Assembly: GCA_945873755.1 (NCBI GenBank)
Contig: CAMCEM010000005.1
Location: forward strand, 1 to 53,487
DNA length: 53,487 nt
Direction: 5' to 3'
Origin: Chitinophaga pinensis
GTDB taxonomy: Bacteria; Bacteroidota; Bacteroidia; UKL13-3
Shown here: in pieces, positions 1 to 53,487 of the stretch
How the letters are laid out: each line of letters opens with the position of its first letter
Numbering within the stretch: the first letter of the stretch is position 1
The notes under the pieces: model-generated
What the model saw: only the letters and a program-made list of their open reading frames with translations
The model's database searches: none
What the model was told of the DNA's origin: nothing
Position numbers and translations under genes: made by a program

Positions 1-33
1 CCCTGTTGGGTTGACATCCCCATGTCAGAGCCC
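1..33. repeat. Palindromic repeat at window edge
   Basis: Bases 12-27 form TGACAT-CCCC-ATGTCA, a 6-bp stem with a 4-nt loop, flanked by GGG (8-10) and CCC (31-33) that can extend it. The remainder of 34-230 is non-coding and lies downstream of the first gene. It resembles the short dispersed palindromes seen elsewhere in this window, but no second copy is present here. Confidence 0.4.
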
Positions 34-161
34 AATTCCGTTTAAAAGGAAATTCGAAAGTCAACATTATTTTATAAAATAAAAAATAGGTATTATTGCC
101 AACAGAGTGAATAACTCTTAAATTAGTCAACCATTTTCAGGACGCTGCAGACCTCCTTCAT

Positions 162-180
162 GCCAACTCACAAGGGGGAA
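162..180. repeat. 19-nt dispersed repeat, copy 1
   Basis: GCCAACTCACAAGGGGGAA occurs here and identically at 6229-6247. It lies just downstream of the first secreted-protein gene. The sequence before it (CCTCCTTC) can pair in part with AAGGGGGA. Function is unknown. Confidence 0.55.
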
Positions 181-230
181 GCGTTTGTTAAAACACCATT
201 AATTGTTTTTAGAATTTAGATTTTTTCTAA

Positions 231-1871
231 CTATTCTTTTATTAGTTTTTGGCTGTAATTTCCTTTTAAGGTTTTAAAAATGATGGTGTAAACGCCTTTG
301 TTTAATAAAGAAACATCAACTAATAATTCATTGTTTTTTTGTGGTTCGGTGTTTTCTATGGTATAAACTTCTTTCCCTAAAATATCAATTATTGTCAATT
401 CAAAATTGTTCGTTTTAAGTTCATTGTAGTTTATAATCACTTTATCGTTGGCAGGGTTTGGGTATAATTTTAACAAACTACTATTTACATTATCTACCCC
501 TAATGCCCATTTGCCAACGGTTATGTTAATTCCTCTTATTGCAAAGGCACTTTGAGGACAAAACCTATCGGTGCCTGTTACTTTAAATGAATGAGGCTGA
601 GTTCTTATGGCTTCAATGGGTGGTGTCCAACAAAACTTAAAACTATCGGCTTTTGGACCCTCAATAGTACGTTGTTTTAAAATATAATTTCTTGTAAAAG
701 TAGCGTTGTTAAAAGCTGGATTATAACTTGCAGGAACATCCCATTTCAAATCGGTAGTATCAGCAAATATTGGTGGATTATTAGTTAGTACTGCTTGGTC
801 TTCGGCTACTACATCCAAACATATTTCTTTGCCTTGTTGTAAATAAAAATTATTACTTCCAGCATTTAATTTTCCATCTTTATACACTTTAATTAAAGGA
901 ACTCTATTTACAATACAAATATTGGTTGTATTTATTTGTAATTCTCTAAAAGTTGTTCCAACCAATGTATTTACATTATTCATTTTACGCCATTGCGAAA
1001 CTTCCATATTTATATTTGCAACAAATAAACCCAATGGTCTAAAACTGATATTTCCAGTTAATGGGTCTATTCGCAGGTCGAGTGGAAATGGACTTGGAGG
1101 AGCAAAATATGGGAATGGTTTTTCTGCCGAATAAGGCGCAATATAACTTACTGGAACACCTCTTCCTTTTAAACTAGGCACCATTTTATAGCTTAACGAG
1201 TCACCATCAGGGTCTGCAGCGCTTAATTCAAAAATATGGTCTATACCTGCGCAAATTGAAGCATGTGCATTATTAGTAAAAACTGGCGATGAATTTTCAA
1301 TACATTTATTAAGTATACATTCAGTATAAAATGTTTCTGGAACAATGGTTGTAAGCGATTTATTGCGTCCATCAATGCTAATTGATAACCCAATATTACA
1401 ACAATTTGCAGGAACTGCACTAACATCTACCAATCCTTCAAAAACATATACTTCTATGCCAGGGTTGTAAGTACCAGCAGTGCGCGTATTGCAATTGGTA
1501 CAAGTTGATTTAATAGATTCACATTTTTGAAACTCCACAATATCGTAAGCATTGGGTACACCAGTAACTATATTTAAATTAAAATCGCCATAGTTTATGC
1601 CCTCAAAACCTTTATCTAAACCAACAATGGCAGTTGTAAATCCTGCATTTTTAAGTGTGCAACCGTTTGTAGTTCCATTAGGGAAAGCAATATTACAACC
1701 CGCACACAATGCTTCTGCCGAACAGTCGCGATAAACTTTTACAGTTACTTTAAATATGTTTTTATTGGCTGTGGCTTGGTAACTCATATCGGCAGCATTA
1801 ATTTGAACAGCAACAACTTTGTTTGCATTAAAAAGTAAAAAGACAGTTAGAAAAGTAAATATGTTTTTCAT
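231..1871 (-). CDS. Secreted T9SS cargo protein with type A C-terminal sorting domain
   Basis: This is a 546-residue exported protein of unknown function. A hydrophobic signal peptide covers about residues 1-21. The N-terminal half is cysteine-rich (C50, C56, C59, C71, C117, C124, C127, C157, C158, C185, C190, C207), suggesting disulfide-stabilised extracellular domains. A cadherin-like AADPDGDSLSY motif lies at 218-228. From residue 469 (LYPNPANDK...) to the KLIKE terminus the sequence matches the type A T9SS sorting domain, which in this family is cleaved as the protein is delivered to the cell surface. A TAAGTTTG -7 box precedes the ATG. It is followed on the same strand by nothing in the window, and the next upstream gene is another T9SS cargo. 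The surface fate is well supported by the ends; the biochemical role is not known. Confidence 0.85.
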   Translation of the reverse strand: MKNIFTFLTVFLLFNANKVVAVQINAADMSYQATANKNIFKVTVKVYRDCSAEALCAGCNIAFPNGTTNGCTLKNAGFTTAIVGLDKGFEGINYGDFNLNIVTGVPNAYDIVEFQKCESIKSTCTNCNTRTAGTYNPGIEVYVFEGLVDVSAVPANCCNIGLSISIDGRNKSLTTIVPETFYTECILNKCIENSSPVFTNNAHASICAGIDHIFELSAADPDGDSLSYKMVPSLKGRGVPVSYIAPYSAEKPFPYFAPPSPFPLDLRIDPLTGNISFRPLGLFVANINMEVSQWRKMNNVNTLVGTTFRELQINTTNICIVNRVPLIKVYKDGKLNAGSNNFYLQQGKEICLDVVAEDQAVLTNNPPIFADTTDLKWDVPASYNPAFNNATFTRNYILKQRTIEGPKADSFKFCWTPPIEAIRTQPHSFKVTGTDRFCPQSAFAIRGINITVGKWALGVDNVNSSLLKLYPNPANDKVIINYNELKTNNFELTIIDILGKEVYTIENTEPQKNNELLVDVSLLNKGVYTIIFKTLKGNYSQKLIKE

Positions 1872-1893
1872 AATTGATTGAATTTAAGTAATT

Positions 1894-1901
1894 CAAACTT
1901 A
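1894..1901 (-). promoter_or_regulatory. -7 box of the first secreted protein gene
   Basis: On the minus strand this reads TAAGTTTG, an exact match to the Bacteroidota -7 consensus TAnnTTTG. It lies about 22 bases before the ATG at 1871. No clear -33 TTTG was found. Confidence 0.45.
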
Positions 1902-1950
1902 GTAATTAATTTTAATTTTAATTTTAAATTTTGACAAAAAGTAGGCATAA

Positions 1951-1982
1951 AAAAACCTGCACTAAAACTAGTGCAGGTTTTT
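1951..1982 (-). terminator. Intrinsic terminator after the Omp28-like gene
   Basis: A perfect 14-bp stem (1951-1964 with 1969-1982) encloses a 4-nt loop. Both ends are A/T runs, so it can act in either direction. It lies 20 bases beyond the stop codon of the Omp28-like gene and separates it from the next gene on the same strand. Confidence 0.85.
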
Positions 1983-2001
1983 AATAAAACTTTAAAATAT
2001 T

Positions 2002-4041
2002 TTATTTAGCAATATTTAATTTAGAAGAAGTAACAACACCGTTAGCTTCAATTTGAACTAAATATAAACCATTAGCAATTGATGAACAATCAACCAATTG
2101 GTTCAATTCGTTAATAGTTGTTGAATAAACTAATTTTCCATTTAAATCAACAATTTTAATTGTTCCTTTTGTAGTATTTTTTAATTCAACTGTAAAATTA
2201 TTTTGAGCTGGATTAGGGAAAATATTAAAATCGTTACTTTCAATAACATTTTTGTAACCTAAAGGAAACACAGATGCAGAAGATTGTGATTGCCATACTT
2301 CTTTTTTAGTATCATCTTCAATAAACACAATTGCACTTAAATTCCAAGGATCTTCAACTGAATTTTCAGTAGCTAAGTTTATAATACTAGCTGTTTGTCC
2401 GTTTGCAGGTAAACGATATTTACCAGGAATTACATAAGATTGTGTGTAAGGAATTGCAGTGCCTGCAGTAAATGAAATAGCTGAACCAGAAGCATTAGGT
2501 AACATTTTTTTCATTACATTAAAAAATTCAGTTTCACCATTGGTTGCTGCATTATTTTCGGTTCTACTTTCAATTACAGCAATTCTAATTTTTAAATTAG
2601 CAGTGCTAAAAGATTGAACAGGAGTAACGTTACCAGAAACAGTAAAAGTTTTAGTTAATGGATCGTAAGTATGGTTAGCTGTAATAGAAACCAAAGATGG
2701 TTTATTAGCATAATTATCAAAAACAGTTGATGTGTAACTATTAGAATTTTGGTTATAAGAACCATCAACAGTTAACCAAGGAACAAAAGTTGCTCCATAA
2801 AATGAAAATCTGCTTCCTACTTCTGAAGTATAGTAAGGATCACCAGTTCCAGGGAAATTAGCTTGATACTTAATAACATTCCATTGATTATTTTTTGTTT
2901 TGATAACATTAGATAGGTTTACATTTCCGGGAACACAAGGAGGGCAAGTTGAAGAAGTAAATAATTCATGTAAAACTTTACGTGGCACAACTGTATTAAA
3001 TACTTCAGTTGAAACTGTTAAAGTATCATTTTTACCATTTTCATCAACATTTTGGTTAGGACTATCAATCCAAACTTTTATAACTTTAGCACCACTTGTT
3101 GCAAAATTTAAAGGTGTTGGAAAATTAAAGGTTTCTAAACCACCAGATTTTGTAGTATTTAAAGTAGATAATGCTCTGGTTGTAGTAGCACCACCATCAA
3201 CTGAATAAGAAACTTTTAAGTATGCAATATCGTTCTTTCCAAAGTTTTGAATAGTACAAATTAAATCTGCATTAGTAGATTTTGCTACATAAACAGGTAA
3301 AACTAGCTTATTTAAACCTACTTCATAATTTGCTTGAGGACCTGGGATAAATTTGTAAACAATCATATCAGCATTTGCTAAAATAGTTAAAGCAGTAGCT
3401 GTAATAGGGTAAGCAAATGAAGAAGAGTTACCTAACATTACTCCTTCAGTTCCAGTTGCATTTTGGTAACCAGCAACACCAGAAATAGAACCTGCTTTTC
3501 CACCATAAACTATATCAAATCCACCAGCTTCGTATAATTTTACTGCAGTAAATATGATATTACTTCCATCAGGAGCAACACCTTTTTTAGCCATACCATA
3601 CCATTGTATAACATGCACTCGGTTAGGTGAACTACCATAAGAATAACTAAATACTTGCGAACGCTCTCCAGTATATTGTGTATTTCCAATACATTCCATA
3701 TCAGCCCATAATGCAAAAATAGCATTTTTGGGAGCAGTACTATCTGGCAATGCCTTAGGTGTATTCATTGAAGAGGTAGTAGTTAAATCGAATGTTAAGT
3801 AACCATTGTCAGAAACTTTGTAAGAAGAATAATTAGTTCCATTAAAAGAAAAAGGAAAAGGAATGTTGTTTGCACCTGAAATAACATCGTTTGAACCTTT
3901 GTCAAAAATAACAGATGTAGAAGCTGTAGCTTGGAATTGGTTGTAAGCATCAGTTACACCAATTGTTTTGTAGTTCCAAAACCCTTGACTGAACGCATTT
4001 AGGCTGCTTAAAATAGCGCCAAATAGTAAAATTTTTTTCAT
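2002..4041 (-). CDS. Omp28-related secreted protein with T9SS sorting domain
   Basis: This is a 679-residue exported protein. The signal peptide is at about 1-19, ending near FSQG. Residues about 20-230 form a beta-rich module around NNGYLTF-like motifs. The Omp28-family segment follows, starting near FTSSTCPPC, with a CPPC thioredoxin-like motif at 366-369. Omp28 proteins are surface or outer-membrane proteins first described in Porphyromonas; the CxxC suggests a thioredoxin fold, but a redox role here is inference. The C-terminus (FNIFPNPAQNN... to KLNIAK) is a type A T9SS sorting domain, so the mature protein is probably displayed at or released from the cell surface. A -7 box lies 50 bases upstream and a strong terminator follows the stop. 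Confidence 0.85.
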   Translation of the reverse strand: MKKILLFGAILSSLNAFSQGFWNYKTIGVTDAYNQFQATASTSVIFDKGSNDVISGANNIPFPFSFNGTNYSSYKVSDNGYLTFDLTTTSSMNTPKALPDSTAPKNAIFALWADMECIGNTQYTGERSQVFSYSYGSSPNRVHVIQWYGMAKKGVAPDGSNIIFTAVKLYEAGGFDIVYGGKAGSISGVAGYQNATGTEGVMLGNSSSFAYPITATALTILANADMIVYKFIPGPQANYEVGLNKLVLPVYVAKSTNADLICTIQNFGKNDIAYLKVSYSVDGGATTTRALSTLNTTKSGGLETFNFPTPLNFATSGAKVIKVWIDSPNQNVDENGKNDTLTVSTEVFNTVVPRKVLHELFTSSTCPPCVPGNVNLSNVIKTKNNQWNVIKYQANFPGTGDPYYTSEVGSRFSFYGATFVPWLTVDGSYNQNSNSYTSTVFDNYANKPSLVSITANHTYDPLTKTFTVSGNVTPVQSFSTANLKIRIAVIESRTENNAATNGETEFFNVMKKMLPNASGSAISFTAGTAIPYTQSYVIPGKYRLPANGQTASIINLATENSVEDPWNLSAIVFIEDDTKKEVWQSQSSASVFPLGYKNVIESNDFNIFPNPAQNNFTVELKNTTKGTIKIVDLNGKLVYSTTINELNQLVDCSSIANGLYLVQIEANGVVTSSKLNIAK

Positions 4042-4090
4042 TGTTTGTATTTATATTAAAAATCAATATTAAGATTATTTTAAGTTTTAA

Positions 4091-4098
4091 CAAATTTA
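4091..4098 (-). promoter_or_regulatory. -7 box of the Omp28-like gene
   Basis: The minus strand reads TAAATTTG, matching TAnnTTTG. It would give a leader of about 45 nt before the ATG at 4041. No clear -33 element was found. Confidence 0.4.
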
Positions 4099-4169
4099 TT
4101 TTAGTAATTTTTTTAAAAAATAAATTATATCAATTTTAAACAATGCATACAACTATCTAAAAGTAATAA

Positions 4170-4177
4170 TACTTTTG
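4170..4177 (+). promoter_or_regulatory. -7 box of recF
   Basis: TACTTTTG matches TAnnTTTG and is followed by CC. It lies only 8 bases before the recF ATG at 4186, so the transcript would have a very short leader. Confidence 0.4.
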
Positions 4178-4185
4178 CCGCTTAT

Positions 4186-5298
4186 ATGCATTTACAATTA
4201 ACCCATTTACGTTTATATAATTTTAAAAATTATTCGTCTTCAAAATTCGAATTTAGTCCTGAAATTAATTGCTTTACTGGATTAAATGGAAGCGGTAAAA
4301 CCAATGTATTAGATGCCATTTATTACTTATGTTTTACCAAAAGTTATTTCCAAAACCAGGACGTGGTAAATATACTAACCCACGAAAATGAATTAAGCAT
4401 TAACGGTACATTTATAAAAAGTAATAACACAGAAAATGTACAACTAATAGTACAAAAAGGAAGTAAAAAAAAGCTTAAGTTAAATAATAACGAATATACC
4501 AAACTGGCTGATCATATTGGTTTGTTTCCATTAGTGATTATTGCCCCTAACGATATTTATTTAATACATGAAGGTAGTGAAGAACGCAGAAAATTTATTG
4601 ACTCATTTATTGCCCAATTTGATAAAATATATTTAACCAATTTAATACAATATAACCGAGCATTAGAACAAAGAAATGCTTGCCTTAAAAGTTTTTTTGA
4701 AACCCATTATTTTGATGAAAACTTAATAAATAACTACAACGAAAAACTAATTTTACATGGTAGTTATATATTTGATAAGAGAAAGGAATTTATAGCCGAT
4801 TTTGAACCTTTGTTTTTAAAATATTACACTAAAATTAGTTCCAATTCCGACTCAGTATCATTAAAATATGAAAGTGAACTTTACAATGAAAATTTTAGCA
4901 ATTTATTAATAAACAATATTAAAAATGACCAAGCTGCACAGCGCACCACCAAAGGCATACACAAAGATGATTTGATATTTGAAATAAATAATTCTCCGCT
5001 TAAGAAAATGGGTAGCCAAGGGCAACAAAAATCGTTTATTATAGCACTAAAATTAGCTCAATACGAATATTTAAAAAACAAAACCAGTATTAAACCATTG
5101 CTTTTGCTCGATGATATTTTTGAAAAGCTTGACAATAATCGTTTGGCAATTATTTTAAACATGATTGGAGAAGATAATTTTGGACAAATATTTATAAGCG
5201 ATACCGACAAAAAAAGGCTTGAAGAAATGTTTAAAAATCTTCAAGCCAAAATAAAATATTTTGAAATAAATAATGGAACTTTAGTTGCTAGCACTTAA
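4186..5298 (+). CDS. recF: DNA replication and repair protein RecF
   Basis: RecF is an SMC-like ATPase that binds gapped DNA and helps load RecA through RecO and RecR. The 370-residue length is normal for the family. Visible motifs are a Walker A GLNGSGKT at 32-39, an ABC-type signature around MGSQGQQKSF, and a Walker B LLLLDDIFEKLD near the C-terminus. The N-terminal LTHLRLYNFKNY is the family's typical opening. The ATG is supported by a -7 box just upstream. The 3' end overlaps the convergent response-regulator gene by 18 bases (5281-5298). The usual dnaA and dnaN neighbours are absent from the window, as is common in this phylum. Confidence 0.96.
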   Translation: MHLQLTHLRLYNFKNYSSSKFEFSPEINCFTGLNGSGKTNVLDAIYYLCFTKSYFQNQDVVNILTHENELSINGTFIKSNNTENVQLIVQKGSKKKLKLNNNEYTKLADHIGLFPLVIIAPNDIYLIHEGSEERRKFIDSFIAQFDKIYLTNLIQYNRALEQRNACLKSFFETHYFDENLINNYNEKLILHGSYIFDKRKEFIADFEPLFLKYYTKISSNSDSVSLKYESELYNENFSNLLINNIKNDQAAQRTTKGIHKDDLIFEINNSPLKKMGSQGQQKSFIIALKLAQYEYLKNKTSIKPLLLLDDIFEKLDNNRLAIILNMIGEDNFGQIFISDTDKKRLEEMFKNLQAKIKYFEINNGTLVAST

Positions 5299-5649
5299 AG
5301 CCAAATCAACGGCTTGCTGCAACATTTGCGATGTTATTGGTTTTGATAAAAAACCATGACTACTGGCTTCGCTAATGCGTTTAAAAGTATCGCTTTCTTT
5401 ATGGCTACTAGCAAAAATAACTTTGGTTTTACCGCCAATTATTTTAGCAGTATCAACTCCATCTAATTTGTCATTTAGCTCTATATCCATAATACATATA
5501 TCAATGGTTTCTGCCCTTATAATTTCAATGGCTTCAAAACCATTTGAACAAGTAATAATGTTTTTATAATTTAAACCCAACAATGTTTTTTTTAACACTT
5601 CGCGGGTTAATTCATCGTCTTCTACTATTAAAAATTTAGTGTCTTTCAT
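5281..5649 (-). CDS. Single-domain response regulator (receiver only)
   Basis: This 122-residue protein consists of one CheY-like receiver domain with no DNA-binding or enzymatic output. The acidic pocket is E10-D11-D12, the phospho-acceptor is D55 in IMDIEL, and the conserved lysine is K103 in LSKPI. Such stand-alone receivers pass phosphate or act through protein contacts. No histidine kinase lies nearby, so the partner is unknown. The gene faces recF and their coding ends overlap by 18 bases. Its upstream side (5650 onward) runs into the tandem-repeat array, which could influence its expression; that is inference. Confidence 0.9.
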   Translation of the reverse strand: MKDTKFLIVEDDELTREVLKKTLLGLNYKNIITCSNGFEAIEIIRAETIDICIMDIELNDKLDGVDTAKIIGGKTKVIFASSHKESDTFKRISEASSHGFLSKPITSQMLQQAVDLALSASN

Positions 5650-5769
5650 ATATATTATTTAATTTCAACAAATGTTGTTTTATTTTTACTTAATTAATTT
5701 TAAAAAATTGTACTTTATTAGCAAGTTATTGTGTTTATACAATTCGATTGGACAAGTTTTTGAAAAATG

Positions 5770-6178
5770 CAGAATGCGGAGTATAAAGTTTAAAGTATAA
5801 AGTTTAAAGTTTAAAGTATGAAGTTTAAAGTATGAAGTATAAAGTTTAAAGTATGAAGTTTAAAGTATGAAGTTTACAAATGCGGAATGCGGAGTGACAA
5901 AAGTGCGGAGTGAAAAGTTTGAAGTATAAAGTTTGAAGTATAAAGTTTGAAGTATAAAGTTTGAAGTATAAAGTATAAAGTATGAAGTTTACAAATGCGG
6001 AATGCGGAGTGACAAAAGTGCGGAGTGAAAAGTATGAAGTATAAAGTTTAAAGTATAAAGTTTAAAGTATAAAGTTTGAAGTATAAAGTTTAAAGTATAA
6101 AGTTTAAAGTATAAAGTTTAAAGTATAAAGTTTACAAATGCGGAATGCGGAGTGACAAAAGTGAGGAGTGAAAAGTTT
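5770..6178. repeat. Compound minisatellite array: 7/14-bp units with three 46-bp inserts
   Basis: The 705-bp gap between the response regulator and queE is largely this array. Its basic unit is AAAGTTTAAAGTAT, two related 7-mers, repeated many times with T/G variants (AAAGTTTGAAGTAT). Three copies of a 46-bp block lie within it, at 5873-5918, 5988-6033 and 6131-6176. The first two are identical and the third has one change. The block reads TTTACAAATGCGGAATGCGG followed by AGTGACAAAAGTGCGGAGTG. The blocks are separated by 69 and 97 bp of the short unit. No ORF, tRNA or promoter was recognised inside it. Confidence 0.9.
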
Positions 6179-6200
6179 GATTAAATAATTTTAAAAAACA

Positions 6201-6352
6201 TCCCCCTAACCCCCTTCTCCATTGCAAAGCCAACTCACAAGGGGGAATTTATAACTACACCTATTGATAAGAAAAATTTTTGATTTAAGAATATTATAAA
6301 TTCGAAGTTTTTTTAGAATCATTCGAATTTCTAATTTATTTTTTCGAATTTA
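6201..6352. repeat. Repeat remnants: CCCCCTT hairpin with 19-nt repeat, then TTCGAATTT repeats
   Basis: A 7-bp stem CCCCCTT (6210-6216) pairs with AAGGGGG (6239-6245). The second copy of the 19-nt repeat GCCAACTCACAAGGGGGAA is at 6229-6247. Bases 6297-6352 hold several TTCGAATTT/AGAATC motifs like those between suf genes at 8284-8350 and 12130-12256. This is the non-coding 3' flank of queE. Confidence 0.55.
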
Positions 6353-6354
6353 CA

Positions 6355-6960
6355 TTATGGTATTTTCATAAACTTATGTGTTTGCAAACTGATTTTCCAT
6401 TTTGGATTTAGTTTTACGTATTCAATAATTTGTGGGAGCATTTGGGTTGATTTATCCCATTCGGGTTGTAAATATAAAATACACTTTTCATTTACCAAAG
6501 CAGCGTATTTTTCGGCCCATTCAAAATCGGTTTTATTAAAAACTACAATTTTTAATTCATTGGCTTTTTCAATTACTTCTAATAAAGGCTCTTTAAATTT
6601 TTTGGGTGAAAGGCAAATCCAATCCCAATTACCACTTAGCGGGCTTGAACCACTGGTTTCAATATTGGTTTCAATGTTGTTTTGATGAAGCAATGCTGTT
6701 AACTCATCTAAATGATGTAAAAGTGGTTCACCACCTGTAATTACAGCCATTTGGGCTTTGGCTTCTTTTATGTATTGAAGCATGGTGTTTATTCCAACTT
6801 TAGGATGACTATTGGCGTCCCAACTTTCTTTTACATCGCACCAAACGCAACCAACATCGCAACCACCTAAACGTAAAAAATATGCGGCTTTCCCTGTATA
6901 AAAACCTTCACCTTGAATGGTATAAAAATGTTCCATTAAAGGAAGTGTAATTGCGTTCAT
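6355..6960 (-). CDS. queE: 7-carboxy-7-deazaguanine synthase QueE
   Basis: QueE is a radical SAM enzyme that rearranges 6-carboxytetrahydropterin to 7-carboxy-7-deazaguanine, a step towards queuosine in tRNA. The 201-residue protein opens with the family's EHFYTIQGEGFYTG. The cluster-binding cysteines are C34, C38 and C41 in CDVGCVWC, matching the CxxxCxxC spacing. The SAM-contact motif ITGGEP and the C-terminal SLQTHK are present. Other queuosine genes are not in the window. The next gene upstream on the strand is a small membrane protein 33 bp away, so the two may be co-transcribed. Confidence 0.93.
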   Translation of the reverse strand: MNAITLPLMEHFYTIQGEGFYTGKAAYFLRLGGCDVGCVWCDVKESWDANSHPKVGINTMLQYIKEAKAQMAVITGGEPLLHHLDELTALLHQNNIETNIETSGSSPLSGNWDWICLSPKKFKEPLLEVIEKANELKIVVFNKTDFEWAEKYAALVNEKCILYLQPEWDKSTQMLPQIIEYVKLNPKWKISLQTHKFMKIP

Positions 6961-6993
6961 TTGAATTTAATTTATTGCATTAAAAAAATAGAT

Positions 6994-7218
6994 TTAATAA
7001 TCTGTTTTCTTGTATAAAACTTTATCGTTGTTTTTATAAATAACTAAATTATCAGGATTTATGATTACTGGTTTATCTTTCAAAGCAAATAAAATAAACA
7101 AAGATATAACTGGTAAAAAAATTCCAATCCAAAACCACAACCAAAAGCTTCGTCCTTTACAAATGGCTAAATAACCCATTACAGGTGCAAAAAATAATAG
7201 TAAAAATAATGCTTCCAA
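6994..7218 (-). CDS. Small two-helix membrane protein
   Basis: This 74-residue protein has two hydrophobic segments (about 3-18 and 25-45) joined by the short polar CKGRSF turn, then a hydrophilic tail ending KVLYKKTDY. I do not recognise a named family; similar short inner-membrane proteins are common. It lies between hicB and queE on the same strand with gaps of 77 and 33 bp. The length, hydrophobic layout and good start support a real gene. Function is unknown. Confidence 0.6.
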   Translation of the reverse strand: MEALFLLLFFAPVMGYLAICKGRSFWLWFWIGIFLPVISLFILFALKDKPVIINPDNLVIYKNNDKVLYKKTDY

Positions 7219-7295
7219 GGTAAATGCTTTAAAATTATAACTATTAATATATTATAAAATATCTATAGTAATTTATTACAAATTCTTAAGATAGT

Positions 7296-7505
7296 TTATG
7301 CATAAATCAATTTTCCTTTTGGCTCAGGTATTGGTCTATTTAATAATTTAGCAGTTTCAATCCATTCTTCAATTACTTGCTCCACATTTATTAATGCTTC
7401 TTTATAAGTAGAACCATCAGCAAGGCAACCTTTTAATTCTGGTACTTCGGCAATAAAAGCACTATCCTCATTGCTCCAGTAAATAATAATTTCATAACGA
7501 TGCAT
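7296..7505 (-). CDS. hicB: HicB-family antitoxin
   Basis: HicB antitoxins bind and neutralise HicA and usually repress their own operon. The sequence HRYEIIIYWSNEDSAFIAEV followed by PELKGCLADG is the typical partial RNase H-like fold of the HicB family, and the long helix KEALINVEQVIEEWIETAK follows. The protein is 69 residues. I start it at the ATG at 7503-7505 rather than the TTG two codons upstream, which would overlap the hicA stop. The ATG is 2 bp past that stop, showing translational coupling. No separate DNA-binding domain is visible, as in the short HicB form. Confidence 0.85.
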   Translation of the reverse strand: MHRYEIIIYWSNEDSAFIAEVPELKGCLADGSTYKEALINVEQVIEEWIETAKLLNRPIPEPKGKLIYA

Positions 7506-7507
7506 AA

Positions 7508-7759
7508 TCAATTGAGTTTTAATTTATATTTTAAAATTAATTTGCGAACTTGTTCTACTTGATAATTTTTAGCTTTATTTCCTTTTGCCTGCAAATTAAT
7601 AATTTCATCAATACCATTCATATAGAAAATATGGTGACTGCCTTTTATTCGCATTTCAAATCCTAAAGATTTTAACAAATTAACGAGCGTTTCAAAAGGA
7701 ATATTACCATCTGAAGTTCCATTTAAAATTTTCTGAAAAATACTATCTCGTTTACTCAT
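7508..7759 (-). CDS. hicA: HicA-family mRNA interferase toxin
   Basis: HicA toxins are small dsRBD-fold ribonucleases that cut mRNA when not held by HicB. The 83-residue protein shows the family layout LVNLLKSLGFEMRIKGSHHI, with the catalytic histidine in GSHHIF (H42/H43), and ends with a basic helix. It lies immediately upstream of hicB. A TATTTTTG -7 box (7768-7775) is close to the start, so the pair has its own promoter. The N-terminal 20 residues are slightly longer than in the shortest HicA proteins. Confidence 0.85.
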   Translation of the reverse strand: MSKRDSIFQKILNGTSDGNIPFETLVNLLKSLGFEMRIKGSHHIFYMNGIDEIINLQAKGNKAKNYQVEQVRKLILKYKLKLN

Positions 7760-7767
7760 TCAAAAAG

Positions 7768-7775
7768 CAAAAATA
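7768..7775 (-). promoter_or_regulatory. -7 box of hicAB
   Basis: The minus strand reads TATTTTTG, matching TAnnTTTG, 8 bases before the hicA ATG. The leader would be very short. Confidence 0.35.
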
Positions 7776-7930
7776 TACTTTCAATTAACAATAAAAAAAT
7801 CAATTGGTTCAATAGGTTCTTAATTTTACTTCAATCTAAATAATAGTTAGAAACTTTCTTTTTAAATCAACGTTAATTTAATTTACTTGAATATTAAGTT
7901 TTTACATTGTTTATTCATAAGAACTATAAC

Positions 7931-8275
7931 TTACAAAAATCCTAGTTGTAATTTGGCAGCTTCGCTCATTAAATCTTGGCTCCATTGTGGTTCAAAGGTT
8001 ACGCGTACTTCTACTTCTTTTACACCTTCAATGGCACTTAATTTTTCTTTTATTTCCGCAGGCATACTTTGCGCTGCAGGACAAAATGGTGAAGTTAAAC
8101 TCATTACAATTTCTATATTCAATTCGTTTGAAACATTCACTTCATAAATTAAACCTAGTTCATAAATATTTACAGGAATTTCAGGATCGTATACTGTTTG
8201 AATAACTTGTATGGCCTCGTTTTGTACATCTACAAAAGTACGAAGTGGTTTATTTTCTGTATTGGTTTCTTCCAT
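7931..8275 (-). CDS. sufT: SUF-associated DUF59/MIP18 protein SufT
   Basis: SufT-type proteins assist maturation or delivery of Fe-S clusters. The 114-residue protein has the DUF59 hallmark YDPEIPVNIYELGLIYEV and the segment MSLTSPFCPAAQSMP with conserved C65. It is the last gene of the suf operon, 83 bp after sufE, and that gap contains TTCGAATTT-type repeats (8284-8350). The location in the suf cluster agrees with the family role. The exact biochemical activity of these proteins is less settled than for SufBCDS. Confidence 0.88.
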   Translation of the reverse strand: MEETNTENKPLRTFVDVQNEAIQVIQTVYDPEIPVNIYELGLIYEVNVSNELNIEIVMSLTSPFCPAAQSMPAEIKEKLSAIEGVKEVEVRVTFEPQWSQDLMSEAAKLQLGFL

Positions 8276-8283
8276 ATTATTTT

Positions 8284-8350
8284 TAAAATTCTAAATTCTA
8301 ACATCGAAATTCGAATCAAAGCAATTTCTTTTCGAATTTCGTATTTAATT
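8284..8350. repeat. TTCGAATTT-type repeat between sufE and sufT
   Basis: The gap holds inverted and direct copies of AATTCTAAATT, GAAATTCGAA and TTCGAATTTCG. Similar motifs occur at 6297-6352 and 12130-12256. They are AT-rich and partly palindromic. Function is unknown. Confidence 0.45.
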
Positions 8351-8358
8351 ATTCGTGC

Positions 8359-8787
8359 TTAATTATTTTTGCTGTTATACGCTAATGCGTACAATTTTAT
8401 TTGTTTAATCATATTGTTAAATCCATTGCTTCGTTGGCTGCCAATCATGCGGCTCATGCCAATTTTTTCAATGAAAAATAGTTCACTGTTTAAAATTTCA
8501 TCGGGGGTTTGGTTGCTCCAAACTTGAACCAGTAAACTAACCAAACCTTTTGTAATTTCGGTATTGCTATCTGCTTCAAAAATTACTTTGCCATCCATAA
8601 AACTTGGATAAACCCAAACTTTACTTTGGCAACCTTTTACTATAAAATCTTCTGTTTTATGAGCTTCAGGCATGGCAGGCAGTTTTTTACCTAAATCCAT
8701 TAAGTAAAACAAAATGCTTTCCATATCGCCATCGAACAATTCAAAGTTTTCGATGATTTCGTTTTGTATGTCGGTTATATTTTTCAA
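8359..8787 (-). CDS. sufE: Cysteine desulfuration protein SufE
   Basis: SufE accepts persulfide sulfur from SufS and passes it to the SufBCD scaffold. The 142 residues cover the whole family fold. The sulfur-accepting cysteine is C53 in VKGCQSKVWV, and the conserved GMSRMIGSQRSNGFNNM segment is near the C-terminus. It follows sufS in the operon. The 145-bp gap between them is filled by a 107-bp inverted-repeat element (8827-8933). Confidence 0.94.
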   Translation of the reverse strand: MKNITDIQNEIIENFELFDGDMESILFYLMDLGKKLPAMPEAHKTEDFIVKGCQSKVWVYPSFMDGKVIFEADSNTEITKGLVSLLVQVWSNQTPDEILNSELFFIEKIGMSRMIGSQRSNGFNNMIKQIKLYALAYNSKNN

Positions 8788-8826
8788 ATAGTTCTTAATT
8801 TTTAGTACCTAGTTTTTAGTTTTTTT

Positions 8827-8933
8827 GCCACAGATTTCACAGATTACACTGATAGATTTTGTATTTATTTTTGTTACAAATTACTTATTTTATAACACAG
8901 ATTTTTTTTATTTTTTTCTGTGTAATCTGTGGC
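8827..8933. repeat. 107-bp MITE-like element with GCCACAGATT ends
   Basis: The left end GCCACAGATTTCACAG (8827-8842) and the right end CTGTGTAATCTGTGGC (8918-8933) are inverted copies; the reverse complement of the right end is GCCACAGATTACACAG. The interior is AT-rich and has no ORF. The right end abuts the sufS stop codon, whose TAG (minus strand, 8933-8935) includes the last C of the element. The same ends bound the GxxExxY unit at 10191-10836. Confidence 0.65.
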
Positions 8934-10204
8934 TATCTTTTTATTAATTTCTTAACTGCTTCCAAAAATACATCTACTTCTTCCAAAGTATTGTAAACCG
9001 AAAACGAAGCACGAATGGTCCCATCTACACCTAAATAGCTCATTAATGGTTGTGTGCAATGATGACCCGTTCTCACTGCAATTCCTTTTGCATCTAACAT
9101 CATGCCTGCATCAAAATGGTGCATGCCGTTAATTACAAATGACTGAACTGAAACCTTTTGTTTTGCTGTTCCGATAAGGTTTATGGGTTGCTGCTGTGGA
9201 GACGTTGCATGCAACGTCTTTACCGATTGGTTGATAGCCAATAATCCATCAACACAATGTTTTAGTAATTCGTTTTCGTGCGTTGCAATATTTTCTTTGC
9301 CAATTTCATTGATAAAATCTAAAGCATATTTAAAAGCAATTACATCGCCAATATTGGGTGTTCCTGCTTCAAATTTATAAGGAATTTCATTGTAAGTAGT
9401 TTTTTCAAAACTCACTTCTTTTATCATTTCACCTCCACCTTGGTAAGGCGGCATGGCTTCTAACAATTCTCGTTTGCCATATAACACACCAACACCAGTT
9501 GGGCCATATAATTTATGCCCAGAAATGGTTAAAAAATCACAATCTAAATCTTGTACATCAACTTCTAAATGCGAGCATGCTTGTGCACCATCTAACAAAA
9601 CTTTAGCGCCAACAGCATGAGCTTTGGTTATAATTTCTTTTACAGGATTAATGGTTCCTAAAGCATTACTCACCCATACGCAAGCCACTATTTTGGTTTT
9701 TGATGAAAGTAATTTTTCATACTCTTCCATCAATAATTCGCCTGCTTCGTTTATTGGAATAACTTTTAAAATAGCACCTTTTTCTTCGCAAATCATTTGC
9801 CAAGGAACAATATTGCTGTGGTGTTCCATGGTAGTTATGATTACTTCATCGCCTGCTACCAAAAATTTTCTTCCCCAAGTTTGGGCAACTAAGTTGATGC
9901 TTTCTGTAACTCCTTTTGTGAAAATACATTCTTCCACTTCCTTCGCATTTATAAATGCTTGAATGGTTTTACGTGTATCCTCAAACATGTCGGTAGAACG
10001 AGCAGCTAGGGTATGTGCAGCTCTGTGAATGTTTGCATTATCGTGAGAATAATATTTAACTAATGCATCAATAACTGCTTGTGGTTTTTGTGTGGTAGCG
10101 GCATTGTCAAAATAAATCAAAGGCTTACCATTAACCTCTTGATGAAGTATTGGAAACTGATTTCTTATTGATGTTATATCTAATTTTTGAGCCACAGATT
10201 TCAC
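8933..10204 (-). CDS. sufS: Cysteine desulfurase SufS
   Basis: SufS is a PLP enzyme that removes sulfur from L-cysteine and hands it to SufE for Fe-S assembly. At 423 residues it is slightly longer than usual. The PLP lysine is K231 in ISGHKLYGP, and the persulfide cysteine is C383 in VRTGHHCTQP. FDNAATTQKP and TMEHHSN are further family motifs. The start is a GTG at 10202-10204 lying inside a GCCACAGATTTCACAG repeat, which encodes MKSVA; no in-frame ATG lies close by. An 18-20 bp perfect palindrome (9200-9219) is translated in frame as KTLHATS (about residues 329-335), where typical SufS proteins appear shorter. The stop codon also touches a repeat. Confidence 0.94.
   Translation of the reverse strand: MKSVAQKLDITSIRNQFPILHQEVNGKPLIYFDNAATTQKPQAVIDALVKYYSHDNANIHRAAHTLAARSTDMFEDTRKTIQAFINAKEVEECIFTKGVTESINLVAQTWGRKFLVAGDEVIITTMEHHSNIVPWQMICEEKGAILKVIPINEAGELLMEEYEKLLSSKTKIVACVWVSNALGTINPVKEIITKAHAVGAKVLLDGAQACSHLEVDVQDLDCDFLTISGHKLYGPTGVGVLYGKRELLEAMPPYQGGGEMIKEVSFEKTTYNEIPYKFEAGTPNIGDVIAFKYALDFINEIGKENIATHENELLKHCVDGLLAINQSVKTLHATSPQQQPINLIGTAKQKVSVQSFVINGMHHFDAGMMLDAKGIAVRTGHHCTQPLMSYLGVDGTIRASFSVYNTLEEVDVFLEAVKKLIKR
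9200..9219. repeat. In-frame palindromic repeat inside sufS
   Basis: AGACGTTGCATGCAACGTCT is a perfect 20-bp palindrome within the sufS coding sequence. It is read in frame on the minus strand as part of VKTLHATSP. Flanking bases (GTGG on the left, TTACC on the right) give a weak extension. It resembles coding palindromic insertions such as the Rickettsia palindromic elements, though no homology to them is claimed. Confidence 0.7.
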
Positions 10205-10230
10205 AGATTTAAATGATTTTTTATTTTACT

Positions 10231-10394
10231 AACCGCAAAGTTCGCAAAGGTTTTTCGCAAAGTTCGCAAAGGTTTACTTCGTGTTCTGGTTTGTTTTATT
10301 TTTTTAACCGCAAAGTTCGCAAAGGTTTTTCGCAAAGTTCTTAAAGGTTTTCTTCGTGCTCTTTGCGTATTCTCTTCGTGTTCTTTGCGGTTAA
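10231..10394. repeat. CGCAAAG/TTCGCAAAGG repeat block
   Basis: Two 45-nt copies (10231-10275 and 10306-10350, two differences) start AACCGCAAAGTTCGCAAAGG, followed by TTTTTCGCAAAGTT. A reversed CTTTGCGGTTA ends the block (10384-10394) and can pair with TAACCGCAAAG at 10305-10315. It lies between sufS and the GxxExxY gene, within the inverted-repeat unit. Confidence 0.75.
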
Positions 10395-10407
10395 TCTTCT
10401 TAACTAT

Positions 10408-10806
10408 TTAGTTTTCGATTTTATTAGCAACTCTTTTAAGTCCATTTTTTAAAAGTGTTACGTTAAAGTTTATCAAAAGGCCTAGTCTAAAGTCACCTAT
10501 TTTTAAATAAGTTAGTGTTTGAGCCAAATCAACATCGTTCAAGGCTTCTTTTGACTTTATTTCTAGTACCAATTTTTTTTCTACAAGTAAATCTATTCTA
10601 TAACCAATTTCTAATTTAACCTCATTATAAATTAATGGCATTGGCTTTTCTTTTTCAACAAATAAACCTTCTTTCACTAATTCAAAATACAAACATTCCT
10701 TGTAGGCAGATTCTAACAAACCAGGCCCTAATGCTTTATGAACCTTGATTGCACAACCAATTACTTTATTAGTTATTTCTTCTATATTTAAATTACCTTC
10801 AATCAT
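10408..10806 (-). CDS. GxxExxY protein (PD-(D/E)XK nuclease-like, PDDEXK_3)
   Basis: This 132-residue protein carries the name-giving motif G29-LL-E32-SA-Y35. Its later segment RIDLLVEKKLVLEIKSKE has the nuclease-like pattern D72...E82-x-K84. The family is known as a small, often multi-copy protein of unknown function; nuclease activity is inferred from the fold. It interrupts the suf operon between sufD and sufS and is flanked by inverted GCCACAGATT repeats. Its ATG sits directly against three tandem AATCTGTG copies (10808-10836), so the repeat forms its whole 5' leader. It is unrelated to Fe-S assembly by any visible feature and is probably a passenger. Confidence 0.9.
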   Translation of the reverse strand: MIEGNLNIEEITNKVIGCAIKVHKALGPGLLESAYKECLYFELVKEGLFVEKEKPMPLIYNEVKLEIGYRIDLLVEKKLVLEIKSKEALNDVDLAQTLTYLKIGDFRLGLLINFNVTLLKNGLKRVANKIEN

Positions 10807-10838
10807 GTAATCTGTGTAATCTGTGCAATCTGTGGCTA
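10807..10838. repeat. Tandem AATCTGTG repeat before the GxxExxY gene
   Basis: Three near-identical 9-mers (AATCTGTGT, AATCTGTGC, AATCTGTGG) lie between the ATG of the GxxExxY gene and the stop codon of sufD, ending 4 bases before the latter. This forms the right inverted end of the 646-bp unit. Confidence 0.75.
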
Positions 10839-10841
10839 ATC

Positions 10842-12128
10842 TTATATCTTTTTCTCTATTTCTTGTTCTAGCAATTCGACCAATTCAGGAATTTTAATTC
10901 TTTCAGCTATATCATCGGCAAATGCGTTTAGCAGCATTTTTCTTGCTACATCTGCCGGAATTCCTCTGCTTCTTAAGTAAAACATAGGTTCTTCGTCTAG
11001 TTGACCAATAGTTGCGCCATGTGTACATTTAACATCATCAGCAAAAATTTCTAATTGGGGTTTGGTATTTACCGTTGCCTCATTGCTTAATAATATATTT
11101 TTGTTACGTTGATATGCATTGGTTTTTTGTGCATCTAAATGAACCATAATTTTTCCATTAAATACCGCCACCGATTTATCCATCATAATGCCTTTGTATA
11201 ATTCATCACTAAAGCAATTTGGGAAAGCATGGTCAACACGTGTGTGGTTATCAACTAACTCTGTTCCATGTGGCATATACAAACCATACAATAAACTATT
11301 GCAGTTTTGTCCGTTCATAAAAAAATGTAAGTTGTTACGCACCAAAGTACCACTTAATGTTAAGGTTACGTGGTTAATATTGGTATTTGCTTCTTGAAAA
11401 ATTTGGGTAAAATTATTGTGGTAACTTTCACCTTCTTGGTTTTGAATTTTATAATGTTCAATATGCGCATTTTCATTAGCATAAACTTCATTAACCGCAT
11501 TGGTAAATGAGGGGTTATTACCAACGGCATAAAAAGTTTCAACCAAAGTTAGCGAAGCACTTTTTTCTACAATAATTAAATTGCGGGGTTGGCACAATAC
11601 ATTTACATCGGTTGAATCGGCAATATTGATTATGATAACAGGATTGGTTAATGTTTTATTATTGGGTACAAATATAAAAGCACCATCACTTAACAAAGCA
11701 GTATTCATGGCATTTAAACCTTGTCCTTCAATGGGAGCATATTTGCCAAAATGTTTGTTAAATAATTCGCTATGAGCTGTTTTGGCTTTAGCTAAAGTAG
11801 TAATAACAATGCTGCTATCAGTTTCAATTATGGTTGAAAGTTCAGTGCGGAAAGTACCATTTACAAAAACCAATTTGTTGGCTGTTAAGTCTTTTAAAAA
11901 CGCATGCGATAGCATCAATTCTGTTTCAATGGTACTTTCGCATGTTGATTGAAACGATTGATTGACAATATTTTTAAGGTTGGTGTATTTCCATTCCTCG
12001 TTTTTGGTGGTAGGAAAACCAACTTTTTCAAATTCAGCAAAAGCTTCTTCACGCTTCAAAAAGAAATCACTTTTCTCCGCTTGATTTTTGTATAAATTAA
12101 ACTCTGCTTTTATATTTTCTACTAACAT
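10842..12128 (-). CDS. sufD: Fe-S cluster assembly protein SufD
   Basis: SufD pairs with SufB to form the scaffold on which SufC-driven Fe-S assembly occurs. The C-terminal beta-helix core shows the family motifs FMNGQNCNSLLYGLYMPHG, KIMVHLDAQKTNAYQRNKN and DDVKCTHGATIGQLDEE, followed by FYLRSRGIP. I start it at the ATG at 12126-12128 (MLVENIKAEF, 428 residues). An earlier ATG at 12173 would add 15 residues (MFRISLFEFRIYREI) translated from AATTCGAA-type repeat DNA, and an AGAGAA ribosome-binding-like stretch precedes the inner ATG. The GxxExxY unit follows it. Confidence 0.93.
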   Translation of the reverse strand: MLVENIKAEFNLYKNQAEKSDFFLKREEAFAEFEKVGFPTTKNEEWKYTNLKNIVNQSFQSTCESTIETELMLSHAFLKDLTANKLVFVNGTFRTELSTIIETDSSIVITTLAKAKTAHSELFNKHFGKYAPIEGQGLNAMNTALLSDGAFIFVPNNKTLTNPVIIINIADSTDVNVLCQPRNLIIVEKSASLTLVETFYAVGNNPSFTNAVNEVYANENAHIEHYKIQNQEGESYHNNFTQIFQEANTNINHVTLTLSGTLVRNNLHFFMNGQNCNSLLYGLYMPHGTELVDNHTRVDHAFPNCFSDELYKGIMMDKSVAVFNGKIMVHLDAQKTNAYQRNKNILLSNEATVNTKPQLEIFADDVKCTHGATIGQLDEEPMFYLRSRGIPADVARKMLLNAFADDIAERIKIPELVELLEQEIEKKI

Positions 12129-12129
12129 T

Positions 12130-12256
12130 ATTTCTCTATAAATTCTAAATTCGAATAACGAAATCCGAAACATTTTAAATAAATTTTGACTTAAAATTCT
12201 TTACTCAACTTAATATTAAAAAATATTTCGTGCTTCGAATTTTAAATTTCGAATTT
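12130..12256. repeat. AATTCGAA/AATTCTAAATT repeat between sufC and sufD
   Basis: The gap contains AATTCTAAATTCGAATAACG and, nearer sufC, CTTCGAATTTTAAATTTCGA. These resemble the motifs at 8284-8350 and 6297-6352. A spurious upstream extension of sufD would be translated from this DNA. Confidence 0.45.
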
Positions 12257-13015
12257 TTATGAATTAGCTTCTACTTCTTGTTTAATCCAATCGTAGCCTT
12301 TTTCTTCTAATTCTTTGGCTAAACTTGCATCGCCACTTTTTACAATGCGGCCTTTGTATAACACATGCACAAAATCTGGAACTATATAATCTAACAACCT
12401 TTGGTAATGTGTAATAACAATGAATGCTCTTTCTTTATTGCGCAATTTATTTACCCCTTCCGATACCAAACGCAAAGCATCAATATCTAATCCTGAATCG
12501 GTTTCATCTAAAATACCTAATTTAGGTTCCAACATTGCCATTTGAAAAATTTCATTGCGTTTTTTCTCACCGCCACTAAAACCTTCGTTCAATGAACGAC
12601 TGGTTAACGATTTATCCATTTCAACCATAGCCATTTTTTCGCGCATCATTTTCAAAAAGTCGGTAGCTTCCATTGGCTCTAAACCTTGGTATTTGCGCTT
12701 TTCGTTGATGGCCGTTTTCAAAAAATTGGTATTGCTCACACCTGGTATTTCAATTGGGTATTGAAAAGCCAAAAACACACCTTCACGTGCTCTATCTTCT
12801 GGGCTTAATTCTAATAAATCTTTACCTTCAAATTCAACAGTTCCTTCTGTAACTTCGTAATCAGCTCTGCCAGCCAATACAGCCGATAAAGTACTTTTAC
12901 CTGCACCATTTGGTCCCATGATTGCATGCACTTCGCCTGCTTTTACTTCAAGGTTTAAACCATTTAGGATTTTTTTACCTTCTATTTCTGCTTTTAGATT
13001 TTTTATTGATAACAT
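12257..13015 (-). CDS. sufC: Fe-S assembly ATPase SufC
   Basis: SufC is the ABC-type ATPase that drives conformational change in SufBC2D. Visible motifs are Walker A GPNGAGKST (34-42), the signature SGGEKKRNE, and Walker B LGILDETDSGLD with the H-loop VITHYQRLL. I use the ATG at 13013-13015 (MLSIKNLKAEIEGKKIL, 252 residues), which matches the usual family start. The ATG seven codons upstream (13034-13036) lies in a palindromic repeat and would add MVHKQEK. It sits between sufB and sufD in transcription order. Confidence 0.95.
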   Translation of the reverse strand: MLSIKNLKAEIEGKKILNGLNLEVKAGEVHAIMGPNGAGKSTLSAVLAGRADYEVTEGTVEFEGKDLLELSPEDRAREGVFLAFQYPIEIPGVSNTNFLKTAINEKRKYQGLEPMEATDFLKMMREKMAMVEMDKSLTSRSLNEGFSGGEKKRNEIFQMAMLEPKLGILDETDSGLDIDALRLVSEGVNKLRNKERAFIVITHYQRLLDYIVPDFVHVLYKGRIVKSGDASLAKELEEKGYDWIKQEVEANS

Positions 13016-13034
13016 TTTTTCTTGTTTATGGACC

Positions 13035-13093
13035 ATGGACGATAGTCCATAGCAAATAATACTTATTTGAATTTTCTATGGTCTATCGACCAT
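13035..13093. repeat. Paired palindromes between sufB and sufC
   Basis: Two 16-nt palindromes with 4-nt loops occupy this gap: ATGGAC-GATA-GTCCAT at 13035-13050 and ATGGTC-TATC-GACCAT at 13078-13093. A related CTATTGTCTATCC runs into the sufB stop codon at 13104. The first palindrome contains the dubious upstream ATG of sufC. They could form hairpins in the suf mRNA. Confidence 0.75.
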
Positions 13094-13103
13094 TAACTAT
13101 TGT

Positions 13104-14555
13104 CTATCCGACACTTCCTTCTAAACTTACTGCTAATAGCTTCTGTGCTTCTACTGCGAATTCCATTGGTAATTGGTTCAGTACTTCTTTACAGAAACCG
13201 TTTACAATTAATCCGATGGCTTCTTCTGTGCCAATACCACGTTGGTTGCAATAAAATATTTGATCTTCACCAATCTTACTAGTACTTGCTTCGTGTTCAA
13301 CTGTAGCAGTATTATTACTTATTTCTAGGTATGGAAAAGTATGCGCTCCACTCCTATTTCCTATTAACATACTATCGCATTGCGTATGGTTACGGGCATT
13401 TTCAGCTTTTTTATTTACTTTAACTAAACCACGGTAGGTGTTGTGCGATTTTCCTGCTGAAATTCCTTTCGATACAATTCTGCTTTTGGTGTTTTTACCA
13501 ATGTGAATCATTTTGGTTCCGGTATCGGCAACTTGCATGTTATTAGTTACAGCAACCGAAAAAAACTCACCAGTTGAATAATCACCTTTTAATATACAAC
13601 TTGGGTATTTCCAAGTAATGGCACTTCCAGTTTCTACTTGTGTCCAGCTAATTTTAGAATGTGCACCTTCGCAACTTCCACGCTTAGTAACAAAATTATA
13701 AATCCCACCTTTTCCATCTTTGTCTCCTGGATACCAGTTTTGAACGGTAGAATATTTTATTTCTGCTTTTTCCATCGCAATTAATTCCACTACAGCTGCG
13801 TGCAATTGGTTTTCATCGCGCATGGGAGCGGTGCAACCTTCTAAATAACTAACATAACTGTTATCGTCTGCAATGATTAATGTTCGCTCAAACTGACCCG
13901 TATTTTCAGCATTGATACGGAAATAAGTAGACAATTCCATTGGGCAACGAACTCCTTTTGGAATATAAACAAAACTTCCATCGCTAAAAACAGCTGCGTT
14001 TAAAGCCGAAAAATAATTATCGGTGTAAGGAACCACAGAGCCAATGTGTTTTTTTACTAATTCTGGGTGCTCATGCAATGCTTCACTGATGGCGCAGAAA
14101 ATAACTCCTTTTTCGTATAATTGGTCTTTAAAAGTGGTGGCTATAGAAACTGAATCAAAAACTGCATCAACTGCAACTCCTGTTAAACGTTTTTGTTCTG
14201 ATAAACTAATTCCTAATTTTTCAAATGTTTTTAATAATTCTGGATCTACTTGATCTAAACTATCTAATTTTATTTTTTCTTTTGGAGCAGCGTAATAAAT
14301 AATGTCTTGGTAATTGATTGGCTTTAAATTAAAATTTTGCCAATTGGGTTCTTCTAAAGTTAACCAATAACGATAAGCTTTCAATCTCCATTCCAACATC
14401 CATTCAGGTTCATTTTTTTTTGAAGAAATAAACCTAACAATATCCTCGCTCAGCCCCATAGGAGCAGTTTCCATTTCTATATCAGTACTAAATCCATATT
14501 TATATTCTTGGCTTACTACCTGATCAATTATATCAACTTCTTGTGTTTCTGACAT
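13104..14555 (-). CDS. sufB: Fe-S cluster scaffold protein SufB
   Basis: SufB is the main scaffold subunit on which the nascent Fe-S cluster forms. The 483-residue length is normal. Recognisable blocks are [40 protein letters not shown] and [20 protein letters not shown], followed by [20 protein letters not shown] with the functionally important Cys and Glu region. It is the first gene of the suf operon. A TAAATTTG -7 box lies 30 bases upstream. No sufA or known Fe-S regulator gene accompanies it here. Confidence 0.96.
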
Positions 14556-14584
14556 TTTTAAACTTTTTATTGAGTTTTGGATTG

Positions 14585-14592
14585 CAAATTTA
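14585..14592 (-). promoter_or_regulatory. -7 box of the suf operon
   Basis: The minus strand reads TAAATTTG, matching TAnnTTTG, 30 bases before the sufB ATG. It probably drives the whole sufBCD-GxxExxY-sufSET operon. No -33 TTTG at the expected spacing was found. Confidence 0.45.
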
Positions 14593-14773
14593 AACTAAAT
14601 TTTTGACTATTTATATTTAGTCTAAATAGAAATACAAAAAAATGTTCCTAACTGTTTTATAAAATGATTTAGTTTAGTTCTTTGTAAATAGTTCATAGTT
14701 TGTGGGTTTTTGGTTTCGGCTTATTTATTACGAGTTATAATTTTCATACTTAATACTTCTTAATTGATAAGTT

Positions 14774-14899
14774 GCGTAAGGGATAGCAGCGGAAATCCTT
14801 TTTTGTTTGGCATTGTGGGTTGGGTAAAAAAGATTGGAGCGAATAGCCCGACCCATTTTAGCTAGTAATGGCCTTAGAAATGGGCCAAATGGGTTACGC
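14774..14899 (+). ncRNA. Candidate structured RNA upstream of psd (flavo-1-like?)
   Basis: The 454-bp gap between sufB and psd contains a GC-richer island. GCGTAA (14774-14779) pairs with TTACGC (14894-14899) as a closing stem. Inside are GGAT/ATCC (14781-14784 with 14795-14798), a 9-bp stem TGGGTTGGG/CCCGACCCA with one G-U pair (14816-14824 with 14847-14855), and an alternative CCCATTT/AAATGGG pairing. The single-stranded segments GGGATAGCAGCGGAAATCC and AGATTGGAGCGAATAGCCCG look like conserved RNA motifs I recall from Bacteroidota intergenic regions, possibly the flavo-1 class. The strand and family are uncertain. The rest of the gap holds only the two promoter boxes. Confidence 0.45.
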
Positions 14900-14979
14900 C
14901 CAAAAACAAATTATAAAATTGAGATAAGTGACTAATATATGTATATTTAAAAAACGGTAGGCAATTAAACAGCTTTATT

Positions 14980-14987
14980 TATATTTG
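14980..14987 (+). promoter_or_regulatory. -7 box of psd
   Basis: TATATTTG matches TAnnTTTG and is followed by CC, as at recF. It lies 22 bases before the psd ATG at 15010. Confidence 0.5.
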
Positions 14988-15009
14988 CCGATTAATAAAA
15001 AACAAAAAA

Positions 15010-15660
15010 ATGTTACATAAAGAAGGGAAAGCTACTATATTAATTACACTGTTAAGTTTATTTGCTTTAAATTTCGCTTTCAGTTTTACAGAAATTAACT
15101 GGTTAATAAATATAATTTTAATTTTATCAATAGTATTTTTAATCATCATTCTACAATTTTTCAGAAACCCTACTGTTACAGTTACTCAAAACGAAAACCA
15201 TGTAATTTGCCCTGCTGATGGAAAAGTAGTGGTGATAGAAGAAGTAATGGAAACGGAATATTACAATGAAAAAAGAATTCAAGTTTCTGTATTTATGAGT
15301 CCTTTTAATGTGCATGTAAACCGAAACCCAATTGGTGGTTTGGTAAAATATTTTAAATACCATCCTGGTTTATATTTAGTGGCTTGGCATCCAAAATCAT
15401 CTACTGAAAATGAACGTACTACAACAGTTATTGAAAAAACAAACGGTGTTTCTGTTTTGTTTCGCCAAGTTGCAGGTGCATTGGCTAAACGCATAGTTTG
15501 GTATGTAAAAGAAGGTCAACAAGCGGAGCAAGGTGCTGAAATGGGTTTTATTAAATTTGGTTCGAGGGTTGATTTGTATTTGCCTTTAGATGCTAAAATA
15601 AATGTGACTTTAAATGAAGTGGTTAAAGGTGGAAAAACAGTTATAGCTGAATTTAAATAA
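15010..15660 (+). CDS. psd: Phosphatidylserine decarboxylase family protein
   Basis: The enzyme converts phosphatidylserine to phosphatidylethanolamine, the main zwitterionic membrane lipid. The 216-residue protein is of the short family form. Two N-terminal hydrophobic segments (about 9-27 and 31-51) anchor it in the membrane. The core shows VICPADGKVV, FMSPFNVHVNR and the Gly-Ser autocleavage site G184-S185 in IKFGSRVDLYLP, where the pyruvoyl group forms. The partner synthase gene is not in the window. A -7 box lies just upstream, and a repeat-rich gap follows. Confidence 0.93.
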   Translation: MLHKEGKATILITLLSLFALNFAFSFTEINWLINIILILSIVFLIIILQFFRNPTVTVTQNENHVICPADGKVVVIEEVMETEYYNEKRIQVSVFMSPFNVHVNRNPIGGLVKYFKYHPGLYLVAWHPKSSTENERTTTVIEKTNGVSVLFRQVAGALAKRIVWYVKEGQQAEQGAEMGFIKFGSRVDLYLPLDAKINVTLNEVVKGGKTVIAEFK

Positions 15661-15685
15661 ATAGTTTGTAGTAAATTAAAGCAAA

Positions 15686-15980
15686 TCCTTTTTTCTTCTT
15701 TCTTTTTCCTTAGATGAAAAAGAAACAAAAAATCAAGGCAAAAAAATGCTTCCACCCACAAGGCTTGGGCTGGCCCGCTTTTTTGCCGACCCAACGCACA
15801 TTGTTAATGGAATAATTTACTATAAAATATAAAGTAACCTGAAACAAAAGCTATGTATTCTATGTGTCTATGTGGTTTTTGTTTTATTTAAAAATTAGTT
15901 TTTAAAAATGTCAATGGTTGTAAGAAGCAATCCCTCTGTGATTCTGATTTGTCGGAAGCTTCGTGCCTCGTAATGACGAA
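15686..15980. repeat. Cluster of three dispersed-repeat types between psd and rlmN
   Basis: The 368-bp gap (15661-16028) has no gene. Bases 15686-15789 hold an element with a TCTTTTTC/GAAAAAGA hairpin (15701-15708 with 15716-15723) and an inverted GGCAAAAAA...TTTTTTGCC pair (15737-15787). Bases 15845-15875 hold CTATGT repeats (CTATGTGTCTATGTGG). Bases 15920-15980 hold GAAGCAATCCCTCTGTGATT and, further on, GCTTCGTGCCTCGTAATGAC. They look like separate dispersed repeats of the genome; copies elsewhere cannot be checked here. Confidence 0.5.
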
Positions 15981-16028
15981 TACTAAGTTTTAGCAAAAAA
16001 ATAATCGACTTATTATAAAATAAAAATT

Positions 16029-17087
16029 TTGAACAAAATAGATATACGCGAACTTACGCTTGACGAATTAAAAGACATTTTTGTAAAAAAAAGTCAGCCT
16101 GCTTTTAGAGGACAGCAAGTGTATGAATGGCTATGGAAAAAGTCGGCTACCAGTTTTGATGAAATGAGTAATCTTTCGATTGAATTACGCAATTTATTAA
16201 ACGAAGAGTTTTGCATTAATCATATTAAAGTTCAAGATAAACAAGTAAGCGAAGATAGAACCATAAAAAGTAGTTTTAGGCTTCATGATGGTTTTTTGGT
16301 GGAAGGTGTTTTAATTCCTGCCGAAGATAGAATGACTGCTTGTGTGAGTAGTCAAGTGGGTTGTAGTTTAACCTGTAAGTTTTGTGCCACAGGAACCATG
16401 AAGCGAGAGCGTAATTTAACCCCTGCCGAAATTTATGACCAAGTGGTTCATATAAAAAATTGGGCCAATAACCATTACGGAAAACCTTTGACCAATATTG
16501 TGTTTATGGGAATGGGCGAACCATTACTCAATTATAGCAATGTAATGGCAGCCATTAAGAAAATTACTTTGCCTGAAGGATTAAACATGAGCAATGAACG
16601 CATTACGGTTAGTACGGCTGGCATTGCCAAAATGATAGAAAAATTAGGGGACGACAATGTTAAATTCCGTTTGGCACTTTCGCTGCATGCTGCAAGCGAT
16701 GAAAAACGAAACCTAATAATGCCCATCAATGAAAGCAATAGTTTAGAAGCGGTTGGTAAAGCATTGCAACATTTTTATGCAAAAACTAAAAGCCGTATAA
16801 CCTTTGAATATATAGCTTTTAAAGATTTTAACGAAAGTATTGAAGATGCAAAATTATTGCTAAAATTCTGCAAAAAAGTGCCTGCAAAAGTTAATATTAT
16901 TGAATACAATCCTACAGGAGATGGCCAGTTTGAAAAAGCCGATAGTACTAAAATAGACCAATTTTGTGCTTACCTAGAAAAAAATGGAGTAAAAGCTACT
17001 GTTAGAAGAAGCAGAGGAAAAGACATAGATGCAGCCTGCGGACAATTAGCAAATAAGAAACATGTGGAAGCTTTGATGGAAGGGTAA
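16029..17087 (+). CDS. rlmN: 23S rRNA (adenine2503-C2)/tRNA (adenine37-C2)-methyltransferase RlmN
   Basis: RlmN is a radical SAM enzyme that methylates C2 of A2503 in 23S rRNA and A37 in some tRNAs, tuning translation fidelity. The 352 residues match the family. The cluster cysteines are C112, C116 and C119 in GCSLTCKFCATG, the SAM region is GMGEPLLN, and the methyl-carrying cysteine is C337 in DIDAACGQLA. The best start is a TTG at 16029-16031, giving NKIDIRELTLDELK; no upstream ATG fits. A terminator shared with gcvP follows. Confidence 0.95.
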   Translation: MNKIDIRELTLDELKDIFVKKSQPAFRGQQVYEWLWKKSATSFDEMSNLSIELRNLLNEEFCINHIKVQDKQVSEDRTIKSSFRLHDGFLVEGVLIPAEDRMTACVSSQVGCSLTCKFCATGTMKRERNLTPAEIYDQVVHIKNWANNHYGKPLTNIVFMGMGEPLLNYSNVMAAIKKITLPEGLNMSNERITVSTAGIAKMIEKLGDDNVKFRLALSLHAASDEKRNLIMPINESNSLEAVGKALQHFYAKTKSRITFEYIAFKDFNESIEDAKLLLKFCKKVPAKVNIIEYNPTGDGQFEKADSTKIDQFCAYLEKNGVKATVRRSRGKDIDAACGQLANKKHVEALMEG

Positions 17088-17093
17088 AAAGTT

Positions 17094-17122
17094 CGGAATG
17101 CGAAGTGACAAAAATGCGGAGT
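17094..17122. repeat. Solitary copy of the CGGAATGCGGAGTGACAAAA repeat
   Basis: Over 29 nt this matches the core of the 46-bp block in the 5770-6178 array at 27 positions. It lies immediately downstream of rlmN, 11 kb from the array, without the short AAAGTTT units. Confidence 0.7.
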
Positions 17123-17143
17123 AAAGAATAGTATTTTATATAC

Positions 17144-17180
17144 AAAAAATCCCAATAACTATTCGTCATTGGGATTTTTT
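17144..17180. terminator. Bidirectional terminator between rlmN and gcvP
   Basis: A 13-bp perfect stem (AAAAAATCCCAAT at 17144-17156 with 17168-17180) with an 11-nt loop. The A and T tracts allow it to serve both convergent genes. Confidence 0.85.
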
Positions 17181-17217
17181 TTATGATAAAAGCTAACAGC
17201 TAGAAGCCATAAGCAAT

Positions 17218-20088
17218 TTAATTGCTTGCTTGCTCGGCATAAGCTTCAACTGGTAAACATGCACAAATTAAGTTTCTATCGCCATAGGTATCGTTAATTC
17301 TACCTACACTTGGCCAAAACTTATTTGCTTTAACATAAGGCAAAGGGAAAGCTGCATTCTGACGACTGTAACTGTGTTTCCAATCATCGGCAGTTACCAT
17401 ACTTGCTGTATGTGGCGCATTTTTCAATACATTATCTGTTTTATCGGCACTGCCATTTTCAATTGCAGATACTTCGTTTCTTATCGAAATCATTGCATCA
17501 CAAAAACGGTCAAGTTCATGTTTGGCTTCGCTTTCTGTTGGCTCTATCATTATAGTTCCAGCTACAGGGAACGAAACAGTTGGCGCATGAAAACCGTAAT
17601 CCATTAAACGCTTAGCAATATCACTAACTTCAACACCTGATGCTTGCTTAAACACACGAGTATCTAAAATCATTTCGTGTGCACAACGGCCTTTTGCACC
17701 TACATATAATATTTGGTAGTGTTTTTCTAAACGTGCTTTTATATAATTTGCATTTAAAATAGCGTATTTGGTAGCATTTTCTAATCCTTCAGTTCCCATC
17801 ATTCTTATATAAGCATAAGATATTAATAAGATAGAAGCACTTCCCCAAGGAGCAGCACTAACTGCATGCATGGCTTGGTTTCCACCTTCCATATCAACAA
17901 CTGCATGTCCGGGTAAAAATGGAACTAAATGAGCTCCAACCCCAATTGGACCCATTCCAGGTCCGCCACCACCATGAGGAATGCAGAATGTTTTATGCAA
18001 ATTTAAATGGCACACATCAGCACCAATATTTGCTGGACTTGTTAATCCAACTTGCGCGTTCATGTTAGCACCATCCATGTATACTTGTCCACCATTTTGG
18101 TGAATAATATCGCAAATATCAATTATACCTTCTTCGAACACACCAAAAGTTGAAGGGTAAGTAACCATTAAACAAGCTAAATTATCTTTGTGTTCAGTTG
18201 CTTTAGCACGAATGTCTTCAATATCGATATATCCGTTTTCTAAAGTTTTGGTAACAATAACTTTCATACCAGCCATTACTGCACTTGCAGGGTTTGTTCC
18301 ATGTGCCGATGACGGTATTAAAGCAATATTTCTATGGCTTTCGCCTTTTGCTTTAAAGTATTCTCTTATTGTCATTAAACCTGCATATTCGCCTTGCGCA
18401 CCTGCGTTTGGTTGTAACGAAATACCTGCAAATCCTGTTACTTGTTTTAAGTATTCGGTTAACTCGTTAAATATTTGAGTGTAACCAGTAGCTTGGTTGC
18501 GAGGAATAAATGGGTGCAATACACTGAAACCAGGATAAGTAACTGGAATCATTTCGGCAGTTGCGTTTAATTTCATTGTGCAACTTCCTAACGCTATCAT
18601 ACTTTCGCAAAGCGATAAATCTTTACTTTCTAAAAGTTTGATATAACGCAACATTTCATGCTCGCTGTGGTGTGAATTAAACACCGGGTGGGTCATGTAA
18701 TTACTTGTACGAGCTAAGTTTGTTGGAACATTTAAATTTATAGTTTCTGAAACAGAAACCTCAATAGTTTTTCCTGTTAAACAATTCAACAATTCAATAA
18801 TATCTTTTGCTGAATGCGTTTCATCAATTGATATAGAAACATGCGAATTGTTTAATTTATTGATATTTATTTCAGCTTTTACACAATTTGCTAAAGCAGC
18901 ATCTGCATTACCAACTGCCACAGTTAAAGTATCGAAATAATTTTTATTAGTAACTGTTAAACCATTTTCATTTAAGCCATTTGCCAAAGCATTAGCCAAA
19001 CCATGCACACGGCTTGCAATTCCTTTTAAACCTTTTGGTCCGTGGTAAACACCAAACATACCAGCCATAATTGACAACAATACTTGTGCTGTACAAATAT
19101 TTGATGTTGCTTTTTCGCGTTTAATATGCTGTTCGCGAGTTTGTAAAGCCATACGTAATGCAGAATTTCCTTGACTATCGATTGAAACACCAATTAAACG
19201 ACCGGGCATTTGTCGTTTGTAAGCATCTTTGGTAGCAAAAAAACCAGCATGCGGCCCACCATAACCCATTGGCACGCCAAAACGTTGCGATGTTCCAACA
19301 ACTACATCTGCTCCCCACTCTCCTGGAGGAGTTAGTAAAGTTAAACTTAAAATATCGGCTGCAACAGTTACCAATACATTATTTTGTTTGGCATTTGCCA
19401 TAAATGCAGCGTAATCAATTACGTCCCCATTAATTGCAGGATATTGAATTATTGCTCCAAAATAGGTATTATCAAATTGAATAGTTTCGTGGTTACCAAT
19501 TACAATCTCTATTCCTGTTGGCTCTGCACGAGTAACTAATACATCAATTGTTTGTTTGAAACATAATTCAGACACAAAAAACTTATGTGCATTTTCGTTA
19601 TTGGCTTCGGCATGTAATAAATGCATTGCTTCAGCTGCTGCGGTTGCTTCATCTAACAAACTTGCATTTGCAATTTCCATTCCTGTTAAATCAACAATCA
19701 TGGTTTGGTAGTTCAACAATGCTTCTAATCTACCTTGCGCTATTTCTGGCTGGTAAGGAGTATAGGCGGTATACCAATTTGGATTTTCAAAAATATTTCT
19801 TAAAATAACATTTGGAGTATGAGTTCCATAATATCCTTGGCCAATAAAGTTTTTGTAAATTAAGTTTTTTTCTGAAACTTCTCTTAACATGCTCAACAAC
19901 TCCATTTCGGTTAAAGCTGCTGGCAAATTCATGCGTTCTTTTAATCGAATATGCGCAGGAATTGTTTCTTCTATCAACTGATTAACCGAGCTAACACCAA
20001 TGGTTTTAAGCATTTCTTCAGAATCTTTTCCCATTGTAGAATTATGTCGGTAAACAAATTCGTCTTTGTGGTTTGTATTAATTTGCAT
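17218..20088 (-). CDS. gcvP: Glycine dehydrogenase (decarboxylating), P protein of the glycine cleavage system
   Basis: GcvP decarboxylates glycine with PLP and passes the aminomethyl group to lipoyl-H protein, feeding one-carbon units to folate. The 956-residue protein is the fused single-chain form, with both the alpha-like and beta-like halves. The PLP lysine is K699 in [19 protein letters not shown]. Other landmarks are MYGFHHR-like [11 protein letters not shown], the glycine-rich loop, and the N-terminal [11 protein letters not shown]. gcvT and gcvH are not adjacent, which is common in this phylum. A -7 box lies upstream. With fhs it forms the window's one-carbon set. Confidence 0.96.
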
Positions 20089-20112
20089 GTTAAATTATAT
20101 TTAATTTTTGGT

Positions 20113-20120
20113 CAAATGTA
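20113..20120 (-). promoter_or_regulatory. -7 box of gcvP
   Basis: The minus strand reads TACATTTG, matching TAnnTTTG, 25 bases before the ATG at 20088. The short AT-rich leader shows no glycine riboswitch. Confidence 0.45.
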
Positions 20121-20259
20121 ATTTTTTACATAGTATTTATATAAATGATTAAGGTCAAAATAAATGGTAAAACAATTAATATTTAGAAGATAAAACCTCC
20201 TCCAAAAGTTAAATATTGATTCATTATATTTTAAATAAGATAAAGTTTTTTTATAAAAA

Positions 20260-20291
20260 AAAACCCGCTTCAAACAAATGAAACGGGTTTT
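20260..20291 (-). terminator. Terminator of the lptE-secG cluster
   Basis: AAAACCCGCTTCA (20260-20272) pairs with TGAAACGGGTTTT (20279-20291) with one C-A mismatch and a 6-nt loop. It lies 22 bases beyond the secG stop codon. Confidence 0.8.
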
Positions 20292-20312
20292 GATTAATAT
20301 TTTTATATTAAA

Positions 20313-20669
20313 TTATTTTCCTGCTGAATCCCCATTTGGAGGCGTTTGTGAACTTGTGACAGGAGGCGGTTGGTTAATTGAACCACCTGTAGCGTTTTCA
20401 ATACCTTCTTTAGATCTTAAATCGTTAGTGCTATTTGTTTCTTGTTCGCCATAAGGACGAGCAAAGTTTGAACTTAAACTTAAAACTATTAAAGCAATTG
20501 CTAAAATCCAAGTAGCTTTTTCAACTACATCTGAACTTCTGTTGGCTCCCATTATTTGATTTGGTGCTGAAAAATTAGCAGCAATTCCGCCACCTTTAGG
20601 ATTTTGAATTAAAACTACTAAAGTAAGTAGTACGCAAACGATAATGATTAGGATTAAAAAAAATAACAT
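20313..20669 (-). CDS. secG: Preprotein translocase subunit SecG
   Basis: SecG is the small inner-membrane subunit of the SecYEG channel. The 118-residue protein has the two expected helices (about 2-21 and 51-68). The conserved loop LIQNPKGGGIAANF is followed by a Pro/Thr/Ser-rich C-terminal tail, which is longer than in enterobacteria but usual in this phylum. It starts 4 bp after the stop of the acidic TPR gene, so the two are surely co-transcribed. Confidence 0.94.
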   Translation of the reverse strand: MLFFLILIIIVCVLLTLVVLIQNPKGGGIAANFSAPNQIMGANRSSDVVEKATWILAIALIVLSLSSNFARPYGEQETNSTNDLRSKEGIENATGGSINQPPPVTSSQTPPNGDSAGK

Positions 20670-20673
20670 AGTT

Positions 20674-23205
20674 TTAGTTTATATTGTGTTCTGTTTTAAG
20701 TTGATTTATTAGGGCTGCGAAATAAGTAATTTTATGTGGATATATCAAACTTAATTTTTCATAAGTAGAAATTGCTTTTTTAATTAATCCTTGTTTAAGG
20801 TAAATTCCTGCTAATGTTTCACTTACAATTTCATCTTTTTCAACAACACTCATTTTTGCAACGTTTGTTGGGTCAAAAAACTCCGATTTTGGACGAGTTA
20901 TACTTGGATTTTCTTTCAAAAATTTATCTAAAATACTTTCCACATCATTTTGGTGTGTTTCTATAGGTTGTTTTTTTTCATCAATTAAAGTTTCAGTTAT
21001 TTCAACTTTTATTGAGGTTACTTTATAGTTATGTTTTATAGGTTCATAAACTTCATTAAATGAATTTTCAAAATCGTATTCGTTAATAGGAGCATTTACA
21101 AAAACAGTTTCAGTTTCTTTATTTTCAAAAGCGTTTTTATCTTCAGAAACTTTATCATCATTTAATATTTCTTTAGGAATTTCTATTTTACTTTCTGGAA
21201 AAGTGTTTTTAAATGTAGGTTCAAAAGCTGGAGCTTCATAACTTGGAATAAGTCCATCTTTTTTATCAAATTTTATATAAGGGTTAAATTCTTTTTTTAG
21301 TGCTTCAAAATCAGGTAAAATTGATTGAATTTCATAGTTATTTGATTCAATAATAAATTTTTCATCTTCTGCTTTTAATTCAGTTTCTTCAACACTATTT
21401 TCAGTCTCAAAATCAATGCTTTCTTTTTCTTTTTCATTGTTTTCAGTTTCTGTATCAGTATTATCTAAATCGGCCAAATAAGATTCAATTGATTCATTTA
21501 TTGAAAGCTCGTTGGTATCCGTTTTTACAATTTCATTGGGAAGAATTAAATTATCATCAATTGATTGTTCAATTATTTGATTTGCATTTGATATAGCGTT
21601 TATTTCAGCACTAATTTCTTTTTCTAAACTTAACTTCGATTTTAATTTAATAATTTGTTTAATGTTTTCAACAAACTCATCGTCTTCGTTATTTAGCTTA
21701 GCTTCCTCATTGGCATTTTCTACTGTATTTTCATCGGTTTTTTTGTTTAAATTCAACCAATCTATGAAGCTATGATTTTCATTAACACCTTCAACAATAT
21801 TATCTGAAGTTTCAATATTTACATCTTCATTATTTATATCTAATAAAGTAAAGGAATCATTTGAATTTATTTTGTTACTAATTTCTTTTTCTAAACTAGT
21901 GGTTATTTCTGCTTGAATAACTTTAACTTCTTCTGCTTGAACTTCTTCTGTTTGAACTTCTTCTGTTTGAACTTTTTCTGTTTGAACTTCTTCTGCTTGA
22001 ACAATTTCTTCTAGAACTAATTCTTCAATATTATTCGACTTATCATTAACTTCATCAATATTGCTATTTAATTCTAAATTATTTATTGCTTCAAAAACAG
22101 AATCTTTTTCAAAACTATTTTCTATACTTTTTTCCGAATTTTCATCATTATTCATTAACAAATTTTCTAACGAAATAGCATTGTTTTTTATATCTGTTTC
22201 ATCAGAATTTTCTTTTAAATCAATATTATCTACATCAATATTTACAACAATATCTTCAGCTTCTTTTTCAATTTCTTTTGCTGTATTAGTTTCATGGATT
22301 GGCTGCGGTTTAAATTCATTATTTGGTAAAACCGACTTAGTAATTGTTTCAATCTCAATATCTTCAGCAAAAAGACTGCTTTCATCAAAATCTGGCAAAA
22401 ACTCCTCATTATTTACAAACCTAACCAACATTCCTTCTGTATCTGCTAGTTGAAAATCATTTTCATTTTCAAATATATTAAAATCGTGAAATTCAATTTT
22501 ATCAGTACTTACAAATGGTTTTGGTTCTAAAGTTTCTGCTACTTTTACAACTTCATTTTCAATATCTAATACAACTTCTTCTTCTAAATTAGTCTCTACC
22601 GCTTTTTCAATTAAGTCAATACCTCCAACTAAATCAACTTTTTCAACTTCATTAATTAAATTAACTTCATCAACTTTTTCAACATCATCAATTAAATTTA
22701 CTTCATCAGCTTTTTCAACCACAACAACTAAGTGAACTTTTTCTTCTACTTCATCATTAAAAGTAATAGGTAAATCCTCAATTTTATTTTTAATTTCACT
22801 CAAACTTAATTCTTCATTGGAGTATTCAGTAGGTTGATTAAGAATAGCATTTGCTTCTAATAAAATGGCATCTTCTTCTTGTTTACTCATTTCAAAATCG
22901 GGTTTCGAAACTTTTTCAACTTTAAGTTCTATTGGAACTTTCATAAAGTTGACTTCATCATCTAATTCTAGCTCTTCATTATTTAAAAATTTGTATAAAA
23001 CAGCCCTATTCCCTACTGAAAGTGCAGTTATTTTTAATTGCTTTTCGTATTCGTAATGTTTGGTATTATAAAGTGCTTTGGTTAAAAGTATATGTGCAGT
23101 ACTAAAATATGGAAATTCTGCAACAATATTTTTTAAAATTTCTATATGCTCAGTTCCCAGTTTTTCAGGATTTTTAATTAAATCTGTAAATTCTACTTTG
23201 TTCAC
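20674..23205 (-). CDS. Long acidic, repeat-containing protein with terminal TPR-like helices
   Basis: This 843-residue protein has no signal peptide. The N-terminal 80 residues (FPYFSTAHILLTKALYNT...) and the last 60 (ETLAGIYLKQGLIKKAISTY, then EKLSLIYP) look like tetratricopeptide helices. The 600-residue middle is very rich in Glu, Asp, Asn, Ile and Val and is probably disordered. It contains four 12-residue repeats of the type EKVDEVNLINEV and five 5-residue QTEEV repeats. The start is GTG, with no nearby in-frame ATG. Proteins with these ends between lptE and secG are familiar in Bacteroidota, but I know no function. The tight link to secG suggests an envelope-biogenesis or export role; this is inference. 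Confidence 0.8.
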   Translation of the reverse strand: MNKVEFTDLIKNPEKLGTEHIEILKNIVAEFPYFSTAHILLTKALYNTKHYEYEKQLKITALSVGNRAVLYKFLNNEELELDDEVNFMKVPIELKVEKVSKPDFEMSKQEEDAILLEANAILNQPTEYSNEELSLSEIKNKIEDLPITFNDEVEEKVHLVVVVEKADEVNLIDDVEKVDEVNLINEVEKVDLVGGIDLIEKAVETNLEEEVVLDIENEVVKVAETLEPKPFVSTDKIEFHDFNIFENENDFQLADTEGMLVRFVNNEEFLPDFDESSLFAEDIEIETITKSVLPNNEFKPQPIHETNTAKEIEKEAEDIVVNIDVDNIDLKENSDETDIKNNAISLENLLMNNDENSEKSIENSFEKDSVFEAINNLELNSNIDEVNDKSNNIEELVLEEIVQAEEVQTEKVQTEEVQTEEVQAEEVKVIQAEITTSLEKEISNKINSNDSFTLLDINNEDVNIETSDNIVEGVNENHSFIDWLNLNKKTDENTVENANEEAKLNNEDDEFVENIKQIIKLKSKLSLEKEISAEINAISNANQIIEQSIDDNLILPNEIVKTDTNELSINESIESYLADLDNTDTETENNEKEKESIDFETENSVEETELKAEDEKFIIESNNYEIQSILPDFEALKKEFNPYIKFDKKDGLIPSYEAPAFEPTFKNTFPESKIEIPKEILNDDKVSEDKNAFENKETETVFVNAPINEYDFENSFNEVYEPIKHNYKVTSIKVEITETLIDEKKQPIETHQNDVESILDKFLKENPSITRPKSEFFDPTNVAKMSVVEKDEIVSETLAGIYLKQGLIKKAISTYEKLSLIYPHKITYFAALINQLKTEHNIN
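21925..21999. repeat. 15-bp coding tandem repeat (QTEEV)
   Basis: Five copies of AACTTCTTCTGTTTG, with C/T variants, start at 21925, 21940, 21955, 21970 and 21985. On the minus strand they encode the Q-T/A-E-E/K-V pentapeptide in the acidic protein. The copies are similar enough to imply recent slippage. Confidence 0.85.
22575..22722. repeat. 36-bp coding tandem repeat (EKVDEVNLINEV)
   Basis: Four degenerate 36-bp units encode the consecutive dodecapeptides EKADEVNLIDDV, EKVDEVNLINEV, EKVDLVGGIDLI and EKAVETNLEEEV. The first two are closest. Limits are approximate. Confidence 0.7.
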
Positions 23206-23292
23206 TGTTTTAGCTTAAATTTTATTTTAGCAAAATAATGGTTTTATTTTAAAATATTTATTTTTATATGAACAGAATTTATTTATTGTCGT

Positions 23293-23796
23293 TTACCAAT
23301 TAATAAATGCAGCATTAAATATATCTTGTACCAACATATCTACCACTTTCCCTGATAACTCAGCTTCTCGGGTTTGGAAATTATCAGATGCATTGAAATC
23401 AATATTATTTGAAAACGTTTTAGTGAAGTTTTTATCCACAGCTTTTTTATTTTCAAAAGTAATTTCAACAGAAATTGTCAACCTATTCAATGCATTCGTT
23501 TGATTTCCTTGAACCGCTGCAGGCCTAATTTCGTAGGTTATAATTTTCCCCGAAAACATTAAATCGGCTTCGGCAGTAGTAAGTTTTAAAGGTGTTTCAT
23601 TAACAAATTTTTGGCGTAACTTTTCACCCATTGTTTGGCTTAATAATGGATTTATAATACTAGCCATATTGGATAAATATGCTACCGATACTGTACTTGC
23701 ATCGGGTGGTACACTTGCTCCGGTGTGGCTGTATACACCACAACCAGTAACTAAAAAAGTTATTCCTAACAATACTGATACTATTAATTTTTGCAT
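23293..23796 (-). CDS. lptE: LPS-assembly lipoprotein LptE
   Basis: LptE plugs the LptD barrel that inserts lipopolysaccharide into the outer leaflet of the outer membrane. The 167-residue protein has a lipoprotein signal ending LVTGC, with lipidated C19. The mature part matches Bacteroidota LptE: GVYSHTGASVPPDASTVSV, LSQTMGEKLRQKF and the central beta strands GKIITYEIRP and NRLTISVEITF. It lies upstream of the TPR protein (87-bp gap) and secG. The family assignment rests on overall pattern and neighbourhood. Confidence 0.88.
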   Translation of the reverse strand: MQKLIVSVLLGITFLVTGCGVYSHTGASVPPDASTVSVAYLSNMASIINPLLSQTMGEKLRQKFVNETPLKLTTAEADLMFSGKIITYEIRPAAVQGNQTNALNRLTISVEITFENKKAVDKNFTKTFSNNIDFNASDNFQTREAELSGKVVDMLVQDIFNAAFINW

Positions 23797-23900
23797 GTTA
23801 CAAAGCTAAAAATGTTTACGACAAATTTTACTTTCAATAATTATGCCTTATATTAAATTAATTAATTTGTTTATTATTGTTCTTTACATTTATGCTTTTT

Positions 23901-24320
23901 ATGAAAAAAATAATTCTGTTAATTGTAGTTTTATGTACCGTAATTCCTTGTAATTTATTTGGTCAAGATTTAAAAACATTAGAAAAACAAACCATTTCAC
24001 TCAACTTAGCTACCAAGTTAAATGAAATAAAAATAAAATTAGTTAAATTAGAGTCTGAATTACTAGAAGTAAATGCAAAAGCTGAAAAGGCAAAATTAAA
24101 CTCGTTAAAAGCAGTAACCAAATTAGTTAACAACAACAATGATGAAAAAGATAACAAATTGGTTGAAAAATCGGCAGATGCCACTAAAGAATCACAAAAA
24201 ATTCAGAGTTCAATAAACAAATTGAATGATAAAATTATAACAGTTAAAGAAAAAATAACTGATATTGAGAATAAAATGTCAAAGCTATCTTGGGGAGTTC
24301 AATTAATACCTCAAAATTAA
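23901..24320 (+). CDS. Secreted coiled-coil protein of unknown function
   Basis: From the ATG at 23901 the protein is 139 residues. The signal peptide MKKIILLIVVLCTVIPC ends near LFGQ. The rest is an almost continuous amphipathic coiled coil rich in Lys, Glu, Asn and Leu, with no cysteine. An upstream TTG (23877) would add eight hydrophobic residues and is less likely, since MKKI is the standard start of such signal peptides. It stands alone, divergent from lptE. No family recognised. Confidence 0.65.
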   Translation: MKKIILLIVVLCTVIPCNLFGQDLKTLEKQTISLNLATKLNEIKIKLVKLESELLEVNAKAEKAKLNSLKAVTKLVNNNNDEKDNKLVEKSADATKESQKIQSSINKLNDKIITVKEKITDIENKMSKLSWGVQLIPQN

Positions 24321-24420
24321 CAATTAAAAATATTGATTTTTAGTCTTTTAATTTAAAATATTTAAATATTTACCCAAACAAACACTTACTTTTATCAGCC
24401 AATAACAATTGATAAAAAGC

Positions 24421-24428
24421 TATTTTCG
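24421..24428 (+). promoter_or_regulatory. -7-like box of the aminotransferase gene
   Basis: TATTTTCG, one base from TAnnTTTG and followed by CC. It lies 24 bases before the ATG at 24453. Confidence 0.35.
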
Positions 24429-24452
24429 CCCCTTTGAAAAAAATAACCATTT

Positions 24453-25646
24453 ATGATTAAGTTAGCAAGCCGTTTAAATACTATAGTAGAGTCGAATACT
24501 TTACGCATGGCCAAGTTAAGCAGAGAACTACAAGCTCAAGGAAAAGATGTTATTAATTTAAGTTTAGGTGAACCTGATTTTCAAACTCCGCAACACATAA
24601 AAGATGCAGCAAAAAAAGCCATTGATGATGGCTATACTTTTTATACACCTGTAGTTGGGTATTTAGACTTACGACAAGCCATTAGTAAAAAATTTGAAAT
24701 TGATAATGGTTTATATTATACCCCAGAACAAATAGTAGTTTCAACAGGTGCAAAGCAATCTATTATAAATGTTTTGTTAAGTATTTTAAATGTTGGCGAT
24801 GAGGTAATAATTCCTACTCCTTTTTGGGTTAGTTACTCTGAAATGGTTAAAATTGCCGAAGGTGTTCCAGTTTATGTTCATAGCAATGTAACACAAGATT
24901 ATAAACCAACAGTGGCACAATTAGAAGCTGCTATTACAAGTAAAACCAAAGCTTTTATTTTTTCATCGCCATGTAATCCCACTGGCTCTGTTTTTAGTAA
25001 GGAGGAACTTTTTGAAATTGCAAAAATGTTCGAAAAATATCCCGAAATTATCATCATTGCAGATGAAATATATGAACACATAAATTTTATTGGCAAACAT
25101 GAAAGTATTGGTCAATTTAATTTTATAAAAGACAGAGTGGTTACTGTAAATGGCATGAGTAAAGGCTTTGCAATGACCGGTTGGAGACTTGGATATATTG
25201 GTGCACCTAAAGAAATAGCACAAGCTTGCGAAAAATTGCAAGGTCAGTTTACAAGTGGAACTAATTCAATTGCTCAGCGCGCTGCATTATTTGCATTACA
25301 ATCTGATTTAAAACCAACTATTGAAATGGCAAATGCTTTTCATAGAAGACGCGATTTAGTTATAAAGTTATTAAAAGAAATTGAAGGCTTAAAATTAAAT
25401 ATTCCTGAAGGTGCATTTTATGTTTTTCCAGATGTGAGTAGTTATTTTGGCAAGAGCGATGGTACAACTACAATAAATAATTGCGAAGATTTGTGCATGT
25501 ATATTTTACATAATGCCAATGTAAGTATTGTTGGTGGCGATAGTTTTGGTGCTCCTGAATGTGTAAGATTTAGCTATGCAACTAGCGATGAAAAGTTAAC
25601 TGAAGCCATTTCAAGAATTAAAAATGCTTTGCAACATTTAAAATAA
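24453..25646 (+). CDS. Pyridoxal phosphate-dependent class I aminotransferase (aspartate aminotransferase-like)
   Basis: The 397-residue protein is a fold-type I aminotransferase of the AspAT Ib type. Landmarks are NLSLGEPDFQTP at the start, STGAKQSI, FSSPCNPTGSVF, ADEIYEHI and the PLP lysine K237 in NGMSKGFAMTGWRLGY. Likely activity is glutamate/aspartate transamination. Close relatives act on other amino acids, including prephenate, so substrate is not certain. It is followed by the hldA-like kinase after 18 bp; the two may be co-transcribed though unrelated in pathway. Confidence 0.92.
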   Translation: MIKLASRLNTIVESNTLRMAKLSRELQAQGKDVINLSLGEPDFQTPQHIKDAAKKAIDDGYTFYTPVVGYLDLRQAISKKFEIDNGLYYTPEQIVVSTGAKQSIINVLLSILNVGDEVIIPTPFWVSYSEMVKIAEGVPVYVHSNVTQDYKPTVAQLEAAITSKTKAFIFSSPCNPTGSVFSKEELFEIAKMFEKYPEIIIIADEIYEHINFIGKHESIGQFNFIKDRVVTVNGMSKGFAMTGWRLGYIGAPKEIAQACEKLQGQFTSGTNSIAQRAALFALQSDLKPTIEMANAFHRRRDLVIKLLKEIEGLKLNIPEGAFYVFPDVSSYFGKSDGTTTINNCEDLCMYILHNANVSIVGGDSFGAPECVRFSYATSDEKLTEAISRIKNALQHLK

Positions 25647-25664
25647 ATTTTATTGCTGTAATTT

Positions 25665-26645
25665 ATGTTAAATAATAATTTAATAAATCAATTTGAAAAT
25701 ATTCCTGTTTTAGTTATTGGCGACTTAATGATAGATGCTTACCTTTTTGGTAATGTAGATAGAATAAGCCCTGAAGCACCAGTACCTATAGTTGCAGTTA
25801 ATAAAAAAGAAAACAGATTGGGTGGTGCCGCTAATGTAGCATTAAATTTAACTGCTTTAGGAGCAAAACCTATTATTTGTTCAGTAATTGGAAACGATTT
25901 AGAGGGAAATGATTTAATTAATTTATTAAGCAAAAATAATATTGATGCAAGTGGTATCATACAAAGTAATGATAGATTAACAACCGTAAAAACAAGGGTT
26001 ATTAGTCAAAATCATCAAATGCTTAGAATTGATAATGAAATAACTAATAATTTAAATAATGAGTTAACCGATTTACTAATTGAAAAAGCAAAAGGGCTTT
26101 TAACACGAGTAAAAATAGTAATTTTTGAAGACTACGATAAGGGCGTAATTACCGAAAAACTAATAACAGAAATTACAAAAGCTGCTAACCAATTAGGAAT
26201 TTCTACGGTGGTTGACCCTAAAAAAAGAAACTTTAATTTTTATAACCATGTAACTTTGTTTAAACCCAATTTAAAAGAACTTAGAGAGGGAACTAATGAA
26301 AATTTCTTGGTAGATGATAAGAAGCATTTTGAAAGCATTTGTAAGGCATTAATGTTAAAAATGAATCTTAAATATTTATTTGTAACCTTAAGCGAAAAAG
26401 GGGTTTTAATAACAGATGGAAAAACCTTTAATTACATACCAGCTCACTTCCGAAAAATAGCAGATGTAAGTGGCGCAGGCGATACTGTAATTAGTGTTGC
26501 ATCATTGTGCTTAGCATTAAATATTCCAATAGAACAAATTGCTGCTATTTCAAATCTGGCTGGTGGCTTGGTTTGCGAGGAAGTTGGTGTAGTACCTATA
26601 AATAAAAGTAAACTTGCCCAAGAATTAACAGAAATTGGTTTATAG
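25665..26645 (+). CDS. hldA: D-glycero-beta-D-manno-heptose-7-phosphate kinase (PfkB family)
   Basis: The kinase phosphorylates heptose 7-phosphate at C1 on the way to ADP-heptose for the LPS inner core. The 326-residue protein corresponds to the N-terminal half of E. coli HldE, without the nucleotidyltransferase domain. Family motifs are VIGDLMIDAYLFG, DRISPEAPVPIV, RLGGAANVALNL and the catalytic DVSGAGDT, with base D273. The separate adenylyltransferase gene is not in the window. It would supply substrate for the LPS that LptE helps insert. Confidence 0.9.
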   Translation: MLNNNLINQFENIPVLVIGDLMIDAYLFGNVDRISPEAPVPIVAVNKKENRLGGAANVALNLTALGAKPIICSVIGNDLEGNDLINLLSKNNIDASGIIQSNDRLTTVKTRVISQNHQMLRIDNEITNNLNNELTDLLIEKAKGLLTRVKIVIFEDYDKGVITEKLITEITKAANQLGISTVVDPKKRNFNFYNHVTLFKPNLKELREGTNENFLVDDKKHFESICKALMLKMNLKYLFVTLSEKGVLITDGKTFNYIPAHFRKIADVSGAGDTVISVASLCLALNIPIEQIAAISNLAGGLVCEEVGVVPINKSKLAQELTEIGL

Positions 26646-26688
26646 TTAAAATAAACTTATTTTATTTTAACAAATTAAATCAAGAAAT

Positions 26689-28773
26689 TTACTCTCCTTG
26701 TTCTTGTAACTTTAAAAAATTGTACGATTCAATTTGACTTCTGTTTTTATCAATACAATCAGTTAGCTGGTAATTATTTTCGCCATGTTCGTTTATATGT
26801 CTGGCTTTACAATTGTCGTTAAGTTGAGTATTAATTATAAATTTAATAGTGCTTTTAATTTCTTCACTATAAATTGGAAACCCACACTCCACCCTATTAT
26901 TTAAGTTCCTGCTCATCCAATCTGCACTCGATAAATACAACAATTCATTGCCATTGTTACAAAATATATAAACCCTTGCATGTTCTAAATACCTATCAAT
27001 AATACTTATTACCTCAATGTTTTCGCTTAATCCTGCTACTTTAGGTACTAACGAACAAACACCTCGAACTATTAATTGAATTTTTACACCCACTCTACTT
27101 GCATCATACAATTTTTTTATAACATCAATATCAACTAAACTATTCATTTTAGCAATAATATAAGCTGGTTTTCCGCCTTTTTTATTTAGAATTTCAGTAT
27201 CAATCATTTCTAAAAATTTGCGTTTCATATTATCAGGTGCAATTAACAAATGCTTATAAATACCCCTTTTTATGTTTAAAAACAAACTATCACTTAGCAT
27301 ATCTAGTTCATTAGTCAACCTTTCGTCTTTAGTAAAAATAGCAAAATCGCTATAAATTTTACTTGTCATTCCATTATAATTTCCGGTAGAAAGATGAGCA
27401 TATTTTACAGTTTGGTTGTTTTCTTTTCTATAAATTAAACAAAACTTTGTATGTACTTTTTGCCCTGGTTTTCCAAAATGAACATGCGCTCCTGCTTCTT
27501 GTAATTGAGTTGTCCAGTAAATATTCGATTCTTCATCGAACCTTGCTTGTAGCTCCATTAACACAACTACTATTTTACCATTTTTTATAGCATTAATTAG
27601 TGCGTTTACAACATTACTATGTTTGGCTACACGGTATAAAGTTATTTTTATGGTATGAACATTTGGATCAATAGCCGCTTCACGCAATAGCCTAATTAAA
27701 TAATCGAACGATTGGTAAGGATGATGAAGCAGTACATCGTGCTTGGTAATTATTTCAAATAAATTCTTTGCTTTATCTAATTCTCTAATATTTAATGTTG
27801 GTAAATTTTGGTAATAATCTTCTTCACTCCCAACTTTTGGAAAATCCATAAAGTCTTTGAAATTATGGTATTTTCCACCTGCAACCATATTTACATTTTT
27901 GAGCTCCAATCTTTTTGCTAAAAAATCTAACATGCTTTTTGGCATATTTGAGTCAAACACAAAACGAGTAGGTACACCTCTATTTCTTTGTTTTAAACTT
28001 TTTTGAATTTTATCTAATAAAGTAACTGTGTAATCTCTATCATCAGCATCTAATGTAAATTCTGCATCTCTTGTTATTTTTATAATATACGGTTCAAAAA
28101 TATCATAATCAAATTGCTGAAAAATTCTACTTAAATTCAACTTAATAATATCTTCTAAACATATAATATACTTTCCATTTTCAGTTGATGGTAATTGATA
28201 AAACCTATTAAGAATACCTACAGGAACTTCAATAATTGCATGTTTTGGTAATAAAATATTTTTGCTATCAACCAATCTAACTGCAAGATAAATAGAGTTA
28301 TCTCTTAAATGTGGAGTGTGTTTTAAATCGTCAATTATTATAGGAAAAAGTAAATTAATAATATTGCTTTTAAAGTATTCTTTTACTTGATTTTTTTGGT
28401 CATCATTTACTTGGTTATCGTTAACTAAAAAAATGTTTTTTTCGGCCAAAGTAGGTAAAATGCTGTTTTGATAAATTTTGTTAAATCTATCTTGAAGCGA
28501 TTGTACTTGTAATTGAATTGCTTCTAAAATTTCATCCGGACTATTTTGAACATCGCTTATTGCTTTCTTTCCATTTACTTTCTGTACCCTTCTTAACTGA
28601 GCAACACGAACTCTAAAAAATTCATCTAAGTTCGATGAAAAAATGGCTAAAAACTTTATGCGCTCCATTAACGGAGTAGCGGTATTTTCTGCTTCTTGCA
28701 ATACTCGTTCGTTAAAGTATAGCCAACTAATTTCTCTATCTTTAAATAAATAGCCTTTATGGTTTTTAATCAT
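26689..28773 (-). CDS. ppk1: Polyphosphate kinase 1
   Basis: PPK1 reversibly polymerises the ATP gamma-phosphate into polyphosphate. The 694 residues cover the N, head, C1 and C2 domains. The phospho-histidine is H441 in KVHTKFCLIYRK, and the second active-site histidine is H460 in AHLSTGNYN. The N-terminal FKDREISWLYFNERVLQEA is the classic start. It lies alone, convergent with hldA. A 42-bp gap with only an AT-rich weak hairpin separates their ends. Confidence 0.96.
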   Translation of the reverse strand: MIKNHKGYLFKDREISWLYFNERVLQEAENTATPLMERIKFLAIFSSNLDEFFRVRVAQLRRVQKVNGKKAISDVQNSPDEILEAIQLQVQSLQDRFNKIYQNSILPTLAEKNIFLVNDNQVNDDQKNQVKEYFKSNIINLLFPIIIDDLKHTPHLRDNSIYLAVRLVDSKNILLPKHAIIEVPVGILNRFYQLPSTENGKYIICLEDIIKLNLSRIFQQFDYDIFEPYIIKITRDAEFTLDADDRDYTVTLLDKIQKSLKQRNRGVPTRFVFDSNMPKSMLDFLAKRLELKNVNMVAGGKYHNFKDFMDFPKVGSEEDYYQNLPTLNIRELDKAKNLFEIITKHDVLLHHPYQSFDYLIRLLREAAIDPNVHTIKITLYRVAKHSNVVNALINAIKNGKIVVVLMELQARFDEESNIYWTTQLQEAGAHVHFGKPGQKVHTKFCLIYRKENNQTVKYAHLSTGNYNGMTSKIYSDFAIFTKDERLTNELDMLSDSLFLNIKRGIYKHLLIAPDNMKRKFLEMIDTEILNKKGGKPAYIIAKMNSLVDIDVIKKLYDASRVGVKIQLIVRGVCSLVPKVAGLSENIEVISIIDRYLEHARVYIFCNNGNELLYLSSADWMSRNLNNRVECGFPIYSEEIKSTIKFIINTQLNDNCKARHINEHGENNYQLTDCIDKNRSQIESYNFLKLQEQGE

Positions 28774-28847
28774 GTAAATTGGTTTTTGTATTTAAAATAA
28801 TTTAAAAATAACGATTTTATTTTATAACTAACTTATGAACAATCAAA

Positions 28848-28881
28848 AAAAAATCCCACTTAAATTAAAGCAGGATTTTTT
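28848..28881 (-). terminator. Terminator after the DUF6580 gene
   Basis: AAAAAATCC (28848-28856) pairs with GGATTTTTT (28873-28881); the loop can pair further (CTT/AAG). It lies 4 bases past the stop codon of the DUF6580 gene. Confidence 0.7.
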
Positions 28882-28884
28882 ATG

Positions 28885-29409
28885 TTAAATTTTTTCTTCT
28901 TTCAAAAAAGGAATATTTATTTTTAATAAATAATAAGCCCCAAATAACAATATTGTAAATAATATATCGCTTTGAACTGACGATTTAAAGAATGGCAAAG
29001 CAGCAAAATAACTTTGAAACACACCAGCAAAACTATGAGGATAAAGCATATTGTCGGCTGAATATACGAATGTAAAATTAGTTACTAAATAAAAAATAAT
29101 TGAACCCAATAAAGAAGAACCTAAAATTGACAATGGATTGTTTTTGTTTGTAACAAAAATACCAATAACGCTAAACAATGCGGTACAAGTATAAACTGGA
29201 ATCATTCCTGCACCATATAATCCAATAAATATATCGCTTATAAATAAAGCAATCAAAGGCAATGCAACTGCCAAATATCTATTGGCTATAAATGCTCCTG
29301 AAAATAAAGCTATTGCGCCCATTGGCGAAAAATTAGATTGAAAAGGTAAAAAGCGACTTAAAGCAGCAATGGCTATTAAAGTTACTATGGTTATAAATTT
29401 TTTGTTCAT
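28885..29409 (-). CDS. DUF6580-family membrane protein (ECF S-component-like)
   Basis: This 174-residue protein has about five transmembrane helices. It matches the pattern I know as DUF6580 (SRFLPFQSNFSPMGAIALFS, LPLIALFISDIFIGLYG). The helix layout and small size resemble substrate-binding S components of ECF vitamin transporters. No ECF ATPase genes are near, so a transport role is only suggested. A TACTTTCG -7-like box is upstream, a terminator follows. Confidence 0.75.
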   Translation of the reverse strand: MNKKFITIVTLIAIAALSRFLPFQSNFSPMGAIALFSGAFIANRYLAVALPLIALFISDIFIGLYGAGMIPVYTCTALFSVIGIFVTNKNNPLSILGSSLLGSIIFYLVTNFTFVYSADNMLYPHSFAGVFQSYFAALPFFKSSVQSDILFTILLFGAYYLLKINIPFLKEEKI

Positions 29410-29437
29410 TTTTATGTTTTACTGATATTATATTCTG

Positions 29438-29445
29438 CGAAAGTA
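29438..29445 (-). promoter_or_regulatory. -7-like box of the DUF6580 gene
   Basis: The minus strand reads TACTTTCG, one base from TAnnTTTG, about 28 bases before the ATG at 29409. Confidence 0.35.
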
Positions 29446-29633
29446 ATTGATATAGTTAAAAAATAAAAGTATTTATTAATTCAATTATTTAACAATTTGT
29501 GTATTACAAATGAATATAATAATCAACCGTTTAATTGCAAAAAATGCCATTAAGCAATTTTTCATTCTAATAATTATTTAAATTTATACATATTGCACTC
29601 AATTAAATTATTAAAAATTTAAAATAAAATAAT

Positions 29634-32495
29634 ATGAAAAAGAATTTTTTACTTTTTACATTAGTTTTTGGTATTACTTTATACTCAAATCTAAAAGCAC
29701 AAGGTCAGCCTGCTGTTTCAAACCAAACAGTTTTAATTGAAAAGGTGGAAGCAAAACCAGGTGAATTAAAAATAGCTTACGAAAAATATAAGCTTCCTAA
29801 TGGTTTAACTTTAATTATTCACGAAGATCATTCAGATCCTTTGGTTCACGTTGAGGTAACTTACCACGTGGGTTCAGCAAGAGAAGCTGCAGGAAAATCG
29901 GGCTTTGCACATTTGTTCGAACATATGTTGTTTCAAGGTTCAGAACATGTAAAAGACGAAGAACATTTTAAAATGGTGTCGGCAGCTGGTGGGCAAATGA
30001 ACGGAAATACTACAAGAGACAGGACAACTTATTTTGAAACAGTTCCTTCAAATTACTTAGAAACTGCTTTGTGGTTAGAGTCTGACAGAATGGGTTTTTT
30101 ATTAGATTCATTAACAACTAAAAAATTTGAAGTTCAACGCTCTACTGTAAAAAATGAAAAAGGACAAAATGTAGACAATGTTCCTTACGGAAAAGTTAAT
30201 GAAATTCGTGATCAAAATATGTATCCAATGGAACATCCATACAGTTGGCCAGTTATTGGCTACTTAAGAGATTTAGATAACGCAACAATTGAAGATGTAA
30301 AAAACTTTTTTATGCGTTGGTATGCACCTAATAATGCTTCTTTAATTATTAGTGGTGATGTAAACCCTGCTGAAGCAATTAAATTAGTTGAAAAATATTT
30401 TGGTCCAATTCCTAAAGGACCAGAAGTTAGAAAGCAAAGAGTAGAATCGTTTAGATTAGCAGATAATAAATATTTAAATTATCCAGACAAAGTATATTTT
30501 CCAATGAACGAATATACTTGGCCTACAGTGGCTCAATACCATGCAGATGAACCTGCTTTAGATTATTTAGGTGGTATTTTAAGCCAAGGTAAAAATTCTA
30601 TTTTTTATAAAAACTTAATTAAACCTGAAAAAGTGGTTGAAGCTGGAGCATACAATAGTGGTTCAGAGTTGGGTGGCGAGTTTGTAATTGATTTATTTAC
30701 GTTTCCTGGAAGTGAAGAAAATGAAGAAAAATTAATGATGCAATGTTTAGCAGAATTTAACGAAAAAGGTGTTACTGACGAACAAATTGAAGCTGCTTAT
30801 AAGCAAATTGAAAACTCTTTAATTGGCGCTATTGAAAGCGTTCAAGGTCGCTCATCTTTACTAATGTTTTTTCAATACATTCACAATGGAAAATCTTATA
30901 ATTTAAACGAGGAGTTAGCACGTTACAAAAAAGTAACCAAAGAAGATGTAATGCGCGTTTTTAGAAAATATATTTACAATGTAAGCACCAAAACAAGTCA
31001 AAACTTTGTTAAAGTTAGGGTATTTCCTAAAGATTTAAATGCTGCAAACAAGCAAGAGTATGTGCACAAAGATCCTGAAATGGAAAAAGGAACTAACGAG
31101 TTAGAATACAAAGGCTTGACTTACAACAAGGCAGTTGATAATTTTGATAGAAGTATTAAACCTACTCCTACATCGCCTAAATCAGTAACTGTTCCTACTT
31201 ATTGGCAAACTATTTTACCTAATGGTATAAAAATTATTGGCACACGCTCAACTGAGACACCAAATATAGATATTACCATTAGAATGAAAGGTGGAAACAT
31301 GGTGTTAGACCCAGGTAAAACAGGATTGGCAAGTTTAACCGCAAGTATGATGGGCGAGGCTACTCAAACCAAAACAGGCGAGCAATTAGATGCAGCCATA
31401 CAAAAACTTGGTGGTGGATTTGGCTTTAGTGCTGGTTTTGATGCAAATTTTGCTTCTGTTGGTTGTCAAAAGAAAGATTTAGATGCTATGTTGAATTTAT
31501 TTGAAGATGCATTGATGCACCCTAAGTTTAACGCTGACGACTACAAACGTATTTCGAACCAAACCTACCAAAATGTAGAACAAAGTATGCAAAATGTTTC
31601 AGTTGCTGGAGGTATGGTTTTTAGACGTTTAATGTATGGTAAAAATTCTATACAAGGCGTGCCTGCTAGTGGTACAACCAAATCAATTAAAAGTTTAAGC
31701 ATAAAAGATGTACAAAACTATTACGACAAATATTATGCTCCTGATTTTGCAACAGTAGTAGTTATTGGCGACTTAAGCCAAGAAGAAGTTTTAGCCAAAT
31801 TAAAATTTTTAAATAACTGGACTAAAAAGAATGTAGTAATACCTACATTACCACAACCACCTGCAGTGGAGCAAACTCAAATATATATTGTAGATAAATA
31901 CAAAGCTCCACAATCGCAAATATTTGTGGGTACTCCTGCAATGGCTTACGATTGGGATGGAAAATTCTTTAAATCTACTTTAATGAACTTTGTATTGGGT
32001 GGAAACTTTAATAGCCGTTTAAACTTAAACTTACGCGAAGACAAAGGATTTACCTATGGAATTTATAGTGGTGTAAGCGGAACTGAATTTAATGGTGTTT
32101 GGTCTACTTCTGCCGGAGTTAGGGCTAGCTCTACTGATAGTTCGGTACGTGAGATTTTAAAAGAAATAAAATTATTACGTGATAGAGGAATTGATGATGA
32201 TGAATTAGGATTTATTAAATCATCAATTGGGCAAAGCGATGCTTTAAGATATGAATCGAATGGTGATAAAGCAGGGTTTTTAAGCTTAATAGCTGAAAAG
32301 AACTTGCCATCTGACTATATTAATCGCCAAAAGGCCATACTGAATGCTTTAACCAAAGAAGAAGTACAACAATTGGCCAATGAAGTAATTAACCCTGATA
32401 AATTAATTATAGTAGTGGTAGGCGATAGAGATAAAATAACTGAACCTTTAAAAAAATTAGGTTATAAAGTAATACCTGCTAGTCCTTTTGAATAA
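29634..32495 (+). CDS. Secreted M16 family zinc metallopeptidase (two-module)
   Basis: This 953-residue exported peptidase has a signal peptide at about 1-22. The first M16 module carries the inverted zinc motif H93-LF-E96-H97 in AHLFEHMLFQGSEH, with downstream GKVNEIRDQ-type support. The second module (from about residue 520) shows the family layout but lacks HxxEH, having GLASLTASMMGEA there, so it is non-catalytic. This is usual for pitrilysin-like proteins, which use it to close the chamber. It probably degrades peptides in the periplasm. A strong terminator follows. It has its own transcription unit. Confidence 0.92.
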   Translation: MKKNFLLFTLVFGITLYSNLKAQGQPAVSNQTVLIEKVEAKPGELKIAYEKYKLPNGLTLIIHEDHSDPLVHVEVTYHVGSAREAAGKSGFAHLFEHMLFQGSEHVKDEEHFKMVSAAGGQMNGNTTRDRTTYFETVPSNYLETALWLESDRMGFLLDSLTTKKFEVQRSTVKNEKGQNVDNVPYGKVNEIRDQNMYPMEHPYSWPVIGYLRDLDNATIEDVKNFFMRWYAPNNASLIISGDVNPAEAIKLVEKYFGPIPKGPEVRKQRVESFRLADNKYLNYPDKVYFPMNEYTWPTVAQYHADEPALDYLGGILSQGKNSIFYKNLIKPEKVVEAGAYNSGSELGGEFVIDLFTFPGSEENEEKLMMQCLAEFNEKGVTDEQIEAAYKQIENSLIGAIESVQGRSSLLMFFQYIHNGKSYNLNEELARYKKVTKEDVMRVFRKYIYNVSTKTSQNFVKVRVFPKDLNAANKQEYVHKDPEMEKGTNELEYKGLTYNKAVDNFDRSIKPTPTSPKSVTVPTYWQTILPNGIKIIGTRSTETPNIDITIRMKGGNMVLDPGKTGLASLTASMMGEATQTKTGEQLDAAIQKLGGGFGFSAGFDANFASVGCQKKDLDAMLNLFEDALMHPKFNADDYKRISNQTYQNVEQSMQNVSVAGGMVFRRLMYGKNSIQGVPASGTTKSIKSLSIKDVQNYYDKYYAPDFATVVVIGDLSQEEVLAKLKFLNNWTKKNVVIPTLPQPPAVEQTQIYIVDKYKAPQSQIFVGTPAMAYDWDGKFFKSTLMNFVLGGNFNSRLNLNLREDKGFTYGIYSGVSGTEFNGVWSTSAGVRASSTDSSVREILKEIKLLRDRGIDDDELGFIKSSIGQSDALRYESNGDKAGFLSLIAEKNLPSDYINRQKAILNALTKEEVQQLANEVINPDKLIIVVVGDRDKITEPLKKLGYKVIPASPFE

Positions 32496-32534
32496 TTGAT
32501 TTGGAGATATGGAGATTAATTGATTTCCAAGTTT

Positions 32535-32572
32535 AAAAAGCCCTTTAAAACAGTAGTTTTAAAGGGCTTTTT
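32535..32572 (+). terminator. Terminator of the M16 peptidase gene
   Basis: A perfect 17-bp stem AAAAAGCCCTTTAAAAC (32535-32551) with 32556-32572 and a 4-nt loop, ending in T. It is nearly identical to the one at 33852-33887. The remainder of the 335-bp gap to 32830 is AT-rich with no gene seen. Confidence 0.92.
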
Positions 32573-32830
32573 TTATTTTTAAAATTTAAAATAAATAAGG
32601 TAAAAAATAGAATTACAAGTTAGGAATAAAAATCTCAAAAAATAATATTCATCCATTGTTCAAAAATCATCAATCAACACTAATCATTTTAAGAAACCAT
32701 ATATACTGATAATAGTTGATTTAAAACAACATCTTTGTATACCACAGTCATAATTAAATAGTTATTTATAAATAAACTTTGATAAACAATTAAAGTGCGG
32801 AGTCAGCACGATAAACTCTGACACAAAAAA

Positions 32831-33718
32831 ATGAAAAAGTTAAAAACAATTATGATTGCTATATTATTAGCAGTAGTATTTAATGTTAGAGCTCAAATCC
32901 CAAATAATGGGTTTGAAACGTGGGAAAGTTATACAGATAAATATACCAATCATGTATATCAAAAACCAGATTTATGGAATGGATCGTTGCCAAACAATTC
33001 GGTTTATTCTTATTCTCTAACAAAAAATCCTGAAAGTTATCCTCCTGGAACTGGATTATTTTCTTTGAAAATTCAAGCAGACCTTACAAATGGAGTTAGG
33101 GGTGTAGCAATAAGTAATGATGGAGCAGATTCAATGACAAATTGGATACCAAGACCATCATTTGCTCTAAACAGAAGACCAGATTCATTGTATTTGTATT
33201 ACAAATGTTTTCCTTATGGAGGAGATACAATTATTGGTATTGTATATTTTTATAAAAATGGAGTTGTAATTGGCAATCCTTCATTTGGAACTACAGAAAC
33301 TGTTTCAAATTGGACTTCATTAGCAATACCTATGACTTATAATAATAATGATGTTCCCGATTCGGCTACAATACTATTTGTAACAGGTGCATACGTTCAA
33401 CATTCTCAATCAACTTTATTTTTGGATAATTTAAGTTTCAATGGTTATGTTACATCTGTTCCTAAAAGTATTGAAGAAAATACTAAATTTAATTTGTACC
33501 CTAATCCTGCTTCTGAAACAGTTAATTTGAATATTGATTATAAAAATAACGTTGATTTGGTGTTGAATATTTATAACTTAATGGGCACTTTAGTTAAATC
33601 TGAAAAACTAAACCAAAATCAGCAGGAAGTTAAAGTTAGTGATTTAAACAATGGAACATATATCATTGAAATCAAGTCGAATGAATGGACAAAAAAACAA
33701 AAGCTAATTATTGAATGA
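32831..33718 (+). CDS. Secreted T9SS cargo protein with PCMD-like beta-sandwich
   Basis: This 295-residue protein has a signal peptide at about 1-21 (ending FNVRAQ). The segment IPNNGFETWESYTDKYT...PDLWNGSLPN, then SGVGLFSLKIQAD-like and LFLDNLSFNG strands, resembles the putative carbohydrate metabolism domain (PCMD) of Bacteroidota. From FNLYPNPASETVNLN to KLIIE it is a type A T9SS sorting domain. It is likely a surface carbohydrate-binding protein; substrate unknown. The spacing and terminators show a single-gene unit. Confidence 0.8.
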   Translation: MKKLKTIMIAILLAVVFNVRAQIPNNGFETWESYTDKYTNHVYQKPDLWNGSLPNNSVYSYSLTKNPESYPPGTGLFSLKIQADLTNGVRGVAISNDGADSMTNWIPRPSFALNRRPDSLYLYYKCFPYGGDTIIGIVYFYKNGVVIGNPSFGTTETVSNWTSLAIPMTYNNNDVPDSATILFVTGAYVQHSQSTLFLDNLSFNGYVTSVPKSIEENTKFNLYPNPASETVNLNIDYKNNVDLVLNIYNLMGTLVKSEKLNQNQQEVKVSDLNNGTYIIEIKSNEWTKKQKLIIE

Positions 33719-33851
33719 TTAAAATAAAGTAAAGCCTTTCTAGCTTTTTAAAAAGTTGGTTTTTATTAAAAAAATATAAGTGTTCCATAATTTTTTACAA
33801 AAGGAACATAATTTTTTTTAAATATATTATTTATTGGAAATATTGTTAAAT

Positions 33852-33887
33852 AAAAGCCCTTTAAAACCTTCGTTTTAAAAGGCTTTT
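33852..33887 (+). terminator. Terminator of the PCMD-like gene
   Basis: AAAAGCCCTTTAAAAC (33852-33867) pairs with GTTTTAAAAGGCTTTT (33872-33887) with one mismatch and a CTTC loop, then a T run. The rest of the 331-bp gap to gyrA (33719-34049) contains only AT-rich DNA and a possible -7-like TATATTTA at 33986. Confidence 0.88.
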
Positions 33888-34049
33888 TTTGTGGGTAAAA
33901 CAATCCACAATTCATTGAAAAAATGTGGGTATTTTATAACTGTAAACTCCATTAAAATCAATATATTTGAATGTTATCGGTTTTTTATATTTATGTTAAT
34001 TAATTTAAAAGTAAATCATTTAAAAATCAGGTAGTTTAAAAATTAAAAT

Positions 34050-36707
34050 ATGGCAGAAGACAGAATTATACCCATCAACATTGAAGATGAAATGAAAACC
34101 GCATACATCGATTACTCGATGTCGGTTATTGTAAGTCGTGCATTACCCGATGTACGCGATGGTTTAAAACCAGTTCACCGCAGGGTTTTATACGGAATGA
34201 CCGATTTAGGTTTAGCCTCAAATCGTCCTCACAAAAAATCGGCTCGTATTGTGGGCGAAGTATTAGGTAAATACCATCCACATGGCGATTCATCGGTTTA
34301 CGATACCATGGTGCGTATGGCTCAAGATTGGAGCATGCGATACACTTTAGTTGATGGACAAGGAAACTTTGGTTCAGTAGATGGTGATCCACCAGCTGCT
34401 ATGCGTTATACTGAAGCCCGCTTAAAGAAAATAGCTGAAGAACTTTTAAACGACATTGAAAAAGATACAGTTGATTTCCGTCCAAACTTTGACGATAGTT
34501 TGCAAGAACCAACCGTATTGCCTGCAAAATTTCCTAATTTATTGGTAAACGGAGCATCGGGAATTGCAGTGGGAATGGCCACAAACATGGCTCCTCATAA
34601 TTTAACCGAAGCCATTAATGGCATAATAGCCTACATTGATAACAGAGATATTACTATTCCTGAATTGATGAAATTTATTAAGGCGCCAGATTTTCCTACA
34701 GGTGGAATTATTTACGGTTACGAAGGGGTGAAAGATGCTTTTGAAACTGGTCGTGGCAGAATTGTAATGCGTGCCAAAGCTATTTTTGAAACTAGCAAAA
34801 CTGGGAAAGATCAAATTGTAGTTAACGAAATTCCTTATCAAGTAAATAAATCGACTTTAATTAAGCAAACTGCCGATTTAGTAAACGAAAAGGTAATTGA
34901 AGGCATTAGCGATGTGCGCGATGAAAGCGATAGAGATGGAATGCGCATAGTTTATGATTTAAAACGAGATGCAGTTCCAAATGTAGTATTAAACAAACTT
35001 TTTAAATACACTCAATTACAAACTTCATTCAGTGTAAATAATGTTTGTTTGGTAAAAGGCCGCCCCGAAATGTTAAATCTTAAAGGTTTAATTACTCATT
35101 TTGTGGCACACAGACACGATGTGGTTGTTCGCAGAACACAATACGAATTAGCAGAAGCTGAAAAACGTGCGCATATTTTGGAAGGATTATTAATTGCTTT
35201 GGATCATTTAGACCAAGTAATTAAATTAATTCGTGATTCACAAACGCCAGAAGAAGCTAAAAACGGTTTAGTTGAAACTTTCAAACTTTCTGAAATACAA
35301 GCAAAAGCTATTTTAGACATGCGTTTGCAACGTTTAACTGGATTGGAACGTGATAAAATAAAAGCGGAGTTTGATGAGTTAATGAAAACCATTGCACATT
35401 TAAACGAAATATTGAATAACGAGCCAATGCGTTACCAAATTATAAAAGACGAATTGGTAGAAATGCGCGAAAAGTATGGCGATGAAAGACGCAGTGTAAT
35501 AGAAATGGTGGGCAATGAAATGAGCATGGAAGACTTAATTCCTGATGATGAAGTGGTAATTACTATTTCGCATTTGGGTTATGTAAAACGCACTTCATTA
35601 AGCGAATACCGTACACAAGCCCGAGGAGGAAGAGGAAGCCGAGGAGTTGCTAAACGCCAAGAAGATTTTGTGGAGCATATTTTTATGGCCACTAACCATA
35701 ATTATTTATTGTTATTTACCGAACAAGGCAGGTGTTTCTGGTTACGAGTATTTGAAATTCCTGAAGGTGAAAAAGCAACCAAAGGAAGAGCCATTCAAAA
35801 CTTAATTAACATTCCGGTTGACGATAAAGTAAAAGCATTCTTAAATGTAAAAAGCTTAAGCAATCCTGAATATATTAACCAAATGAATGTAATTATGGTT
35901 ACTCAACAAGGTACCATTAAGAAAACTACTTTGGAAGCATATAGCCGTCCACGTTTAAATGGTATCAATTCTATGAATGTTCGTGAAGGCGATCAATTGG
36001 TAGAAGCTAGGTTAACAAACGGAACTTGCGAAATGGTGATTGCGAGTAGAAATGGTAAAGCCATTCGTTTCAACGAAAGCACAGTTCGCCCAATGGGAAG
36101 AAGTGCTACTGGAGTAAGAGCAATTCGTTTGGCTGAAGGCGATGAAGTAATTGGAATGGTTTCTATTGAAGATCCTAAAGTAACTAACGTGTTGGTTGTT
36201 TCTGAAAATGGAATGGGTAAACGCAGTGAAGTAGAAGATTATAGAATTACCAACCGAGGTGGTAAAGGAGTAATGGCCATGAATGTTACCGAAAAAACCG
36301 GTAAATTAGTAGCTATTAAAGATGTGGATGATACCATGGACGTAATGATTATTAACAAAAGCGGTATTACCATTCGTTTAAGCATGAAAGATTTAAGAGT
36401 AATCGGACGTGTGACACAAGGTGTTCGTTTAATTAATATTGGTGGTAAAGATGAAATAGCAAGTGTTGCTAAAATCAATTATATACCAGGCGATGATGAC
36501 GAAGAAGTAATTGAATTAGATGAAAATGGAAATCCAATTATTGTTGAAAAAGTTGTTGAATTAGATGAAGAAGGAAATCCAATTGTAATAGAAGCCATTA
36601 CCAGTAAATTAATGGATGAAATAGTGGATAGAGCAATGGATGATGCAGAAATAAATCCTAATACTGACGAAGAAGAGGAAGAAGACGAAACTCCTCCAAC
36701 GGAGTAA
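34050..36707 (+). CDS. gyrA: DNA gyrase subunit A
   Basis: GyrA is the breakage-reunion subunit of gyrase. The active-site tyrosine is Y120 in [10 protein letters not shown]. The quinolone-determining region [16 protein letters not shown] carries S81 and D85, equivalent to E. coli S83 and D87, so it has the unmutated form. The GyrA box in the C-terminal domain is Q523-ARGGRG, consistent with gyrase rather than topoisomerase IV. The 885-residue chain ends in a strongly acidic tail ([13 protein letters not shown]) that includes a 15-residue duplication (820-834 and 835-849). gyrB is not adjacent. Confidence 0.96.
36507..36596. repeat. 45-bp in-frame duplication in the gyrA tail
   Basis: Two 45-bp units (36507-36551 and 36552-36596) encode [15 protein letters not shown] and [15 protein letters not shown]. 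They sit between the last beta-pinwheel blade and the acidic end. Confidence 0.8.
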
Positions 36708-36724
36708 TAAATTCAATAACAAAT

Positions 36725-36756
36725 AAAACCTCCAAGTTTAAAAGCTTGGAGGTTTT
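36725..36756 (+). terminator. Terminator of gyrA
   Basis: AAAACCTCCAAG (36725-36736) pairs with CTTGGAGGTTTT (36745-36756) around an 8-nt loop, with a T run following. Confidence 0.92.
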
Positions 36757-36809
36757 TTTATGTCAGAAAAAAATTGATAATTCGTATATTCATTTTTTAA
36801 ATAATAGCT

Positions 36810-38093
36810 ATGAAATCAACTAGAAAAAATTTTATTAAAACTGGGTTTACTGCTTTAATGGCTGGTAGTGTTGTAAATGAATTATTAGCAAATAATAATA
36901 CTTTTTTACCTAATACATCATCCACTGAAATAGCCAATAACGATGAATATTATTGGAAAACCATAAGGCAACATTTTCCTTTAAACCCCGATTTAATTTA
37001 CTTGAACAATGGCACTATGGGACCATCGCCTTATCCAGTTATTGAAGCTGTAAAAAAAGGAATGATGGAAGGTGATGTAAATGGTGGATATGGTGGTTGG
37101 GAAAATACTGCAATAAAACTAGCCAAATTTGTGAATGTAAATGAGGATGAAATAGGATTAACACACAATGTAACCGAAGGAATAAACATAGCTTGCTGGG
37201 GTTTGCCATTAAAAAAAGGCGATGAGGTAATAATGAATACCCACGAGCATGTAGGCAATGCATTGCCTTGGCTAAATAGACAAAAAGTGCATGGCATTGT
37301 TATAAAAACATTTACTCCATCATTAACCGCAGCCGAAACTTTAAAAAGTATTGAAGCATTAATTACAAAAAAAACAAAGGCTATTGCAGTGCCACATATT
37401 CCGTGTACACAAGGGCAAATATTACCCGTACCTGAAATTGTAAAACTTGCTAAAAGTAAAAACATTTTTTCAATAATTGATGGTGCGCATGGAGCAGGAA
37501 TGTTGCCTTTAAGTTTACATGAATTGGGTTGCGATGTATATGTAAGTTGTTGCCATAAATGGATGCTTGGGCCAAAGGGAACTGGATTTATTTATGTTAG
37601 AAAAGAATTTCAGGATACACTGCAAGCATACTTTGTAGGTGCTGGTGGCGATGATAATAAATGGAACATGATGAGTAATCCGCCTAAAATGGAAAACTAT
37701 GCACCTTCAGCCCACAGGTATTATGGAGGAACACAATCGTTAGGATTGTATAAAGGAGTTGATGCTGCCATAGATTTTATAGAAACCATTGGCAAACAAA
37801 ATATTTATAACCGCATTAATTATTTAGGAAAATACACACAAGATGCATTGATTAATTTAGGTGATAGAATAGAAATAATAACGCCAACTGAACAACAATC
37901 GAGGTGTGCAATTAATGGTTTTAAAATAAAGGGAATTGAGTCGGCTAAGTTTTACCAAATTGCTGCTGAAAATAAAATAAGAATAAGGCAAGTACCCGAA
38001 AATGGATTAAACTCATTGAGGGTTTCAACCCATATTTATAACAATACTATTGAAATAGATAAGTTAATTGATTTAATAAAAAAGAGTTTGTAA
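36810..38093 (+). CDS. Aminotransferase class V-fold PLP enzyme, exported-like
   Basis: This 427-residue protein is of the class V (isopenicillin N epimerase / cysteine desulfurase-like) fold. The PLP lysine is K250 in SCCHKWMLGPKGTGF. Other marks are YLNNGTMGPSP, GLTHNVTEGINIA, MNTHEHVGNALPW and IIDGAHGAG. The N-terminus STRKNFIKTGFTALMAGSV resembles a twin-arginine signal but has Arg-Lys rather than Arg-Arg, so Tat export is possible, not certain. Substrate unknown. It stands between the gyrA terminator and the convergent ffh gene. It lacks the SufS-type catalytic cysteine loop. Confidence 0.85.
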   Translation: MKSTRKNFIKTGFTALMAGSVVNELLANNNTFLPNTSSTEIANNDEYYWKTIRQHFPLNPDLIYLNNGTMGPSPYPVIEAVKKGMMEGDVNGGYGGWENTAIKLAKFVNVNEDEIGLTHNVTEGINIACWGLPLKKGDEVIMNTHEHVGNALPWLNRQKVHGIVIKTFTPSLTAAETLKSIEALITKKTKAIAVPHIPCTQGQILPVPEIVKLAKSKNIFSIIDGAHGAGMLPLSLHELGCDVYVSCCHKWMLGPKGTGFIYVRKEFQDTLQAYFVGAGGDDNKWNMMSNPPKMENYAPSAHRYYGGTQSLGLYKGVDAAIDFIETIGKQNIYNRINYLGKYTQDALINLGDRIEIITPTEQQSRCAINGFKIKGIESAKFYQIAAENKIRIRQVPENGLNSLRVSTHIYNNTIEIDKLIDLIKKSL

Positions 38094-38204
38094 ATAGAAA
38101 AGCTATTTTAACTTTTTAGTTTGTTAGTTAATGGAAAGTATTCTTGAATTTGATTAACAGATCACAAACATAGGATGACTAATTATGGGGTTTTATAATT
38201 CCAA

Positions 38205-39533
38205 TTATCTTTTAAATGGCATGTTGCGCATATTCATTCCTGCGCCACCCATTTTATTCATGGAACGCATCATTTTACGCATTTCTTCAAATTGTTTTAG
38301 CAACTGATTTACTTGTTGTATATCGGTGCCACTTCCCAATGCAACACGTTTTCTCCTGTTGCCATTTAGTATATCGGGCGTTTTGCGTTCAGCTGGAGTC
38401 ATTGAGTTTATAATGGCTTCAATTCCTTTAAAAGCATCATCGCTTATGTCAATGTCTTTAATCGATTTACCAACACCAGGAATCATTGCCATTAAATCTT
38501 TAAGATTACCCATTTTCTTTATTTGTTGAATTTGGCTATAAAAATCTTCAAAAGTAAATTGGTCTTTTAATAATTTCTTTTGAATTTTTGCAGCTTCTTC
38601 ATCATCAAAAACAGATTGAGCACGTTCAACCAAAGTTACAATATCGCCCATTCCTAATATTCGTTGGGCCATCCTATCAGGGTGAAAAACATCGAGTGCT
38701 TCCATTTTTTCGCCCATACCCACAAACTTTATTGGCTTTTCAACTACTGTTTTAATTGAAAGGGCAGCTCCACCCCTAGTATCACCATCTAATTTTGTTA
38801 AAATTACACCTGTAAAATCTAACACATCGTTAAATGCTTTTGCAGTATTTACAGCATCTTGCCCTGTCATTGAATCAACAACAAACAAAATTTCTTGTGG
38901 CTTAACGGTATTTTTAATGTTACCAATTTCAGCCATCATTTCCTCATCAATACTTAAACGACCCGCAGTATCAATAATTAATATTTTATGCTTACCATCT
39001 TTAGCAGCATTCAAAGCATTTTCAGCAATTTGAACTGGATTTTTGTTTTCCATTTCATAATAAACTGGTACTTCTATTTGCTCACCTAAAACTATTAATT
39101 GCTGAATAGCAGCAGGACGATAAACATCGGCAGCAGCCAAAAGCACACTTTTACCTTGCTTTTTAAAGTAATGAGCTAGTTTGGCTGAATGGGTTGTTTT
39201 TCCGCTTCCTTGTAAACCCGCCATTAAAATTACAGTAGGGTTACCGGTGGTATTTATATTTTCAGTTTGGCCACCTAATAACTGAGTTAATTCGTCATTA
39301 ACAACTTTTACCATTAGTTGTCCAGGACTTAAACTAGTTAATACATTTAATCCTAATGCTTTTTCTTTAACAGTATCAGTAAATTGTTTTGCTATTTTAT
39401 AATTAACATCGGCATCTATTAAGGCTTTACGAATTTCTTTTACTGTTTCAGCAACATTAATTTCAGTAATTTTACCTTGTCCTTTTAAGGTTTTAAATGC
39501 TTTATCTAATTTACTACTTAAACTTTCAAACAT
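38205..39533 (-). CDS. ffh: Signal recognition particle protein Ffh
   Basis: Ffh is the SRP54 GTPase that binds signal sequences and the SRP RNA and targets nascent membrane proteins to FtsY. The 442 residues comprise the N domain, the G domain (P-loop GLQGSGKT at 106-113, DTAGR, TKLDGDTRGG) and a methionine-rich M domain ending MRKMMRSMNKMGGAGMNM. A TATCTTCG -7-like box lies 23 bases upstream. No SRP RNA was recognised in the window. Confidence 0.96.
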   Translation of the reverse strand: MFESLSSKLDKAFKTLKGQGKITEINVAETVKEIRKALIDADVNYKIAKQFTDTVKEKALGLNVLTSLSPGQLMVKVVNDELTQLLGGQTENINTTGNPTVILMAGLQGSGKTTHSAKLAHYFKKQGKSVLLAAADVYRPAAIQQLIVLGEQIEVPVYYEMENKNPVQIAENALNAAKDGKHKILIIDTAGRLSIDEEMMAEIGNIKNTVKPQEILFVVDSMTGQDAVNTAKAFNDVLDFTGVILTKLDGDTRGGAALSIKTVVEKPIKFVGMGEKMEALDVFHPDRMAQRILGMGDIVTLVERAQSVFDDEEAAKIQKKLLKDQFTFEDFYSQIQQIKKMGNLKDLMAMIPGVGKSIKDIDISDDAFKGIEAIINSMTPAERKTPDILNGNRRKRVALGSGTDIQQVNQLLKQFEEMRKMMRSMNKMGGAGMNMRNMPFKR

Positions 39534-39555
39534 AAATATTATTTTTTTCGGTTGG

Positions 39556-39563
39556 CGAAGATA
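39556..39563 (-). promoter_or_regulatory. -7-like box of ffh
   Basis: The minus strand reads TATCTTCG, one base from TAnnTTTG, 23 bases before the ATG at 39533. Confidence 0.35.
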
Positions 39564-39624
39564 TACTTTATTTAAAAATGAAAAAATGTAATAATTGTAA
39601 GTAATCTATAGTAATTACTCATAA

Positions 39625-39655
39625 AAAAAGCTGTTCTATTTGTGAACAGCTTTTT
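39625..39655 (-). terminator. Terminator after the START-like gene
   Basis: A 12-bp stem AAAAAGCTGTTC (39625-39636) with GAACAGCTTTTT (39644-39655), a 7-nt loop, 5 bases past the stop codon. Confidence 0.88.
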
Positions 39656-39659
39656 AATT

Positions 39660-40037
39660 TTAAGCACCTATACAACTTTTTAAATCATGTATTTGACTAT
39701 CCCAAAGTTGCTCTGTATTTTTTTCATCTCCCTCATCGGCATAATCAGTAATAATTAAAGCCACGTCATCAGTTAGTTCATCTACATTAATATCAAATTC
39801 TAAAAACTCGTCTTTAGCAGTATTCATCCACTTAAATTTCATGCTTTTGTTATTTACTTTTTTAAGCAGCTCGGCACTTGTTTCTTCTCCATCCCACTTA
39901 AATTTAAATACATTATTTCTAATATCTACATCGTTGCAAAACCATTGTGATAAGCCACTTGGTGAACTAATGTAATTAAATAACAATGAAGGCGATGCCT
40001 TAATTGGAAATTCTATTTTAACTTGTACGCGAGCCAT
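39660..40037 (-). CDS. START-like/SRPBCC domain protein
   Basis: This 125-residue protein is a single AHSA1/START-like domain: FPIKASPSLLFNYISSPSGL, then SQWFCNDVDI, FKFKWDGEE and a long C-terminal helix. Members bind hydrophobic ligands or cochaperone partners, but no function is known for this small Bacteroidota form. It has its own TATATTTG -7 box and a terminator, so it is a single-gene unit. Confidence 0.8.
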   Translation of the reverse strand: MARVQVKIEFPIKASPSLLFNYISSPSGLSQWFCNDVDIRNNVFKFKWDGEETSAELLKKVNNKSMKFKWMNTAKDEFLEFDINVDELTDDVALIITDYADEGDEKNTEQLWDSQIHDLKSCIGA

Positions 40038-40066
40038 GAGTAAAAATTTTTAAAAGTGATTATTAG

Positions 40067-40074
40067 CAAATATA
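40067..40074 (-). promoter_or_regulatory. -7 box of the START-like gene
   Basis: The minus strand reads TATATTTG, an exact match to TAnnTTTG, followed by C, 30 bases before the ATG at 40037. Confidence 0.5.
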
Positions 40075-40098
40075 ATTTTTCCTTTCACTTTTCAAAGT

Positions 40099-40593
40099 TT
40101 ATCCTAAAAAATTCTTCAACATTCCTCCAATTCCACCACTTTCACCATCAGTTTTACTTCCACCAAACATATTTCCTATCATTCCACCTAAATTTGCTCC
40201 ACCTAAACTACTTACAATAGACTTTACATCAAACGAGTTATCGTTTGGATTGTTGGTTTTTGATACCAATTGATTCATAACTTGAGGAATTAAACTGTTT
40301 GCAATATTGCCTGCATCAGCACCACTTACATTAAATTTTGAAGTTAAACTAGAAGTTAAATTTTCAATAATACTTGAAACAATTGGATTGTTGGCTAAAC
40401 TGCCTGCACCACCTTTTAACAAATCAGTTAATCCACCCAAATTTCCTGATGATAAAGCAGATTTTAGTCCGTCAGTAATAGCTGAACCAGTTTCAGAAAT
40501 TGCAGCATCGTTGTGCTCGTTTGAAATTGCTTGATTATTTACAATTAAATCACCAGCATTTTCTTTTATTAAATTTAATAAATTTTCTATCAT
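40099..40593 (-). CDS. DUF937-like glycine-rich protein
   Basis: The 164-residue protein has a helical N-terminal half (IENLLNLIKENAGDLIVNN), then glycine-rich low-complexity segments (LGGANLGGMIGNMFGG, GGIGGMLKNFLG). The pattern matches the DUF937 type, whose function is unknown. No signal peptide or membrane helix is seen. It starts 33 bp after polX, so it may be translated from the polX transcript. Confidence 0.7.
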   Translation of the reverse strand: MIENLLNLIKENAGDLIVNNQAISNEHNDAAISETGSAITDGLKSALSSGNLGGLTDLLKGGAGSLANNPIVSSIIENLTSSLTSKFNVSGADAGNIANSLIPQVMNQLVSKTNNPNDNSFDVKSIVSSLGGANLGGMIGNMFGGSKTDGESGGIGGMLKNFLG

Positions 40594-40626
40594 AATTTTT
40601 ATATAATTATTGTTTGAATTAATGTT

Positions 40627-42291
40627 TTAAAATAATTTTTGAGTTTGAAAATAATTTTTGAGTTCAGTAGCAGAATATGCATTTAAACAGTTCTCTTTTG
40701 TTAAGCCACCTTTTCGAGCAATTAAAGTTCCATAATACATATCTTTCAATCCTTCTATACTGTGTGCATCGGGGTTTATGCACAGTTTTACGCCTTTGTT
40801 CAATGCATAATCTATGTATCGCCAATCTAAATCTAATCGGTATGGATTGGCATTAATTTCAATGGCTACTTTATTGGCTGCACAAGCATCAATAATTTTA
40901 AAATGATTTATAGGGTAACCTTCTCTCAACAGCAATAACCTTCCAGTTGGGTGTCCTAAAATGGTTGTATATGGATTTTCAATTGCAGAAATTAATCTAC
41001 TCATGGCTTTTTCTTCGTTCATTTTTAAAATGCTATGCACCGAAGCCACCACATAATCAAAACTAGAAAGTACATCATCAGAATAATCTAATTGACCATT
41101 GTATAAAATATCACATTCTATTCCTTTAAAAATAGTAAAATTAGGGTTGGCAATATTTAATTTATCAATTTCATCGTGTTGAAGTAAAATATGTTCTTCA
41201 CTCAATCCATTGGCGTAAAAAGCAGCTTTGCTATGATCGGCTATTCCAAAATAACTGTACCCCATTTTTTGACAAGCTTTAGCCATTTCAGCAATGGTAT
41301 TTAACCCATCGCTCCAAGTTGAATGGTTGTGTAAAGCTCCTTTCAAATCAGCATACTCAATTAAAACAGGAAGTTTATTATTTTTTGCAAGTTCAACTTC
41401 ATTCAAACCTTCCCTCAACTCAGGTTCTATAAAAGGTAAATCAATACTTTGATATATCTCTATTTCGCTTTTTAAATTTCTATTTATCCTATTTAAATCA
41501 AGTAATTCTAAATGACTTTTGGTAGCAGTATTTTCAAATAAATTCCATATAAATTTTTCATCACTACATAAAAGCAGTTTAATTGGTATATGCTCAAATT
41601 TACCATCAATTGTTTCATTGAGTGATTCAATTTCAGTAAACTGATTATTTTTACTTATTTCATTAAGTAAATCATTGGTAGATTCAGTACTAACAACAAA
41701 TTCAATTGTATCAATTATTTCAATTTTTCGTCTTAAATCTCCACTTATTGAAACTCTTTTAACAGAAATAAAATGCTTTAAAATTTCACCTAATTGCAAA
41801 GCAATATTTTCTACTTTAGAATAATGAAATTTATTTGCGCTTGCATACATAAATTCAATTTGGTTAATTACATTTTGTTGTGTTTTTAAACCAAATCCTT
41901 TTGCTTGAGCCAGCCTGTTTTCTTTGCATGCATATAGTAATTCTCCTATTTCTTCTATTTCAAGTTCTTTCCAAATAATGGCAATTTTTTTAGGTCCAAT
42001 GCCTTTAATTTTCATCATTTGTAAAACACCTTCAGGTGTATTGGCAATTATTTCATTTAATTCTGCAAAGCTTTCAGTTCTATTTATTTCATCAATTTTA
42101 GCTGCAATTCCTTTACCTATTCCTTCTATTTTTTCAAGTTCAGGAATGGTTAAATTTTCTAGTGCAGTAAGCATTTTATCAATTCTGAAAAATGCATTAG
42201 TAAATTGTTTTGTTTTAAAGGGATTGGCTCCATGTAACTCGCTTAAGTCGGCATAAAGTTTAAATAAATCGGCTATATCAGAATTAGTCAT
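40627..42291 (-). CDS. polX: PolX-like protein: family X polymerase region plus PHP domain
   Basis: Bacterial PolX joins a family X polymerase with a PHP 3'-5' exonuclease and acts in base-excision gap repair. The 554-residue protein has helix-hairpin-helix motifs EGIGKGIA (56-63) and KGIGPKKI (96-103). The palm motif, normally ending GDID, reads RRKIEIIDTIEF here, so the aligned catalytic aspartates are T195 and E197. Polymerase activity is probably lost. The PHP metal residues appear intact: H321, H323, D328, D352-H353, E392, H419, H447, D508 and H510. It therefore probably acts as an exonuclease/endonuclease. A membrane-protein gene lies 7 bp upstream. Confidence 0.88.
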   Translation of the reverse strand: MTNSDIADLFKLYADLSELHGANPFKTKQFTNAFFRIDKMLTALENLTIPELEKIEGIGKGIAAKIDEINRTESFAELNEIIANTPEGVLQMMKIKGIGPKKIAIIWKELEIEEIGELLYACKENRLAQAKGFGLKTQQNVINQIEFMYASANKFHYSKVENIALQLGEILKHFISVKRVSISGDLRRKIEIIDTIEFVVSTESTNDLLNEISKNNQFTEIESLNETIDGKFEHIPIKLLLCSDEKFIWNLFENTATKSHLELLDLNRINRNLKSEIEIYQSIDLPFIEPELREGLNEVELAKNNKLPVLIEYADLKGALHNHSTWSDGLNTIAEMAKACQKMGYSYFGIADHSKAAFYANGLSEEHILLQHDEIDKLNIANPNFTIFKGIECDILYNGQLDYSDDVLSSFDYVVASVHSILKMNEEKAMSRLISAIENPYTTILGHPTGRLLLLREGYPINHFKIIDACAANKVAIEINANPYRLDLDWRYIDYALNKGVKLCINPDAHSIEGLKDMYYGTLIARKGGLTKENCLNAYSATELKNYFQTQKLF

Positions 42292-42298
42292 TAAATTA

Positions 42299-42637
42299 TT
42301 ATTTTAAAAAATATTGTTTTATAAAAGTATTCCAAACATAAACAAGCATTGTTAAAATACCACCAATGAAAAATATTAATGAAATAGATTTTGGAATATT
42401 GTTGTAAAAATCGCTTACCATCCATGCACTGTTCGCACAAATCCAAAATATAATTGCAAGGTTTACAATAATTAAATTAAAGTTATTTTTTGAAAGATAT
42501 AAAACATAAAAAGCCATTGCTAAAGTAGGTAAAATCATTATTGCGCCAGCAGTTTTAAACTCCAACATCCAACACATATCTTTAAAAAGCCAAAATACCA
42601 CATGCAAGTTTTCGGTTTTACGGAGTTTATCAATCAT
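42299..42637 (-). CDS. Three-helix membrane protein of unknown function
   Basis: The 112-residue protein has hydrophobic segments at about 28-49, 54-75 and 84-105, preceded by a polar N-terminus (MIDKLRKTENLH). No family recognised. It is 7 bp upstream of polX and surely co-transcribed with it. The 204-bp gap upstream (42638-42841) holds no recognised gene. Confidence 0.6.
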   Translation of the reverse strand: MIDKLRKTENLHVVFWLFKDMCWMLEFKTAGAIMILPTLAMAFYVLYLSKNNFNLIIVNLAIIFWICANSAWMVSDFYNNIPKSISLIFFIGGILTMLVYVWNTFIKQYFLK

Positions 42638-42841
42638 TATATTATTACAAATTATTTTTACAATAATAAATATAATTGGATTAATACTTGGCGTTTTGAG
42701 GTTGAAACAATTAAAAATATATCGAATTCAAACTGTATTATCCTTAAATAGGTTGACTCCAAAATGTTCCGAATAAAATTCCTCTCTTTGAGCGTGAAGC
42801 GATAGCAATTGTTGGCAGTCAGTGGTGTTTTTTGTTTACTT

Positions 42842-44125
42842 TTAAAGCAATTGCTTACAAATACTATAAAAATTGGGTCTGGCTAAAATATTTTCTTGCA
42901 TGCAATTGTCTTTTATTTCTTCCAATATTTTAATAGTTGTATCATGTTTGTCGGTATTTGTATTCATTAACAAATCGTCTAGCATGCATCCGTAAGCCCT
43001 TACTTCTATTTTTTCAATTAACTCTGCTTCTTTTGATTCTTTATTGTAAAAAGTGGCAGCACCAAAATCGCCAAATAGGTTATCGCCATTTTCGTTGTAT
43101 AAAATATTGTGTGCATATAAATCGCCATGGTTTATGCCTTTACTATGAAGTTGTGCACTTACAGATGCTATGCCTTTGGCAATTGAAATAATTTGATTTA
43201 GAGTAAAGTTAGTATCAGCATTAAATACATCGCGCGAGCAACTTTCCAAACTTGGAGGATTACCTAAGTTTTTATAGTTAGGTGATATTAATTCCATCAC
43301 TAAACCATCTTTGTTTTCTGGATGATTTTTTATTTTACCTAAAATTGGAATTAAATTGGGGTGCTCTCCTGCTTGTAAACATGCATTCATTTCGCTTAAA
43401 GGCAACCCATCGCTAGTAACTTCGCCTTTAAAAACTTTAACTGCTATTTTTTTATTATTCATTTCAGCTTTTGAAATTATACCTGATGCTCCCTGTCCTA
43501 AAATTTCTTTTAGTGCTATTTCGTTCCAATCAAATTGATGTAAATTATTGGTTATTTGTTCTTTTTCGCTAAATGGATTTCCTGCAAAAGCAATCCATGA
43601 TAGTTTAGGTAACTGTTCAATCCAATGAGGTAATTTGGTTAATAAATTGGCTGAAATTCTTATCAATTCTAAGTTTTTACAGTTGGCCAATTCTACTGGT
43701 AAAGTTTTTAATTTATTTCCTGCCAAAGCCAATTTTTGCAAAGGGAAACAATTGCCAATGGATGCAGGAATTACTTCAATTTGGTTATTGGTTAAAATAA
43801 GCCAACGGGTAGTTTTAGGCAAAGCATTTTCACTTACTGTTTTAATTTGGTTCGATTTAAAACCAATCATTTCTAAACTTTGGCATTTACCCAAAACTTC
43901 AGGCAATTCTGTAAACAAATTATCAGAGAAAAAAGCAATTTTGAGTTTACTTAATTTATCAAAATTAGGAGGTAAACTACTTAATTTATTATGCGATAAA
44001 TCTAATATTTCTAAGGAATCGGCTAAGTCAAGAATCTCCAACGGAAACTCAGTTAAGTTACACGAAAGTTTTAAATGTTTTATTCCTATTAATTCTCCTG
44101 AAAGAAGTTGTTGTATGGTTTGCAT
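42842..44125 (-). CDS. Leucine-rich repeat protein kinase
   Basis: This 427-residue cytoplasmic protein joins about seven leucine-rich repeats (residues 15-185, LxxLxLSxNxLxxLP type) to a eukaryotic-like kinase. The kinase has a glycine loop LGQGASG (209-215), the VAIK-equivalent IAVK with K230, a candidate alpha-C glutamate E245, the catalytic loop HGDLYAHN (D335, N340) and GDFGAA (D353). All key residues are present, though the loop is HGD rather than HRD, as in RD-lacking kinases. No membrane segment is visible. It probably senses proteins through the LRR part and phosphorylates an unknown target. Confidence 0.88.
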   Translation of the reverse strand: MQTIQQLLSGELIGIKHLKLSCNLTEFPLEILDLADSLEILDLSHNKLSSLPPNFDKLSKLKIAFFSDNLFTELPEVLGKCQSLEMIGFKSNQIKTVSENALPKTTRWLILTNNQIEVIPASIGNCFPLQKLALAGNKLKTLPVELANCKNLELIRISANLLTKLPHWIEQLPKLSWIAFAGNPFSEKEQITNNLHQFDWNEIALKEILGQGASGIISKAEMNNKKIAVKVFKGEVTSDGLPLSEMNACLQAGEHPNLIPILGKIKNHPENKDGLVMELISPNYKNLGNPPSLESCSRDVFNADTNFTLNQIISIAKGIASVSAQLHSKGINHGDLYAHNILYNENGDNLFGDFGAATFYNKESKEAELIEKIEVRAYGCMLDDLLMNTNTDKHDTTIKILEEIKDNCMQENILARPNFYSICKQLL

Positions 44126-44173
44126 TAACTACTTGTTGATTTGTTGATTTACGATTTTTTGTGGTTTTTATTT

Positions 44174-44189
44174 TGGCTACTGGTAGCCA
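44174..44189. repeat. Small GTAGCCA palindrome
   Basis: TGGCTAC-TG-GTAGCCA, a 7-bp stem with a 2-nt loop, lies upstream of the LRR-kinase gene. It is preceded by two TTGTTGATTT-like repeats. Function unknown. Confidence 0.35.
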
Positions 44190-44231
44190 GCAATTAGATT
44201 TCCTCAAATTAGAAAGTAATGAATTTAAGAA

Positions 44232-44759
44232 TTAGTTTTCATCTTTCATTCTTTTCCATTCCGATTTGTCAATACTGTTTGTATCAATTATTGTAGACCA
44301 AATAAAATAATGTCCAATGGGTACAATTTTATACATCTTATATTTAGGATAATCCCCATCCATTGCTCCGCAATCCAGATGCTTTCTGACAATTTTTGTA
44401 GAAATATTATTTTTATTTACAAAAAAATCACCTGATTCAATATTCCCACACATTGATCCAAGTATTGATATAAACATTATAAATACGGTTATAAAAACAT
44501 ATCCAAAACTAGTCAATAAATGAACAAGCTTTTGTTTTAAATCATTCTTTTTAAATATTGAGATAATATGATACAAAAATACGAGTATTGGTAAGCACCA
44601 TAATCGAAAAGTGTAATAATTGGATAAGTAATTTTCATCACTAAACTCCAAAGGAGAAAATGTAAGAATAATTGCAACTAAAATCCACAATATGATTGCG
44701 AACAAAGTAAATAATTTGATTTTTCCTATGTAATAAGACTTATCTAAATTCATTTCCAA
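44232..44759 (-). CDS. Membrane protein of unknown function
   Basis: The 175-residue protein has three clear hydrophobic segments (about 16-35, 49-67, 83-104) and a soluble C-terminal part with two cysteines (C108, C132) and a KYKMYKIVPIGHYF strand. No family recognised. It lies between the LRR-kinase gene and the CGTCTGACGG repeats, with gaps that suggest its own promoter. Confidence 0.6.
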   Translation of the reverse strand: MEMNLDKSYYIGKIKLFTLFAIILWILVAIILTFSPLEFSDENYLSNYYTFRLWCLPILVFLYHIISIFKKNDLKQKLVHLLTSFGYVFITVFIMFISILGSMCGNIESGDFFVNKNNISTKIVRKHLDCGAMDGDYPKYKMYKIVPIGHYFIWSTIIDTNSIDKSEWKRMKDEN

Positions 44760-44796
44760 TCATGTAAATATTCGTATTTTTCTAATCTTAAATAAT

Positions 44797-44927
44797 CCGT
44801 CTGACGCTTGCCAAGCAATGCCCAACAATACGTCTGACGGAGTGAAACTATGAATTCTTGGTAATATTTCTAATCAAAAAAATCCGTCTGACGCTTGCCA
44901 AGCAATGCCCAACAATGCGTCTGACGG
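44797..44927. repeat. Two CCGTCTGACG...CGTCTGACGG elements in direct repeat
   Basis: Two 44-nt elements (44797-44840 and 44884-44927, one difference) start with CCGTCTGACG and end with CGTCTGACGG, which pair except for one T-T. Each contains the palindrome CTTGCCAAG. The identity extends further, giving an 87-bp period bounded by TTCTAATC. They fill the 204-bp gap between the membrane-protein gene and fhs. There is no ORF. Confidence 0.8.
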
Positions 44928-44963
44928 AGTGAAACTATGAATTTTTCTAATCTTTCATCAACC

Positions 44964-46628
44964 TTAGCTTAAACCCGTAATCTCTCCATTTACAAAATCA
45001 ATGTGCATAGCAGCGGGGTCTTTTGGTAAACCTGGCATACGCATAATTTCTCCTGCAACTGCTACAATAAATCCTGCTCCGTTGTTCAATACCAAGTTTT
45101 CAATATGAATATTAAATCCTTCGGCAGCTCCTACTAATGCCGCGTTATCAGTAAAACTAAATTGCGTTTTAGCAATACAAACTGGCAATTTATCAGCACC
45201 TAAATCAGTTATTTTCTTTAAGGCAGCTTTGGCATTTTTACCCAAAGTTATGCTGCTTCCTTTGTATATTTTTGTAACAATACTTTTTATTTTTTCTTCA
45301 ATCGTATCGTTCAAATTATAAGTATGGTTGATGGGTTTACTTGGATTATTTTCTACAATTTCAACCACTTTTTTAGCCAATTCAACTGCACCATTTCCAC
45401 CATTTGCAAATCCTTCATTAATGGCAAAATGAGCGCCTTTTTCTTTGCACCAATTTTCAATATAAGCAATTTCTTCATCCGTATCAAAACCAAATTTATT
45501 TAAAGCAACAATTACAGTTTGTCCAAATTGTTGTAGGTTTTCAATATGGCGTTCTACATTTTTTATTCCAGCTTTTAAGCCATCCATATTGGGTTGTTTA
45601 ATTAACTTTTCGTCAACTTTACCATGCAATTTTATTGATTGAGTAGTAGTAACCAAAACAGTAGCTTTAGGACTAATTCCTGCTGCTCTGCATTTAATAT
45701 TTAAAAACTTTTCTCCACCTAAATCGCTTCCAAAACCTGCTTCGGTAACAGCATATTCTCCATATTGCATAGCAGCTTTGGTAGCCATAATACTGTTACA
45801 ACCGTGGGCAATATTAGCAAACGGACCTCCATGAATAAATGCTGCGCCTCCTTCAATGGTTTGTACTAAATTAGGCTGAAAAGCATCTTTTAATAAAGTA
45901 ACCAATGCACCAGCTACTCCTAAATCTTTTACATAAAAAGGTGTATTGTCGTATTTATAACCAATCAATATATTTTCAATGCGAGCACGCAAATCATCTA
46001 ACGAAGTGGAAAGGCAAAAAATTGCCATAATTTCGGAAGCAGGTGTAATATCAAAACCTGTTTCAGTAGGTATGCCATTGCTTGATCCATTTAAGCCCGA
46101 AACCATATAACGCAACGAACGATCATTTACATCCAACACCCTGCGCCATAAAATTTGCTTTAAACCATTCGGATTGTTTTTATTGAAATATTGGTAATTA
46201 TCAATCAAAGCTGCTAAAGTATTATTAGCCGAAGTAATGGCGTGAAAATCGCCTGTAAAATGCAAGTTGATATCTTCCATTGGCAATACTTGACTATAAC
46301 CTCCACCGGCAGCGCCACCTTTCATTCCAAAGCAAGGACCTAAAGAAGGCTCACGCAATGCAACAATGGCTTTTTTACCTATTTTATTTAACCCTTGAGC
46401 CAAGGCAACAGAAGTTGTAGTTTTACCGCTTCCACTTTTATTAGGAGTAGTAGCAGTTACTAAAATTAAATTGCTTTGTGCTATTTTTTGTTCATCAAAA
46501 TTAAAAGTAATTTTAGCTTTATACTTACCATATTGCTCTACTTGATCTTCAGAAATTCCTATGCTTTCAGCAATTTTTTGAATGGGTTGAAGTTTTACTT
46601 CACGTGCAATTTCTATATCTGATTTCAT
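44964..46628 (-). CDS. fhs: Formate-tetrahydrofolate ligase
   Basis: The enzyme uses ATP to join formate to tetrahydrofolate, giving 10-formyl-THF for purine and formyl-methionine synthesis. The 554 residues are full-length. The P-loop region is TPNKSGSGKTTTS (61-73). Other family blocks are REPSLGPCFGMKGGAAGGGY, NLHFTGDFHAITSANN and GAAFIHGGPFANIAHGCNS. With gcvP it links glycine and formate to the folate pool. Confidence 0.96.
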   Translation of the reverse strand: MKSDIEIAREVKLQPIQKIAESIGISEDQVEQYGKYKAKITFNFDEQKIAQSNLILVTATTPNKSGSGKTTTSVALAQGLNKIGKKAIVALREPSLGPCFGMKGGAAGGGYSQVLPMEDINLHFTGDFHAITSANNTLAALIDNYQYFNKNNPNGLKQILWRRVLDVNDRSLRYMVSGLNGSSNGIPTETGFDITPASEIMAIFCLSTSLDDLRARIENILIGYKYDNTPFYVKDLGVAGALVTLLKDAFQPNLVQTIEGGAAFIHGGPFANIAHGCNSIMATKAAMQYGEYAVTEAGFGSDLGGEKFLNIKCRAAGISPKATVLVTTTQSIKLHGKVDEKLIKQPNMDGLKAGIKNVERHIENLQQFGQTVIVALNKFGFDTDEEIAYIENWCKEKGAHFAINEGFANGGNGAVELAKKVVEIVENNPSKPINHTYNLNDTIEEKIKSIVTKIYKGSSITLGKNAKAALKKITDLGADKLPVCIAKTQFSFTDNAALVGAAEGFNIHIENLVLNNGAGFIVAVAGEIMRMPGLPKDPAAMHIDFVNGEITGLS

Positions 46629-46701
46629 ATTTTTTAAAAACGCAATGTTGAATAATTAAATGAAATTACAAAATACAAATTTTAAAACAATTAAAATAAC
46701 A

Positions 46702-47055
46702 TTACAAAAACTTCTTCCACCATTTAACTTTTAAGCCAATATAAACACCATCAGTTCTTAACTCTGTTGGATAGGTTTCTACATAATCGCCTTGGTTTCC
46801 GTTACCTTTTCCCGTTCTTGGATTGTATTTATACCTGTGTATGGGGCAAATTACAAATTCATTTTCATCGCATTTACCATTGCCGAGTGGCGCTCCTGCA
46901 TGAGGGCATTTATCGTCTATAGCAAAAAATCCATCGTGCAAACGAACTAAACAAATTCGTTTGCCTTCAATATCTATTGATCTTACCGAATTTAATTGTT
47001 GTGGTTCTTTGCCATCTAAATTAAAATCGTAAATTTTATAAAAATTAATTGCCAT
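46702..47055 (-). CDS. Rieske [2Fe-2S] ferredoxin-like protein
   Basis: This 117-residue soluble protein has the Rieske cluster motif C50-P-H52 and C70-PI-H73, in DDKCPHAGAP and VICPIHRYKYN. It resembles the small Rieske proteins of NirD type used as electron carriers or oxygenase ferredoxins. No reductase or oxygenase partner is nearby. It starts 3 bp after the stop of the alanine dehydrogenase gene, so they are co-transcribed, which hints at a redox role but nothing firmer. Confidence 0.85.
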   Translation of the reverse strand: MAINFYKIYDFNLDGKEPQQLNSVRSIDIEGKRICLVRLHDGFFAIDDKCPHAGAPLGNGKCDENEFVICPIHRYKYNPRTGKGNGNQGDYVETYPTELRTDGVYIGLKVKWWKKFL

Positions 47056-47058
47056 TAA

Positions 47059-48279
47059 TTATATGTGTGCAGAAAGTAATAAATCAATGTCTTTGTGGTA
47101 AATGCTTAACCTTTTGCCTATGTGTTTATTTGTTAAATTACCTTTATAAACATACACTCCATTGCGCGCTCCAGCATTGTTGTATAAAAAAGTTGGGATG
47201 TCTTTGGCATCTGCCAATTTTAGTAAAAGTGGAGTAAATACATTACTTAAAGCATAGCTGGCTGTTCTGCAAACTCTACTTGTTATATTTGGTACACAAT
47301 AATGAATTACATCGTGTTTAATAAAAGTAGGATTTTTGTGGTTTGTAGTTTCGCTTGTTTCAAAAATTCCACCTTGGTCAATGCTTATATCAATAATAAC
47401 CGACATTGGTTTCATTTGTGTTACCATTTCTTCAGTAATAATTACAGGACTTCTGCCATCTTCACTTCGCATACAACCAATTACTACATCGGCTGTATGT
47501 AGTGCTTTGCAAATTATTTTAGGATGTAGCAAACTGGTAAAAATTCCACTACGTAAGTTGTCTTGTATTCTGCGTAATTTTGATAGGGAATAGTCGAAAA
47601 CTTTAACCATTGCACCTTTACCTAAAGCTGCTTTTGCTGCATACTCTCCTACTGTTCCAGCACCAATAATTACTATTTCAGTAGGAGGAATTCCTGTAAC
47701 TCCACCTAACATTTCGCCTTTACCACCAAATGCAGAACTTAATAATTCATCGGCTATACTTATAGAAGTAGTTCCAGCTATTTCGCTTAATGTTCTAATT
47801 ACTGGGTACAAGCCATCTTGGTCTTTTAAATTTTCATACGAAATAGCAGTAATTTTTTTCTGCATTAAATGCCTTATAAATATTTCATTTTTACTACCAT
47901 GTTGCAACGCTGAAATTAGTAAATGCTGAGGGGTCAATAATTTTATTTCATCTTCGGTTGGTGGTTCTACTTTTAAAATAATATTTGCTTTAAATACTTC
48001 TTCTTTAGTGTAACATATTTTTGCTCCAGCCTCACTAAATTCTTTATCGGTAAAATGTGCATTTTTACCAGCACCAGTTTCTATCCATACTTCGTTTCCA
48101 TTATTTACCAAAAGCTGAATAGATGATGGTGTTAAAGGAATTCGGCTTTCTTGTAAAGTAGTTTCTTTTGGAACTCCAATATATAATACATGGTTGGGAT
48201 TGCGCTTTTCTAGCAACGCTTCTTTAGGTTGAAGCGAAGCTTGTTTAGCTAGTTCTGAAAATCCGAAATGTTGATCCAT
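47059..48279 (-). CDS. ald: Alanine dehydrogenase
   Basis: The enzyme interconverts L-alanine and pyruvate with NAD. The 406-residue protein has the AlaDH/PNT N-terminal domain (GVPKETTLQESRIPLTP, QHGSKNEI) and an NAD-binding Rossmann loop GAGTVG (206-211). The segment VIIDISIDQGGIFETSE and the closing HYCVPNITSRVCRTASYALS are typical. It has a longer N-terminus than the Bacillus enzyme, usual in Bacteroidota. A TATTTTTG -7 box precedes it, and a Rieske gene follows 3 bp downstream. Confidence 0.92.
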   Translation of the reverse strand: MDQHFGFSELAKQASLQPKEALLEKRNPNHVLYIGVPKETTLQESRIPLTPSSIQLLVNNGNEVWIETGAGKNAHFTDKEFSEAGAKICYTKEEVFKANIILKVEPPTEDEIKLLTPQHLLISALQHGSKNEIFIRHLMQKKITAISYENLKDQDGLYPVIRTLSEIAGTTSISIADELLSSAFGGKGEMLGGVTGIPPTEIVIIGAGTVGEYAAKAALGKGAMVKVFDYSLSKLRRIQDNLRSGIFTSLLHPKIICKALHTADVVIGCMRSEDGRSPVIITEEMVTQMKPMSVIIDISIDQGGIFETSETTNHKNPTFIKHDVIHYCVPNITSRVCRTASYALSNVFTPLLLKLADAKDIPTFLYNNAGARNGVYVYKGNLTNKHIGKRLSIYHKDIDLLLSAHI

Positions 48280-48301
48280 AGTTTATTTAAAGGCAATAGT
48301 T

Positions 48302-48309
48302 CAAAAATA
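48302..48309 (-). promoter_or_regulatory. -7 box of ald
   Basis: The minus strand reads TATTTTTG, matching TAnnTTTG, 22 bases before the ATG at 48279. It lies in the divergent gap between ald and cphA. Confidence 0.45.
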
Positions 48310-48434
48310 ACCGAATTATGCAAAATTACAATTTATAAAAAATAAAAAATTATTACTAATTTAAATAAATAACAATGTTTTTAACAATTTTATAAAAACT
48401 ATAACTATAATTACAAAAAAAAATTAATAGCTAA

Positions 48435-51074
48435 ATGAAAATACTTGACATTAAAACCATGCGTGGACCAAATTATTGGAGTGTTCGCAGACATAAATTA
48501 ATTCAAATGCGTTTGGATTTGGAAGATTTAGAACAAAAACCAACAAATGTTATTGATGGTTTTGGAGAGCGTTTAGAAAAAATGTTTCCATCTATGTTTA
48601 GCCACAGATGTTCGGTTGGTAAACCAGGAGGTTTTTTTAGCAGGGTAAAAGAAGGAACTTGGATGGGACATGTTATAGAACATATTGCACTCGAAATTCA
48701 ATCGTTGGCTGGAATGGAAACAGGTTTTGGTAGAACACGATCTACTGGAAAAGATGGTATTTACAACGTAGTATTTAGCTACATGGAAGAAAAAGCGGGT
48801 GTTTTTGCAGCTAGGGCAGCTGTAAGAATTGCAGAAGCTTTAATTGATGGAAACGAATATGATTTACCAGCAGATATTCAAGAACTGAGAGTTATAAGAG
48901 AAGACGAAAGACTTGGGCCAAGCACTGGTTGTATAGTTGATGAAGCTGTAGCAAGAGGAATTCCTTACATAAGATTAAATAGAAACTCTTTGGTTCAACT
49001 AGGTTATGGTGTAAATCAAAAAAGAATTAGAGCCACAATTGCAAGTACTACAGGGTGCATAGCTGTAGATATTGCTTGTGATAAAGAAGAAACAAAAAAC
49101 CTACTAGGTGCTGCTGAAATTCCTGTTCCTAAAGGTAGGATTGTATATGGTGAAGAAGGATTACAAGCTGCTATTGAAAGTATAAAATATCCAATTGTTA
49201 CAAAACCAGTTGATGGCAACCATGGTAAAGGTGCTACTACAAATATTACAAACTGGGATGATGCAGTTAAAGGTTTGGAAGCTGCTAAAAAATATTCAAG
49301 AGGAATAATAGTAGAAAAATTTATTACCGGTTTAGACCACAGAGTATTGGTAATTAATTATAAATTTATTGCTGCTGCAATTCGTAAACCTGCTGCTATT
49401 ACTGGCGATGGAGTGCACACCATTGACGAATTAATAGATATTACAAACCAAGACCCACGAAGAGGATATGGCCATGAAAAAACTTTAACCAGTATAAAAA
49501 TTGATCAATTTACTTTAGATATTTTAGAACAAAAAAACTTAACATTAGATAGTGTTTTACCTAATGGCTTAGAATTATGGCTAAAACCAACTGCCAATTT
49601 ATCAACTGGAGGAACTGCAACTGATATAACCGATTTGGTTCATCCTGATAATATTTTTATGTGCGAACGCATTGCAAAAATTATTGGATTAGATATTTGT
49701 GGAATAGATATTATGGCCGAAACGCTTTCGGAACCAGTAAGCGAAACTGGAGGTGGAGTAATTGAGGTAAATGCTGCACCTGGTTTTAGAATGCATATAG
49801 ATCCAGCTGAAGGTTTGCCTCGTAACATTGCAGAACCTGTTATTGATATGTTGTATCCATTAGGAAGTTCAGCCCGAATTCCAATTATTGCTGTAACTGG
49901 AACAAACGGAAAAACTACCACTACTAGATTAATGGCGCACATGGTAAAAACTATGGGACACAAAGTTGGTTATACTACTACCGATGGTGTTTATATTCAA
50001 AACCAATTAATGATGCGAGGCGACTGTACTGGCCCTGTTAGTGCTGAATTTGTATTGAAAGATCCAACTGTTGATTTTGCAGTATTAGAATGTGCCCGCG
50101 GAGGGATTTTACGTTCAGGATTAGGTTTTCATAATTGCGATATTGCTATTGTTACAAACATAGCAGAAGATCATTTGGGAATTGGAGATATTGATACAAT
50201 TGAACAACTAGCTAGAGTTAAAGCAGTAGTTCCTGAAAGCGTTCTACCAGCTGGTTATGCTATATTAAATGCAGATAATATTTACACTGCTGCAATGACT
50301 AAAGATTTAAGATGCAAACATGCTTTTTTTAGTATGGATGAAAACAATCCAATTATTAAAGCTCATATCAATGCGGGTGGTTTAGCAGCCATTTACGAAA
50401 ACGATTACGTTACTATTTGTAAAGGTACTTGGAAAATTAGGGTTGAAAAAGCAGTTAATATTCCACTTACTTTTGGTGGAAGAGCCACATACAATATAGC
50501 CAATGTTTTACCTGTAATTTTAGCTGCATTTATTCGCAATTATAAAATAGAAGACATGCGTTTGGCTTTAGCTACTTTTATTCCAGGACCTACCCAAACT
50601 CCTGGTAGAATGAATATTTTTAACTTTAAAAACTTCCAGGTAATGGTTGATTATGCCCACAATACTGCGGGTTTTGAAGCAATAGCCGACATGTTAAGTA
50701 AAGTTAATGCAACAGAAAAAGTGGGTGTAATAGCTGGTGTTGGAGATAGAAGAGATGAAGATACCACTAATTTAGGAAAAGTAGCTGCAAAAATGTTTGA
50801 TACAATTGTTATTCGTCAAGATAAAAACTTAAGAGGAAAAACAGAACAAGAAATTATTGATTTGATAACAAATGGAGTAAAAGAAGTAAATCCTAGCAAA
50901 GAAATAATTACAATTAAAAAAGAAAAAGAAGCTATTGAATATGTAATTAAAAATGCAAAAAAAGGAAGTTTTATTACCATTTGCAGCGATGTAGTTCCAG
51001 ATGCTTTGGATCAAATAATGAAATTAAAAGAAGCAGAAGATTTAGGCCATATAGAACTAGGAATGAATGAATAG
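48435..51074 (+). CDS. cphA: Cyanophycin synthetase
   Basis: CphA uses ATP to build cyanophycin, a poly-aspartate with arginine side chains that stores nitrogen. The 879-residue protein has the family's N-terminal domain (MKILDIKTMRGPNYWSVRRH), an ATP-grasp module (about 200-475) with PIVTKPVDGNHGKGAT, and a Mur-ligase module with the P-loop TGTNGKTT (488-495) and YAHNTAGFEA. All modules are present. No cyanophycinase gene lies next to it, as often in other phyla. It is divergent from ald, which also handles nitrogen. Confidence 0.94.
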   Translation: MKILDIKTMRGPNYWSVRRHKLIQMRLDLEDLEQKPTNVIDGFGERLEKMFPSMFSHRCSVGKPGGFFSRVKEGTWMGHVIEHIALEIQSLAGMETGFGRTRSTGKDGIYNVVFSYMEEKAGVFAARAAVRIAEALIDGNEYDLPADIQELRVIREDERLGPSTGCIVDEAVARGIPYIRLNRNSLVQLGYGVNQKRIRATIASTTGCIAVDIACDKEETKNLLGAAEIPVPKGRIVYGEEGLQAAIESIKYPIVTKPVDGNHGKGATTNITNWDDAVKGLEAAKKYSRGIIVEKFITGLDHRVLVINYKFIAAAIRKPAAITGDGVHTIDELIDITNQDPRRGYGHEKTLTSIKIDQFTLDILEQKNLTLDSVLPNGLELWLKPTANLSTGGTATDITDLVHPDNIFMCERIAKIIGLDICGIDIMAETLSEPVSETGGGVIEVNAAPGFRMHIDPAEGLPRNIAEPVIDMLYPLGSSARIPIIAVTGTNGKTTTTRLMAHMVKTMGHKVGYTTTDGVYIQNQLMMRGDCTGPVSAEFVLKDPTVDFAVLECARGGILRSGLGFHNCDIAIVTNIAEDHLGIGDIDTIEQLARVKAVVPESVLPAGYAILNADNIYTAAMTKDLRCKHAFFSMDENNPIIKAHINAGGLAAIYENDYVTICKGTWKIRVEKAVNIPLTFGGRATYNIANVLPVILAAFIRNYKIEDMRLALATFIPGPTQTPGRMNIFNFKNFQVMVDYAHNTAGFEAIADMLSKVNATEKVGVIAGVGDRRDEDTTNLGKVAAKMFDTIVIRQDKNLRGKTEQEIIDLITNGVKEVNPSKEIITIKKEKEAIEYVIKNAKKGSFITICSDVVPDALDQIMKLKEAEDLGHIELGMNE

Positions 51075-51097
51075 ATGGTTGTACTTATAAATTGGGA

Positions 51098-51177
51098 GTT
51101 ATATTGTTGAATGGTTATATTGTTGAATGGTTATATTGTTGAATGGTTAAATTGTTAAATGGTTAAATTGTTGTATG
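51098..51177. repeat. 16-bp tandem repeat after cphA
   Basis: Five copies of GTTATATTGTTGAATG in direct tandem: three perfect (51098-51145) and two with 1-3 changes (GTTAAATTGTTAAATG, GTTAAATTGTTGTATG). It lies 23 bp beyond the cphA stop. Related TTGTTTTATTGC-like DNA occurs at 53035-53080 between rpmI and rplT. Confidence 0.85.
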
Positions 51178-51275
51178 GTTAATTATATTTAAAATGTTAC
51201 TTACAACAATATTAATTTAATAATTCCAATACCATTGATTGATTAAATGTAAATTTAACAATACCGCCAAAATGC

Positions 51276-51309
51276 AAAAAGCTGCTTAATGTTTGTTAAG
51301 CAGCTTTTT
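51276..51309. terminator. Bidirectional terminator between cphA and the methyltransferase gene
   Basis: A perfect 14-bp stem AAAAAGCTGCTTAA (51276-51289) with 51296-51309 around a 6-nt loop, flanked by A and T runs, serves both convergent genes. Confidence 0.9.
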
Positions 51310-51322
51310 TATTTAAAAGATT

Positions 51323-52411
51323 TTATTTTTTTTCGAATAAAAACATAGGATACTCCCCATTTAAACCCGTGTATGAAGGATTTTTTTCTTCATAGTTCCA
51401 TATTCCTTTTAATATCTGTTTGCCAAAAAGCCAAGGATGAATGTAAAAACGCATAAAAGGCACACTAATAGAACGCCACACCGCTAAAGTAAAAGGCATT
51501 GGCATATTGTTTTTAAAATGGTCGTAATTGTGTGCATGGAAATACAACATTTTAGCTGGTGCAGCTTTTCCAGTAGCACTAGCAAACAAATTTAATATTC
51601 TATGTTTAAAAAATTCCAATGCCCTAAAAGGTAACAATGAAATATTCATCCATGGAGAATGTTTGTACCAATCATATACTACAACTCCCCTACCATTTGT
51701 TATTAAAACTCTATACAATTCTGCCATGGCTTTAATCTGCTCTTCTTTAGGAATATGGTAAATGGCATTTAACGAAATAAATCCATCAACAGTTCCTTCT
51801 TTTATTGGCAAATTTGTTATATCACACAGTAAGCAAATTGCTTTATCGCCTAATTTTTTCTTGCATTCCAACAATCCTTGAATAGATAAATCGGCACAAA
51901 TTCGGTATTCGTAATTTTCTGAATATTGCAAATAATCGGTAAATTGAAGTGCACCTGAACCACCATCTAACATGTATTTACCTTTTTTATTTAAATACCT
52001 ATTTACACGTGCATGGCAATTTTTAATATATTCGGCACTCATTGGGCGCAAATCTTCAAAAATTATTGCATCTTCATACTCTTCTCCTTCTTCATGGTGC
52101 CAACCTCTGTCATCATAAAAATTCTTTACTAATTTTTTATCATCACTTAGTAATTCACCTTGAACTTTATCAAAACTATCAACCAATGCTAAATCGGAAA
52201 GTAATACTACTACCCCTTTAATAATCGGATAAATATAACTGCCATCAACTGTGGTAAGTCCTTTTTCTATTTTATAATCTATTAGTTTGCCATCTACTTG
52301 CCAAATTTTACCTTGTGCTAACAGTTCATTAATTTTTTCAATTTCTGCACTGGTTAACTCACGTAAATTGTTACCAGTAAAAGTACACTTTAGTATATTA
52401 ATCCATTCCAT
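51323..52411 (-). CDS. SAM-dependent methyltransferase with Trm112-like N-terminus
   Basis: From the ATG at 52409-52411 the protein is 362 residues (MEWINILKCTFTG). A TTG nine codons upstream is possible but less likely. The first 80 residues resemble a Trm112/UPF0434 zinc domain, ending YPIIKGVVVLLSD, but the first cysteine pair is reduced to CTFT, so zinc binding is doubtful. Then comes a class I methyltransferase: motif I MLDGGSGALQF, ADLSIQGL, CDITNLPIKEGTVDGFISL and IYHIPKEEQ. The C-terminal 130 residues are aromatic-rich, and the substrate is unknown, possibly a lipid or quinone. Confidence 0.8.
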   Translation of the reverse strand: MEWINILKCTFTGNNLRELTSAEIEKINELLAQGKIWQVDGKLIDYKIEKGLTTVDGSYIYPIIKGVVVLLSDLALVDSFDKVQGELLSDDKKLVKNFYDDRGWHHEEGEEYEDAIIFEDLRPMSAEYIKNCHARVNRYLNKKGKYMLDGGSGALQFTDYLQYSENYEYRICADLSIQGLLECKKKLGDKAICLLCDITNLPIKEGTVDGFISLNAIYHIPKEEQIKAMAELYRVLITNGRGVVVYDWYKHSPWMNISLLPFRALEFFKHRILNLFASATGKAAPAKMLYFHAHNYDHFKNNMPMPFTLAVWRSISVPFMRFYIHPWLFGKQILKGIWNYEEKNPSYTGLNGEYPMFLFEKK

Positions 52412-52521
52412 AAACACTTTGTTTTTATAAACATGCAAATAATATTAAAAACCACAGAGATACAAAGCTTTTTTTAAGCCTAGTTAATAACATTGTACAT
52501 TTTACAGCTCTATAAATAAAA

Positions 52522-52547
52522 AAAGCCCACTATTGCTAGCGGGCTTT
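52522..52547 (-). terminator. Terminator of the infC-rpmI-rplT operon
   Basis: AAAGCCCACTA (52522-52532) pairs with TAGCGGGCTTT (52537-52547) with one mismatch and a 4-nt loop. It lies 33 bases past the rplT stop codon. Confidence 0.78.
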
Positions 52548-52580
52548 ATATAATCGAAAATTGTATTGTTAGTTAAAAAT

Positions 52581-52925
52581 TTATTTTACTTTTTCAACAA
52601 TGGCTTTAAATGCATCAGGATGATTCATTGCTAAATCGGCCAATACTTTACGGTTTAAAGCTAAATTACTTTTAGCAGCTAAACCAATAAATTGGCTGTA
52701 GCTTAAACCATATTGACGCACACCTGCGTTAATACGCACTATCCAAAGTGAACGAAAATTTCGTTTTTTGGTTTTTCTATCGCGGTAAGCATAATTTAGA
52801 CCTTTGTCTATAGTATGTTTGGCAACTGTTAATACATTTTTTCTTGCACCCCAATAGCCTTTAGCTAATTTTAGGAGTTTTTTTCTGCGCCTTCTTGAGG
52901 CTACTGAATTGACTGAACGTGGCAT
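52581..52925 (-). CDS. rplT: 50S ribosomal protein L20
   Basis: L20 binds 23S rRNA early in 50S assembly. The 114 residues match the family ([56 protein letters not shown]). It is the last gene of the infC-rpmI-rplT operon, but is separated from rpmI by an unusually long 178-bp gap. Confidence 0.97.
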
Positions 52926-53103
52926 AATTTAATTTTAGTTTTTTGAACCTAAGCGACCACTTCGGTTAAGTGTGATTCTTTGGAGCTTTTGTTCGGGTTT
53001 ATACTTGTTTGAAACCGAGTTTGGAAAAATAAATGGTTGTACTGTTTTATTGCTAAATTGTTGTTTTGTTAGAAAATAAATTCTATCAACCGACAACTAA
53101 CAA
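52926..53103. other. 178-bp rpmI-rplT spacer
   Basis: This gap is long for the operon. It contains AAGCGACCACTTCGGTTAAG, which can form a short hairpin (ACC/GGT with flanking pairing), and TTGTTTTATTGCTAAATTGTTG, similar in character to the 51098-51177 repeat. No ORF. An L20-responsive leader is possible in principle, but nothing diagnostic was seen. Confidence 0.3.
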
Positions 53104-53304
53104 CTATTTACCTATTCCTAATAAATTTTTTATCAACCCCATATCAGGTTCGCTAATGTAACCACCTTTGGTTAAGTTACGTTTACGTTTGGTTGATTTT
53201 TTTGTTAAAATGTGGCTTTTGTAAGCTGAGCCTCTTTTAATTTTACCACTTGGAGTGGTTTTGAAGCGCTTTTTGGCCGCACTGTTTGTTTTTACTTTTG
53301 GCAT
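53104..53304 (-). CDS. rpmI: 50S ribosomal protein L35
   Basis: L35 is a small basic protein of the large subunit. The 66 residues [20 protein letters not shown] then [20 protein letters not shown] match the family throughout. It lies 42 bp downstream of infC. Confidence 0.97.
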
Positions 53305-53346
53305 TTTAATCTCCGATTCTTTTTATACTTTACAATTTATCGATTT

Positions 53347-53487
53347 CTATTTTTTAGGTTTTGGACTCATAATTAAATTCATCTTCTTACCTTCTAATTT
53401 TGGTAGCATATCTACTTTTCCCCACTCTGATAATTTTTGAGCAAACTGCAAAAGCAATACTTCACCTCTTTCTTTATAAACAATTGA
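53347..53487 (-). CDS. infC: Translation initiation factor IF-3, 3' end only
   Basis: The window cuts the gene; its last 46 codons are present. The translated end [20 protein letters not shown], then [20 protein letters not shown] and KPKK, is the C-terminal 16S-binding domain of IF-3, which keeps the subunits apart and checks the initiator tRNA. The TAG stop is at 53347-53349. It is the first gene visible in the infC-rpmI-rplT operon. Confidence 0.93.

Follow-up and report, generated by a model that had tools for sequence, protein, structure and literature searches.

The nearest described layout to the unit reported here is that of RAYT-like genes flanked by terminal inverted repeats (the REPtron or TIRtron), as far as the available part of its description goes (PMC3733652). 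For the TAACTGA heptamer repeats of Beggiatoaceae, Cyanobacteria and Bacteroidetes, the part of the account available to us gives no evident mechanism of transmission (PMC4679880). A limited literature search, with most subscription papers outside it, returned no description of a unit built like the present one, and 'GxxExxY' was found named in passing. The GxxExxY family comprises at least 8000 protein clusters, and to our knowledge no role or activity has been assigned to it. Here, a GxxExxY gene and inverted arrays of degenerate tandem nonamers were found to form one small unit of about half a kilobase. We put at about 0.5 the probability that this unit spreads by means of its predicted nuclease, which would recognise and cut its own class of arms with the help of host recombination.

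The window, that is the whole stretch of 53,487 nt that was analysed, carries such a unit in its suf operon (Table 1). The sequence-only reading had placed a GxxExxY gene between inverted 19-mers there, and the terminal inverted repeats are indeed present: the copies at 10191-10209 (+) and 10818-10836 (-) are identical at 18 of 19 positions. It took the right end as the 5' leader of the gene, and the upstream arm stops 2 nt short of the ATG. The 19-mer gave five matches in the window with at most 3 mismatches, compared with a mean of 0.02 and a maximum of 1 in 100 shuffles. The GxxExxY protein matched TIGR04256 with 137.5 bits (cut-off 35) and PF13366 with 131.3 bits (cut-off 22). No other Pfam or NCBIfam family matched it at E 0.001, and neither a known transposase domain (same databases and cut-off) nor an HUH Y1 transposase profile (Pfam and NCBIfam) was found on it. 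Two features went beyond the earlier reading, namely the gene-less unit at 8827-8933 and a second repeat class, CGCAAAG, within the suf unit. The CGCAAAG cluster is located between the GxxExxY gene and the downstream CACAGATT arm and was recognised from a direct repeat (10219-10287 and 10294-10362) and an inverted pair (10304-10337 and 10361-10394). RNA of the gene-less unit folds as a hairpin, with a z value of -8.4 for the - strand and -5.8 for the + strand. In the mechanical ORF list the earliest start available to sufS is a GTG at 10204, inside the downstream arm, and the sufS frame stops at 8933, where the arm of the gene-less unit begins; sufS is thus bracketed by two units. At 7508-7759 (-) of the window, an 83-aa ORF gave a sub-threshold match to HicA (23.4 bits, cut-off 27).

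Table 1. Features of the suf unit and its surroundings in the window
Feature	Position	Strand	Basis
GxxExxY gene, predicted PD-(D/E)XK nuclease, 132 aa	10408..10806	-	profiles, alignment, AlphaFold model
Upstream arm, three tandem CACAGATT-class nonamers	10809..10837	-	inverted pair; matches 10809-10827 and 10818-10836
Downstream arm, CACAGATT class	10190..10218	+	inverted copy of 10809-10837
CGCAAAG-class repeat cluster (gene-less mini-unit and further arm)	10231..10394		repeat pairs
Gene-less CACAGATT unit, 107 nt, between sufS and sufE	8827..8933		arms 8827-8845 (+) and 8915-8933 (-)
sufS	8933..10204	-	ORF; Aminotran_5 471.5 bits
sufD, upstream neighbour, stop codon before the unit	10842..12173	-	ORF; SUFBD_core 279.2 bits

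The genome of the window (G000) contains four GxxExxY genes, each between inverted arms with scores of 17 to 25. A homing endonuclease gene inserts at one conserved target; these four lie at four different junctions, but as they are not of one clade, each may have a target to itself. The suf gene has CACAGATT arms, the gene after an efflux-type gene has CGCAGATT arms, the gene between nuoE and nuoF has CACTGATT/CACAGATT arms and the gene between rplS and valS has CATAG arms (efflux, nuo, rplS and valS names were given by eye). Orthologous units occupy shared junctions in relatives. The CACAGATT pattern was matched 53 times in G000 (28 + 25, at most 2 mismatches), compared with 1 match for the reversed pattern. 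Many of the other matches, mapped on 17 contigs, are dispersed gene-less copies of the flanking repeat, and some arm pairs enclose other small genes, among them a 102-aa ORF in the nuo operon. At G000:C70:3246-4086, a DUF4160 gene and a second small ORF, by eye DUF2442, are enclosed by CACAGATT arms, of which the right arm has 2 mismatches; together the two genes resemble toxin-antitoxin-like cargo. Also in the nuo operon, upstream of nuoE (G000:C20, L003:170-860), is a gene pair that by eye presumably encodes an MNT nucleotidyltransferase and a HEPN protein.

Four operon junctions were compared among ten members of the genus. The sufD-sufS junction was visible in nine (G009 gave no sufD match), and seven of these hold a GxxExxY gene; G006 and G007 have a REP-like palindrome, recognised by eye, instead. 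The gene is therefore not always at this place in the suf operons of relatives. At nuoE-nuoF, visible in all ten, an intact unit was found in G000. Three genomes (G005, G008 and G009) keep the two arms but only 14 codons of the ORF, a gene-less unit made by internal deletion of a gene-bearing one, and three others (G003, G004 and G007) have a solo arm. The junction is empty in G001 and G002, and G006 is without a unit. No target duplication was visible at this cleanest empty site (one site, with diverged flanks). The rplS-valS junction, also visible in all ten, holds a unit in G000, G004, G005 and G007 but lacks one in G003 and G006; other sequences lie there in G001/G009 and G002/G008. Between sufS and sufE (visible in eight of ten), the gene-less CACAGATT unit of G000 is matched in position by a CACAGATT unit with a lipoprotein-like gene in G002 and G005 and by CGCAAAG units in G001, G003 and G004, that of G003 also with a lipoprotein-like gene; G006 and G007 have neither a CACAGATT nor a CGCAAAG unit. 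Since junctions are filled in some close relatives and unfilled in others, the unit likely moves, as the sequence-only reading had proposed. Mobility is indicated by presence and absence at the four junctions, by arms around an internally deleted gene and by gene differences between homologous sufD-sufS arms.

Inverted arms were then scored around GxxExxY genes generally by aligning the upstream flank to the reverse-complemented downstream flank, with thresholds of 14 and 16. A score of at least 16 was reached in 76 of 134 loci; the rate was 0.3% in shuffles and 5% when flanks of different loci were paired (of 141 loci, 139 were located, and 5 of these had short flanks). When other gene ends were used, 88 of 183 loci scored at least 16, compared with 0 of 549 shuffles (194 loci, 5 skipped, 183 of the remaining 189 with flanks); 106 of the 183 scored at least 14 and 77 missed it. 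L089 and L266 stayed under 14 because the gene end taken by the script cut into the arm. Within the long named loci, 24 of 58 GxxExxY genes reached 16, compared with 4 of 155 other genes. The outer length of the units had a median of 562 nt (88 loci), which leaves space for about one gene. Autocorrelation of 376 flanks was highest at lag 9, by +3.0 points, compared with +0.3 for SufD and +0.5 for DUF4160 flanks; a period of 12 is not claimed, as SufD flanks rise at 12 too. Small multi-copy genes in general do not lie in such units: 1 of 16 tested DUF4160 loci (20 matches) reached 14, SufD reached 14 in 4 of 28 and 16 in 1 of 28 (30 loci), and 10 of the 155 other genes of GxxExxY loci reached 14. 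The arms are tandem and degenerate and many arrays are solo or gene-less, which would suit a non-mobile origin of the nonamers by slippage at operon junctions where GxxExxY genes merely persist. We regard that origin as highly improbable, because inverted pairing around GxxExxY genes is far above that of other genes of the same loci and presence and absence at nuoE-nuoF are sharp-edged.

The units recur in several phyla. Loci above 14 came from Bacteroidetes-titled records, with many named Bacteroidota genera, and from Planctomycetota (L104), Anaerolineae/Chloroflexota (L159), Tolypothrix/Cyanobacteria (L171), Ignavibacteria (L153), Balneolaceae (L111), a Rhizobium-labelled bin (L134) and Gemmatirosa, although some records are metagenome bins and their labels may err. 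An Acidobacteria-titled locus (L151, 12.0), a Chlorobiaceae locus (L141, 11.5) and one Ignavibacteria locus (L172, 11.5) were under the threshold. Carriage by phages or plasmids was rejected, as tblastn at E 1e-5 hit none of 50,697 records from phages and 8 among 72,556 from plasmids. Six of the eight loci on plasmids were examined, and three had a clear inverted repeat (0 of 200 shuffles as good). Those of Sphingomonas, Fusobacteria and Treponema did not beat the shuffles (8, 10 and 39 of 200 as good), and single arm-like stretches are visible in them. L311 has two adjacent GxxExxY genes and, by eye, a separate arm type for each, the two types back to back, and L320 (G030:C71:20217-20647) has a GxxExxY gene split over two frames between CACAGATT arms and is a decaying unit.

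Genes of the PF05635 four-helix-bundle family have inverted arms as well. Among the best loci of 40 relatives (L202-L231), 22 of 30 scored at least 14 and 17 of 30 at least 16, and the arms are tandem heptamers with autocorrelation peaks at 7 and 14. These genes look like a parallel second class with the same layout. A four-helix-bundle gene follows a sufB match within about 200 nt in nine genomes of several families (G003, G008, G009, G017, G028, G029, G031, G034 and G037); the suf operon is a repeated landing place for both classes of unit.

The letters of the arms differ between GxxExxY genes, and CACAGAG, CGCAAAG, CACAGATT, CATAG and GGATT classes were met. The expectation that other copies would be flanked by the same repeats stood in part, with inverted repeats around most copies and mostly other letters in them; since arm letters vary by clade, the proposal that CACAGATT repeats end all GxxExxY units was ruled out. 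Arm class tracks the clade of the GxxExxY protein. Protein identity and arm similarity were correlated with a Spearman coefficient of 0.36 (5315 cross-genome pairs below 70% identity; maximum of 0.16 in 300 permutations), and removal of GC left the correlation unchanged. A nonamer label was absent for 39 of the 106 loci over 14, and among these are inverted repeats of a different build from nonamer arrays, for example in L135. On a tree of the 67 labelled loci, with 9 of 61 inner branches strongly supported, the arm label changed 19 times, compared with a mean of 42 after shuffling, and 0 of 200 shuffles were as low. The CACAAAG label alone was barely clustered (27 of 500 shuffles as low). All five CATAG loci, from G000, G004, G005 and G007 and from G036 of another family, fell into one clade with a support of 99, which includes one CGCAAAG-labelled locus (L271). 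With GPG in the name motif, cores ending in AG prevailed by 61 to 7, and with another middle residue, cores ending in ATT prevailed by 14 to 4 (20 of 106 loci unclassified, relatedness uncorrected). The core was on the sense strand in the upstream arm at 78 of 106 loci, antisense at 7 and undecided at 21. Such co-variation of gene and arm is also expected from plain joint inheritance.

These arm classes bear on the alternative that the unit is cargo moved in trans, whether by an HUH/RAYT transposase, by a reverse transcriptase or through general recombination among dispersed repeats, with a separate job for GxxExxY. The nuclease may not be the mover, because CACAGATT arms enclose other small genes too: the lipoprotein-like gene of G002 and G005, the DUF4160 gene on C70 and the 102-aa nuo ORF. 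The four-helix-bundle genes, not nucleases by name, share the layout, and REP-like palindromes sit in the sufD-sufS slot of G006 and G007. However, a host enzyme would favour a single arm class per genome, whereas the class of arm goes with the clade of the GxxExxY protein and varies within a genome that holds several clades; DUF4160 loci, moreover, are generally outside such units. Movement in trans is in our judgement unlikely, though it deserves serious weight.

The suf unit of the window looks chimeric. Its protein is among the 7 exceptions to the association of GPG with cores ending in AG. The 19 nearest listed relatives outside sufD-sufS are 64.8-72.3% identical to it, and none of the 19 has CACAGATT arms: 14 have arms labelled CACAAAG, CGCAAAG, CGCAGAG or CACAGAG, 2 are alike by eye, 1 has another inverted repeat and 2 are under the threshold. 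The CACAGATT arms are thus probably not the natural arms of the window gene. At sufD-sufS, the gene of the window (type A) was found in G000, G003, G004 and G008, and a different GxxExxY gene (type B) in G001, G002 and G005; the type-B protein of L088 is 34% identical to that of the window. The left arms of G008 and G001 at this junction are visibly homologous, and so is the right boundary, over about 40 nt, between G000/G004 and G001/G002/G005. The right CACAGATT arm is absent in G003 and G008. At sufD-sufS, G018 of another genus carries a type-B-like gene in arms of the CACAGATT class; G017 has a type-A-like gene with ends of the CACAAAG/CACGAAG type. The chimeric appearance therefore comes from a gene of the CGCAAAG/CACAAAG/CACAGAG clade in CACAGATT arms, between which relatives have another GxxExxY gene, and we infer that the gene was exchanged between the arms. 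A type-A gene with the CGCAAAG mini-unit may have replaced a type-B gene between older CACAGATT arms.

Copies of the repeats away from GxxExxY genes were counted in 40 genomes. The median of CACAGATT copies was 24 in 9 genomes with a gene in CACAGATT arms, compared with 4 in 19 genomes with other gene types only (p 6e-4) and 2.5 in 12 genomes without a counted gene (p 9e-5); as ten of the 40 genomes are of one genus, these and the following p-values are optimistic. For CACAGAG the values were 5 in 13 genomes, compared with 2 in 15 with other types (p 0.074) and 0 in 12 without a counted gene (p 0.005), and the link between gene and copies is weak. A further 54 matches were taken in for these counts and short or weak ones left out, so that gene counts are low for G030 (14 counted of 20 matches), G028 (3 of 7) and G005 (3 of 5); G002, G010, G013 and G020 each lost one gene in processing. 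The group without a gene consequently includes G010 and G013 in spite of their above-cut-off match. G003 had 51 CACAGATT copies though its genes were classed otherwise, which is partly due to misclassification of its suf gene. The many contigs of G030 contain 77 matches to the CACAGAG pattern, and many of those listed are near-identical hairpins with the reverse arm before the forward arm, opposite to the order in most gene-bearing units.

The GxxExxY protein is predicted to be a minimal RecB/Cas4-like PD-(D/E)XK nuclease. D72, E82 and K84 had been named as PD-(D/E)XK features from the sequence, and in a 22-row alignment D72, K84, Q96 and Y100 were invariant and E82 was conserved in more than 90%, so that the D, ExK and QxxxY motifs are conserved; we read QxxxY as a mark of the RecB/Cas4/lambda-exonuclease type of these nucleases. 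The AlphaFold model of the window protein had a pLDDT of 92.1 and a pTM of 0.85, and Foldseek with this protein gave no match at E 0.001 (best 6e-3). The gene is under purifying selection, with dN/dS values of 0.03-0.12 in 16 of 22 orthologous pairs, which is not decisive for the role of an element, as a gene useful to the host would give low values too. In L306:1301-3934 (-) GxxExxY is fused to a complete RecQ helicase (878 aa), and like matches in G077 and G092 have 883-codon frames; relatives are named Balneola. No arms were found around this fusion (score 11).

Such a nuclease could also serve the host in repair, end processing or defence, being expressed by read-through transcription and spread by ordinary horizontal transfer, with the arms as insulating or stabilising RNA hairpins. 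Besides the purifying selection, the RecQ fusion and the strong fold of the gene-less unit on the - strand, this explanation has in its favour that the neighbour runs in the same direction in 159 of 181 cases on the upstream side and in 154 of 177 on the downstream side, compared with 310 of 400 baseline pairs. It is decidedly unlikely in our view, since tens of repeat copies outside the GxxExxY genes in many genomes, and an internally deleted gene with its arms in three genomes next to two empty alleles, look element-like; a hairpin, moreover, needs no clade-specific letters.

Mobilisation by the unit's own predicted nuclease, as the sequence-only reading had suggested, fits these observations. 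The protein would bind the nonamers of its own arm class and cut DNA at the arms. The cut may then be repaired through end resection, annealing of the repeated arms and template switching, and a RecQ-like resection pathway together with host recombination could copy or swap what lies between the arms. The chief uncertainty concerns the mover, which may be the nuclease or a factor acting in trans; the cargo genes and the four-helix-bundle class bear on it. A wider proposal, which we offer tentatively and place just short of even odds, is that each GxxExxY protein serves, as a lone RecB/Cas4-like nuclease that recognises inverted nonamer arrays, a type of mobile unit so far unrecognised, with clade-specific nonamers, co-diversification of nuclease and arm, cassette-like exchange of genes and a second class of four-helix-bundle genes with heptamers. 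If the unit does spread in this manner, the large GxxExxY family would gain a concrete role, the intergenic repeats of the CACAGAG, CGCAAAG and CACAGATT types would gain a candidate source, and odd small genes at suf, nuo and fab (one Sphingomonas plasmid) operon junctions would be explained. If the nuclease reads its nonamer, natural pairs of nuclease and arm would be a ready table for a recognition code.

The enzyme class and arm architecture of the unit match no mobile element that is known to us or was found in our limited search. Like insertion sequences and MITEs, it consists of one gene within inverted ends, gives rise to gene-less forms through internal deletion, and is present at some orthologous sites and absent from others. 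It differs from them in a protein that matches PF13366/TIGR04256 only and in end sequences that vary between paralogous units of one genome, and perhaps in target duplication, of which none was visible at one site with diverged flanks. With RecB, Cas4 and lambda exonuclease the protein shares the D, ExK and QxxxY residues and may share the predicted fold, and the GxxExxY-RecQ fusion recalls helicase-nuclease pairs; unlike these enzymes, the protein has 132 aa, stands alone and is multi-copy, mostly between inverted arms. The TAACTGA repeats are likewise short tandem repeats in intergenic DNA, but they are heptamers for which the available part of the source describes no flanked gene (PMC4679880), whereas here heptamers flank four-helix-bundle genes. 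REPtrons share most with the unit: repeats flank a single small gene and also occur dispersed without it, and the repeats change from one relative of the enzyme to another. However, RAYT is an HUH Y1 enzyme, whereas the GxxExxY protein is a predicted PD-(D/E)XK nuclease, and REPs are palindromes of 20-40 bp with a GTAG tag, whereas the GxxExxY arms are inverted arrays of tandem nonamers.
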